Source: Clostridia bacterium
GTDB lineage: Bacteria; Bacillota; Clostridia; Christensenellales; DUVY01
Direction: 5' to 3'
Length of the DNA stretch: 41,935 bases
Assembly: GCA_036562685.1 (NCBI GenBank)
Contig: DATCJR010000127.1
Location: 1 to 41,935, forward strand
This document shows, piece after piece, positions 1-41,935 of this stretch. A program made the translations under genes and the position numbers. The notes under the pieces are model-generated. The model had not been told where the DNA came from. It was given only the letters and a program-made list of their open reading frames with translations, and searched no databases. Numbering within the stretch: the first letter of the stretch is position 1; every line of letters starts with the position of its first letter.

Positions 1-77
1 AGTTTCAGATAATTCTTTTAAAAAAGATATAAAAGATTAAAACAAAATGGCACATTATTGATGTATTTAAATAGTTG

Positions 78-107
78 TTGACATTTTACATTTATTTTTA
101 TTATATT
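78..107 (+). promoter_or_regulatory. candidate promoter upstream of the lipoprotein gene
   Basis: TTGACA at 78-83 and TATATT at 102-107 are separated by 18 nt, a good sigma-A-type match in very AT-rich DNA. The leader to the ATG at 287 would be about 175 nt. A second candidate, TTGTCA at 222-227 with TAAATT at 245-250 (17-nt spacer), lies closer and overlaps a 10-bp tandem repeat. Which one is used cannot be decided from sequence. Confidence 0.45.
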
Positions 108-220
108 AATTTGATACTAAAGATAGCTTTTAAAAGGATAAAAAAATGAAAATTTGTCCTAAATTTTGCAATATTTATTTATAAAAAAATGTTTACAAAA
201 AACATAATAATGTAAAAATA

Positions 221-250
221 CTTGTCAAAATTTGTCAAAATTTGTAAATT
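221..250. repeat. three 10-bp tandem repeats upstream of the lipoprotein gene
   Basis: The units CTTGTCAAAA, TTTGTCAAAA and TTTGTAAATT follow each other without gaps, about 36 nt before the start codon. A 10-bp period matches one helical turn, as expected for a protein binding on one DNA face. The repeat also supplies an alternative promoter, so it may be an operator or only local low-complexity sequence. Confidence 0.5.
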
Positions 251-286
251 GGAAACAGTTTGTAATACTGTCATTGGGGGAGGAAT

Positions 287-2803
287 ATGAAGCATTACAA
301 ATACTGTTTCCTTTTATTTTTATTTGTCTTAATTATTTTCCAAGGATGTACAAAAGAAGAAATAATAAATATTGGCTTATATGATCAGGAAAAAGTTTAT
401 TATTTGTGTATAAATAAAGAACAAGATTTTTCTTTGCCTTTACCCCAAAAAACAGGTTATACCTTTGAAGGATGGTTTTTTGATCAAAAGCTACAAAATA
501 AATGTACAGAAAATGAAATTTCTAATTTAAAATCGAAAAATGTCATTTTATATCCTAAATGGACACCAAACACATATAACATAACCATATGTTATGATGA
601 GGAAACCGAAAGAACAATTCAAGCTCAATTTGAAACTGAAATCAAATTAATAGATTATTTCTTTGTAAAACAGGGCTATGTTCTTTCAGGATGGAAAGTC
701 ACTGGTGTTGAAAAAACATTTAATATTAACGATGTTTTTAATATGCCTGCATATGACATATCTCTTTATCCTGTTATCTCAAAAAAAATGGTGAGTTTTC
801 AAACTAATGGTGGAGATACCATATCGCCTATTTGGTATAACGATTTGATACAAAACGGTTTACCCGTGCCTCAAAAGGAGCAATGTGTTTTTGAAGGATG
901 GTTTTTGGATAAAAATTTTAGCCGAGAATTTGATATCAAAGACGAACCTCAAAACCACATAACACTTTATGCAAAATGGCGAAATATAAATTATAATGTA
1001 TCATTTGAAACTAATGGCGGCAGCGTGATATCAACTGTATCTTATTATGAATTAAGAAAAGCTGGCGCTTTACCATTGCCTCAAAAATTAGGCTATGATT
1101 TTGAGGGCTGGTTTTTTGATGAAAACTATCAACAAAAGTTTGATATTAACATTGAGCCTAAAAATGATATAACATTGTATGCAAAATGGAAAGAAAAAAT
1201 CTATTCAATAACTTATATTGATAATGGCGGACAAGCTAATGAAGAAAGACCAAAAGAATTCACAATCAAATCACCCGAAATTAAACTGCCTGTGTTAAAA
1301 AAATCTGGATATAAATTCTTGGGATGGTTTGAAGCTGATAAAGAGTATCAGATAATTCCAAACGGTACTTCAAAAGATCTTGTACTTGAAGCTCGTTGGA
1401 CTGAAAGAAAACCTATTAAGATCGAAATAAACACTTTTCCTCAAAAGATGAATTATTTTTTAAATGAGCAGTTAGAATCAAAAGGCTTGACCATCGATGT
1501 TATATATGACAATGATGAAACTGAAATAATAGACGATATAAGCTGTTTAAAACTAAGCGGTTATGATTTTTCAAAAACAGGTTGGCAAATAATAATCATA
1601 AATTATCTAGGACTTACTACATCTTACCAAGTTTTTGTAACTACTGAAAGCATTATTAAGATTGAAGCAGTTATAGAAAAAAATGAATATATAGAAGGTC
1701 AAGAACTGGTGCTTGATGATGCGCTAATTTTGCTTCATTATAATAGTGGTAAGATTTCAAGTACACCTCTTATTTATCAATATTTGGCCGATTATGATAT
1801 GAACAAAATTGGACGCCACAAGATTATAGTTTTATATGATAATTTCAGTACGTATTTTGAAATTAATATCAAGCCTAAAAGCTTGCAATGTATAGAAGCA
1901 AGTGGATATAAAGCGCATTATGAATATATGGAAGAGCTTTCAAATGACGGTATACTTCATCTAATATATGACAATGAAACTGTTGAAGAAATTCCTTTAA
2001 AAAATGCAATAATTTCAGGGTATGATTGTTTAAAATCCGGAGAACAAAAATTATTAGTGCAATATATTATGAATTCTAATATTTTTACATGTAATATTAA
2101 AGTCTATGTTTCAGACCCGCCGAAAACAGTATCAAACTTGACAATAATACAGTTACCCAAAACAGAATATGAATTGGGCGAAAATTTGGATGTTTCTAAT
2201 GGGTTGTTAAAAGTCAATTTTCATTTTTATCCAGGATATGAAGAAATTATTTCTTTAACTCTTGATATGGTGTCTGGTTTTGATTCTAGCTGTGTTCAGA
2301 ATTTACAACTCAAGGTTGAATATCAGGGTGTTTATTGTTTTTATAATGTCAGCATAATAGATTCTTGGAGTGAAATCTTTAGTTTTATAGAAACTCAAGA
2401 TGGACAGGGGTATATTATAAAAGAATTTAAGGCTAAAAAAGAAAAGCAAATATCTATTCCATCAATGTATAATGGTAAGCCTGTAAAAGAAATCGGCAGT
2501 GATGCTTTTTATAATACAATACTTGAGCATGTTGTTATCCCAAGTAATATAGTTAAAATATATAGTTTTGCATTTTACTCAAATGATTTTTTAACCGAAA
2601 TCATTATTGCTGACCGTCAAACAGAACTTGATCTAGAATTAATGGCTTTTGAAGATTCATTTAGAACAGGTGTTTATATTGAATGTGATTTGGACAAACT
2701 GAATTATGGTGATTTTAAGTATTATAGTTTGACGTTTTATACTTATGATCAGAATGATTATAGTGAACTTCAGTCTTATGGTTTCAATGCTGTAAAACTA
2801 TAA
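287..2803 (+). CDS. surface lipoprotein with InlB B-repeats, Ig-like domains and BspA-type LRR tail
   Basis: No enzymatic role is suggested; the architecture fits a cell-surface adhesion or glycan-contact protein. Residues 1-20 form a hydrophobic lipoprotein signal ending in FQG before Cys21, a loose lipobox. Five InlB/Listeria-Bacteroides-type repeats follow at about 38-92, 96-163, 168-231, 237-301 and 307-371, with the hallmark GYxFEGWF and LYAKW motifs; the second is divergent. Four Ig-like (Big_3-type) domains then span about 376-691, with EYxxGExL motifs. Residues about 700-790 resemble a BspA-type leucine-rich repeat (IPSxxNGKPVKEIGSDAF). There is no LPxTG motif, so anchoring would be by lipid. 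The ATG has a strong site, GGGGGAGG, 3 nt upstream. It is a single-gene unit between its own promoter and a terminator shared with groEL. Domain classes are solid; the function is inferred. Confidence 0.85.
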   Translation: MKHYKYCFLLFLFVLIIFQGCTKEEIINIGLYDQEKVYYLCINKEQDFSLPLPQKTGYTFEGWFFDQKLQNKCTENEISNLKSKNVILYPKWTPNTYNITICYDEETERTIQAQFETEIKLIDYFFVKQGYVLSGWKVTGVEKTFNINDVFNMPAYDISLYPVISKKMVSFQTNGGDTISPIWYNDLIQNGLPVPQKEQCVFEGWFLDKNFSREFDIKDEPQNHITLYAKWRNINYNVSFETNGGSVISTVSYYELRKAGALPLPQKLGYDFEGWFFDENYQQKFDINIEPKNDITLYAKWKEKIYSITYIDNGGQANEERPKEFTIKSPEIKLPVLKKSGYKFLGWFEADKEYQIIPNGTSKDLVLEARWTERKPIKIEINTFPQKMNYFLNEQLESKGLTIDVIYDNDETEIIDDISCLKLSGYDFSKTGWQIIIINYLGLTTSYQVFVTTESIIKIEAVIEKNEYIEGQELVLDDALILLHYNSGKISSTPLIYQYLADYDMNKIGRHKIIVLYDNFSTYFEINIKPKSLQCIEASGYKAHYEYMEELSNDGILHLIYDNETVEEIPLKNAIISGYDCLKSGEQKLLVQYIMNSNIFTCNIKVYVSDPPKTVSNLTIIQLPKTEYELGENLDVSNGLLKVNFHFYPGYEEIISLTLDMVSGFDSSCVQNLQLKVEYQGVYCFYNVSIIDSWSEIFSFIETQDGQGYIIKEFKAKKEKQISIPSMYNGKPVKEIGSDAFYNTILEHVVIPSNIVKIYSFAFYSNDFLTEIIIADRQTELDLELMAFEDSFRTGVYIECDLDKLNYGDFKYYSLTFYTYDQNDYSELQSYGFNAVKL

Positions 2804-2805
2804 AA

Positions 2806-2835
2806 AAAGGACAGACTTTAAAAAATCTGTCCTTT
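2806..2835. terminator. bidirectional terminator between lipoprotein gene and groEL
   Basis: AAAGGACAGA (2806-2815) pairs perfectly with TCTGTCCTTT (2826-2835). On the minus strand the stem is followed by seven T residues, making a strong terminator for groEL. On the plus strand the T tract is interrupted but may still work for the lipoprotein gene. Confidence 0.8.
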
Positions 2836-2859
2836 ATCTTATTTAACTTAAAGAGTTAA

Positions 2860-4805
<1,946 letters not shown>

Positions 4806-4880
4806 AGATTACATCCTCCTTTTATATAGTTAATTTTTTTGACCATTTTCTGCTTCTGGTTTATTTTACCAAAAGCCAAA

Positions 4881-4898
4881 TGATATTATACAATATCA
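4881..4898. promoter_or_regulatory. palindrome covering the putative groES -10 box
   Basis: TGATATT (4881-4887) and AATATCA (4892-4898) are perfect inverted arms with a 4-nt spacer, and flanking bases extend the symmetry imperfectly. On the minus strand 4885-4890 reads TATAAT, the best -10 candidate for groES, so a bound protein would block the promoter. The sequence is unlike CIRCE or the CtsR heptad repeat. Confidence 0.5.
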
Positions 4899-4953
4899 AT
4901 TTGAAAAATGCTAGTATTTTATGTTCTATTAGAATGCATTTGATGTTACAATT

Positions 4954-4969
4954 TGGTATAATTTTAGCA
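4954..4969 (+). promoter_or_regulatory. extended -10 promoter of the dCMP deaminase gene, probably leaderless
   Basis: TGGTATAAT, an extended -10 box with TATAAT at 4957-4962, ends 6 nt before the ATG at 4969. A start site about 7 nt after the box falls on the ATG. No ribosome binding site fits in the interval and no in-frame alternative start was found. Confidence 0.6.
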
Positions 4970-5481
4970 TGGAAGAAATTAAAAATAATTACATAAGTTC
5001 TGAAAATAATACTACCTCAATAAATCTGTTTGACAAGTGGGATGATAGATTTATGCAGGTAGCTTACCTAGTAAGTAGCTGGTCTTCTTGCGTAAGACCT
5101 AACCGTCAAATAGGTGCTGTAATAGTAAAAAATAAGCGTATTATCGCTACAGGATATAACGGCGCGCCCAGCGGCATAAAAACTTGCGCAGAAAAAGGCT
5201 TTTGTATGCGCGAAAAAATGAACATTCCAAGCGGAACGCATCCTGAATTATGTTATGCCGCACATGCTGAACAAAACGCCATAGTTCAAGCCGCCAAGTT
5301 AGGGGTATCCATAGACGGAGCTACTTTATATTGTACTCATCAGCCTTGCGTTATTTGTGCCAAATTGATAATTAACAGCGGCATAAAAAGGGTTGTTTAT
5401 GAGCAAGGCTATCCTGATGAATTTGCTCGTGAATTATTTCATGAAGCTAATGTAGCCTTAGAGCAATATAAAAAAGACTAA
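4969..5481 (+). CDS. dCMP deaminase (ComEB-type, zinc-dependent)
   Basis: The enzyme deaminates dCMP to dUMP in the cytoplasm, feeding thymidylate synthesis. The 170-residue protein belongs to the cytidine/deoxycytidylate deaminase fold. Zn ligands and catalytic residues are visible: His99 and Glu101 in the HAEQNA motif, Cys127 and Cys130 in QPCVICAK. The extra Cys/His-rich segment at about 73-95 (TCAEKGFC to HPELC) is typical of dCMP deaminases. The first 22 residues precede the usual WDxxFM start of the family and look like an unstructured extension. The ATG has no ribosome binding site and directly follows a -10 box. A neighbouring comE operon is absent. The tRNA adenosine deaminase TadA is less likely because of the Cys-rich insert. 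Confidence 0.93.
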   Translation: MEEIKNNYISSENNTTSINLFDKWDDRFMQVAYLVSSWSSCVRPNRQIGAVIVKNKRIIATGYNGAPSGIKTCAEKGFCMREKMNIPSGTHPELCYAAHAEQNAIVQAAKLGVSIDGATLYCTHQPCVICAKLIINSGIKRVVYEQGYPDEFARELFHEANVALEQYKKD

Positions 5482-5646
5482 AAATAAAACGTTAAAAACA
5501 TTTATAATAATATTATTATTTTACGGTAAAGATATATAATTTTGATTTTAAAAACTATAAATAATTAGGCTTTGTCGTAAAATGTCATTTTTGAATTTAT
5601 ATTTTTAAGTGTGTCACAAACATCATAATACAGCCAAATTAATGTC

Positions 5647-5682
5647 TTGCATATCAAACAATATTTGGCTATAATTAAATTA
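5647..5682 (+). promoter_or_regulatory. promoter of the membrane-protein/yggS operon, probably leaderless
   Basis: TTGCAT (5647-5652), a 17-nt spacer and TATAAT (5670-5675) form a near-consensus promoter. The predicted start site, about 7 nt after the -10 box, coincides with the ATG at 5682. No Shine-Dalgarno sequence precedes this ATG or the next in-frame one at 5700, and a stop codon lies just upstream at 5676-5678. Confidence 0.65.
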
Positions 5683-6521
5683 TGTTCAAATATGTCAAAA
5701 TGGCATCAAGTTATATGTTTAAGACCCTGCCATATTTCTTTTTTGTGGCATTGATTCCTGCTGCAATCTTAGGCTTTTTTGGTCCGCCGTGCTCAAATAT
5801 TCTTTATTTTTATGAAAATTTTAATGTACCTATTTCACCCATGCCAACAGGATTCAAAGAAGTTCTTAATGACATGTTTGCATATTTTAAAAATGGGTGG
5901 ATTTTGATAACTCAATTTTCAATATCGTTAATTTTTGTTTCGCTTATTATTGGACTTATGGAAAGGCACTTGCGCTCGGGAAGGTTTGGCTTTAAAAGAC
6001 CTTTACGCCGCATAAACGATAGTTTGCTTGCCCTGCTTCCTGTATTCATTACTGCATTAGTTGTTGAAATATTATTTTCGCTAATTTCAAGCGGAATAGT
6101 TACGCTTGCTCATTATATCTTTTCTGATTTTGGCAGAACCCCTACAATTTTAAGCTGGACAGTTTCTATAATAGCTTTTATTGCATTACAATTATTGGTA
6201 ATTGAAATATACTCAATTTGTCTTTTGGTTCCGCCTACTTACATGATAGCAGGCTATCCGTATCTTTCATCAATTAGCTATGCAACTAAGCTAAGACATG
6301 AAGATTCATTTAAGATATATTTTGCATGTTTATGGCCATACTTGGTTATCTTTTTAGTGGGACTTGTAAGCAGAATGCTGAATTTGCTTGATATTCCCAT
6401 AAATATTTTGTGTTATGTTTTTGTATACTTGTATTTCTCATCATTATCTATGACTGTATATTATGAAAGAACGGGAACTGAGCGCATGGATTACAAGAGA
6501 AAATTAGGCGCAGGAGTATAA
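5682..6521 (+). CDS. multi-pass membrane protein of unknown function
   Basis: I do not recognise a family. The 279-residue protein has about six hydrophobic segments, near residues 14-34, 72-92, 114-140, 157-185, 212-232 and 238-261. A basic loop (RHLRSGRFGFKRPLRR, about 95-110) would be cytoplasmic by the positive-inside rule. No catalytic motif, ATP site or transporter signature is visible. It is followed after 3 nt by a second membrane protein of similar size, which in turn overlaps yggS, so the three are probably one transcript with sepF downstream. Location beside sepF and yggS suggests, by context only, a role linked to the envelope or division. The start is the ATG placed at the predicted transcription start site. 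Confidence 0.8.
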   Translation: MFKYVKMASSYMFKTLPYFFFVALIPAAILGFFGPPCSNILYFYENFNVPISPMPTGFKEVLNDMFAYFKNGWILITQFSISLIFVSLIIGLMERHLRSGRFGFKRPLRRINDSLLALLPVFITALVVEILFSLISSGIVTLAHYIFSDFGRTPTILSWTVSIIAFIALQLLVIEIYSICLLVPPTYMIAGYPYLSSISYATKLRHEDSFKIYFACLWPYLVIFLVGLVSRMLNLLDIPINILCYVFVYLYFSSLSMTVYYERTGTERMDYKRKLGAGV

Positions 6522-6524
6522 GCC

Positions 6525-7448
6525 ATGAGATTTAAACACTCATTTAAAATTTTAGTAGCGAAATTTTCATTAGTTTGGAATATATTATTTTATTATGCTA
6601 TGGCAACAATAATTATTGCTAGCATAGGCGCGGCGGTTCTTATACCTTTGATAGAAACTTTCAAAAGCATGGGACTTGCCCAAGACTTCAGTGGAATTCT
6701 AATATCATTATTTCAAAACGAATCACTTCAAATTGTAAGCGAAAAATTTATGAAGCTATATTTTAGAATAATTAATGAATTCTTGGTTATTCCTAAGGTA
6801 GGTTGGAGTCTTAGAATTTTTTTATTAGGCATAATTGGAGTGTTGGCAAGGCTGCTTTATGGTTTTTGTGAAATGGCAGTTTTGAGTGTATTAGAAGGTC
6901 ATATGTCCGCCAATGCAAAATACAGCTTTGCTGGGGCTTATCTTTCTAATTTGGGAAAATCTATAAAGTATCAATTTTTCAAAATGTTGTTTACTTTACC
7001 TTATGATATAATTTTGATTCTTGTATTATATGCAATGACCTTTTTATTTAAAATAACTGCGATAAGATTGTTTTTACCGCTTTTGATAATGATAGTATTA
7101 ATTTTGCTTGTTGCGTTTAGATTAACGTCATTATCACTCTGGGGAGCAAGCATAGCTGTAGATAAAAAAGGTGTGTTCAAAGGCTTTGGTTATAATTTGA
7201 AGCAAGTATTTAAGAAAAAGAACTTTTTCCAAATCTATTCGGCGTTTGTAGTGGTAGTTGTGCTTGCAATTGCAGTTAATGTTTTTGTAACTTTCTTTAC
7301 TTTAGGTGCAGGACTGCTATTGACAGTACCACTTACAATTTTATGGCTAAACTGTCTTAATATGACATCTTATTATATTGCTACTGGAAGAAGATATTAT
7401 ATAGACAGTGATACTATTTATACTTCTCCAACAGTAAAAGATGAATAA
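6525..7448 (+). CDS. multi-pass membrane protein of unknown function, partner of the preceding gene
   Basis: No family is recognised. The 307-residue protein has hydrophobic segments near 17-42, 95-118, 155-177, 180-200, 236-260 and 262-285, with basic loops at about 143-149 (KSIKYQ) and 225-233 (KQVFKKKNF). Like its upstream neighbour it has about six predicted membrane spans, and both end in a similar segment: SSLSMTVYYERTG upstream and LNMTSYYIATGRR here. The two may therefore be distant paralogues forming a heteromer; this is inference. It starts 3 nt after the previous stop, with GGAG overlapping the end of that gene, and its last 8 nt overlap yggS, so translation is probably coupled. 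Confidence 0.8.
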   Translation: MRFKHSFKILVAKFSLVWNILFYYAMATIIIASIGAAVLIPLIETFKSMGLAQDFSGILISLFQNESLQIVSEKFMKLYFRIINEFLVIPKVGWSLRIFLLGIIGVLARLLYGFCEMAVLSVLEGHMSANAKYSFAGAYLSNLGKSIKYQFFKMLFTLPYDIILILVLYAMTFLFKITAIRLFLPLLIMIVLILLVAFRLTSLSLWGASIAVDKKGVFKGFGYNLKQVFKKKNFFQIYSAFVVVVVLAIAVNVFVTFFTLGAGLLLTVPLTILWLNCLNMTSYYIATGRRYYIDSDTIYTSPTVKDE

Positions 7449-8112
7449 AATAGAACTTAAAGCCTGCATACAAGGCGTAAAGCAAAAAATAGAAGACATA
7501 AAAAAAGAGTACAATCTTAATCATGATGTAACAATAGTTGCCGCTACTAAGACAAAAAGCCTTGAAATAATCAATATGCTTCCTGATTGCGGTATTGATA
7601 TCATGGGAGAAAATAGGGTTCAAGAGTTTATAGAAAAATACCCATATCTAGATAAACGGCTTGAAAAACATTTTATAGGACAATTACAGACCAATAAAGT
7701 AAAGTATATTATCGATAAGGTCAGCCTTATACATTCGCTTGATAGAGAAAGCTTGGCTCAAGAACTTCAAAAACATGCATCTCGTCTCGGAATAAATATA
7801 AATGTTTTAATAGAAGTCAATATGGGTGAGGAAAATAAGGGCGGAGTACCGTTCAACAATGTTTTGGATTTTTACAAAACAGTGCAAAAAAACTATCCTA
7901 ACATTAGGATAAAAGGAATTATGAGTGTAATGCCCATAGGAGCAAGTGAAAATCTATATTTACAAATTAGCAAGCTTTATGATATATTGAGAATACAATC
8001 AGATGATATTAAGTATTTGTCTTTAGGAATGTCAGAAGATTATCTTACAGCCATAAAATACGGCGCCAATATGATAAGACTTGGCAGAGCAATTTTGGGC
8101 GAACGTACATAA
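7441..8112 (+). CDS. yggS: YggS/YlmE family pyridoxal-phosphate homeostasis protein
   Basis: PLPBP proteins bind pyridoxal 5'-phosphate without known catalysis and influence vitamin B6 and amino-acid balance in the cytoplasm. The 223-residue length is typical. The PLP Schiff-base lysine is probably Lys37 in VAATKTKS. Other family signatures are GENRVQEF, FIGQLQTNK and LIHSLDRESLAQEL, and the phosphate-binding end GMSEDYLTAIKYGANMIRLG. The ATG lies inside the end of the upstream membrane-protein gene and no strong ribosome binding site is present, so coupling is likely. sepF follows 36 nt later, as in the ylm cluster of Gram-positive bacteria, where ylmE precedes ylmF/sepF; ylmG, ylmH and divIVA do not follow here. 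Confidence 0.95.
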   Translation: MNKIELKACIQGVKQKIEDIKKEYNLNHDVTIVAATKTKSLEIINMLPDCGIDIMGENRVQEFIEKYPYLDKRLEKHFIGQLQTNKVKYIIDKVSLIHSLDRESLAQELQKHASRLGININVLIEVNMGEENKGGVPFNNVLDFYKTVQKNYPNIRIKGIMSVMPIGASENLYLQISKLYDILRIQSDDIKYLSLGMSEDYLTAIKYGANMIRLGRAILGERT

Positions 8113-8148
8113 GAAAATTATTATAATAAAATTTATTGGAGAGATGCT

Positions 8149-8526
8149 ATGGGACAATATAATGATTTTTTATTCAAAGGTCCAGCTAACGAAGACGAAT
8201 TAGATTTCATAGAAGATGTTGTGCCCAAACGCACAACAAGAAATATACGGCCAGAAATGCCGATTAAGACGCAGCGCAGTATGAGCAGTGTGGTTATTCA
8301 CAGCCCAACCACTCCTGAAGAGGTTGAGAGCTTGATTGATTATTTGAAGCGTAGAGAGCCTGCAATAGTCAATCTTGACAAACCGCCTGCAGAAATCGCG
8401 CAAAGAATTTTGGATATGTTAAGCGGTGCTATCTATGCCCTAAATGGAAGCATGCATCGTATTCAAGACAATATATTTTTGCTAACTCCCGAAGGCGTAG
8501 AAATTGCAGCCCCTTCAGAAGAGTAA
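8149..8526 (+). CDS. sepF: cell division protein SepF
   Basis: SepF helps anchor and align FtsZ filaments at the membrane during septum formation. This 125-residue copy has a short N-terminal region, a variable charged linker (about 20-45), and the C-terminal SepF domain with the pattern VVIHSPTTPEEVESLIDYLK, the central PAIVNLDKPPAEIAQRILDMLSG and the final IQDNIFLLTPEGVEI. The N terminus (MGQYNDFLFKG) is less obviously amphipathic than in Bacillus SepF, so membrane targeting may be weaker or rely on partners. A GGAGAG site precedes the ATG. It is the last gene of the operon starting at 5682 and is followed by a strong terminator. Confidence 0.95.
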   Translation: MGQYNDFLFKGPANEDELDFIEDVVPKRTTRNIRPEMPIKTQRSMSSVVIHSPTTPEEVESLIDYLKRREPAIVNLDKPPAEIAQRILDMLSGAIYALNGSMHRIQDNIFLLTPEGVEIAAPSEE

Positions 8527-8536
8527 ATAAAACGAT

Positions 8537-8564
8537 ATGCCGTTTTAGAAACGGCATTTTTTTT
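8537..8564 (+). terminator. intrinsic terminator after sepF
   Basis: ATGCCGTTT (8537-8545) pairs with AAACGGCAT (8549-8557) around a 3-nt loop, followed by eight T residues. Confidence 0.9.
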
Positions 8565-8577
8565 GCTCAAAAATAAC

Positions 8578-8615
8578 AATACTCAGAACTATTAAAAATG
8601 CTCTGAGTATTTTTT
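8578..8615. terminator. second, bidirectional hairpin between sepF and the small minus-strand gene
   Basis: AATACTCAGA (8578-8587) pairs perfectly with TCTGAGTATT (8602-8611) around a 14-nt loop. T-rich sequence follows on both strands, so it can end the small minus-strand gene and back up the sepF terminator. Confidence 0.7.
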
Positions 8616-8619
8616 AGTC

Positions 8620-8787
8620 TTAGTCTTCACTGTAACTTATGTAGAGATAACTTTGATCAGGATCAGATGTTTCTGGAAAAACCTCGCCTCTTTTCACGTT
8701 GATAATAATATTGGTCTTTTCTCCATATTTATCAAGAACTACAACTTTTCCTGAATAAGGAATTACTTGACCAGCTTTGTAATGCAT
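8620..8787 (-). CDS. small protein, YjzC-like (tentative)
   Basis: A 55-residue reading frame starts at ATG (8787-8785) and ends at TAA (8622-8620). It reads MHYKAGQVIPYSGKVVVLDK, continues with a KRGEVFPETS segment and ends in YISYSED. The pattern of a short KxGxxxPxSG start followed by GxxFPET resembles the small YjzC-type proteins of Bacillota, whose function is unknown; this match is from memory and tentative. A GGGGGT site lies about 11 nt upstream of the ATG, and a bidirectional hairpin lies directly after the stop. No membrane segment or Cys is present. It stands alone on the minus strand between sepF and the DUF5665 gene. The reading frame, ribosome binding site, terminator and protein-like composition support a real gene. 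Confidence 0.7.
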   Translation of the reverse strand: MHYKAGQVIPYSGKVVVLDKYGEKTNIIINVKRGEVFPETSDPDQSYLYISYSED

Positions 8788-8954
8788 GACTTAATAACCC
8801 CCATGGAACTATATTTTTCTAAAAAGAATAATAGTCTTTTTGCAATATCTTGTCAATATTTTGTACTATATATTGTTATAAAAAATCTTTAACATCAAGA
8901 TTTGGGATATAAGCAAAGGTTATAAATTTATATTTAAATATCAATACTATAGTT

Positions 8955-9191
8955 ATGGCAAGAGGTTTTTCATATAATCAAAAAACAAGAAAATTTCGAA
9001 CTTCCAAATTTAAGCGTGTTAGAATTAATCTTTTTTCAAGCTTTGTATTTGGAGTAGTGAGAGGATTGGGAATGGCTGTAGGTTTTTCAGGAATTGCAGT
9101 TGTTTTACTGTATGTTGTACAGTTTTTGCCGCTGCAAAATATTCCTATAATTGGTGATTTAATAAAAGCAATTATAGCAATTCCACGATAA
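8955..9191 (+). CDS. DUF5665-type small membrane protein
   Basis: The function is unknown. The 78-residue protein has a very basic N terminus (residues 1-25, rich in Lys/Arg) and a hydrophobic half with GVVRGLGMAVGFSGIAVVLL at about 34-53, then IPIIGDLIKAI near the C terminus. The RGLGxAxGF...NIPxIGDxI pattern fits the DUF5665 family of small Gram-positive membrane proteins. One membrane span plus an amphipathic C-terminal helix is the likely topology. No ribosome binding site precedes the ATG; a candidate -10 box (TACTAT, 8945-8950) ends 4 nt before it, so the message may be leaderless. No operon partner is evident: the next gene is 154 nt away with its own leader. Confidence 0.8.
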   Translation: MARGFSYNQKTRKFRTSKFKRVRINLFSSFVFGVVRGLGMAVGFSGIAVVLLYVVQFLPLQNIPIIGDLIKAIIAIPR

Positions 9192-9219
9192 AATTATCAA
9201 TATTTATAGTAAAAGCCAT

Positions 9220-9320
9220 GAATAAATTTATTCTTGTTTTGCAAGTTCTATCAAAAAGTTGAAGATTTTGTCACAATATGTTAAATTATTAACGATGGTT
9301 TCTGGAGGTTAATGAAACCA
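9220..9320 (+). promoter_or_regulatory. leader of the purine permease gene with a hairpin
   Basis: A perfect 14-bp palindrome, GAATAAATTTATTC, lies at 9220-9233. A hairpin follows: TGGTTTC (9296-9302) pairs with GAAACCA (9314-9320) around an 11-nt loop containing TGGAGG. The core of the purine riboswitch was looked for and not found. The hairpin lies just before the AAGGAG ribosome binding site (9330-9335) and might affect transcription or translation; no known RNA class is recognised. Confidence 0.35.
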
Positions 9321-9345
9321 AATATTTTCAAGGAGATTTTTTTAA

Positions 9346-10803
9346 ATGTCCACTTTTAAAAATGCTCTCGATAAGTTTTGGGGCATAAGCAAAAGAGGCT
9401 CTAATTTCCCTAGAGAAATTATTGCCGGTGTAACAACGTTCTTGACAATGGCTTACATAATTACTGTAAACCCTGGCATTTTGTCAACTGGCCGTGTTGA
9501 AATGTATGAGTCATTGTATATTGCTACAATTCTTGGCGCTGCATTGGCAACATTGTTTATGGCTTTTTATGCAAAAGCACCTTATGCACAAGCTCCTGGA
9601 ATGGGACTTAACGCATTTGTAGCTTATACTCTTACAGCTACTGTTGCTGCAGGTGGTTTTGGCCTTTCTTATGGTGTTGCACTCAACATCATCTGTATTG
9701 GTGGTCTTTTGTGCGTGCTTTTGTCAATAACCAAATTAAGAGAAAAAATTCTTAATGCGGTTCCCGAAACTATTCGTACTGCAATCCCCGTTGGTATTGG
9801 TTTGTTTATTGCTTTTGTAGGTATGCAAAATGCAAAATTGATTATTGGCGGAGCTACTTTGGTAGATTTAGCTGACTTTACTGTAGCTGATTGCTTACCT
9901 GCAGTTGTTTGCTTAATAGGTTTTCTTACTATTGCAATTCTTTCCAAACTCAATGTTAAGGGTGCAATTTTAATTGGTATTATTTTTGCTACTGTTGTAG
10001 GTATTCCTATGGGCGTTACCAAATGGAATGAATTTGGTACAAGTTGGCTTCCTGCTTTTGATAAGTTCTTCTCAGGCGATGTTGCAGTTAGCGGTGCAGC
10101 TGCTTTCTGGAAAAGCTGGGGCGATTTTGGTAGATTATTCTCAAGCTTCTCTAATGTAGTGGGTGTATTGGTTATCATCTTGTCACTTGCTATGATTGAT
10201 TTGTTTGATACATTTGGAACCTTGTTGGGAACTGCAAAAACTGCTAACCTAATTGATGAAGACGGAAAGATTGAGAGATTCTCTCAAACATTGATGGCTG
10301 ACTCTGTTGCTACTGTATTTGGTTCAATGCTCGGTACATCCAATGTTACCACTTATGTAGAATCAGCTTCTGGTATCAGCGTAGGTGGTCGTACAGGACT
10401 TACTGCTTTGGTAGTAGCATTGTTATTCATACTTGCATTGTTCTTGGCTCCTTTGTTTAGCTCTATACCTTCAGCTGCTGCTGCAAGTGCTTTGATTTAT
10501 GTAGGTGTTTTGATGATGTCAAATGTTAAAGACATTGATTTCTCTGATGCTGCAGAAGCTGCACCTGCATTTTTGACATTTATCACAATGCCTTTAGCTT
10601 ATTCAATAACTGATGGTATTGGAATCGGTATTTTGTCTTATGTAGTTATCAAGTTCTTCGTATGGCTTGTTAACATTATCAAGTATGCATGCAACAAAGA
10701 AAAATACGAAAAACCTGCATGGGAAATTCATCCCGTTACCGCTGTAATCGCAGTATTGTTTGTATTATACTTTGTATTGCCTGTTAACTTACATGTTGCA
10801 TAA
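9346..10803 (+). CDS. NCS2-family purine permease (AzgA/PbuG/PbuO-like)
   Basis: The protein probably imports adenine, guanine or hypoxanthine by proton symport across the cytoplasmic membrane. The 485 residues contain about 12-13 hydrophobic segments. Signatures of the AzgA branch are present: FPREIIAGVTTFLTMAYIIT at about 22-41, APGMGLNAFVAYT at about 84-96, ETIRTAIPVGIGLFIAFVGM at about 140-159, and the substrate-region motif SMLGTSNVTTYVESASGI at about 327-344. The exact base cannot be told from sequence. An AAGGAG site precedes the ATG. A terminator separates it from the adenine deaminase gene, but the pairing of the two makes adenine salvage the likely shared job. Confidence 0.93.
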   Translation: MSTFKNALDKFWGISKRGSNFPREIIAGVTTFLTMAYIITVNPGILSTGRVEMYESLYIATILGAALATLFMAFYAKAPYAQAPGMGLNAFVAYTLTATVAAGGFGLSYGVALNIICIGGLLCVLLSITKLREKILNAVPETIRTAIPVGIGLFIAFVGMQNAKLIIGGATLVDLADFTVADCLPAVVCLIGFLTIAILSKLNVKGAILIGIIFATVVGIPMGVTKWNEFGTSWLPAFDKFFSGDVAVSGAAAFWKSWGDFGRLFSSFSNVVGVLVIILSLAMIDLFDTFGTLLGTAKTANLIDEDGKIERFSQTLMADSVATVFGSMLGTSNVTTYVESASGISVGGRTGLTALVVALLFILALFLAPLFSSIPSAAAASALIYVGVLMMSNVKDIDFSDAAEAAPAFLTFITMPLAYSITDGIGIGILSYVVIKFFVWLVNIIKYACNKEKYEKPAWEIHPVTAVIAVLFVLYFVLPVNLHVA

Positions 10804-10824
10804 AAAACGTAATTATATAAAAGG

Positions 10825-10860
10825 ACAAGCCGTTGTTTAAGACGGCTTGTTTTGCTTTTT
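10825..10860 (+). terminator. intrinsic terminator after the purine permease
   Basis: ACAAGCCGT (10825-10833) pairs with ACGGCTTGT (10842-10850) around an 8-nt loop, followed by TTTGCTTTTTT. Confidence 0.88.
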
Positions 10861-10930
10861 TAGGATTTACTTGATAAAAAAGGCATTAACCGATAAAATT
10901 AAATTAAGATTAATTATTGGAGATGAGAAT

Positions 10931-12640
10931 ATGAAAAAATTGATTGATGCAGCTATGGGTAAAGTTAAGCCTGATACGGTGTTAAAAGGCGGAAATGTAG
11001 TAAATGTTTTTAGCGGAAAAATTGAAAAAGCTGATGTTGCAATACTAAATGGAAAAATCGTCGGCATTGGCGGATATGATGGTGAAAATAATATAGATGT
11101 TAGCGGAAAATATATTATTCCTGGACTTATTGACACGCACTTGCATATAGAATCTACAATGCTGACACCTGTTGAATTTTGTAAAGCAATTATTCCTTAC
11201 GGTACTACAACAATAATCGCCGATCCGCATGAAATTGCAAATGTTTTGGGTATTAAAGGTGTAAAGTATATGATAAATCAAGTTCAAGGACTGCCTATAA
11301 ATGCTCACTTTATGCTGCCGTCATGCGTTCCAGCTACATTTTTTGAAAGTGCAGGCGCAGTTATTGATGCCAAACTTACCAAAAAGCATATAGGCGATGA
11401 TGATATCTTTGGACTTGGCGAATTTATGAATTTTGTAGGTGTTGTTTTAGGTGCAGATGAATGTATAGGAAAAATTGAAGCAGCACACCAAGCAGGCAAA
11501 ATTATTGATGGACATGCGCCTAACTTAAAAGATAAAGAGTTAAACGCATATGTCGCAGCTGGAATAAAGACTGAACACGAATGCACAACTGTCGAAGATA
11601 TGCTCAATAAAATTGATCGTGGAATGTATATTCAATTAAGACAAGGAAGCGCAACCAGAAATGTCGCTACGCTTGTAAAAGGAATAACTCCACAAAATAT
11701 GAGAAGATGTATTTTTTGTACAGATGACAGACATATTGATTCTTTGCTGTATGAAGGACATCTCAATTACAATCTGAAAGTAGCTGTAGAAAACGGACTT
11801 GATCCTATAAGCGCTGTTACAATAGCAACTCTTAACGCTGCAGAATGCTATAACCTAAAGGGATATGGCGCAATAGCACCAGGATATGTAGCCGATATAG
11901 TTGTTATGAACGATCTAAAAGACTTTGTTGCAGACATGGTATTTTTCAAAGGCGAACTTGTCGCTCAAAAAGGCAAGCCATTGTTTGAAGCTCAACCGAC
12001 TTTTGACAAAAATGTCTTAAATACTGTTAGAGTAAAAGATGTAAAGCCTCAGGACTTTGAAATGTACTCTAAATCAGATAAAGTCAATACTATCAAGCTT
12101 ACTCCTGCCAATGTTGTTACCGAAAAAGATGTAAGAGTAATTAAAAGAAATGCTGATAATTCAGTGATCATTGAAGGCACAGACTTATTAAAACTTGCGG
12201 TTGTTGAGCGCCATAACAATACAGGTAATATTGGAAAAGCGCTTGTTCAAAATTATGGTTTAAAAAACGGAGCAATTGCGCAGACTGTTGCGCATGACTC
12301 TCACAATATAATAGTTTTGGGCGACAATAACGAGGATATGGCTATCGCCGTTAATGAACTTAAGAATTTAGGCGGCGGACTAATCATCGTGTCTAAGGGC
12401 AAAATTTTAGGCAGCCTAAAATTAGAAGTAGCAGGTCTTATGACGGCTGAGCCCATTGAAAAGGTTAACGAGCAATTCCAGAATATGATTAAAATAGCGC
12501 ATTCTTTGGGCGTAAATCCTGAAGTAGAGCCTTTTATGACTCTATCATTCTTGGCATTGCCTGTAATACCTTTTGTAAAGCTGACAGACAAGGGCTTGTT
12601 TGATGTTGAAAAATTTGATTTTATTAGTTTAGAAGCCTAA
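10931..12640 (+). CDS. ade: adenine deaminase
   Basis: Adenine deaminase converts adenine to hypoxanthine and ammonia in purine salvage. The 569-residue protein is of the YerA/AdeC amidohydrolase type with a binuclear metal centre: HLHIEST (metal-binding HxH) follows GLIDT at about 60-70, ADPHEIANVLG is at about 99-109, GHAPNL and EHECT follow, and CTDDRH carries the conserved aspartate. The C-terminal domain has AHDSHNIIVLGDN and PFMTLSFLALPVIP. An upstream in-frame extension to 10847 runs through the permease terminator. The ATG at 10931 has TTGGAGATGAG upstream and matches the family start, so it is preferred. The gene pairs with the purine permease and ends at a strong terminator. Confidence 0.97.
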   Translation: MKKLIDAAMGKVKPDTVLKGGNVVNVFSGKIEKADVAILNGKIVGIGGYDGENNIDVSGKYIIPGLIDTHLHIESTMLTPVEFCKAIIPYGTTTIIADPHEIANVLGIKGVKYMINQVQGLPINAHFMLPSCVPATFFESAGAVIDAKLTKKHIGDDDIFGLGEFMNFVGVVLGADECIGKIEAAHQAGKIIDGHAPNLKDKELNAYVAAGIKTEHECTTVEDMLNKIDRGMYIQLRQGSATRNVATLVKGITPQNMRRCIFCTDDRHIDSLLYEGHLNYNLKVAVENGLDPISAVTIATLNAAECYNLKGYGAIAPGYVADIVVMNDLKDFVADMVFFKGELVAQKGKPLFEAQPTFDKNVLNTVRVKDVKPQDFEMYSKSDKVNTIKLTPANVVTEKDVRVIKRNADNSVIIEGTDLLKLAVVERHNNTGNIGKALVQNYGLKNGAIAQTVAHDSHNIIVLGDNNEDMAIAVNELKNLGGGLIIVSKGKILGSLKLEVAGLMTAEPIEKVNEQFQNMIKIAHSLGVNPEVEPFMTLSFLALPVIPFVKLTDKGLFDVEKFDFISLEA

Positions 12641-12666
12641 AAAATAAAAAAATTGATAAAGTTAAA

Positions 12667-12700
12667 AATGCCTTTTTGTTAATTCAAAAAGGCATTTTTT
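12667..12700 (+). terminator. intrinsic terminator after ade
   Basis: AATGCCTTTTTG (12667-12678) pairs perfectly with CAAAAAGGCATT (12685-12696) around a 6-nt loop, followed by T residues. Confidence 0.92.
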
Positions 12701-12769
12701 GATATTGATAAATTATGAATTATAGCTTTTAAACTTGCAGATTAATATTATATTCATTTTATTGCTTTG

Positions 12770-12787
12770 TGATATAATTTGATGGTA
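12770..12787 (+). promoter_or_regulatory. extended -10 promoter of the radical SAM gene, probably leaderless
   Basis: TGATATAAT has an extended -10 with TATAAT at 12773-12778. The ATG at 12787 is 8 nt after the box and no ribosome binding site lies between, so the message would begin at or within 1-2 nt of the start codon. The -35 region is weak. Confidence 0.6.
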
Positions 12788-13611
12788 TGAACTTTAAGAT
12801 TGCAAGAGCAGGACTTCATTTTTGGGAAGAGCCAGTAATTTCAGGGCAAAATGGAAGCGGAACAATATTTTTTAGCGGCTGTCAATTGCATTGTGCCTAT
12901 TGCCAGAACTATGAGATTTCGCATAAGGCAAAAGGACTTTTTGTTAGCTCAGATCAACTGGTCAAACTTATGTTATATCTTCAACAACAGGGTGCACACA
13001 ATATCAATCTTGTAACGCCGTCTCATTATATAACTAAGTTACCTCAAGTCTTAAAAGAAGCAAAACAAAGGGGACTAAAAATTCCCATTGTATATAACAC
13101 CTCAAGCTATGAAAGCGTAGAGAATCTACAAGCATTGGAGGGACTTGTAGATATATATCTGCCGGATTTGAAATATAGCGATAATGCTTTGGGACAAAAA
13201 TTTTCACGAGTGCCTGATTATTTTTATGTAGCTACTAAGGCAATAAAAGAAATGAGAAGGCAGCAGCCAAAAGACTGTATTCAAAATGAACTTATGAAAA
13301 ATGGCGTGATAGTAAGGCACCTTGTTTTGCCAGGCTATGTTGAGAACAGCAAAAGAGTGCTGGACTTTTTGGCTGATTTTGATAAGACATTATTAGTAAG
13401 CTTAATGTCACAATATTTTCCCACTCCAAAAGTAAAAGATTATCCAGAATTAAATAGACGTATCACTCAATCAGAATATGATGAATTAATACATTATTTT
13501 TTCCGTATAGGTCTTGATAACGGTTTTTGTCAAGAACTTTCAAGCGCCATTGAAGATTATGTGCCTGATTTTGATTTAAACGAATTAAAGGAAATAATAG
13601 ATAAACTTTAA
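12787..13611 (+). CDS. PflX-type radical SAM protein (COG1313)
   Basis: This is a cytoplasmic [4Fe-4S] radical S-adenosylmethionine protein related to pyruvate-formate-lyase activating enzymes; the substrate is unknown. The N-terminal ARAGLHFWEEPVISGQNGSG signature of the PflX branch precedes the cluster motif Cys32-x3-Cys36-x2-Cys39 in SGCQLHCAYCQNYEIS. Later features are VTPSHY at about 78-83, IPIVYNTSSYES, and a YLPDLKY motif near 122-128. There is no glycyl radical enzyme gene nearby that would make it a dedicated activase. It appears to be a single-gene unit between the ade terminator and the bidirectional terminator shared with the GH4 gene. Confidence 0.93.
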   Translation: MNFKIARAGLHFWEEPVISGQNGSGTIFFSGCQLHCAYCQNYEISHKAKGLFVSSDQLVKLMLYLQQQGAHNINLVTPSHYITKLPQVLKEAKQRGLKIPIVYNTSSYESVENLQALEGLVDIYLPDLKYSDNALGQKFSRVPDYFYVATKAIKEMRRQQPKDCIQNELMKNGVIVRHLVLPGYVENSKRVLDFLADFDKTLLVSLMSQYFPTPKVKDYPELNRRITQSEYDELIHYFFRIGLDNGFCQELSSAIEDYVPDFDLNELKEIIDKL

Positions 13612-13651
13612 AAAGACATTTTATTGTTTAAATTTTTTGTAAAACTCATAA

Positions 13652-13691
13652 AAAATATACCGACAAATTAATGTTTTGTCGGTATATTTTT
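13652..13691. terminator. bidirectional terminator between radical SAM gene and GH4 gene
   Basis: A perfect 16-bp stem, AAAATATACCGACAAA (13652-13667) against TTTGTCGGTATATTTT (13675-13690), has a 7-nt loop and A/T tails on both sides. It can stop transcripts arriving from either direction. Confidence 0.9.
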
Positions 13692-13727
13692 AATGTTAGT
13701 TAGGTTTTTTCTTTTGTGCAATAAAGC

Positions 13728-15044
13728 TTAATTAAACTTAGGCAACCAATTACCATGGGCTTCTATAAGGTCGTCGCAAAGGTTACGAATATCGTCAATT
13801 GATAATTCAGAAGATGTATGCGGATCAAGCATTGCTGCCATGTAGATATAATCTTTTTTCAAAGTTCTAGCAGCTTCTATTGTCATCAACTGAACATTGA
13901 TGTTAGTTCTATTGATTGCGGCGCATTGTTCAGGTAGATCGCCTACAAAGCACGGGTTAAGCTTATTTCTATCAACCATTACAGGAACTTCTACGCATGC
14001 ATTAGAAGGAAGATTGGTTATAAGTCCAGTATTGAGTACATTTCCGTGCATTTTGTAAGGATTGTCTGTTACTACGGCCTTGATAATATTAGCAGCATAT
14101 TCATGGCTCTTATGGTGTTCAATGTTTTTGTTATTGACAAGGTCGTGTTTTCTTGTTTCCCAATCTTTTATTTGATTTATACAACGTCTAGGATATTCGT
14201 CAAGCGGAATATTAAAACGGTCAATGAGTTCGGGATATTTTGATTTTATAAAATAAGGAAGATATTCTGAAGTATGTTCTGATGATTCGGTTATATAATA
14301 TCCAAACTGCTTCATCATTTCTAGTCTTACTAGGTCATACTTTATATTGGGATGTTTTTCTACGCCTTCAAGTGCTCTTTTCTTGATTTCAGGATATAGG
14401 TCATTACCGTTAAGATCTTCAATTTTTAATAGCCATGCTTGATGGTTAATTCCAGCAATTTGCCATTTTACTTTTCCTTTGTATTCACTCATATCGAGAT
14501 TGTCCAAAAGAACATCTGCGCAAACTTGTACGCTGTGGCAAAGTCCGACTGTTTGAATTTTGGTGTATCTTTGGATATAGCCGCTTAGTATTGCCATAGG
14601 ATTGGTATAGTTTAGGAAAAGTACATTAGGACAAACTTCTTCCATTACATCAGTAAAATTTTTCATGACAGGTATAGTTCTTAATGCTCTAAAAATACCG
14701 CCTATTCCTAAAGTATCTGCAATAGTTTGTCTAAGTCCATATTTTTTTGGAATTTCAAAATCGGTAACCGTGCAAGGCTCATATCCACCAACTTGAATAG
14801 CGTTTATCGCAAAATCAGCATTTTTGAGTGAATCTTTTAAGTTAAGATATTTTGTTATTACAATATCTTTTCTGCCTGAGTTGCTCAAAATATTGTTGAG
14901 CATGCTGTAAGATTCATTCAAACGGTTTTCGTCAATATCATAGAGTGCAAGTTCAGCATCTTGTATTTCTGGGGTTAAAATGATATCGCCAAGAACGTTT
15001 TTTGAGAATACTGTGCTGCCTGCACCCAAAAAAGTTATTTTCAC
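13728..15044 (-). CDS. glycoside hydrolase family 4, alpha-galactosidase-type
   Basis: GH4 enzymes hydrolyse glycosides by an NAD- and Mn-dependent oxidation/elimination route in the cytoplasm. The 438-residue protein has the N-terminal Rossmann motif ITFLGAGSTVFSKN with Asp36 (YDID) placed to bind NAD. The metal-site motifs are Cys169-His170 in GLCHSVQ and Asn200-His201 in AGINHQAW. These motifs fit the alpha-galactosidase/alpha-glucuronidase side of GH4 rather than 6-phospho-glycosidases. The start is GTG at 15044 with GGAGG 10 nt upstream; the ATG closer to GGAGG is out of frame. It diverges from an AraC regulator, which probably controls it, and its predicted leader carries three direct repeats. 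There is no transporter beside it. Confidence 0.92.
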   Translation of the reverse strand: MKITFLGAGSTVFSKNVLGDIILTPEIQDAELALYDIDENRLNESYSMLNNILSNSGRKDIVITKYLNLKDSLKNADFAINAIQVGGYEPCTVTDFEIPKKYGLRQTIADTLGIGGIFRALRTIPVMKNFTDVMEEVCPNVLFLNYTNPMAILSGYIQRYTKIQTVGLCHSVQVCADVLLDNLDMSEYKGKVKWQIAGINHQAWLLKIEDLNGNDLYPEIKKRALEGVEKHPNIKYDLVRLEMMKQFGYYITESSEHTSEYLPYFIKSKYPELIDRFNIPLDEYPRRCINQIKDWETRKHDLVNNKNIEHHKSHEYAANIIKAVVTDNPYKMHGNVLNTGLITNLPSNACVEVPVMVDRNKLNPCFVGDLPEQCAAINRTNINVQLMTIEAARTLKKDYIYMAAMLDPHTSSELSIDDIRNLCDDLIEAHGNWLPKFN

Positions 15045-15063
15045 TTTTTAACATCCTCCATTT

Positions 15064-15112
15064 AATCTTTTGTATTTTAGAATCTTTTGTATTTCTAAAG
15101 AATCTTTTGTAT
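15064..15112. repeat. three direct copies of AATCTTTTGTAT in the GH4 leader
   Basis: Identical 12-bp copies lie at 15064-15075, 15081-15092 and 15101-15112, spaced 17 and 20 bp start to start. On the minus strand a TATAAT at 15124-15119 puts the GH4 start site at about 15112, so the repeats would lie in the transcribed leader as ATACAAAAGATT, ahead of the GGAGG site. They may be operators for the divergent AraC protein or an RNA element. Confidence 0.6.
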
Positions 15113-15281
15113 GTCTAAATTATAATATTTTAGAATGAGCTTTAATAGTTGATTTGTTTCAAAAATTTGTCTTTTTGTTGCAAAAATTAATAAATAAATC
15201 GGATTTTATAATATAATTTTTATAAAATGTTGTCTAGGTGTCTTTACATGTGTTAATATGGATTGAGATGGGAGTGTTTTT

Positions 15282-16115
15282 ATGGATTTAGAATTTGCAA
15301 GTTATACCAACAAGTCAATGTCTAATAATGAGATATATGTTGTTGAAACAGGGTATGAACGATGTCAGCCAAGACATTCTTTTGGTCCATATAAGCGTGG
15401 TTATTTTTTGATACATTTTGTCATGCAAGGCAAAGGTAAATATTATTTGCATGGAAAAGAATATGTGGTCGAAAAAGACTGTGGATTTATAATATTCCCT
15501 GATGACATCACAACATATACAGCAGACAAAGACAATCCTTGGTATTATTATTGGGTGGGTTTTAACGGAAGAAAAGCATCAGAAATAGTTTTAAGTTGCG
15601 GTTTAACAAAAGATAATCCAGTTTTCAAATATGATAAGGACGAATTTTTAAAAGAGCAAATTAAGCTTTTGTTTCATCAATCAAAAAAGATGAACTTTAA
15701 TAATCTAACAATGATTGGATATCTTTACTTGTTTTTATCATCTTTATACAGACAGCATGAATTGCTTAGCAAGGATAGAACGCAAGATTATATTGATAGG
15801 GCGTGCATGTATATACAAAATAATTTTCAAGATGATATTACAGTAGATATGATTGCAAAATATCTTTTTATTAACAGGACTTATCTTTTTAGAATTTTCA
15901 AAGCTCGTCTTAATATGTCTCCAAGCGAATATCTTCAAGATTATAGACTAAAACAAGCTTGCTATATGCTCGCAAGAAGCTCGCACAGCATTACAGACAT
16001 AGCGTTTTACTGCGGTTTTAACAGCGTATCGCTCTTTTGCAAGGCATTCAAAAAGAAATATAAGATATCTGCGATGAATTATAGAAAGAATGCTTTAATA
16101 TATGAAGAAGTATAA
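15282..16115 (+). CDS. AraC-family transcriptional regulator
   Basis: The 277-residue protein has an N-terminal cupin-like sensor domain (about 15-105, with FLIHFVMQGKGKYYLHGKEY and DNPWYYYWVGFNG) and a C-terminal AraC/XylS double helix-turn-helix (about 175-275). The HTH motifs are DITVDMIAKYLFINRTYLFR and SITDIAFYCGFNSVSLFCKA. The sensor class is typical of regulators of glycoside utilisation. It diverges from the GH4 gene across 237 nt, and the three repeats there are natural candidate sites, so local activation by a galactoside-type inducer is the best guess. The ATG follows GGGAG by about 8 nt. No terminator follows, but the first satD palindrome begins 14 nt after the stop. Confidence 0.93.
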   Translation: MDLEFASYTNKSMSNNEIYVVETGYERCQPRHSFGPYKRGYFLIHFVMQGKGKYYLHGKEYVVEKDCGFIIFPDDITTYTADKDNPWYYYWVGFNGRKASEIVLSCGLTKDNPVFKYDKDEFLKEQIKLLFHQSKKMNFNNLTMIGYLYLFLSSLYRQHELLSKDRTQDYIDRACMYIQNNFQDDITVDMIAKYLFINRTYLFRIFKARLNMSPSEYLQDYRLKQACYMLARSSHSITDIAFYCGFNSVSLFCKAFKKKYKISAMNYRKNALIYEEV

Positions 16116-16129
16116 TTTTAAAAAGCTGA

Positions 16130-16179
16130 TGCAAGTAAAATTACTTGCAAATATAAAATGCAAGTAAAATCACTTGCAT
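16130..16179. promoter_or_regulatory. double palindromic operator before satD
   Basis: Two copies of one palindrome lie 29 bp apart, centre to centre. The first (16130-16149) has perfect 9-bp arms TGCAAGTAA and TTACTTGCA. The second (16158-16179) has perfect 8-bp arms ATGCAAGT and ACTTGCAT. The second covers TTGCAT at 16174-16179, the -35 box of a promoter with TATAAT at 16196-16201. This is the arrangement expected for repression by a dimeric DNA-binding protein. Confidence 0.8.
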
Positions 16180-16201
16180 TAATTTTTTTGTGTGTTATAA
16201 T
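16174..16201 (+). promoter_or_regulatory. satD promoter
   Basis: TTGCAT (16174-16179), a 16-nt spacer and TATAAT (16196-16201) lie 22 nt before the ATG at 16224. GAAGGG within that leader is the ribosome binding site. The -35 box is part of the second palindrome. Confidence 0.75.
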
Positions 16202-16223
16202 ATGCTTGTTGAAGGGAAAAGAT

Positions 16224-17099
16224 ATGAAAAAGAAATACGCCGCATTTGTTTTGGATATAAAAAACTCCAAAGGTATGGAAGAAGACATTCGTGCAGAATG
16301 TCAAAAAAAACTGCTAAAGATTACAGAATTTATTAACAATATTTTTTCGTCTAACTTAGAAGAAAAAATTGTCTTTGCAAGCGGAGATTCTGTGCAAGGG
16401 TTGTTTGATAATGTAAAAAATGCTGTAGGGTGCTATTATCTTGCTAAGTTTTTGTTATATCCATTTCAACTTAGATGCGGAATAGGTTTTGGAGAAATCA
16501 ATGAGTATATAAAACATATAAAAAATACGGACAAGCATCTTGATTCAAATTTTGTTGACGGCAGTTCTTATCATTTAGCGATAAACGCACTTAACACCGC
16601 TAAAGAAAGAAATTATAATATTCTTATTTTTTCGGACAGCCCTCAAGATGATATTGTAATTAATCAGGTTTTTAAAACATCAATGACTTTAGAAGAATTG
16701 CAAACTTCATACCAAAAAGATATTTTCGATATATTTAATTTGCTTTTTCCAATAACATATGGCAGCAAGCAGATTAATTCATTTTATTATGATTTTGTTA
16801 TTAAAATATTAAAGGGGAATTTAATAAAATACAAAATCATTCAAGAGAAGTTCTATTATGATGATTTGTATCTTAGAATATCTCAATACCTTACAAAAAA
16901 CCGTCTATATGATGAAAAGGTTTTGCAAGATCAGAGAATTTTTTATGAGTCGGTTATTCCTGCATCGCTTAATGACTATGTAGCTTCTCTTTTGGGCGTT
17001 ACTAGACAAAATATAGAACAAAAGGTTGAAAAGGGCAATTTTAATGAAATAAGAAAACTTGATGTTTTGGCGGTTATGTTATCAGAAAAAAACTACTAG
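16224..17099 (+). CDS. SatD family protein
   Basis: SatD proteins are named after the Streptococcus mutans secretion and acid tolerance locus; their biochemical function is not established. The 291-residue protein starts KKKYAAFVLDIKNSKGMEED and has FASGDSVQGLFDN and LRCGIGFGEIN, the family pattern, faintly recalling nucleotide-cyclase-like folds. Its last 40 residues, DYVASLLGVTRQNIEQKVEK, look like a helix-turn-helix, so it could bind DNA and perhaps its own double operator; this is inference. A longer reading frame to 16158 would run through the promoter, so the ATG at 16224 with GAAGGG upstream is chosen. The DUF3307 membrane protein follows after 11 nt, a pair seen in other Bacillota. 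Confidence 0.88.
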   Translation: MKKKYAAFVLDIKNSKGMEEDIRAECQKKLLKITEFINNIFSSNLEEKIVFASGDSVQGLFDNVKNAVGCYYLAKFLLYPFQLRCGIGFGEINEYIKHIKNTDKHLDSNFVDGSSYHLAINALNTAKERNYNILIFSDSPQDDIVINQVFKTSMTLEELQTSYQKDIFDIFNLLFPITYGSKQINSFYYDFVIKILKGNLIKYKIIQEKFYYDDLYLRISQYLTKNRLYDEKVLQDQRIFYESVIPASLNDYVASLLGVTRQNIEQKVEKGNFNEIRKLDVLAVMLSEKNY

Positions 17100-17110
17100 G
17101 AGTAATTACA

Positions 17111-17893
17111 ATGAATTCTTTTATACTCTTACTAACAAGTCATTTTTTAGCTGATTTTACATTTCAGCCATACAAGCTGTCTGAAAAGAAAAAAAACAGC
17201 ATCAGATTTTTGTTGCTTCATGCTTTGATTTACTCTTTATTAACATTTTTAGTATGCTTGTTATTTGGCAGTACTTTTCAGATTGTATTTTTTGGAATAA
17301 TAATATCTGTTTCTCATATTTTATTGGATTTTATTAAGATTAAGTTAGATAAAAAATTCAATAATGTAACCTATACTTTTTATAGTTTTCTTATTGACCA
17401 GCTTATGCATATAAGCATACTTTTTGTCATATCGCTATTTCTAAAAGACTTTAACTTCATCGGTAATTTTTTGATAACAAAACCTTATAACTTTTTGGGA
17501 CTTGAATTTGTATGGAATATTAATCTAAATAAAATTTTTAGAATAATACTAGCGATCGTCATTGTAGGCTTGCCTTCTTCAGTATTTATTAAGCATTTCT
17601 TTAATTTTGTATTTAGAACAAATCATACACAAGAAACTAACATAGCAGAAAATGTATGCAAAGAGGATGAGAATAACAAGGCAGGCTCTATAATAGGAGT
17701 TTTAGAACGACTCTTGGTATTGGTTTTGGGACTTATGGGATTGTATACATCAATAGCACTAGTCCTAACAGCAAAATCAATTGCAAGATTCAAATTACTT
17801 GAGGATAAAAGTTTTGCTGAAAAATATTTGGTAGGTACTTTGCTTAGTATGCTGATAGCAGTCTTGTGCATATTATTTTGCCTTGATTTTTAA
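17111..17893 (+). CDS. DUF3307 membrane protein, partner of SatD
   Basis: The function is unknown. The 260-residue protein begins with the family signature FILLLTSHFLADFTFQPYKL, then LLHALIYSLLTF and ISVSHILLDFIKIKLD; the His and Asp residues set in membrane helices (HFLADF, HILLDF) are characteristic. About six or seven hydrophobic segments are visible, with a hydrophilic loop at about 175-192 (THTQETNIAENVCKEDENN). AGGAG overlaps the satD stop codon and sets the ATG at 17111, so the two are translated from one message under the double-palindrome promoter. SatD in the cytoplasm and DUF3307 in the membrane may act as a sensor/effector pair; this is inference. No clear terminator follows. Confidence 0.88.
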   Translation: MNSFILLLTSHFLADFTFQPYKLSEKKKNSIRFLLLHALIYSLLTFLVCLLFGSTFQIVFFGIIISVSHILLDFIKIKLDKKFNNVTYTFYSFLIDQLMHISILFVISLFLKDFNFIGNFLITKPYNFLGLEFVWNINLNKIFRIILAIVIVGLPSSVFIKHFFNFVFRTNHTQETNIAENVCKEDENNKAGSIIGVLERLLVLVLGLMGLYTSIALVLTAKSIARFKLLEDKSFAEKYLVGTLLSMLIAVLCILFCLDF

Positions 17894-17987
17894 ATAATCA
17901 AAAAAATATATCTTGTTTTTGATGTTATTCTTTAAAATACTGCAAAAAACATAATTTTTGTATATTAATACATCTATTATAATAAAA

Positions 17988-18016
17988 TTTACTTATTATT
18001 AAAAAAATGTTATAAT
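17988..18016 (+). promoter_or_regulatory. candidate promoter for citrate synthase
   Basis: In the AT-rich 240-nt gap before the citrate synthase gene, TTTACT (17988-17993) and TATAAT (18011-18016) are spaced by 17 nt, giving a leader of about 110 nt. Another TATAAT-like box lies at 17978-17983. No riboswitch or tRNA was recognised in the gap. Confidence 0.4.
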
Positions 18017-18133
18017 AATAAAAAACTTCTTTACTTTAAATTGTTAATTTAAATTTTATTTATCATCGATAATTTTCAATAAATACGCAAATCAAAAAAA
18101 TCAAAAAAAATTATAAGGAAAAGGAAGGTGTTA

Positions 18134-19498
18134 ATGAGCAGAAATTATTCAGAGATCACTGAAGAAATTTTAAAATTATCTGAATTATGCTTCAAAGATA
18201 ACAGCATAAACCCTGATCTATATGTAGAACACAAAGTATATAGAGGGTTACGAGATCTTAACGGCAAGGGCGTTTTGACTGGACTTACCCAAATATCTGA
18301 AATAGAAGCTTTTAAGACGGTCAATGGTGAAAAAATTCCTTGCGATGGAAAACTGTATTACCGCGGTTACGATGTGGAAGATCTGGTAAAAGGCTTTATT
18401 CAGGATGGAAGATTTGGCTTTGAGGAGATTTCTTATCTTTTGCTGTTTGGACAACTTCCTGATAAGAATTCTTTGGAGCAGTTCAAAGATCTTTTGGCAA
18501 GCTACCGTTCTCTTCCTAATTCGTTTGTGCGCGATGTAATAATGAAAGCACCTAGTGATGATGTTATGGTGTCGCTTGCAAGAAGCGTGCTTACGCTTTA
18601 TTCTTATGACAAAAACCCTAATGACATATCTATACCTAATGTGTTAAGACAATGTATTCAGCTTATTGCAACTTTTCCACTTCTTGCTGTTTATAGCTAT
18701 CAGGCTTATGATTATTATTTGACTGACAATACCAGCTTCTTTATACATGAGCCAATAAAAGCCCTTTCTACCGCCGAAAATATTTTGCATATGTTAAGAT
18801 TAGACAGCAAATACACCAAATTGGAAGCGCAAATTCTAGATCTTGCGCTAGTGCTGCATGCAGAACACGGTGGCGGCAATAACTCTACATTTACAACCCA
18901 TGTAGTTACTTCTTCAGGCACAGATACATATTCGGCTATCGCTGCGGCTTTGGGCTCGCTAAAAGGTCCCAAGCATGGCGGTGCTAATGTCAAAGTCAGC
19001 GAAATGTTTGAAGACATAAAAAACAATGTAAAAGACTGGAACGATAAAGACGAAATTGAAGCGTATCTGTTGAAGATTTTGCATAAAGAAGCCTTTGATA
19101 GAACAGGTCTGATTTATGGAATAGGGCATGCGATATATTCTTTGTCCGATCCGAGAGCGACCTTGTTAAGATCGTTTGTAGAAAAACTGTCCAAAGAAAA
19201 AGGCTTGGAAAAAGAATTTAATCTATATTCAGCTATAGAGGAAATCGCGCCCAGAATAATAGCCAACGAAAGAAAGATGTATAAGGGAGTAAGCGCTAAT
19301 ATAGATTTTTACAGCGGGTTTGTTTATGATATGCTTGGACTTCCTACAAAACTTTATACACCCATTTTTGCAATCGCTAGAATAGTCGGCTGGAGTGCGC
19401 ATCGATTGGAAGAATTGATTAATGCCGGCAAGATTATACGACCGTCATATATGAGTGTTCAGCCGCAAAGAGATTATGTACCTATCGATCAAAGATAA
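18134..19498 (+). CDS. citrate synthase (Si-type family)
   Basis: The enzyme condenses acetyl-CoA and oxaloacetate to citrate, probably to supply 2-oxoglutarate and glutamate in this organism. The 454-residue protein has the catalytic region motifs VLHAEHGGGNNSTFTTHVV (His near 245), GPKHGGAN (His near 281), GIGHAIYSLSDPR and NIDFYSG (Asp near 391), and the late Arg motif ARIVGWSAHRLEE. It is somewhat longer than the 370-residue bacterial type II enzymes, with an N-terminal segment of about 40 residues before the core. An in-frame GTG at 18128 overlaps AAGGAAGG, so the ATG at 18134 is chosen. 2-methylcitrate synthase is an alternative that sequence alone cannot exclude. No aconitase or isocitrate dehydrogenase gene lies beside it. 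Confidence 0.9.
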   Translation: MSRNYSEITEEILKLSELCFKDNSINPDLYVEHKVYRGLRDLNGKGVLTGLTQISEIEAFKTVNGEKIPCDGKLYYRGYDVEDLVKGFIQDGRFGFEEISYLLLFGQLPDKNSLEQFKDLLASYRSLPNSFVRDVIMKAPSDDVMVSLARSVLTLYSYDKNPNDISIPNVLRQCIQLIATFPLLAVYSYQAYDYYLTDNTSFFIHEPIKALSTAENILHMLRLDSKYTKLEAQILDLALVLHAEHGGGNNSTFTTHVVTSSGTDTYSAIAAALGSLKGPKHGGANVKVSEMFEDIKNNVKDWNDKDEIEAYLLKILHKEAFDRTGLIYGIGHAIYSLSDPRATLLRSFVEKLSKEKGLEKEFNLYSAIEEIAPRIIANERKMYKGVSANIDFYSGFVYDMLGLPTKLYTPIFAIARIVGWSAHRLEELINAGKIIRPSYMSVQPQRDYVPIDQR

Positions 19499-19521
19499 AT
19501 CATCAAGACTAAGAGATTTAG

Positions 19522-19555
19522 AAAAGGTTCTTTATTAAGAACCTTTTATTTTTTG
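19522..19555 (+). terminator. intrinsic terminator after citrate synthase
   Basis: AAAAGGTTCTT (19522-19532) pairs perfectly with AAGAACCTTTT (19537-19547) around a 4-nt loop, followed by a T-rich run. Confidence 0.9.
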
Positions 19556-19623
19556 ATCATTTTAATAACCTAAATTTTGTGTCATATGATTAATGTTTTA
19601 ATAACTCTATCTTTAGTTTGTGC

Positions 19624-19629
19624 TATAAT
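19624..19629 (+). promoter_or_regulatory. -10 box of the esterase gene
   Basis: TATAAT lies 34 nt before the chosen ATG at 19664, with AGAGGGA serving as ribosome binding site between them. The -35 region is not well conserved. Confidence 0.45.
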
Positions 19630-19663
19630 ACTTATATTAAAGGGAAAAAGAGGGAAATATATA

Positions 19664-20518
19664 ATGAATATCAAAACTATTGATTTGTATGAATATTTTG
19701 GAATGCCAAAAAAACAGGGCGTAAAAGGTTTTTTGAAATGTCTTATAAAAGACAAATCAGAAGTTTATGACCAAAAATATATTTATCCTGCAATGCTTGT
19801 TTTGCCAGGCGGCGGATATGCTTTTTGTTCGCCTAGAGAAGCTGACCCTATAGCTATAAGATATTGCATGTATGGTTTCCAAACTTTTATCTTGGATTAT
19901 ACACAAGGCTCAGTTCAAAATTATCCGACACAATTTTTAGAAGCAGCAATGGCGATGATTTACATCCGTGAAAATGCAGATTTGTATAGTATAGGTACAA
20001 ATATGGTTTGCGCAGTTGGATTTTCAGCAGGCGGACATCTTTGCGGCTGTCTTGCTACATTATTTGATGATCCTGTTGCACAAAAGATATTTCAAAAACG
20101 TGCAGAACTCATAAGACCCGATGCTGTTATATTAAGTTATCCTGTAATCACATCAGGAGAAAAAGCGCATAAAGGTTCTTTTGATCTTCTTTGCGGAAAT
20201 GATAAAAATTTGAGAGAGTATTTATCTTTAGAGAAAAGAGTTACTAAAAATTCTTCTCCTGCATTTTTATGGCATACTTATGAAGATCGTTTTGTTCCTT
20301 ACTATAACAGTTTAGTTTATGCTTTGGCGTGTGAAAAAAATAATGTTCCATTTGAGCTTCATATTTTTGAAAAGGGCAGACACGGGCTTGCTACTGTAGA
20401 ACGAGATACTAACGCTGAAGATGTTTTGAAAGCTACAAGTACTTCAGCTTATAAATGGCTGGAACTTAGCGTTGAATGGCTAAAAGATAGAAATATCAAG
20501 CTTACCACTAAGAATTAA
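19664..20518 (+). CDS. alpha/beta-hydrolase esterase (BD-FAE / acetyl-xylan-esterase-like)
   Basis: A cytoplasmic serine hydrolase, probably removing acyl groups from sugars or small esters; the substrate is unknown. The 284-residue protein has an oxyanion-type motif LPGGGYAFCSPRE at about 48-60, the nucleophile elbow GFSAGGHLCG (GxSxG serine near 127), an Asp in YEDRFVP and a His in KGRHGLA, so the triad is complete. It lacks a signal peptide. The reading frame extends upstream to 19577, but that part contains the promoter and encodes an artificial hydrophobic stretch, so the ATG at 19664 behind AGAGGGA is chosen. It stands alone, 70 nt before the ferritin-like gene. No terminator is visible between the two, so co-transcription is possible. 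Confidence 0.88.
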   Translation: MNIKTIDLYEYFGMPKKQGVKGFLKCLIKDKSEVYDQKYIYPAMLVLPGGGYAFCSPREADPIAIRYCMYGFQTFILDYTQGSVQNYPTQFLEAAMAMIYIRENADLYSIGTNMVCAVGFSAGGHLCGCLATLFDDPVAQKIFQKRAELIRPDAVILSYPVITSGEKAHKGSFDLLCGNDKNLREYLSLEKRVTKNSSPAFLWHTYEDRFVPYYNSLVYALACEKNNVPFELHIFEKGRHGLATVERDTNAEDVLKATSTSAYKWLELSVEWLKDRNIKLTTKN

Positions 20519-20587
20519 AATTTTTTGTAACAAAAAGCATCCTGTATTAATACAAATGGTTAGAAGTATTATTATCGGGGTGTTAAT

Positions 20588-21106
20588 ATGGAAAACAACG
20601 AACGCCGCAAAAGATTCAAACTTGACTTACCTTATCCAGAAGTCGAACCTGTTTGTGATCCAAAAACAGTTATGCTCATAAAAGAAGATTATGCTGGCTG
20701 CCAAAGCGAACTAACAGCAATAAATGTATACATATATCAGCGTATTCTTATGAATGATGTTTTGGATGAATTAGCAGGGGTATTGCTTGGGATAGCGATA
20801 GTGGAAATGGAGCATTTGGAATTGCTGGGTATGGCAATAAAGAATTTGGGCGGAGATCCTGAATATGAAGTAGGATGCCGGATGTGGACAGCAGATTATG
20901 TCATATATACAAAAAATCCAAAAGAAATGCTGCTGGCTAATATAGAAGGCGAAAAAACAGCAATTAGAAATTATCGCCGTCATATAAGGATGATTGATAA
21001 CCGTCAAGTTCAAAAACTGCTAGAACGCATAATCCTAGATGAAGAATTACATATAGATATTTTTTCTAGTTTATTAAACCGCCTAAATGACGATATGTTA
21101 AGATAA
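20588..21106 (+). CDS. ferritin-like diiron protein
   Basis: A four-helix-bundle protein of the ferritin/rubrerythrin/manganese-catalase superfamily. The 172 residues carry a diiron or dimanganese ligand set: Glu41 (SELTAIN), Glu73-x2-His76 (EMEHLE), Glu120 or Glu122 (IEGEKTAIRNY) and Glu152-x2-His155 (DEELHI). There is no rubredoxin domain, and the protein is too short for a full manganese catalase; it is closest to the small ferritin-like proteins of clostridia, some linked to spore coats. Its role may be peroxide or iron handling; this is inference. GGGGTG lies 5 nt before the ATG. A terminator shared with the opposing ArsR-type gene follows directly. Confidence 0.85.
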   Translation: MENNERRKRFKLDLPYPEVEPVCDPKTVMLIKEDYAGCQSELTAINVYIYQRILMNDVLDELAGVLLGIAIVEMEHLELLGMAIKNLGGDPEYEVGCRMWTADYVIYTKNPKEMLLANIEGEKTAIRNYRRHIRMIDNRQVQKLLERIILDEELHIDIFSSLLNRLNDDMLR

Positions 21107-21140
21107 AAAAAGCCTTCAAAATTTTTGAAGGCTTTTTTTT
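21107..21140. terminator. bidirectional terminator between ferritin-like gene and the ArsR-type regulator
   Basis: AAAAAGCCTTCAAA (21107-21120) pairs with TTTGAAGGCTTTTT (21124-21137) around a 3-nt loop, with A and T runs on the two flanks. Confidence 0.92.
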
Positions 21141-21161
21141 ATAATTATATTCTAATAAATG

Positions 21162-22097
21162 TTATTTTGCATTTCCGTTTTGATTTATATTTTCATAAAC
21201 CAGTCTGATTTTTATTCCATCAGGATAATCTCCAAAAGATTTTCCAAACAATGTAACTCCGCCTTTATTTGCGGCTTTGGCTGGTACTGATATTCTAAAA
21301 GTTATGTTTGAATTATGATATATTCCCAAATCTTCAATAGTTGTACTTCCTATGGGCAATCCGTCAATAAATGTTCCCTCTTGGTTTATGATAAGCATTT
21401 TGTATCTTCCATACTGTCCCAGATTTTTAAACCACCAGCTGGGAGAAACCAATCCCGGACGGTCATTAAATTCGCCAGGAGAAGTCCAGTATCCAAGTTC
21501 TATGCCGTTAACGCTAAAATATATATCGGACGGATATTGAGAAGAAAATCCAGGTGCTTCACTTGCGATTTCAAAAGTCAATTGCAATTCAATTGCTTTT
21601 TGGTTGGGCTTTAGCGCATTAGGGATTTTGTATTCTACAAATCCTTCTGTAAACCAAAGAAGCCCTGCATTAAATCTTTCAGGATAAGAAAAATACCTAG
21701 GATCGTCAAGTTCGCCTATAATAGAATCTTTGGTAACAATTCCGCATGTAGGCGTGATCTGATAATCAGAATATTGACCAACATCCACTTCAAAATCATA
21801 TGCATTGGTCTGAGCTTCATTGCCCGTTATATCAATAATTATTTTATCAACAGCCAAGGAGCATAGTTTTTGAGAACCACGTACCCCTGAAGATGTAGTT
21901 ACAGTAATAATGCCGGCATCTGATAGCTTTTTGATGTGAGCAGTAATAGCACCATTTGTTAACCCTAATATCTTAGCCAGATTATCGAGATTCATTGTTT
22001 TATTTTTTAAAAGCTGATTTACTATTTCAATTCTTACGTCTGAACTTAAAGCACTGCATATAGGTAAACAATCATAAATATTTTTAATGTTTTTCAT
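21162..22097 (-). CDS. ArsR-type winged-helix regulator with a large C-terminal domain
   Basis: Residues about 10-90 form a winged helix-turn-helix of the ArsR type (SALSSDVRIEIVNQLLKN, then LAKILGLTNGAITAHIKKLS, then a wing). Residues about 100-311 form a separate beta-rich domain with many aromatic and Gly residues (GYWTSPGEFND, SPSWWFKNLGQYGRYK); no ArsR metal-site Cys pattern is visible. The extra domain looks like a carbohydrate- or ligand-binding sandwich, but I do not recognise its family. The gene diverges from araB, so control of the arabinose operon is the best guess, in place of the LacI/GntR-type AraR of Bacillus. Its promoter is well defined: TTGCAA and TATACT on the minus strand, with a 17-nt spacer. 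Confidence 0.82.
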   Translation of the reverse strand: MKNIKNIYDCLPICSALSSDVRIEIVNQLLKNKTMNLDNLAKILGLTNGAITAHIKKLSDAGIITVTTSSGVRGSQKLCSLAVDKIIIDITGNEAQTNAYDFEVDVGQYSDYQITPTCGIVTKDSIIGELDDPRYFSYPERFNAGLLWFTEGFVEYKIPNALKPNQKAIELQLTFEIASEAPGFSSQYPSDIYFSVNGIELGYWTSPGEFNDRPGLVSPSWWFKNLGQYGRYKMLIINQEGTFIDGLPIGSTTIEDLGIYHNSNITFRISVPAKAANKGGVTLFGKSFGDYPDGIKIRLVYENINQNGNAK

Positions 22098-22128
22098 TAT
22101 GTCTTTCCTAAACTTTATTTTATTAATA

Positions 22129-22157
22129 AGTATAATAAATTAAAATGGTAATTGCAA
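22129..22157 (-). promoter_or_regulatory. promoter of the ArsR-type regulator
   Basis: On the minus strand TTGCAA (22157-22152), a 17-nt spacer and TATACT (22134-22129) form a near-consensus promoter. AGGAAAG follows as ribosome binding site before the ATG at 22097. Confidence 0.65.
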
Positions 22158-22176
22158 GCTAAATCACCTATATTAT

Positions 22177-22306
22177 TTTAATTTTATGTGAAATTAAATT
22201 ATATATTACAAGATTATATTTTATATATTGACTTAGTAATTTTATAATGATAAAATAAAGTCAATAATTCAATTTTTTATTTAATATTTTAATTTAAATT
22301 AAAATA
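22177..22306. promoter_or_regulatory. araB promoter region with repeated palindromes
   Basis: The araB promoter is TTGACT (22228-22233), 17 nt, TAAAAT (22251-22256). Three inverted repeats surround it. At 22177-22198, TTTAATTT and AAATTAAA are separated by 6 nt. At 22285-22306 a perfect 22-bp palindrome uses the same half-sites with no spacer. At 22226-22234 and 22258-22266, TATTGACTT and AAGTCAATA flank the core promoter, 32 bp apart. These are candidate operators for the divergent regulator, though the AT-richness raises the chance of coincidence. Confidence 0.55.
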
Positions 22307-22323
22307 ATAGATTGGAGGGAGAA

Positions 22324-23997
22324 ATGAGCAAATACAGCATTGGAGTTGATTTTGGAACGCTTAGCGGAAGAGCTGTTTTGGTTGATTTAAACTCAGGCGA
22401 AGAAGTCGCAGTTTCTGTTTTTGAATATCCTCACAAAGTAATGGATGAATACTTGCCAGACGGCAAAACTAAGTTAGGCGTTGACTGGGCTTTACAGCAT
22501 CCGCAGGATTATTTGGATGTGTTATCAAACACAATTCCTGATGTTTTAAAAACAGCGAAGGTTTGTGCTGATGATGTAGTAGGTATAGGAATTGATTTTA
22601 CAGCTTGTACTATTTTGCCCACAGATAGATCTGGTAAGCCTTTGTGTTTTTATGACGAACTTAAAAACGAGCCGCACGCTTATGTGAAACTTTGGAAACA
22701 TCATGCTGCACAAGAGCAGGCCAACCAGCTTAATAAAATCGCAAAAGAACGCGGAGAAAAGTTTTTGGATTATTATGGCGGAAAAATAAGCAGCGAATGG
22801 CTTGTTCCTAAGGTTATGCAAATAGCACAAGAAACGCCTCATATATACAAAAAAGCTGACAGAATTATGGAAGCTACTGACTGGATAATAATGATGCTTA
22901 CAGGAAAAGAAATGCGAAACAGCTGTACTGCCGGATATAAGGCATTGTGGCATAAGCATAACGGGTATCCGAGCAAAGAGTTTTATAAAGCACTCAATCC
23001 ATTATTGGAAGATCTCGTAGATACAAAATTATCAAGAGATATTTATCCCATAGGCACAAAAGCAGGCGAAATTAATGATTTTGGAGCTAAACTTACAGGA
23101 CTAAGAAAAGGAACTGCTGTGGCTGTCGGCAATGTGGATGCGCATGTGGCTGTTCCGGCAGCTGGTATAACAGAAGCAGGCAAAATGCTTATGATTATGG
23201 GAACATCAACATGTCACATATTGTTGGGAGAAGAAGAACATATAGTCCCTGGTATGTGCGGAGTGGTAGAAGACGGAGTTTTGCCTGGATTTATGGGCTA
23301 TGAAGCAGGACAATCATGTGTAGGCGATCATTTTGACTGGTTTGTAAAAAATTGCGTTTCTTACTCTTATTATGAACAGGCAAAGCAGCAAAATCTTAAC
23401 ATACATGACTTTTTGACTAAAAAAGCTCAAAAGCTAAAGGTTGGTGAAAGCGGATTATTGGCGCTTGACTGGTGGAACGGAAACCGTTCTGTTCTGGTTG
23501 ATGCGGATTTGACTGGATTGCTTTTAGGTGCAACGCTTTTGACCAAACCGGAAGAAATATATAGAGCATTAATAGAAGCTACCGCTTACGGAACAAGACT
23601 GATTATTGAGACATTTAGAGAAAACGGCGTTCCTATTAACGAACTCTATGCCGCAGGCGGAATAGTATCAAAAAATCCTATGATGATGCAGATTTATTCT
23701 GATGTTACCAATATGGAAATTAAGATAAGCGGGTCACCGCAAGCTCCTGCATTAGGAAGCGCTATTTTTGGCGCAGTTGCAGCAGGTTCTGCACGCGGCG
23801 GATTTGATAATATTTCGGATGCGGTCAAAGTTATGGCTAAGGTCAGAAAAGACCTTGTGTATAGGCCTATTCCTCAAAATGTAGAAGTTTATAACAAATT
23901 ATTCGCCGAATACAAGACCTTGCATGATTATTTTGGACGCGGCGAAAACGATGTTATGAAAAGATTAAAAGCAATTAAGGAAGCATCAAAATGTTAG
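22324..23997 (+). CDS. araB: L-ribulokinase
   Basis: AraB phosphorylates L-ribulose with ATP in L-arabinose breakdown. The 557-residue FGGY-family kinase has [18 protein letters not shown] at the N terminus (phosphate-binding DFGT), the substrate-region [25 protein letters not shown] near 265, [11 protein letters not shown] in the second domain, and [20 protein letters not shown] plus [19 protein letters not shown]. An in-frame TTG at 22312 overlaps the GGAGGGA ribosome binding site, so the ATG at 22324 is chosen. It is the first gene of araB-araD-araA-GH127; its final bases overlap araD by 7 nt. The promoter upstream is flanked by palindromes and faces the ArsR-type regulator. Confidence 0.96.
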
Positions 23998-24686
23998 AAA
24001 ATCTTAAAAAAGAAGTTTGGGAACAAAATCTTAATCTTGTCAAATATAATCTTGTTATTTTCACTTGGGGAAATGTTTCTGCTATTGATAGACAGTCAGG
24101 TGTTATCGCAATAAAACCTAGCGGCGTAGAATATGACCGTCTTAAAGTGGAAGATATCGTTTTGGTCGATTTAAACGGTAAGGTTGTTGAAGGCGCTCTC
24201 AATCCTTCTTCGGACACACCTACTCATATTGAATTATACAAAAACTTCCCAAGTATAGGCGGAGTTGTGCACACTCATTCAACATATGCGACTGCATGGG
24301 CTCAAGCCGGCAGACCGATAAAGTGCTACGGAACAACGCATGCAGATTATTTTTATGGCGATGTTCCGTGTACACGAGCATTGACTGAAGAAGAAATCAA
24401 GACCGATTACGAAAAAAACACAGGCAAAGTAATAGTCCAGACATTTAAAAACATTGACCCCTTAAGCACCCCTGCAGTCATTGTAAAATCTCATGGACCT
24501 TTTACTTTTGGAAAAACCGCAAAAGACGCGGTTTTTAATGCCGCTGTTTTGGAAGAGGTAGCCAAAATGGCATTTTTGAGTGAAAACATTCAGCCGTCGA
24601 TAACACCTGCGGATAGTTTTTTGATAGAAAAGCACTATTTGAGAAAGCATGGTAAAAACGCTTATTACGGACAGACAAAAAAATAA
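23991..24686 (+). CDS. araD: L-ribulose-5-phosphate 4-epimerase
   Basis: AraD epimerises L-ribulose 5-phosphate to D-xylulose 5-phosphate, linking arabinose to the pentose phosphate pathway. The 231-residue class II aldolase/epimerase shows [20 protein letters not shown] (phosphate binding), SSDTPTH with the conserved Asp, and the Zn ligands His94 and His96 ([14 protein letters not shown]) and His168 (VKSHGPF). The GTTHADYF motif is also typical of the epimerase rather than fuculose aldolase. The start overlaps the end of araB (ATGTTAG), so translation is coupled. Confidence 0.97.
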
Positions 24687-24718
24687 ATCAAAAATCGTCA
24701 ATAAGGAGAATGATTGAT

Positions 24719-26197
24719 ATGAAGAATAAAGTTGTTTATTTTGTGGTAGGAAGCCAGCATTTGTATGGCGAAGAGGTTTTAAAACAAGTTGCAGAGCATG
24801 GTCGTGAAATCGCGATGTTTTTTAATTCTCAAAAAGATAATCCTGTCACTATAAAATATTATGATACCGTCAAAACTCCGGAAGAAATAACCGCAATGGC
24901 ACGCTCAGTAAATTCGGATCCTGAATGCATAGGCATAATAACATGGATGCATACCTTTAGTCCCGCTAAGATGTGGATAAATGGACTTAAGATTTTGAAT
25001 AAGCCTATGCTTCATATTAATACACAATTTAATGAATGTATTCCTTATGATACTATCGATATGGATTTTATGAATCTCAATCAATCCGCACATGGAGACA
25101 GAGAGTTTGGACATATAGTTTCAAGATTGAGAATAAGACGAAAAGTTGTGGCAGGTTATTATAAAGACGAAGAAGTATGCAAAAAAATCTTTACATGGTG
25201 TAGAGCCGCCGCCGCTGCCGATAAAAGCAATACTTTAAAAGTGGCAAGACTAGGTGATAATATGCGTGAAGTCGCAGTTACAGAGGGCGACAAGGTTGAA
25301 GCGCAGACTAGATTTGGCTGGTCTGTAAACGGCTATGGCATTGGCGATTTTTTGAATTATGTCAATAAAGTAAGTCCAAAAGAGACTGACAGAGTGATTG
25401 AAAATTATAAAGAGCAATATATTTTGGAAAAAGATGTTGATATCGATGCTGTAAAAGTTCAGGCTAAATATGAAATAGCATTAAAACGCTTTTTAAATGA
25501 AGGCGGTTTTAGTGCATTTACTACCACTTTTGAAAATCTGCACGGACTTGAACAGCTTCCCGGACTTGCATGCCAGACGCTAATGAAAGAAGGATATGGA
25601 TTTGGCGCAGAGGGTGATTGGAAAACTTCGGCTATGACGCATTTGTTAAAATATATGGCTCAAGGGTTAGACGGTGGAACATCTTTTATGGAAGATTATA
25701 CATATCATCTAGAAAAAGGAAAAGAAGCTATTTTGGGTGCACATATGCTTGAGGTTTGTCCTAGTATCGCAGACAGCAAGCCTTCGCTGGAAGTTCATCC
25801 TTTGTCAATAGGCGGAAAAGAGCCTCCTGCAAGACTTGTTTTTGAGGGCAAAACAGGAAATGCGCTTTTGGTAACCTTGATAGACTTAGGTGACCGCTTT
25901 AGAATGATTGTAAATCAGGCAGAAATAATAAAGCCTGCATCTATGCCTAAGCTGCCCGTTGCAAGAGTATTATGGAGACCTATGCCTGATCTTAAGACTA
26001 GCGCTGCTGCATGGATTATGGCAGGCGGAGCGCATCACAGCGTTTTAACTACACAGCTGGATTTAGAGCATATAAGAGATTTTGCAAGAATTATGAATGT
26101 TGAATTGGTAGTAATCGATAAAAATACTGATTTGGATAAGCTGGAAAACGATTTGTTGATATCTGATTTTGTTTGGAAGAACAAAAGCATTTATTAA
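24719..26197 (+). CDS. araA: L-arabinose isomerase
   Basis: AraA isomerises L-arabinose to L-ribulose, the first step of the pathway, using Mn2+. The 492 residues match the family length and include VVGSQHLYGEEVL at the N terminus, IITWMHTFSPAKMWI, HTQF-type HINTQFNECIPY, NLNQSAHGDREFGH, the metal-site Glu in GFGAEGDWKT and MEDYTYHLE, LEVCPS and the late His in AGGAHHSV. AAGGAG at 24702-24707 is too close to the ATG at 24710, so the ATG at 24719 is favoured. It is third in the operon, 32 nt after araD. Confidence 0.97.
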   Translation: MKNKVVYFVVGSQHLYGEEVLKQVAEHGREIAMFFNSQKDNPVTIKYYDTVKTPEEITAMARSVNSDPECIGIITWMHTFSPAKMWINGLKILNKPMLHINTQFNECIPYDTIDMDFMNLNQSAHGDREFGHIVSRLRIRRKVVAGYYKDEEVCKKIFTWCRAAAAADKSNTLKVARLGDNMREVAVTEGDKVEAQTRFGWSVNGYGIGDFLNYVNKVSPKETDRVIENYKEQYILEKDVDIDAVKVQAKYEIALKRFLNEGGFSAFTTTFENLHGLEQLPGLACQTLMKEGYGFGAEGDWKTSAMTHLLKYMAQGLDGGTSFMEDYTYHLEKGKEAILGAHMLEVCPSIADSKPSLEVHPLSIGGKEPPARLVFEGKTGNALLVTLIDLGDRFRMIVNQAEIIKPASMPKLPVARVLWRPMPDLKTSAAAWIMAGGAHHSVLTTQLDLEHIRDFARIMNVELVVIDKNTDLDKLENDLLISDFVWKNKSIY

Positions 26198-26215
26198 GCG
26201 GTTATCGGTAGGTGT

Positions 26216-28036
26216 ATGCAAAGAGTTGATTTAAGTAAGGTTAAGATAACTGAAGGCTTTTTTAAAGACCGCCAGAAAATAAATATCGAAAGTATAAAAA
26301 GCATTCATAAACGCTTTTTAGAAACTGGCAGATTTGAGGCATTGAAGCAAATATGGAAAGAGGGGCAGCCCAACAAGCCGCATATCTTTTTTGATTCTGA
26401 TGTGGCAAAATGGATAGAAAGTGTTGCTTATGTTTTGATTGACCATAGAGATTCAGAATTAGAAAAGCTGTGCGATGGTTATATTGACGAAATACAAGCT
26501 CATCAGCAAAGCGATGGATATTTTAACAGCTATTTTTCTCATATAGAGCCTGACAAAAAATGGAAGTTAAGAACAGAACATGAATTGTATTGTGCTGGAC
26601 ATCTTATCGAGGCTGCAGTTGTGTATTATCAGGCAACAGGCAAAGATAAATTCTTGAATATTGTCAAAAAACTTGCCGACCATATAGAAAAAGTGTTCAA
26701 AATAGAACACACCGCGGCTTTTGTTACGCCAGGACATGAAGAAATAGAATTAGCTCTTTATAAGCTGTATAAAACAACTGATGAAAAAAGATATCTTGAT
26801 CTTGCCAAGTTCTTTATAGACCAAAGAGGACAAAAACAGGAAGAGGTTTATCAAACGGTAGACAATCGTTATGACCAATCTTATATTCCTGTAAGGCAGC
26901 AAAAAACAGCCGAAGGTCATAGTGTAAGAGCATTATATTTGTACTCTGCAATGGCAGACATTGCAAAAGAATGCAACGATCAAGAGCTTTTGAATGCATG
27001 CAAGGCTATATACGAAAACATCACAACTAAGCGTATGTATATTACTGGCGGCGTTGGCTCATCGCATTACGGAGAGGCTTTTACTTATGATTATGACCTA
27101 CCCAATATAAGTGCTTATGCAGAAACGTGCGCTGCTATCGCATTGATAATGTTTTGTGACCGCATGAATAATATTGAGGCTGATTCAAAATATGCTGATA
27201 CCATAGAAAGAGCATTATATAACAATGTCTTAGCGGGAGTGTCTTTAGACGGAAAATCATTTTTTTATGAAAATCCTTTGGAAGCTGATGTCCAAAAATT
27301 TGATTTTAATCAGACTTGCAAGGTAAAGCAGCATATGCCTATTTTGAGACGCCAAGAAGTTTTTGATTGTTCGTGCTGTCCGCCAAACTTGACCAGAACT
27401 ATTGCATCTATCGGCGGTTTGATTTTCAAATATGATGAAGAGAGTATCTTTATCAATCAATATATAAGCTCAACTGCCGATATCAACGGTGTTTTTGTGG
27501 ATATAAAATCCCAAATGCCATGGGAAGGCAAGATTAATATTAACATCAAGCCTAAAAAACCAATTAAGGTGTGTTTGCGTATTCCGTATTGGACAACAGG
27601 ATATAAGGTTTTTGTTAACAAAAAATCATACAAAGGTGCTGTTAAGAATGGGTATTTAGAAATAGGTTTGTCAGATGAAACTAATATAAAAATTGATTTT
27701 GAAATGTCTGTAAGATTGGTGTATGCGCATAATAAGGTCAGAGCTGACAGCGGAAGAGCCGCAGTAACCAGAGGACCGATTGTATATGCCGCAGAAGGAA
27801 TAGACAATCCAAATATTGATTTAAATGATGTTAAACTTGATCTATCAAGAAAACCTAAACTAGAAGAAGGAAGTATAGCTAAATATAATATTATATTGCC
27901 CGCTTACAAGAGAGCGCAAACAGAGCTGTATTCATATCAAAAACCAAAATATCAAAAAATAGATTTAAAATTGCTGCCATATTTTATGTGGGCAAATAGA
28001 GAAAAAAGCGATATGCAGGTGTGGTTTTTATACTAA
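26216..28036 (+). CDS. beta-L-arabinofuranosidase, glycoside hydrolase family 127
   Basis: GH127 enzymes release L-arabinose from beta-L-arabinofuranosyl disaccharides such as those of plant hydroxyproline-rich glycoproteins, using a Zn-bound cysteine nucleophile. The 606-residue protein has an (alpha/alpha)6-barrel and C-terminal beta domains. The expected Zn ligands are visible: Glu303 and Cys305 in YAETCAAIA, and Cys387-Cys388 in CSCCPPNLTR, one of which is the nucleophile. There is no signal peptide, so it should act on imported oligosaccharides in the cytoplasm. It follows araA by 18 nt with GGTAGGTG as ribosome binding site, tying it to the arabinose operon. A terminator follows immediately. 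Confidence 0.93.
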   Translation: MQRVDLSKVKITEGFFKDRQKINIESIKSIHKRFLETGRFEALKQIWKEGQPNKPHIFFDSDVAKWIESVAYVLIDHRDSELEKLCDGYIDEIQAHQQSDGYFNSYFSHIEPDKKWKLRTEHELYCAGHLIEAAVVYYQATGKDKFLNIVKKLADHIEKVFKIEHTAAFVTPGHEEIELALYKLYKTTDEKRYLDLAKFFIDQRGQKQEEVYQTVDNRYDQSYIPVRQQKTAEGHSVRALYLYSAMADIAKECNDQELLNACKAIYENITTKRMYITGGVGSSHYGEAFTYDYDLPNISAYAETCAAIALIMFCDRMNNIEADSKYADTIERALYNNVLAGVSLDGKSFFYENPLEADVQKFDFNQTCKVKQHMPILRRQEVFDCSCCPPNLTRTIASIGGLIFKYDEESIFINQYISSTADINGVFVDIKSQMPWEGKININIKPKKPIKVCLRIPYWTTGYKVFVNKKSYKGAVKNGYLEIGLSDETNIKIDFEMSVRLVYAHNKVRADSGRAAVTRGPIVYAAEGIDNPNIDLNDVKLDLSRKPKLEEGSIAKYNIILPAYKRAQTELYSYQKPKYQKIDLKLLPYFMWANREKSDMQVWFLY

Positions 28037-28041
28037 AAAAT

Positions 28042-28075
28042 AAAAAAGAGTATGTTACAATACATACTCTTTTTT
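28042..28075 (+). terminator. intrinsic terminator of the arabinose operon
   Basis: AAAAAAGAGTATGT (28042-28055) pairs perfectly with ACATACTCTTTTTT (28062-28075) around a 6-nt loop. Confidence 0.92.
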
Positions 28076-28121
28076 GATTATTATGTATAATGGTTTTAAT
28101 AAAAATTTTTTAGGTGAAGAG

Positions 28122-28703
28122 ATGAAAAAGTTATCTGAAATGACCAATGAAGAATTATGGCAGTTGTTTCCAATAATTTTAAAAGAATATAACGAAGAAT
28201 ATAAAAACTGGTATAGTGAAGAAAAGCAAAATATAATATATGCGGTAGGAATTGATAATATAGTGCGAATAAATCATATAGGCAGCACTTCGGTTGATGG
28301 TCTTATCGCCAAGCCGACCATAGATATTTTGCTTGAAATAAAAGTTGATACCGATTTGGAACAGCTGAAAGCATCACTAATTAATACAGGATACATCTTT
28401 TCGTTTCAGCCAGACAGACCTAAGCCTAGCATGATGTTTTTAAAAGGCTATTCAGAACAAGGTTTTTTGAAAAAAGTTTTTCATTTGCATATAAGATATC
28501 CAGGCGATTGCGATGAATTGTATTTTAGAGATTATCTAAAAGAATTTGATGATGTAGCAAGACAATATGAAAAGCTCAAATTAGAATTGGCAAAAAAATA
28601 TAAACATAACCGTGATGCATACACACATGCCAAAACCGAATTTATAAAAAAATACACGCAAGCAGCCAAAGACCGCTACAAGGACAGATATAAAATCGAT
28701 TGA
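28122..28703 (+). CDS. GrpB family protein (UPF0157, nucleotidyltransferase-like)
   Basis: GrpB/UPF0157 proteins have a nucleotidyltransferase-like fold; the cellular role is not established. The 193-residue protein has the hallmark INHIGSTSVDGLIAKPTIDI (residues about 47-66 from the chosen start) with the G-S-T-S and D-x-D-like motif, then VFHLHIRYPG and the late FRDYLKEFDDVARQYEKLK. The reading frame opens upstream at 28074, inside the previous terminator, but a TATAAT box at 28086-28091 and TAGGTGAAGAG just before the ATG at 28122 show the true start. It is probably a single-gene unit. Confidence 0.9.
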   Translation: MKKLSEMTNEELWQLFPIILKEYNEEYKNWYSEEKQNIIYAVGIDNIVRINHIGSTSVDGLIAKPTIDILLEIKVDTDLEQLKASLINTGYIFSFQPDRPKPSMMFLKGYSEQGFLKKVFHLHIRYPGDCDELYFRDYLKEFDDVARQYEKLKLELAKKYKHNRDAYTHAKTEFIKKYTQAAKDRYKDRYKID

Positions 28704-28810
28704 TTTTTAGAAAGATAATTAATAAATATTAATCGCAAAAAATAAATAATTTTGTCTAAAAGTTTTTAATCAAAAATAAAAACAGTTTTTTGCTTGCCTT
28801 GGATACAAAT

Positions 28811-28839
28811 TTGCTATATTTAATATTTTTGTTTATAAT
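28811..28839 (+). promoter_or_regulatory. plsX promoter
   Basis: TTGCTA (28811-28816), a 17-nt spacer and TATAAT (28834-28839) lie 31 nt before the plsX ATG, with TGGAG as ribosome binding site. No FapR-type operator was recognised. A weak 7-bp stem with a T run at 28762-28791 may end the GrpB-like transcript. Confidence 0.65.
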
Positions 28840-28869
28840 AATTTTATCAATCAATATGGAGTTATTATT

Positions 28870-29874
28870 ATGAAGATTATTGTTGACGCTTTTGGTGGCG
28901 ATAACGCACCCGTTGAAATCATCAAGGGCGCAGTTGAAGCCTTAAATCAAAGCAATGAAATAAAGATTGTTTTATCTGGGAAAAATGATGTTATTTCTAA
29001 AGAACTTGAAAAATACACTTTTGACAACAGCCGTATAGAGGTTTTGGATGCAGCCGAAGTTATAGGAAATAACGAGCATCCTACATTGGCTATCAGAGAG
29101 AAAAAAGAATCTTCTCTTGTAAAAGGGCTTTACCGTCTGAAAGAAGATGATGAAGTTGCAGCTATGGTATCGGCAGGAAGCACCGGAGCGTTTTTGACAG
29201 GAGCTATGCTTATCGTAGGACGTCTTGACGGAATAGACAGACCTGCATTAGCGCCCGTTCTGCCTACATTGACTTACGGTCATACCATGCTTATAGACAG
29301 CGGAGCCAATATGGATTGCAAGCCTGAATATCTTGTTCAGTTCGCGATAATGGGCTCATCATATATGCAGTCAATTTATGGAATACAATCTCCCAAGGTC
29401 GGACTTTTGTCAGTAGGCACCGAAGACGAAAAAGGCAATGCTCAATCAAAAGCCGCATTTGAACTTTTAAAAAATGCGCCTGTTAATTTTGTGGGCAATA
29501 TGGAAGCTAGAGACGCAGTTTCAGGCGATTATGATGTTATAGTCGCAGACGGATTTGTGGGCAATGTAATGCTTAAGTCTTTGGAAGGCGCAATGAATCT
29601 TATGCTGACCGGCTTGAAGCAATCTATCATGGAAAGAACATTGTCCAAAATCGGAGCTGCATTAATGAAGCCTTCATTTAAAAAACTAAAAGACAGATTG
29701 GATTATACCAAGATGGGCGGGGCTCCTTTTTTAGGCTGCAAAAAGATTGTCGTAAAAACTCACGGCTCTTCTAAAGCTCAAACAATAGCAGCCGCTATTT
29801 TGCAGGCGCAATCAATGGCAAAGCAAGACCTGATAGAAAAAATCAAATCAGGGCTTTCCAAACTGGCACAATAG
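28870..29874 (+). CDS. plsX: phosphate acyltransferase PlsX
   Basis: PlsX converts acyl-ACP to acyl-phosphate, the acyl donor for glycerol-3-phosphate acylation by PlsY, at the membrane surface. The 334-residue length and motifs are typical: IIVDAFGGDNAPVEIIKGAV at the start, IREKKESSLVKGLYRLK, AMVSAGSTGAFLTGAMLIVGR at about 98-118, LIDSGANMDCKPEYLVQFA, GLLSVGTEDEKGN and IVADGFVGNVMLKSLEG. rnc follows after 1 nt, so the two are coupled. The fatty acid genes and acpP that usually lie between plsX and rnc in Bacillota are absent here. Confidence 0.97.
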   Translation: MKIIVDAFGGDNAPVEIIKGAVEALNQSNEIKIVLSGKNDVISKELEKYTFDNSRIEVLDAAEVIGNNEHPTLAIREKKESSLVKGLYRLKEDDEVAAMVSAGSTGAFLTGAMLIVGRLDGIDRPALAPVLPTLTYGHTMLIDSGANMDCKPEYLVQFAIMGSSYMQSIYGIQSPKVGLLSVGTEDEKGNAQSKAAFELLKNAPVNFVGNMEARDAVSGDYDVIVADGFVGNVMLKSLEGAMNLMLTGLKQSIMERTLSKIGAALMKPSFKKLKDRLDYTKMGGAPFLGCKKIVVKTHGSSKAQTIAAAILQAQSMAKQDLIEKIKSGLSKLAQ

Positions 29875-29875
29875 T

Positions 29876-30547
29876 ATGGATATATCAAAAATACAAAGTC
29901 TTATTGGATATGAGTTTAATGATAAAGAGATATTAATTACCGCCTTTACGCATTCGTCATATTCCAATGAAAGAAAAGTGCCAAGCAACGAAATGTTGGA
30001 GTTTTTGGGCGACAGCGTTTTGAGCCTTGTCGTCGCAGAGTTTTTATATCAAAACGCCAAAGAAGGCTGGAAAGAAAAGCATCTATCAGAAAAGCGAGCA
30101 TCAATTGTGAACAAAACACCGCTAGCAAAAGCTGTGGATGAGCTAAACATCATAGATTTTTTGCGTTGCGGAGTGGGCGAAACACGCTCTAATCCTGTAA
30201 AGTCCGAAGCCACAAAATGCGATCTTTTTGAAGCGGTTACCGGCGCAATATTTTTGGACGGCGGACTTGAAGAAGCGAGAGATTTTATTTTTAGGTCTTT
30301 AGGCGCCAATATGGCGCAGGCTCTAAAAAACAAAACGGATAACTATGTCGGACTTTTGCTAGAACATACTTTACAGCAAAAAAAAGATATTTTCAAATAT
30401 TCAGAAATAGTCGAAAATAATAAAAACCTATTTTTGGTTGAAGTCGTAATTAACCAAAAAGTTTTGGCAAGAGCAAAAGCCAAAAGCAAGAATGAAGCTG
30501 AAAAACTTTCTGCTAAGATTGCTTGTGAGAAATTGGGCTTGATATAA
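29876..30547 (+). CDS. rnc: ribonuclease III
   Basis: RNase III cleaves double-stranded RNA, including rRNA precursors. The 223-residue protein has the catalytic domain with the signature NEMLEFLGDSVLSLVVAEFL (Glu39, Glu42 and Asp46 at the metal site) and the second acidic patch KCDLFEAVTGAIFLDGG (about 117-133). A double-stranded-RNA-binding domain follows at about 155-222, ending ARAKAKSKNEAEKLSAKIAC. The ATG lies 1 nt after the plsX stop with no clear ribosome binding site, so re-initiation is likely. smc follows after 156 nt with its own promoter candidate. Confidence 0.97.
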   Translation: MDISKIQSLIGYEFNDKEILITAFTHSSYSNERKVPSNEMLEFLGDSVLSLVVAEFLYQNAKEGWKEKHLSEKRASIVNKTPLAKAVDELNIIDFLRCGVGETRSNPVKSEATKCDLFEAVTGAIFLDGGLEEARDFIFRSLGANMAQALKNKTDNYVGLLLEHTLQQKKDIFKYSEIVENNKNLFLVEVVINQKVLARAKAKSKNEAEKLSAKIACEKLGLI

Positions 30548-30565
30548 CTGCCAGATAAGATCGGT

Positions 30566-30674
30566 CTGTTAGGATTTTTATGACAAAATCAGACTAACTG
30601 CGTTATTAATACGGTATTATTACGCTGTTTGTTGATTTTTATTACTTTTCAAACAGGCTTATATATGCTAAAAT
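30566..30674 (+). promoter_or_regulatory. rnc-smc intergenic region with hairpins and the smc promoter
   Basis: Two inverted repeats are visible. GATTTT and AAAATC, extended by GTTAG and CTAAC past an AGA bulge, lie at about 30568-30599. CTGTTTG (30625-30631) and CAAACAG (30650-30656) are perfect arms with an 18-nt loop. A promoter follows: TTTTCA (30646-30651), 17 nt, and TGCTAAAAT, an extended -10 with TAAAAT at 30669-30674. The hairpins could be RNase III sites or regulators of smc; no T run marks them as strong terminators. Confidence 0.45.
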
Positions 30675-30703
30675 AACTAAAGTAAATTTAAGGGTATAGT
30701 GCT

Positions 30704-33700
30704 TTGTATTTTAAAAAATTAGAAGTATACGGATTCAAATCCTTTGCAGATAAACTGACTATTGAATTTGGGGAAGGTGTAACGGCCATTGTTGGTCCTA
30801 ACGGATGCGGGAAAAGCAACGTTGCCGACAGTATCAGATGGGCGTTAGGTGAACAATCTCCAAAAAGTTTGCGTGGTTCCAATATGCAGGACGTTATTTT
30901 CAATGGAACTGCGAACAGAAAATCTTTGTCCTATTGCGAAGTTTTATTATACTTTGATAACAAAGATAGAATTTTTGATACAGATTTTGAAGAAGTTGTA
31001 ATTTCAAGAAAATTATATAGAAACGGTGAAAGCGAATACGCCATTAACAAAACTCCTTGCCGTCTAAAAGATATTACGGCTATTTTGCATAATTCCGGTC
31101 TAGGGAAAGACAGCTATTCGATAATCGGACAGGGAAGAATAGACGAAATTTTGAGCGCCAAGCCCGAAGACAGGCGAGGCATTTTTGAAGACGCAGCAGG
31201 CATTACCAAGTACAAACAAGTTAAAATAGAAAATGAAAGAAAGCTTGCAAGAGTAGAAGAAAAGCTGACTACTCATGTTGCTGTTTTGAATGAGCTTGAA
31301 AAAAGTTTGGAGCCGTTAAAAGCTCAAGCTGAAAAAGCAGAAAAATATCTTGAATTAAAAAAGCGTCAACGTATTCTTGATATAAACAATTATATAGTTT
31401 TATATGAGACAGCAGAAGCCAAAAAGAAAGTCGCTGCAGAGGCTTTAGATGCTGTTAATCAAGAAATTGAAAAATATCAACAGTTATATGATAAGGCTTA
31501 TTTAGATTATATGGAAGCTATGGATAATTCATCCAAGCTTGACAGCCAGATAAAAGCATTGAATGATGAAAGACTTGCCTTGTCATTAAAGTTAGAAAGA
31601 GCAGAAAGCGGACAAAAGCTGATAAGAGAAAAAATAACTTATTTAAAAGAGCAAAACGACAGATTGTCAATGCAGCTTTTGAAAGACGAATCAGAAAGAG
31701 AAGAATGCAAAAAAGCGCTTGACGAAAATATCGACAAGTCTTCAAAACTAAAAGACGATATCAATGATTTAAGAAATACAATCGAAGAATTAAACAATCA
31801 ATATATAGAGATTTCAGGCGTTATCAGCGAGATAGAAGCTCAAGCCCAAAAAGCACATCAAGAAGAGCTTTTGTCTTTAAACAAAATAACAGACATCAAG
31901 TCTGAATTGTCTTCTTTGCAAACCAAGAAAATAAGTTTAGAAGAAAAAATCCGCGAAAACACCCAAAAGACAGAATCTTTAAAAAGCCGCTTAACTGAAG
32001 ATGAAATACGAGCAATCAAGCTTCAAAAAAATGTTGAAAGACTTGAACTTGAGAGAAGCAAATTAAGATCTGAACTAGAAGTTTTATCCAACGATTATAA
32101 TACCAATCTAAAAGCGTCCAAAGAGCTTGCAGCAAAATGCGACAGGCTTAGCGCAGAATTTCATAGACAAAAAACGCAACAAAAATTGCTTAGCGAAATC
32201 GCATCAGATATGCGCAATTATAACTTTAGCGTTAAGTCGTTGTTTAATGCAGCTAAAACTGACGCTGTTTTGGCGCGTCATATAGAAAATGTTGTAGCAA
32301 GAGTCATTAAGGTTAAGCCGCATCTAGAAACAGCAATTGATATGGCTTTGGGTGCTACAGCGCAGAACATAATCACGCCTGACGAAGAAGGCGCAAAATA
32401 TGCCGTTAATTATCTAAAACAGCATAAGCTGGGACGCGCTACATTCTTGCCCGTTTCTGCTGTTAAGGCCCGTTATCTGGAAAAGGATTTGCTTGATAAA
32501 ATCAAGAAATTTGACGGCTGCTATGGAGTGGCTGCCGATCTTATATCTTTTGAAAGCAGATATGACGGAATAATCCGCATGCTTTTGGGACGTACAGTTA
32601 TTGCTAAAGACCTTGATGTCGCTGTCAATATAGCAAAAGCAACCAATTATTCTTTCAAAATCGTTACCCTAGACGGAGATATTATTGCTTACGGCGGAAG
32701 TATTACAGGCGGAAGCAAGAAAAATGATGTTTCCAACCTGTTAAGTTATGAAAATCAGCTGGAACAAGCATCTAAGAATTTGAAAGATATAGAAGAACAG
32801 TTATCTGCTGCTTTGAAAGAAAAATCACAAGTCGAAGAAGAAGTTGAAAAGCTTAATCAGCAGTTAAAGAAATGCCAAAATGACTTGCACGTAAGAGAAG
32901 TTGAGCTTGCATCTGAAAAAGAGCAGTATAAAAAAGCAGCAGGAAATATAGAAAGCTATAACAGAGAAATATTATTCTATACTTCAGAAGTTGAAAAAGC
33001 TAAGGACTATATAGAAAATATTGAGCAACAGATTGCAACTCTTAGCAGTCAGGAAAACACAATAAGTTCGCAGCAAAAATCTGAAGATAATGTCAACAGT
33101 CAGAAGCAAAAACAGTTTGAAGAGCTGAAAAAACAGCGTGAAGAGCTGCTTGCTCAAATAACCAATTCTAAAGTTGATTTGGCTTCATATAATACTCAAA
33201 AAAATGCATGCGACAGCGAAATTAACAGACTGACTGCAAGAATACAGTATCTGGACGAAGCAATTTCGGAAAGCAAAAAGAATATAAAATCTAATAACGA
33301 AGTCATTGAAACAGCAGACTTGCCGTTATTGGGCGGAATAGCTGCGGATCCTAAGGATCATGAAAGACTAAAAGAAGTTTCAGAAAAATTATCAGACCTT
33401 GATAAATATAAACAGGATTGTCAGGCAAAACTTATAGAGTTGGATTCCAACAGGCTAAAAGTTCAAGAAGAACTCAATAAGCTAAAAGAAAAGAAATTTG
33501 AACATGAAAAACGTCTTAACGATATTGATGTCAACTTACATATAGACAGCGAAAAAATAGCCGAAGAATATAACCTTGACTATGAAGGATGTTTGGAGTT
33601 TAAGCTGCCAGATTTTGACAGCGAAGCAGGAATTGCCGAAGCCAATAGATTAAGGCGTGAAATTATCCGCTTAGGCTATGTCAATCCTGATGCCATAGAA

Positions 33701-34297
33701 GAATACCGTATCCTAAAAGAAAGAGTTGATGAAGAAACCAAGCAAAAAGAAGACCTTGAAAAATCCATGGCAGATATACGAAAGGTCATTAAAGAAATGG
33801 TTTCTGAGATGATCACCAGATTTGACCGTTCATTTGAACAGATCAAGGTCAATTTTTCACAGGTGTTCCGTCAGTTGTTTGGCGGCGGTAATGCTAAGCT
33901 TGTTTTGGAAGAAGCTGAAGATCCTCTTGAAGCAGGTATCGAAATAATTGCCGAGCCGCCTGGAAAGAAGCTGCAGAGCATTTCGTTGCTGTCAGGCGGA
34001 GAAAGAGCTTTGACCGCTATAGCGATTTTGTTTGCGATCTTGAAGCTTCGCGCTATGCCGTTTTGCATTCTGGACGAAATTGAAGCGGCATTGGATGATG
34101 CCAATGCAGAGAGATTTGCAAAATACTTGCAGAACTTCAGCAACAAGACTCAGTTTATTGTTATAACGCATAGAAAGCCGACAATGGAGCTAGCCGATAG
34201 CTTGTACGGTGTAACTATGGAAGAACAGGGTGTATCCAAGGTTGTAAGCGTAAGACTAGAAGACGCGGTAAAGGTTGCACAAATAGAAGGAGCATAA
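30704..34297 (+). CDS. smc: chromosome partition/condensation protein SMC
   Basis: SMC is the ATPase core of bacterial condensin; it dimerises and organises the chromosome with ScpA and ScpB. The 1197-residue protein has an N-terminal Walker A motif GPNGCGKSN (Lys37), a long coiled coil, a hinge at about 510-665 (with GGSITGGSKK near its end), a returning coiled coil rich in Glu, Lys and Gln, then the ABC signature LSGGERAL (1096-1103) and Walker B FCILDEIEA (Asp1124, Glu1125). Translation starts at TTG (30704), giving MYFKKLEVYGFKSFADK, the normal SMC N terminus; TAAGGG about 10 nt upstream is a weak ribosome binding site. A TTG start with a weak site suggests low-level translation. ftsY follows after 6 nt. 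Confidence 0.98.
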   Translation: MYFKKLEVYGFKSFADKLTIEFGEGVTAIVGPNGCGKSNVADSIRWALGEQSPKSLRGSNMQDVIFNGTANRKSLSYCEVLLYFDNKDRIFDTDFEEVVISRKLYRNGESEYAINKTPCRLKDITAILHNSGLGKDSYSIIGQGRIDEILSAKPEDRRGIFEDAAGITKYKQVKIENERKLARVEEKLTTHVAVLNELEKSLEPLKAQAEKAEKYLELKKRQRILDINNYIVLYETAEAKKKVAAEALDAVNQEIEKYQQLYDKAYLDYMEAMDNSSKLDSQIKALNDERLALSLKLERAESGQKLIREKITYLKEQNDRLSMQLLKDESEREECKKALDENIDKSSKLKDDINDLRNTIEELNNQYIEISGVISEIEAQAQKAHQEELLSLNKITDIKSELSSLQTKKISLEEKIRENTQKTESLKSRLTEDEIRAIKLQKNVERLELERSKLRSELEVLSNDYNTNLKASKELAAKCDRLSAEFHRQKTQQKLLSEIASDMRNYNFSVKSLFNAAKTDAVLARHIENVVARVIKVKPHLETAIDMALGATAQNIITPDEEGAKYAVNYLKQHKLGRATFLPVSAVKARYLEKDLLDKIKKFDGCYGVAADLISFESRYDGIIRMLLGRTVIAKDLDVAVNIAKATNYSFKIVTLDGDIIAYGGSITGGSKKNDVSNLLSYENQLEQASKNLKDIEEQLSAALKEKSQVEEEVEKLNQQLKKCQNDLHVREVELASEKEQYKKAAGNIESYNREILFYTSEVEKAKDYIENIEQQIATLSSQENTISSQQKSEDNVNSQKQKQFEELKKQREELLAQITNSKVDLASYNTQKNACDSEINRLTARIQYLDEAISESKKNIKSNNEVIETADLPLLGGIAADPKDHERLKEVSEKLSDLDKYKQDCQAKLIELDSNRLKVQEELNKLKEKKFEHEKRLNDIDVNLHIDSEKIAEEYNLDYEGCLEFKLPDFDSEAGIAEANRLRREIIRLGYVNPDAIEEYRILKERVDEETKQKEDLEKSMADIRKVIKEMVSEMITRFDRSFEQIKVNFSQVFRQLFGGGNAKLVLEEAEDPLEAGIEIIAEPPGKKLQSISLLSGGERALTAIAILFAILKLRAMPFCILDEIEAALDDANAERFAKYLQNFSNKTQFIVITHRKPTMELADSLYGVTMEEQGVSKVVSVRLEDAVKVAQIEGA

Positions 34298-34303
34298 TTT
34301 CTT

Positions 34304-35200
34304 ATGGGTTTGTTCAAAAAAATTTGGGAAGCTTTGAAAAAGACAAGAGAGTCAATAAGCTACAAATTACACCTTCTTTTTACAGGCGGTGTATTGGACG
34401 ATGATTTTTTTGACGAACTTGAAGCAATACTTTTGAGTTCTGATATGGGAGCCGAAGCTGCTGAATATATATTGGACAGATTAAGAGAAGAAGTAGAAGA
34501 TAGAAGAATCAAAGAACGCGATGATGTCATAGAAGTTTTAAAAGAAATAATTACTGAAATTTTGGATGAGGTAGAAGTACCCGAAATTACTTCTCCTATG
34601 GTTATTACCGTAGTAGGCGTTAACGGCGTAGGCAAAACTACCGCTGTCGGTAAACTTGCAAAATATTTCTCAGATAAAAAGTATAAAGTTATGGTTGCAG
34701 CCGCTGATACCTTTAGAGCTGCCGCATCAGACCAGCTTACCGTATGGGCAGAAAGGGCTAAGGTAAAAATAGTGCGTCAGGGCGAAGGCGCAGATCCTGC
34801 AGCAGTCGTATATGACGCTATACAGTCTGCAAAAGCCAAAGGTACTGATATCCTGCTTATAGATACAGCAGGCAGACTGCATAACAAAAAGAACCTGATG
34901 GAAGAGCTCAAAAAGATTACAAGAATTGCAGAAAGAGAATATCCCGAAGCTAATCACATAAGACTGCTTGTTTTGGATGCTACCACAGGTCAAAACGCAA
35001 TATCTCAAGCAGATATATTTAATGAAGCTGTCAAATTAGACGGTATAATTTTGACCAAGCTGGACGGAACAGCAAAAGGCGGAGTGGTGCTTGCCATATC
35101 CAAAAAACTGGGCTTGCCCGTAATGTATGTAGGTGTTGGCGAAGGTATAGATGATATTATAGAGTTTGATTCAAAAGAATTTGTAGATTCAATGGTTTAG
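34304..35200 (+). CDS. ftsY: signal recognition particle receptor FtsY
   Basis: FtsY is the membrane-associated GTPase that receives ribosome-SRP complexes and hands nascent membrane proteins to SecYEG. The 298-residue protein consists of the N domain (about 1-95) and the G domain with GVNGVGKTT (P loop, Lys111), the DTFRAAASDQL motif, LIDTAGRLHNKKNLM, and TKLDGTAKGGV. The acidic A domain of enterobacterial FtsY is absent, as is usual in Gram-positive bacteria; membrane contact would come from the N-terminal amphipathic helix. GAAGGAG overlaps the end of smc, so it shares a transcript with smc. ylxM-ffh follow under a separate promoter. Confidence 0.98.
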   Translation: MGLFKKIWEALKKTRESISYKLHLLFTGGVLDDDFFDELEAILLSSDMGAEAAEYILDRLREEVEDRRIKERDDVIEVLKEIITEILDEVEVPEITSPMVITVVGVNGVGKTTAVGKLAKYFSDKKYKVMVAAADTFRAAASDQLTVWAERAKVKIVRQGEGADPAAVVYDAIQSAKAKGTDILLIDTAGRLHNKKNLMEELKKITRIAEREYPEANHIRLLVLDATTGQNAISQADIFNEAVKLDGIILTKLDGTAKGGVVLAISKKLGLPVMYVGVGEGIDDIIEFDSKEFVDSMV

Positions 35201-35233
35201 AAAAATTTTCTTTTTTTATTTTTTACAATCTAA

Positions 35234-35262
35234 TTGACAAAAATCATTTCACCGTGTATATT
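35234..35262 (+). promoter_or_regulatory. ylxM-ffh promoter
   Basis: TTGACA (35234-35239), exactly 17 nt, and TATATT (35257-35262) form one of the best promoters in the window. The start site should be near 35269, inside the palindrome at 35267-35290. Confidence 0.85.
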
Positions 35263-35266
35263 ATGA

Positions 35267-35290
35267 CTGTAAAGTGATTATACTTTACAG
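35267..35290. promoter_or_regulatory. palindrome at the ylxM transcription start
   Basis: CTGTAAAGT (35267-35275) and ACTTTACAG (35282-35290) are perfect 9-bp arms with a 6-nt spacer. They begin 4 nt after the -10 box and end where the AGGAAG ribosome binding site begins. The element could be a DNA operator or an mRNA hairpin controlling ylxM and ffh. Confidence 0.7.
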
Positions 35291-35299
35291 GAAGAAGCA

Positions 35300-35629
35300 A
35301 TGAAAGAGTTAGAAGTCGGTTTGCTGGCGGATTTTTACGGTGCATTACTCAATCAAAAGACAAGAGATATTTTGGATAGGTTTTATAACCAAGATATGTC
35401 TTTGGGTGAAATATCTCAAGAATTGGGTATTACACGTCAGGGAGTAAGAGATTATCTGACACGCGCCAAAAAGGCATTAACCGAATATGAAGATAAACTC
35501 AAAATGGCTTCCAAATTTTATGATTTGAGAGAAAAGATTATTGAATACAAAGATAAGACTTTTCAAGCAAACAGCGTAGATAAAGACGAAGTTTTAAAAT
35601 TTTTAGATAGTTTGCTAAAACTAATCTAA
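35300..35629 (+). CDS. ylxM: YlxM family DNA-binding protein (UPF0122)
   Basis: YlxM is a small helix-turn-helix protein encoded beside ffh in many Gram-positive bacteria and linked to SRP function. The 109-residue protein carries a sigma-region-4-like HTH at about 35-60 (MSLGEISQELGITRQGVRDY), preceded by LLADFYGALLNQKTRDIL and followed by a charged helical tail (about 60-109). The palindrome overlapping its own start site is a natural candidate for autoregulation, which is inference. It is the first gene of the operon running to yraN; ffh starts 11 nt after its stop. Confidence 0.94.
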   Translation: MKELEVGLLADFYGALLNQKTRDILDRFYNQDMSLGEISQELGITRQGVRDYLTRAKKALTEYEDKLKMASKFYDLREKIIEYKDKTFQANSVDKDEVLKFLDSLLKLI

Positions 35630-35640
35630 GCAGGATTTTT

Positions 35641-36957
35641 ATGGCATTATTTAAAGGATTAAGCGAAAAATTAAATCATATATTTTCTAAGATTGCCCAT
35701 AAAGGCAGACTTAGCGAACTAGAAGTCAAGACCGCTTTGAGAGAAGTAAGAGTTGCCTTGCTGGAAGCGGACGTTAACTTTGCAGTAGTCAAGGACTTTA
35801 TCTCCAAAGTCTCCCAAAAAGCTACAGGCGCAGAGATTCTTAACAGTCTGACCGCTTCGCAACAAGTTGTTAAGATTGTCAATGAAGAATTAATCAATCT
35901 AATGGGCGGCACTTTGTCTAAGCTGGAGTTATCCGGCAATCCTGCTATTATAATGATGTGCGGACTTCAAGGTGCTGGTAAAACTACGATGTGCGGCAAG
36001 CTTGCTAATATGTTAAAAAAGCAAGGTCGCAATGTCATGCTAGCAGCGTGCGACGTTTATCGTCCTGCTGCTATTAAGCAATTGGAAATCGTTGCAAAAA
36101 ATGCAGGTGCTGAATTTTTTGAACAAGGAACATCCAATCCTGTCAAAATCGCAAAATCCGCTATCACTCAAGCATCCAAAAAATCTTGCGATACCTTAAT
36201 TTTGGATACAGCGGGAAGATTGCATATAAACGACGAGCTGATGAAAGAGCTTGAAGAAATCATTAAGGCTACGCGTCCTTGTGAAATTTTGTTGACCGTT
36301 GATGCTATGACAGGTCAAGATGCTGTTACGGTAGCGCAGACTTTTAACGAAAGACTTAATATCACAGGCGTAATTTTGACCAAACTTGACGGCGATACAA
36401 GAGGCGGTGCGGCTCTGTCCGTACGTGCAGTAACAGGCAAGCCTATCAAGTTTTGCGGTATAGGCGAAAAAGTTGGAGATATTGAACCTTTTTATCCTGA
36501 CCGTATGGCGTCCAGAATTTTGGGAATGGGCGATGTTTTGACTCTTATAGAAAAAGCCCAAGCCGCTGTCAATGAAGAAGACCTAAAAAAAATGGAACGC
36601 CGTATTGCTGAAAACAGCTTTACACTAGACGATTTTTTGGTGCAGTTTGACAGTATCAGCAAGATGGGCGGATTGTCCGAAATTCTTAACATGATGCCGG
36701 GCGCAAACAAGTTTAATATCAAGGATGGCGATTTGGATGAAAGCCGCATTAAAGTTTTTAAGGCTATTATTCAGTCTATGACCAAAGAAGAACGCAATAA
36801 TCCTGATATCATCAAGGCATCAAGAAGAAAGCGTATAGCCAATGGCAGTGGAACGAGCATACAAGAAGTTAATCAACTGTTAAAGCAATACGAACAGACC
36901 AAAGAAATGATGAAAAGATTTAAGGGAAAAGGCGGAAGAATGCGTTTGCCCTTCTAA
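35641..36957 (+). CDS. ffh: signal recognition particle protein Ffh (SRP54)
   Basis: Ffh binds signal sequences and the 4.5S/SRP RNA and docks on FtsY. The 438-residue protein has the N domain (1-95), G domain with GLQGAGKTT (P loop, Lys114), the DVYRPAAIKQL motif, LILDTAGRLHINDELM and TKLDGDTRGGAAL, and the C-terminal M domain (about 300-438). The RNA-binding part of the M domain is visible in SRRKRIANGSGTSIQEVNQL near 397-416. The C-terminal tail is short and basic, without a long Met-rich extension. The ribosome binding site is AGCAGGA. rpsP begins 67 nt later. Confidence 0.98.
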   Translation: MALFKGLSEKLNHIFSKIAHKGRLSELEVKTALREVRVALLEADVNFAVVKDFISKVSQKATGAEILNSLTASQQVVKIVNEELINLMGGTLSKLELSGNPAIIMMCGLQGAGKTTMCGKLANMLKKQGRNVMLAACDVYRPAAIKQLEIVAKNAGAEFFEQGTSNPVKIAKSAITQASKKSCDTLILDTAGRLHINDELMKELEEIIKATRPCEILLTVDAMTGQDAVTVAQTFNERLNITGVILTKLDGDTRGGAALSVRAVTGKPIKFCGIGEKVGDIEPFYPDRMASRILGMGDVLTLIEKAQAAVNEEDLKKMERRIAENSFTLDDFLVQFDSISKMGGLSEILNMMPGANKFNIKDGDLDESRIKVFKAIIQSMTKEERNNPDIIKASRRKRIANGSGTSIQEVNQLLKQYEQTKEMMKRFKGKGGRMRLPF

Positions 36958-37024
36958 AGATACGAAATATATAAAAACCAATTATATATAAATTTTATAC
37001 ATACATACAAGGAGAAAAATTTTT

Positions 37025-37324
37025 ATGGCAGTTAAATTAAGACTTACTAGATTAGGCGACAAAAAATCACCTTTTTATAGAATAATTGTCGCAGATTCAC
37101 GTTCACCCCGTGACGGAAAATTCATTGAAATTGTGGGATATTACAATCCATTAACCGATCCCGCAGAAGTTAAAGTGGATGTAGAAAAGGCAAAAGATTG
37201 GATTAAAAAAGGTGCTCAACCTACAGACACAGTAAAATCACTATTAATTAAAGCTGGCGTTCTTGAAAAGCCTGCTAAGCCCGCACCTGCAAAGACTAAA
37301 GCCGTTAAAAAGTCTAAGGAGTAA
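37025..37324 (+). CDS. rpsP: 30S ribosomal protein S16
   Basis: S16 stabilises the 16S rRNA 5' domain during 30S assembly. The first 80 residues are the conserved core ([56 protein letters not shown]). A Pro/Ala/Lys-rich tail follows, common in Clostridia. AAGGAG lies 11 nt upstream of the ATG. It is followed 5 nt later by khpA, the normal order. Confidence 0.98.
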
Positions 37325-37329
37325 TAATA

Positions 37330-37554
37330 ATGGTTGAACTAGTTGAATATATAGTAAAAGGGCTTGCTGATAATCTTGAAGAAGTTAAGGTGTCGCAAGA
37401 AGATACTACTATTAAGGTAGAGTTGTCCAAGGAAGATATGGGCAAGGTTATTGGAAAACAAGGCAAGATAGTTAAGGCTATACGCACAATCGTTCGTGCC
37501 GCAGGAATGAAAGAAGGTGTAAAATACACCGTAGAAATTGTAGATAAACAATAA
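37330..37554 (+). CDS. khpA: KH-domain RNA-binding protein KhpA
   Basis: KhpA (YlqC) binds RNA, usually as a heterodimer with KhpB, and affects cell division and elongation in Gram-positive bacteria. The 74-residue protein is a single type II KH domain with the GxxG loop in VIGKQGKIVKAIRTIVRAAG (about 39-58). It sits between rpsP and rimM as usual. KhpB/Jag is not in the window. A 17-bp perfect hairpin lies 12 nt after its stop. Confidence 0.96.
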   Translation: MVELVEYIVKGLADNLEEVKVSQEDTTIKVELSKEDMGKVIGKQGKIVKAIRTIVRAAGMKEGVKYTVEIVDKQ

Positions 37555-37566
37555 TCTGAAAAATTA

Positions 37567-37605
37567 ATATATTTAAGGCGGCAGATTTTGCCGCCTTAAA
37601 TATAT
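37567..37605 (+). repeat. perfect 17-bp hairpin between khpA and rimM
   Basis: ATATATTTAAGGCGGCA (37567-37583) pairs perfectly with TGCCGCCTTAAATATAT (37589-37605) around a 5-nt loop. No T run follows; instead CGGAG, the rimM ribosome binding site, starts at the base of the stem. A possible RNase III processing site, stability element or attenuator inside the operon. Confidence 0.85.
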
Positions 37606-37617
37606 CGGAGAACATAT

Positions 37618-38121
37618 ATGAATCAAAGAATGTTGATAGGGACAGTTCTAAAAACTCGCGGTTTAAAAGGTGAGATAAAAGTCAAACCTTTTACCGATGA
37701 TATTGATAATCTCTTGAAAGTTAAAAACGTTTATATAGATGACATCAATTACAAAGTGCTTTCATCTTATGAAAGCGGCGGTATGGTGTATCTTAATCTA
37801 AGCAAAATTTGCAGCATAGAAGACGCCCAAGTTTTGAGAGGTAAGGATATCTATATAGACAGACAGGATGCTGCACCTTTAGAAAATGGCGGATATTATA
37901 TTGTGGACATTTTGGGCTGCGATGTGTATACAGGTCAAAAATATATTGGAAAAGTTGTTGATATTGAGCAATATGGTGCTGCTGATGTCTATACTGTAAA
38001 GGGCGAAAAAGTAGTAAGATTTCCTTATCTTCGTAAGCTTGTTATCCAAATAGATATCGAAAACAAAAAGATAGTTTTAGACGAAAAAGTATTTGAAGAG
38101 GTCAGCATTTATGAAGATTAG
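37618..38121 (+). CDS. rimM: 16S rRNA processing protein RimM
   Basis: RimM assists 30S head assembly and binds S19. The 167 residues include the N-terminal domain (LIGTVLKTRGLKGEIKVKPF) and the PRC-barrel domain (YYIVDILGCDVYTGQKYIGK; DVYTVKGEKVVRFPYLRKLV) in order. CGGAG precedes the ATG, directly after the 17-bp hairpin. The final 11 nt overlap trmD, so translation is coupled. Confidence 0.97.
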   Translation: MNQRMLIGTVLKTRGLKGEIKVKPFTDDIDNLLKVKNVYIDDINYKVLSSYESGGMVYLNLSKICSIEDAQVLRGKDIYIDRQDAAPLENGGYYIVDILGCDVYTGQKYIGKVVDIEQYGAADVYTVKGEKVVRFPYLRKLVIQIDIENKKIVLDEKVFEEVSIYED

Positions 38122-38782
38122 TGTGCTGACATTGTTCCCCGAAATGTTTGATTCTTTAAAATGCAGCATATTAAAACGTGCTATTGATGCTGGAGTGTTG
38201 GATGTTCAGCTTTATAATATAAGAGATTATTCTATTGACCGCCATCAGAAATGCGATGATTATTCTTTTGGAGGCGGAGAAGGTATGGTTATGATGCCTC
38301 AGCCTGTATATGATGCTTTGGAAGCTGCAGATCCTGGACATCAGGCTTGGCGTGTTTATTTATCGCCTAAAGGGAGAACATTTAACCAAAAAATTGCCAA
38401 TGAATTGAGCCAAAAAGAGCATATGGTCTTGCTTTGCGGACATTATGAAGGACTTGACCAAAGAATAATAGATTTTTATATTGACGAAGAAATTTCGATA
38501 GGCGATTATGTACTTACAGGCGGAGAACTTGCCGCTCAAGTGGTTATTGACTGCGTAGCGCGATTAGAACGTGGAGTGCTGGGCAACGACCAGTCCGCCA
38601 AGTTTGAAAGTTTTGAAAATGGATTGTTAGAATATCCGCATTATACACGTCCTAGAGAATTTATGGGACATAGCGTTCCAGAGGTTTTGTTTAGCGGCGA
38701 CCACAAAGCGATACAAAAATGGCGTGAAGAGCAAAGCAAAATTATAACAAAAAAGCTTCGCCCTGATCTAATTAAGGAATAA
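38111..38782 (+). CDS. trmD: tRNA (guanine-N1)-methyltransferase TrmD
   Basis: TrmD makes m1G37 in tRNAs and prevents +1 frameshifting. The 223-residue SPOUT-class protein starts MKISVLTLFPEMF and has DYSFGGGEGMVMMPQPVYDA, LLCGHYEGLDQRI and the trefoil-knot SAM site ISIGDYVLTGGELAAQVVID. The ATG at 38111 lies inside the rimM end, preceded by GAAGAGG, and fits the family; an in-frame TTG at 38093 is rejected. rplS, normally next, is missing; rbgA follows after 4 nt. Confidence 0.98.
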   Translation: MKISVLTLFPEMFDSLKCSILKRAIDAGVLDVQLYNIRDYSIDRHQKCDDYSFGGGEGMVMMPQPVYDALEAADPGHQAWRVYLSPKGRTFNQKIANELSQKEHMVLLCGHYEGLDQRIIDFYIDEEISIGDYVLTGGELAAQVVIDCVARLERGVLGNDQSAKFESFENGLLEYPHYTRPREFMGHSVPEVLFSGDHKAIQKWREEQSKIITKKLRPDLIKE

Positions 38783-38786
38783 AATT

Positions 38787-39611
38787 ATGAACATTCAATG
38801 GTTTCCCGGACATATGGCAAAAGCCATAAGAGAAGCCGAGCAAAATTTAAAAATAGTTGATGCAGTTATTTATGTTTTGGATTCGCGTGCTGTAAGAGCA
38901 TGCATTAATAGTCATTTTTTAAATCTCATAGGCAATAAGCCTGTTTTGTACGTTTTGAATAAAGCCGATTTGGCGGACCAAAAAAACAACAAAGAGTGGG
39001 TACAACATCTGTCTTCTAATGGCAATCTTGCGGTAAGCGTCATAGCGACCAAAAGCGGCGGCGCAAGAGTAATAATCCCAGAAATAAAAAAATTAGTTAG
39101 CAATCAAATCCAGAAATGGCAAAAAAAGGGCATTAATTATATCCCAAAAGTTATGGTTGCAGGTATCCCAAACACCGGAAAATCGTCTATAATTAATTCA
39201 TTGTGCGGTGCAGGCAGAACAAAAACAGGAAACAGACCTGGAGTTACCCGCGGCAAACAATGGGTCAGAGTGGATAATATAATCGATATGCTGGATACTC
39301 CGGGCGTGCTAGCACCTAAGCTGGACGATATGGATTTGGCAAAACATCTTGCATACATCGGAAGCATAAAAGATGATATACTTGATGTTGTTGAACTTTC
39401 AAGAGAGTTTTTGATGGAGATGAATAATAGGTTTAAAGATAATCTCATCAAAAGATATGGAAACAATACAGAAACATTGGAAGATATAGCAAAATCAAGA
39501 GGATATCTAATAAAAGGTGGAGAACTTGATATCGAAAGAACTGCCGTAGCGGTGTTGGACGATTTTCGCTCAGGCAGACTTGGAAATATTTCTTTGGAAC
39601 AACCATCATAA
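38787..39611 (+). CDS. rbgA: ribosome biogenesis GTPase RbgA (YlqF)
   Basis: RbgA is a circularly permuted GTPase needed for late 50S maturation. The motif order is permuted as expected: NKAD (G4, residues 58-61) comes before GIPNTGKSS (G1, Lys132) and DTPG (G3, 170-173). The N-terminal IQWFPGHMAKAIREAE signature, with its hydrophobic catalytic-region residues, is intact. The C-terminal RNA-binding domain covers about 190-274. It directly follows trmD and precedes rnhB by 12 nt. Confidence 0.97.
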   Translation: MNIQWFPGHMAKAIREAEQNLKIVDAVIYVLDSRAVRACINSHFLNLIGNKPVLYVLNKADLADQKNNKEWVQHLSSNGNLAVSVIATKSGGARVIIPEIKKLVSNQIQKWQKKGINYIPKVMVAGIPNTGKSSIINSLCGAGRTKTGNRPGVTRGKQWVRVDNIIDMLDTPGVLAPKLDDMDLAKHLAYIGSIKDDILDVVELSREFLMEMNNRFKDNLIKRYGNNTETLEDIAKSRGYLIKGGELDIERTAVAVLDDFRSGRLGNISLEQPS

Positions 39612-39623
39612 CGGAGTAATAAA

Positions 39624-40250
39624 TTGTCTAAAAGCACTTTAGATTATGAAAAGAATTATGCCGATTTAAATTACATCTGCGGCATTGATGAAGCAGGACG
39701 CGGACCTTTGGCAGGACCTGTGTCTTGTGCTGCTGTTATAATGCCCAAAGGACAATATATAGAAGGCGTTGACGACAGCAAAAAGTTATCTGAACAAAAA
39801 CGAGAAGAACTTTATGAAATTATCATAAAAAACGCTGTTGCATATAATGTGGTTATGATTGACCATAAAGTCATTGACGAAATCAATATTTTACAGGCTA
39901 CCAAAAGAGGTATGGAACTGGCGGCAAATGGACTTAAGATAATACCCGATATTATTTTGGTAGATGCCGTAAAAGGACTTAATTTGCCCTGCCCATACGA
40001 GGCAATTATAAAAGGCGATGAATTGTCTTATAATATCGCAGCGGCAAGTATTTTGGCAAAGGTAACAAGAGACAGGTATATGCGCGAAATGGACAAGGTG
40101 TATCCGCAATATGGATTTAAAAATTCGAAAGGCTATGGAACAAAATCTCATTTGGAAGCCTTGAAAAAATGGGGTCCTTGCCCTATACATAGACAAAGTT
40201 TTTTGACGCATTTGTACTTAAATTCAGAAAATATAGACGCTAAAGATTAA
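39624..40250 (+). CDS. rnhB: ribonuclease HII
   Basis: RNase HII removes RNA from RNA-DNA hybrids and starts ribonucleotide excision. The 208-residue protein has CGIDEAGRGPLAGPV with catalytic Asp22 and Glu23, VDDSKKLSEQKREEL, ILVDAVKGLNLP with a further Asp near 114, and AASILAKVTRDRYM. The start is TTG at 39624, 7 nt after ACGGAG; this gives the short N-terminal segment before the core that is usual for the family. It lies between rbgA and yraN. Confidence 0.96.
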   Translation: MSKSTLDYEKNYADLNYICGIDEAGRGPLAGPVSCAAVIMPKGQYIEGVDDSKKLSEQKREELYEIIIKNAVAYNVVMIDHKVIDEINILQATKRGMELAANGLKIIPDIILVDAVKGLNLPCPYEAIIKGDELSYNIAAASILAKVTRDRYMREMDKVYPQYGFKNSKGYGTKSHLEALKKWGPCPIHRQSFLTHLYLNSENIDAKD

Positions 40251-40272
40251 GAGAGTTTTTTGTGGGGTTTTG

Positions 40273-40635
40273 ATGAGCGAACAAAATGTCCAAAAAGGCA
40301 GGATAGGCGAAGCAAGAGCCGAAGCATATCTAAAGAAAATAGGATATAAGATTCTCAAGACTAATTACAGATGCTCGTCTGGAGAAATTGATATTATCGC
40401 ATTAGACGGAAAAACACTTGTCTTTTTGGAAGTTAAAAGCAGAGCAAATACAGCCTATGGTTCACCATCCGAAGCGGTTAATTACAAAAAACAGCAGCAT
40501 ATTGCAAAAGCTGCTGTTACGTATATTAAGCAAAATAATCTTTTTGATATGCCCGCAAGGTTTGATGTGATTGAAATAATTGATGATGATATAAGATTGA
40601 TAAAAAATGCTTTTTTGAGTGATGTGTGGTACTAA
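40273..40635 (+). CDS. YraN family endonuclease-like protein (UPF0102)
   Basis: YraN proteins have a restriction-endonuclease-like PD-(D/E)xK fold; the cellular role is unclear, with a link to DNA processing or recombination. The 120 residues contain KGRIGEARAEAYLKKIGYKI, then GEIDIIALDGKTLVFLEVKSR with the likely metal site Glu38, Asp40 and Glu53-x-Lys55. The ATG at 40273 follows a GTGGGG site and is preferred over the TTG just upstream. It is the last gene of the ylxM operon, as in many Gram-positive bacteria. The htpG promoter begins 1 nt after its stop. Confidence 0.93.
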   Translation: MSEQNVQKGRIGEARAEAYLKKIGYKILKTNYRCSSGEIDIIALDGKTLVFLEVKSRANTAYGSPSEAVNYKKQQHIAKAAVTYIKQNNLFDMPARFDVIEIIDDDIRLIKNAFLSDVWY

Positions 40636-40636
40636 C

Positions 40637-40665
40637 TTGACATTGGAAAAAATTTGAACTAATAA
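40637..40665 (+). promoter_or_regulatory. htpG promoter
   Basis: TTGACA (40637-40642), 17 nt and TAATAA (40660-40665) give a sigma-A-type promoter with a leader of about 35 nt and an ACAGGAGG ribosome binding site. No CIRCE or CtsR-type heat-shock operator is visible. Confidence 0.65.
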
Positions 40666-40706
40666 TATTATGGATTTAAATTCTTAACATTGTACAGGAG
40701 GACGAT

Positions 40707-41935
40707 ATGCAAAAAAAAGAGTTTAAAGCAGAGTCAAAAAGACTTCTAGATTTGATGATCAATTCGATCTATACGCACAAAGAAATATTCTTAAGAGAGA
40801 TTATTTCTAATGCCAGCGATGCTTTGGACAAGTTGTATTATCTTGCATTGACTGACAATTCTATTAATTTTAATAAAGAAGATTATTATATAAGAATAAG
40901 CATTAATAAAGATGCGCGTACGCTTACTATATCTGATACCGGTATAGGCATGACAAAAGAAGAACTAGAAAACAATCTAGGCACTATTGCAAAAAGCGGT
41001 TCATTGGATTTCAAACTTAACAAGGAGCAAAAAGAAGACATTAATATCATAGGTCAGTTCGGCGTAGGCTTTTATTCCGCATTTATGGTAGCACAAAATG
41101 TAAAGGTGCTGACCAGAGCTTATAATTCTACTGAAGCCTATCTTTGGGAATCTGACGGTGCAGAAGGCTATACAATCGAGCCAGCCCAAAAAGACACCAT
41201 AGGAACTGATATAATCTTGACAATCAAGACAAGTGCAGATGAAGAAAACTATGACGAGTTTTTGGAAGAATATCGTATAAGAGGTCTGGTTAAAAAATAT
41301 TCTGACTTTATAAGATATCCTATTAAGATGCTTGTTACTAAGAGCCGCAAAAAAGAAGGCACCGAAAACGAGTATGAAGATTACAAAGAATACGAAATAC
41401 TCAACAGCATGGTTCCTATTTGGCGTAAGAACAAGTCCGAACTAAAAGATGAAGATTATTATAAATTCTATGAAGAAAAGCACTATGGTTTTGGAAAGCC
41501 TTTGGCATATATACATCAAAATGTAGAGGGCGCTACAAACTTTAGAGCGATCATGTATATTCCTGAAAATGCGCCTTTTGATTATTATTCTAAGGAATAT
41601 CAAAAAGGTCTTGAATTGTATTCTAACGGCGTTTTAATTATGAATAAGTGTGCAGATCTTTTGCCTGATTATTTTGCTTTTGTTCAAGGTCTTGTAGATA
41701 GTGAAAACTTGTCCTTGAATATTTCAAGAGAGCTTTTGCAGCACGACAGACAATTGCAGTTCATAGCAAAAAAACTTAAAGAGAAGATTAAGTCCGAGCT
41801 TTTGAATATGCAAAAAAACGAGCGCGAAAAATACGAAAAGTTCTATAAGAGCTTTGGAAGAACATTAAAATACGGAATTTATTCTGACTTTGGTACGCAC
41901 AAGGATGAATTGGAAGACCTTATCATGTTCTATTC
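40707..41935 (+). CDS. htpG: chaperone HtpG (Hsp90), truncated by the window edge
   Basis: HtpG is the bacterial Hsp90, an ATP-dependent dimeric chaperone. The 409 codons visible cover the N-terminal GHKL ATPase domain and most of the middle domain. Motifs are [20 protein letters not shown] (with the catalytic Glu and the Mg-binding Asn), [21 protein letters not shown] and [15 protein letters not shown]. The middle domain has the client/ATP-contact segment [20 protein letters not shown]. The frame is open to the last base, so the C-terminal dimerisation domain lies outside the window. The ATG at 40707 has a full AGGAGG 6 nt upstream. Confidence 0.98.

Follow-up and report, generated by a model that had tools for sequence, protein, structure and literature searches.

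The ArsR-type protein encoded in the window (the whole stretch of 41,935 nucleotides analyzed here, from a Clostridia bacterium) is best filed, on sequence comparison, as an ArbA-like regulator and a close relative of ArbA. It is probably an autoregulated repressor of araB-araD-araA-GH127 that is relieved when L-arabinose or an arabinofuranosyl oligosaccharide binds its beta-sandwich sensor domain. Proteins of the ArsR type are generally interpreted as metal sensors. The original prediction suggested that this one might represent a sugar-sensing class of winged-helix regulator. Gene neighborhoods across phyla support the sugar-sensing part of that idea, while sugar binding itself is predicted and the link with sugar-binding folds is weak; nor is the class wholly new, ArbA having been published in 2021 (PMC8579813). 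The regulator, the operon that it faces, and an adjacent hairpin are laid out as follows.

21162..22097, minus strand: ArbA-like regulator, 311 aa, with a winged helix at about residues 13-80 and a beta-sandwich domain at about 100-311
21162..21797, minus strand: C-terminal beta-sandwich domain of the regulator (residues 101-311), a putative sugar sensor
22324..23997, plus strand: araB, L-ribulokinase (FGGY kinase)
23991..24686, plus strand: araD, L-ribulose-5-phosphate 4-epimerase (class II aldolase)
24710..26197, plus strand: araA, L-arabinose isomerase
26216..28036, plus strand: GH127 beta-L-arabinofuranosidase
21108..21140, no strand assigned: A/T-flanked hairpin, GCCTTCAAAA...TTTTTGAAGGC, read directly from the sequence

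The regulator open reading frame was confirmed, with an ATG start preceded by AGGAAAG as the ribosome-binding site. Residues 17 to 66 match HTH_5 (arsR; 29.9 bits against a cut-off of 22), HTH_20 (29.3 against 27), and HTH_24 above the Pfam cut-offs. ArsR/SmtB proteins are among the best solved structures for the family profile, over the winged helix only, and the winged helix is ArsR-like by predicted fold as well as by sequence. The expected extension of about 210 residues rich in aromatics and glycine is evident in the composition of residues 100 to 311 (212 aa), which are 15% F/W/Y and 10% G, compared with 1% and 6% in residues 1 to 99. The predicted position facing an arabinose operon also held, with the FGGY ribulokinase, AraD-type aldolase, L-arabinose isomerase, and GH127 all confirmed. 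For araB, the ATG at 22324, which lies behind GGAGGG, is a more likely start than the TTG at 22312. The hairpin at 21108 to 21140 is likely a two-way terminator between a ferritin-like gene and the regulator; a consensus scan did not report it. Elsewhere in the window, a GH4 glycosidase gene and a divergent gene for an AraC-type regulator (13728-16115) make up a second local sugar-control unit, and positions 287-2803 (plus strand) encode a protein of 838 aa that resembles a surface lipoprotein and contains Listeria-Bacteroides, Ig-like, and BspA-type leucine-rich repeats. In L155, from the same genus (regulator 90% identical), the regulator directly faces GH127, and in L156, also from the same genus (86% identical), it faces araB-araD-araA with two GH127 genes. 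The operon beside the regulator is thus reshuffled in these two species.

The C-terminal domain (about residues 100 to 311) has no sequence match in Pfam, NCBIfam, or the PDB, and no sugar-binding site was identifiable in it by sequence. Because the full-length fold model (pTM of 0.54) was too poor for this domain, the domain was folded alone from four sequences, which gave a mostly strand model with a pTM of 0.75. Comparison of the predicted structure with carbohydrate-binding folds, as the original prediction had proposed, gave a mixed answer: proteins of the CBM type are among the top PDB matches, but the similarity is weak, as no listed match exceeds a TM-score of 0.41 (E of ~0.001), short of the 0.5 taken as the mark of a fold match. 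The leading match is a CBM6 protein (CBM6E), and further matches include Cry toxin domains, the glycosidases GH115 and Xyn30D, a CBM27, the cellulose-synthase protein BcsB, and malectin; a viral fold library returned mostly unnamed phage proteins at low TM-scores. These matches are consistent with a carbohydrate-binding jelly roll without proving one. A match to an unrelated enzyme family would have counted against the original prediction, and the sequence searches gave none.

Conservation within the family spans both domains. This bears on whether the regulator might control the ara operon with the beta-sandwich serving only as a dimerization or protein-contact module, the signal then being a phosphorylated intermediate or another protein. 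The weak fold matches and the absence of a sugar-binding site identifiable by sequence would suit such a module, but many polar and aromatic residues of the C-terminal domain are near-invariant (R141, W148, E155, Y156, E176, E180, D191, N197, W221, W222, and Q228), a pattern that suits a ligand site better than a dimer surface. Also against it, a 710-aa protein (L101:187-2319, minus strand) contains a related domain; no winged helix and no Pfam match were found in this protein, and its start resembles a lipoprotein signal, hinting that domains of this type may have a role independent of DNA binding. We therefore consider a contact module unlikely. Returning to the sugar-sensor reading, we put at about even the chances that the domain represents a class of intracellular sugar sensor not described before, in which a CBM-like beta-sandwich is joined to an ArsR-type winged helix in several phyla, mainly for L-arabinofuranosyl oligosaccharides and with a GH2-linked branch for other sugars.

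Homologues, mostly full length, were found in 46 of 391 genomes in the class sample, 24 of 398 in the phylum sample, and 31 of 297 in the order sample, as well as on 260 plasmid records, mostly from Rhizobium and Sinorhizobium but also from Enterococcus and Deinococcus. Full-length members thus come from Bacillota and from plasmids of Alphaproteobacteria, Deinococcota, and enterococci. Some large genomes hold four to seven copies, and no relative was found on viral contigs. Family records are annotated mostly as plain ArsR family or even as metalloregulator.

The original prediction also expected homologues to be linked to sugar genes, and arabinofuranosidase and oligosaccharide-uptake genes do recur beside them across phyla. 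An arabinofuranosidase (GH51/43/127) or ara gene lies within 4 kb of the regulator at 32 of 76 nonredundant loci, and any scored sugar gene at 53 of the 76. GH51 genes are densest in the kilobase nearest the regulator, at 10.1 per 100 kb compared with 0 to 3.1 beyond, and this fall-off provides an internal control against chance. The link also follows relatedness: GH51 was present within 4 kb at 22 of 44 loci with at least 38% identity to the window protein but at only 1 of 32 below 38%, where GH2 replaces it (11 of 32 loci), and the GH51 label is clustered in the tree (only 3 of 500 shuffles were as low). Within the family to which the window protein belongs (f1), the regulator at L158 is flanked by araD-araA and, on its opposite side, by GH51; araA is present at L159. 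On plasmids, the regulator is found with an alpha-N-arabinofuranosidase and an ABC transporter in Rhizobium laguerreae and Sinorhizobium meliloti, adjoins sugar ABC genes in Deinococcus aetherius, and adjoins GH43 and an oligosaccharide transporter in Enterococcus raffinosus. The sugar-sensor reading of the window protein is thus well supported by genomics.

No scored sugar gene was present within 4 kb for 23 of the 77 tree rows. L175, L177, L181, and L187 form a well-supported clade of order-level relatives with no scored sugar gene nearby. An Enterococcus faecalis plasmid homologue (L195:7980-8870) is an exception that adjoins nadE and a nicotinate phosphoribosyltransferase gene rather than sugar genes, and the 28 to 29% identical homologues at L078 and L079 share a conserved neighborhood that is headed by an M23 peptidase/G5 protein and is apparently unrelated to sugars.

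A 24-bp palindrome, TTATTTTA-N8-TAAAATAA, first read by eye, recurs with fixed spacing upstream of family regulators. Together with the predicted promoters, its copies between the regulator and araB are arranged as follows.

22115..22138, no strand assigned: predicted operator O1, TTATTTTA-TTAATAAG-TATAATAA, 1 mismatch, overlapping the -10 element of the regulator's predicted promoter
22129..22157, minus strand: predicted regulator promoter, TTGCAA-17-TATACT
22173..22196, no strand assigned: weaker predicted operator O2, TTATTTTA-ATTTTATG-TGAAATTA, 2 mismatches
22228..22256, plus strand: predicted araB promoter, TTGACT-17-TAAAAT, with the same arrangement seen by eye in L155 and L156
22284..22307, no strand assigned: predicted operator O3, ATATTTTA-ATTTAAAT-TAAAATAA, 1 mismatch, past the araB promoter and ahead of the araB start codon

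Since the palindrome was drawn from the same upstream regions in which it was counted, we tested it against spacer and scramble controls. Among 77 upstream regions, the exact palindrome was present in 4 at a spacer of 8 and in none at any of 16 other spacers; with at most one mismatch, there were 8 at a spacer of 8 and 8 in all 16 other spacers together. Scrambled half-sites were found in 0.1 region on average, compared with 5 for the real palindrome. The choice of palindrome drew on the genome of the window organism only through the regulator/araB gap. In that 1.8-Mb genome, just three places match with at most one mismatch, two of them within the 214-bp gap, and none of 5,000 shuffles of the gap held two such sites. 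The half-sites consist of A and T only, and at up to two mismatches the genome holds 27 palindrome sites compared with 31 for a reversed control pattern. Because the two-mismatch level is background genome-wide, a site at C92:4015-4038 (locus L229), just upstream of a gene whose 858-aa product carries an arabinofuranosidase C-terminal domain, ranks as a two-mismatch candidate only for a possible second regulon member.

Exact palindromes occur in three searched Caldicellulosiruptor genomes, at one place each in two and at two places in the third, and all adjoin the regulator gene, as does the single exact palindrome in genome G721. Loci with good sites mostly share similar recognition-helix wording, (T/S)NGA(I/L/V)T.H(I/M)KKL. 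Among the nearest relatives, a site resembling O2 is kept at the same position in L155, and the operator copies in L156 are degenerate, with three mismatches at best; the weaker sites in these nearest relatives are the main doubt.

With O1 over the regulator's -10 element and O3 between the araB promoter and start codon, the layout fits an autoregulated repressor. We infer that the regulator dimerizes, that it represses and does not activate, and which ligand relieves the repression, as follows. Without inducer, a dimer of the regulator would occupy the palindromes at 22115-22138 and 22284-22307, and probably that at 22173-22196, and would block both its own promoter and that of araB-araD-araA-GH127. 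The inducer, on entering the cell, would be L-arabinose or, as the likelier choice, a short oligosaccharide of L-arabinofuranosyl units; upon its binding to the beta-sandwich, the regulator would leave the DNA and the operon would be expressed. Activation of the ara operon could be imagined from O1 and O2, which also lie upstream of the araB promoter, but it is a poor fit to O3, downstream of that promoter, and to the overlap of O1 with the regulator's own -10 element. It also runs against the Caldicellulosiruptor ArsR-family counterpart, which was read as a repressor from where its sites lie with respect to mapped transcription starts (PMC8579813), and we judge an activator to be quite improbable.

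That counterpart, ArbA of Caldicellulosiruptor bescii, was the first member of the ArsR family for which control of sugar use was predicted, and this computational prediction placed three sites between arbA and abfA (GH51), in a region shared with an AraR site (Rodionov et al. 2021, PMC8579813). In our set, genome G565 is C. bescii DSM 6725, as its two small contigs equal the plasmids of that strain. It encodes a single family member, 51.5% identical to the window protein over the full length and divergent from a GH51 gene, which is how ArbA was described in print, and the two proteins fall in the same supported tree clade of 30 rows, inside which the branching order is not fixed. Both ArbA and the window protein are divergent from arabinose-sugar genes, abfA in one case and araB-araD-araA-GH127 in the other. 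The 24-bp palindrome and its spacer are common to the window and C. bescii gaps, as found here and not taken from the published motif, and the three candidate sites in the window gap parallel the three reported for ArbA (PMC8579813). In contrast to the ArbA region, the window gap contains no AraR consensus within two mismatches, and an AraR operator there was rejected. The genome of the window organism yielded a single GntR/LacI hybrid, and it adjoins genes read as mannan-degrading. AraR itself, a GntR helix joined to a LacI-type sugar-binding domain, agrees with the window protein in the role proposed for the latter and in its place opposite arabinose genes, but Pfam finds neither part in the window protein and the operator is different. 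Archaeal TrmB sugar sensors likewise fuse a winged helix to a separate sensor domain and would be alike in action if our model is right; the window protein has only a subthreshold match to the TrmB helix (E of 0.054) and none to its sensor domain. ArsR-family genes are known, from annotation alone, in ara clusters (arabinose or arabinan) of Geobacillus 56T3 (PMC4428132) and, as "araRS," of Lactobacillus rossiae (PMC4855831).

The window protein has the winged-helix DNA-binding domain of ArsR/SmtB repressors (CzrA, CadC, and SmtB) but differs in its roughly 210 extra C-terminal residues and in having no metal site that we could find. Its cysteines are at 10, 14, 79, and 118 and its histidines at 54 and 261 only, in agreement with the original prediction that a metal-site Cys pattern is lacking; that prediction was silent on Cys79 and Cys118, which are conserved in at least 90% of the family. 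Although this conservation and a winged helix whose best matches are proteins of the ArsR/SmtB fold, HlyU and CzrA among them, would suit an ordinary metal-sensing repressor next to the ara genes by chance, we rejected metal sensing, which is highly improbable given that neither the alpha3 CxC nor the alpha5 His/Asp metal site is present, that the best NCBIfam metalloregulator model (NF033788) scores 35.7 bits, below its cut-off of 55, and that the sugar-gene link recurs in several phyla.

We found no bench test of any member of this widespread family in the literature, and the operator is now defined well enough for direct testing. A multiphylum family whose sensor domain lacks a Pfam model appears to control the use of arabinose polymers, and the regulator and its operator could provide a sugar-inducible switch for use in anaerobes.
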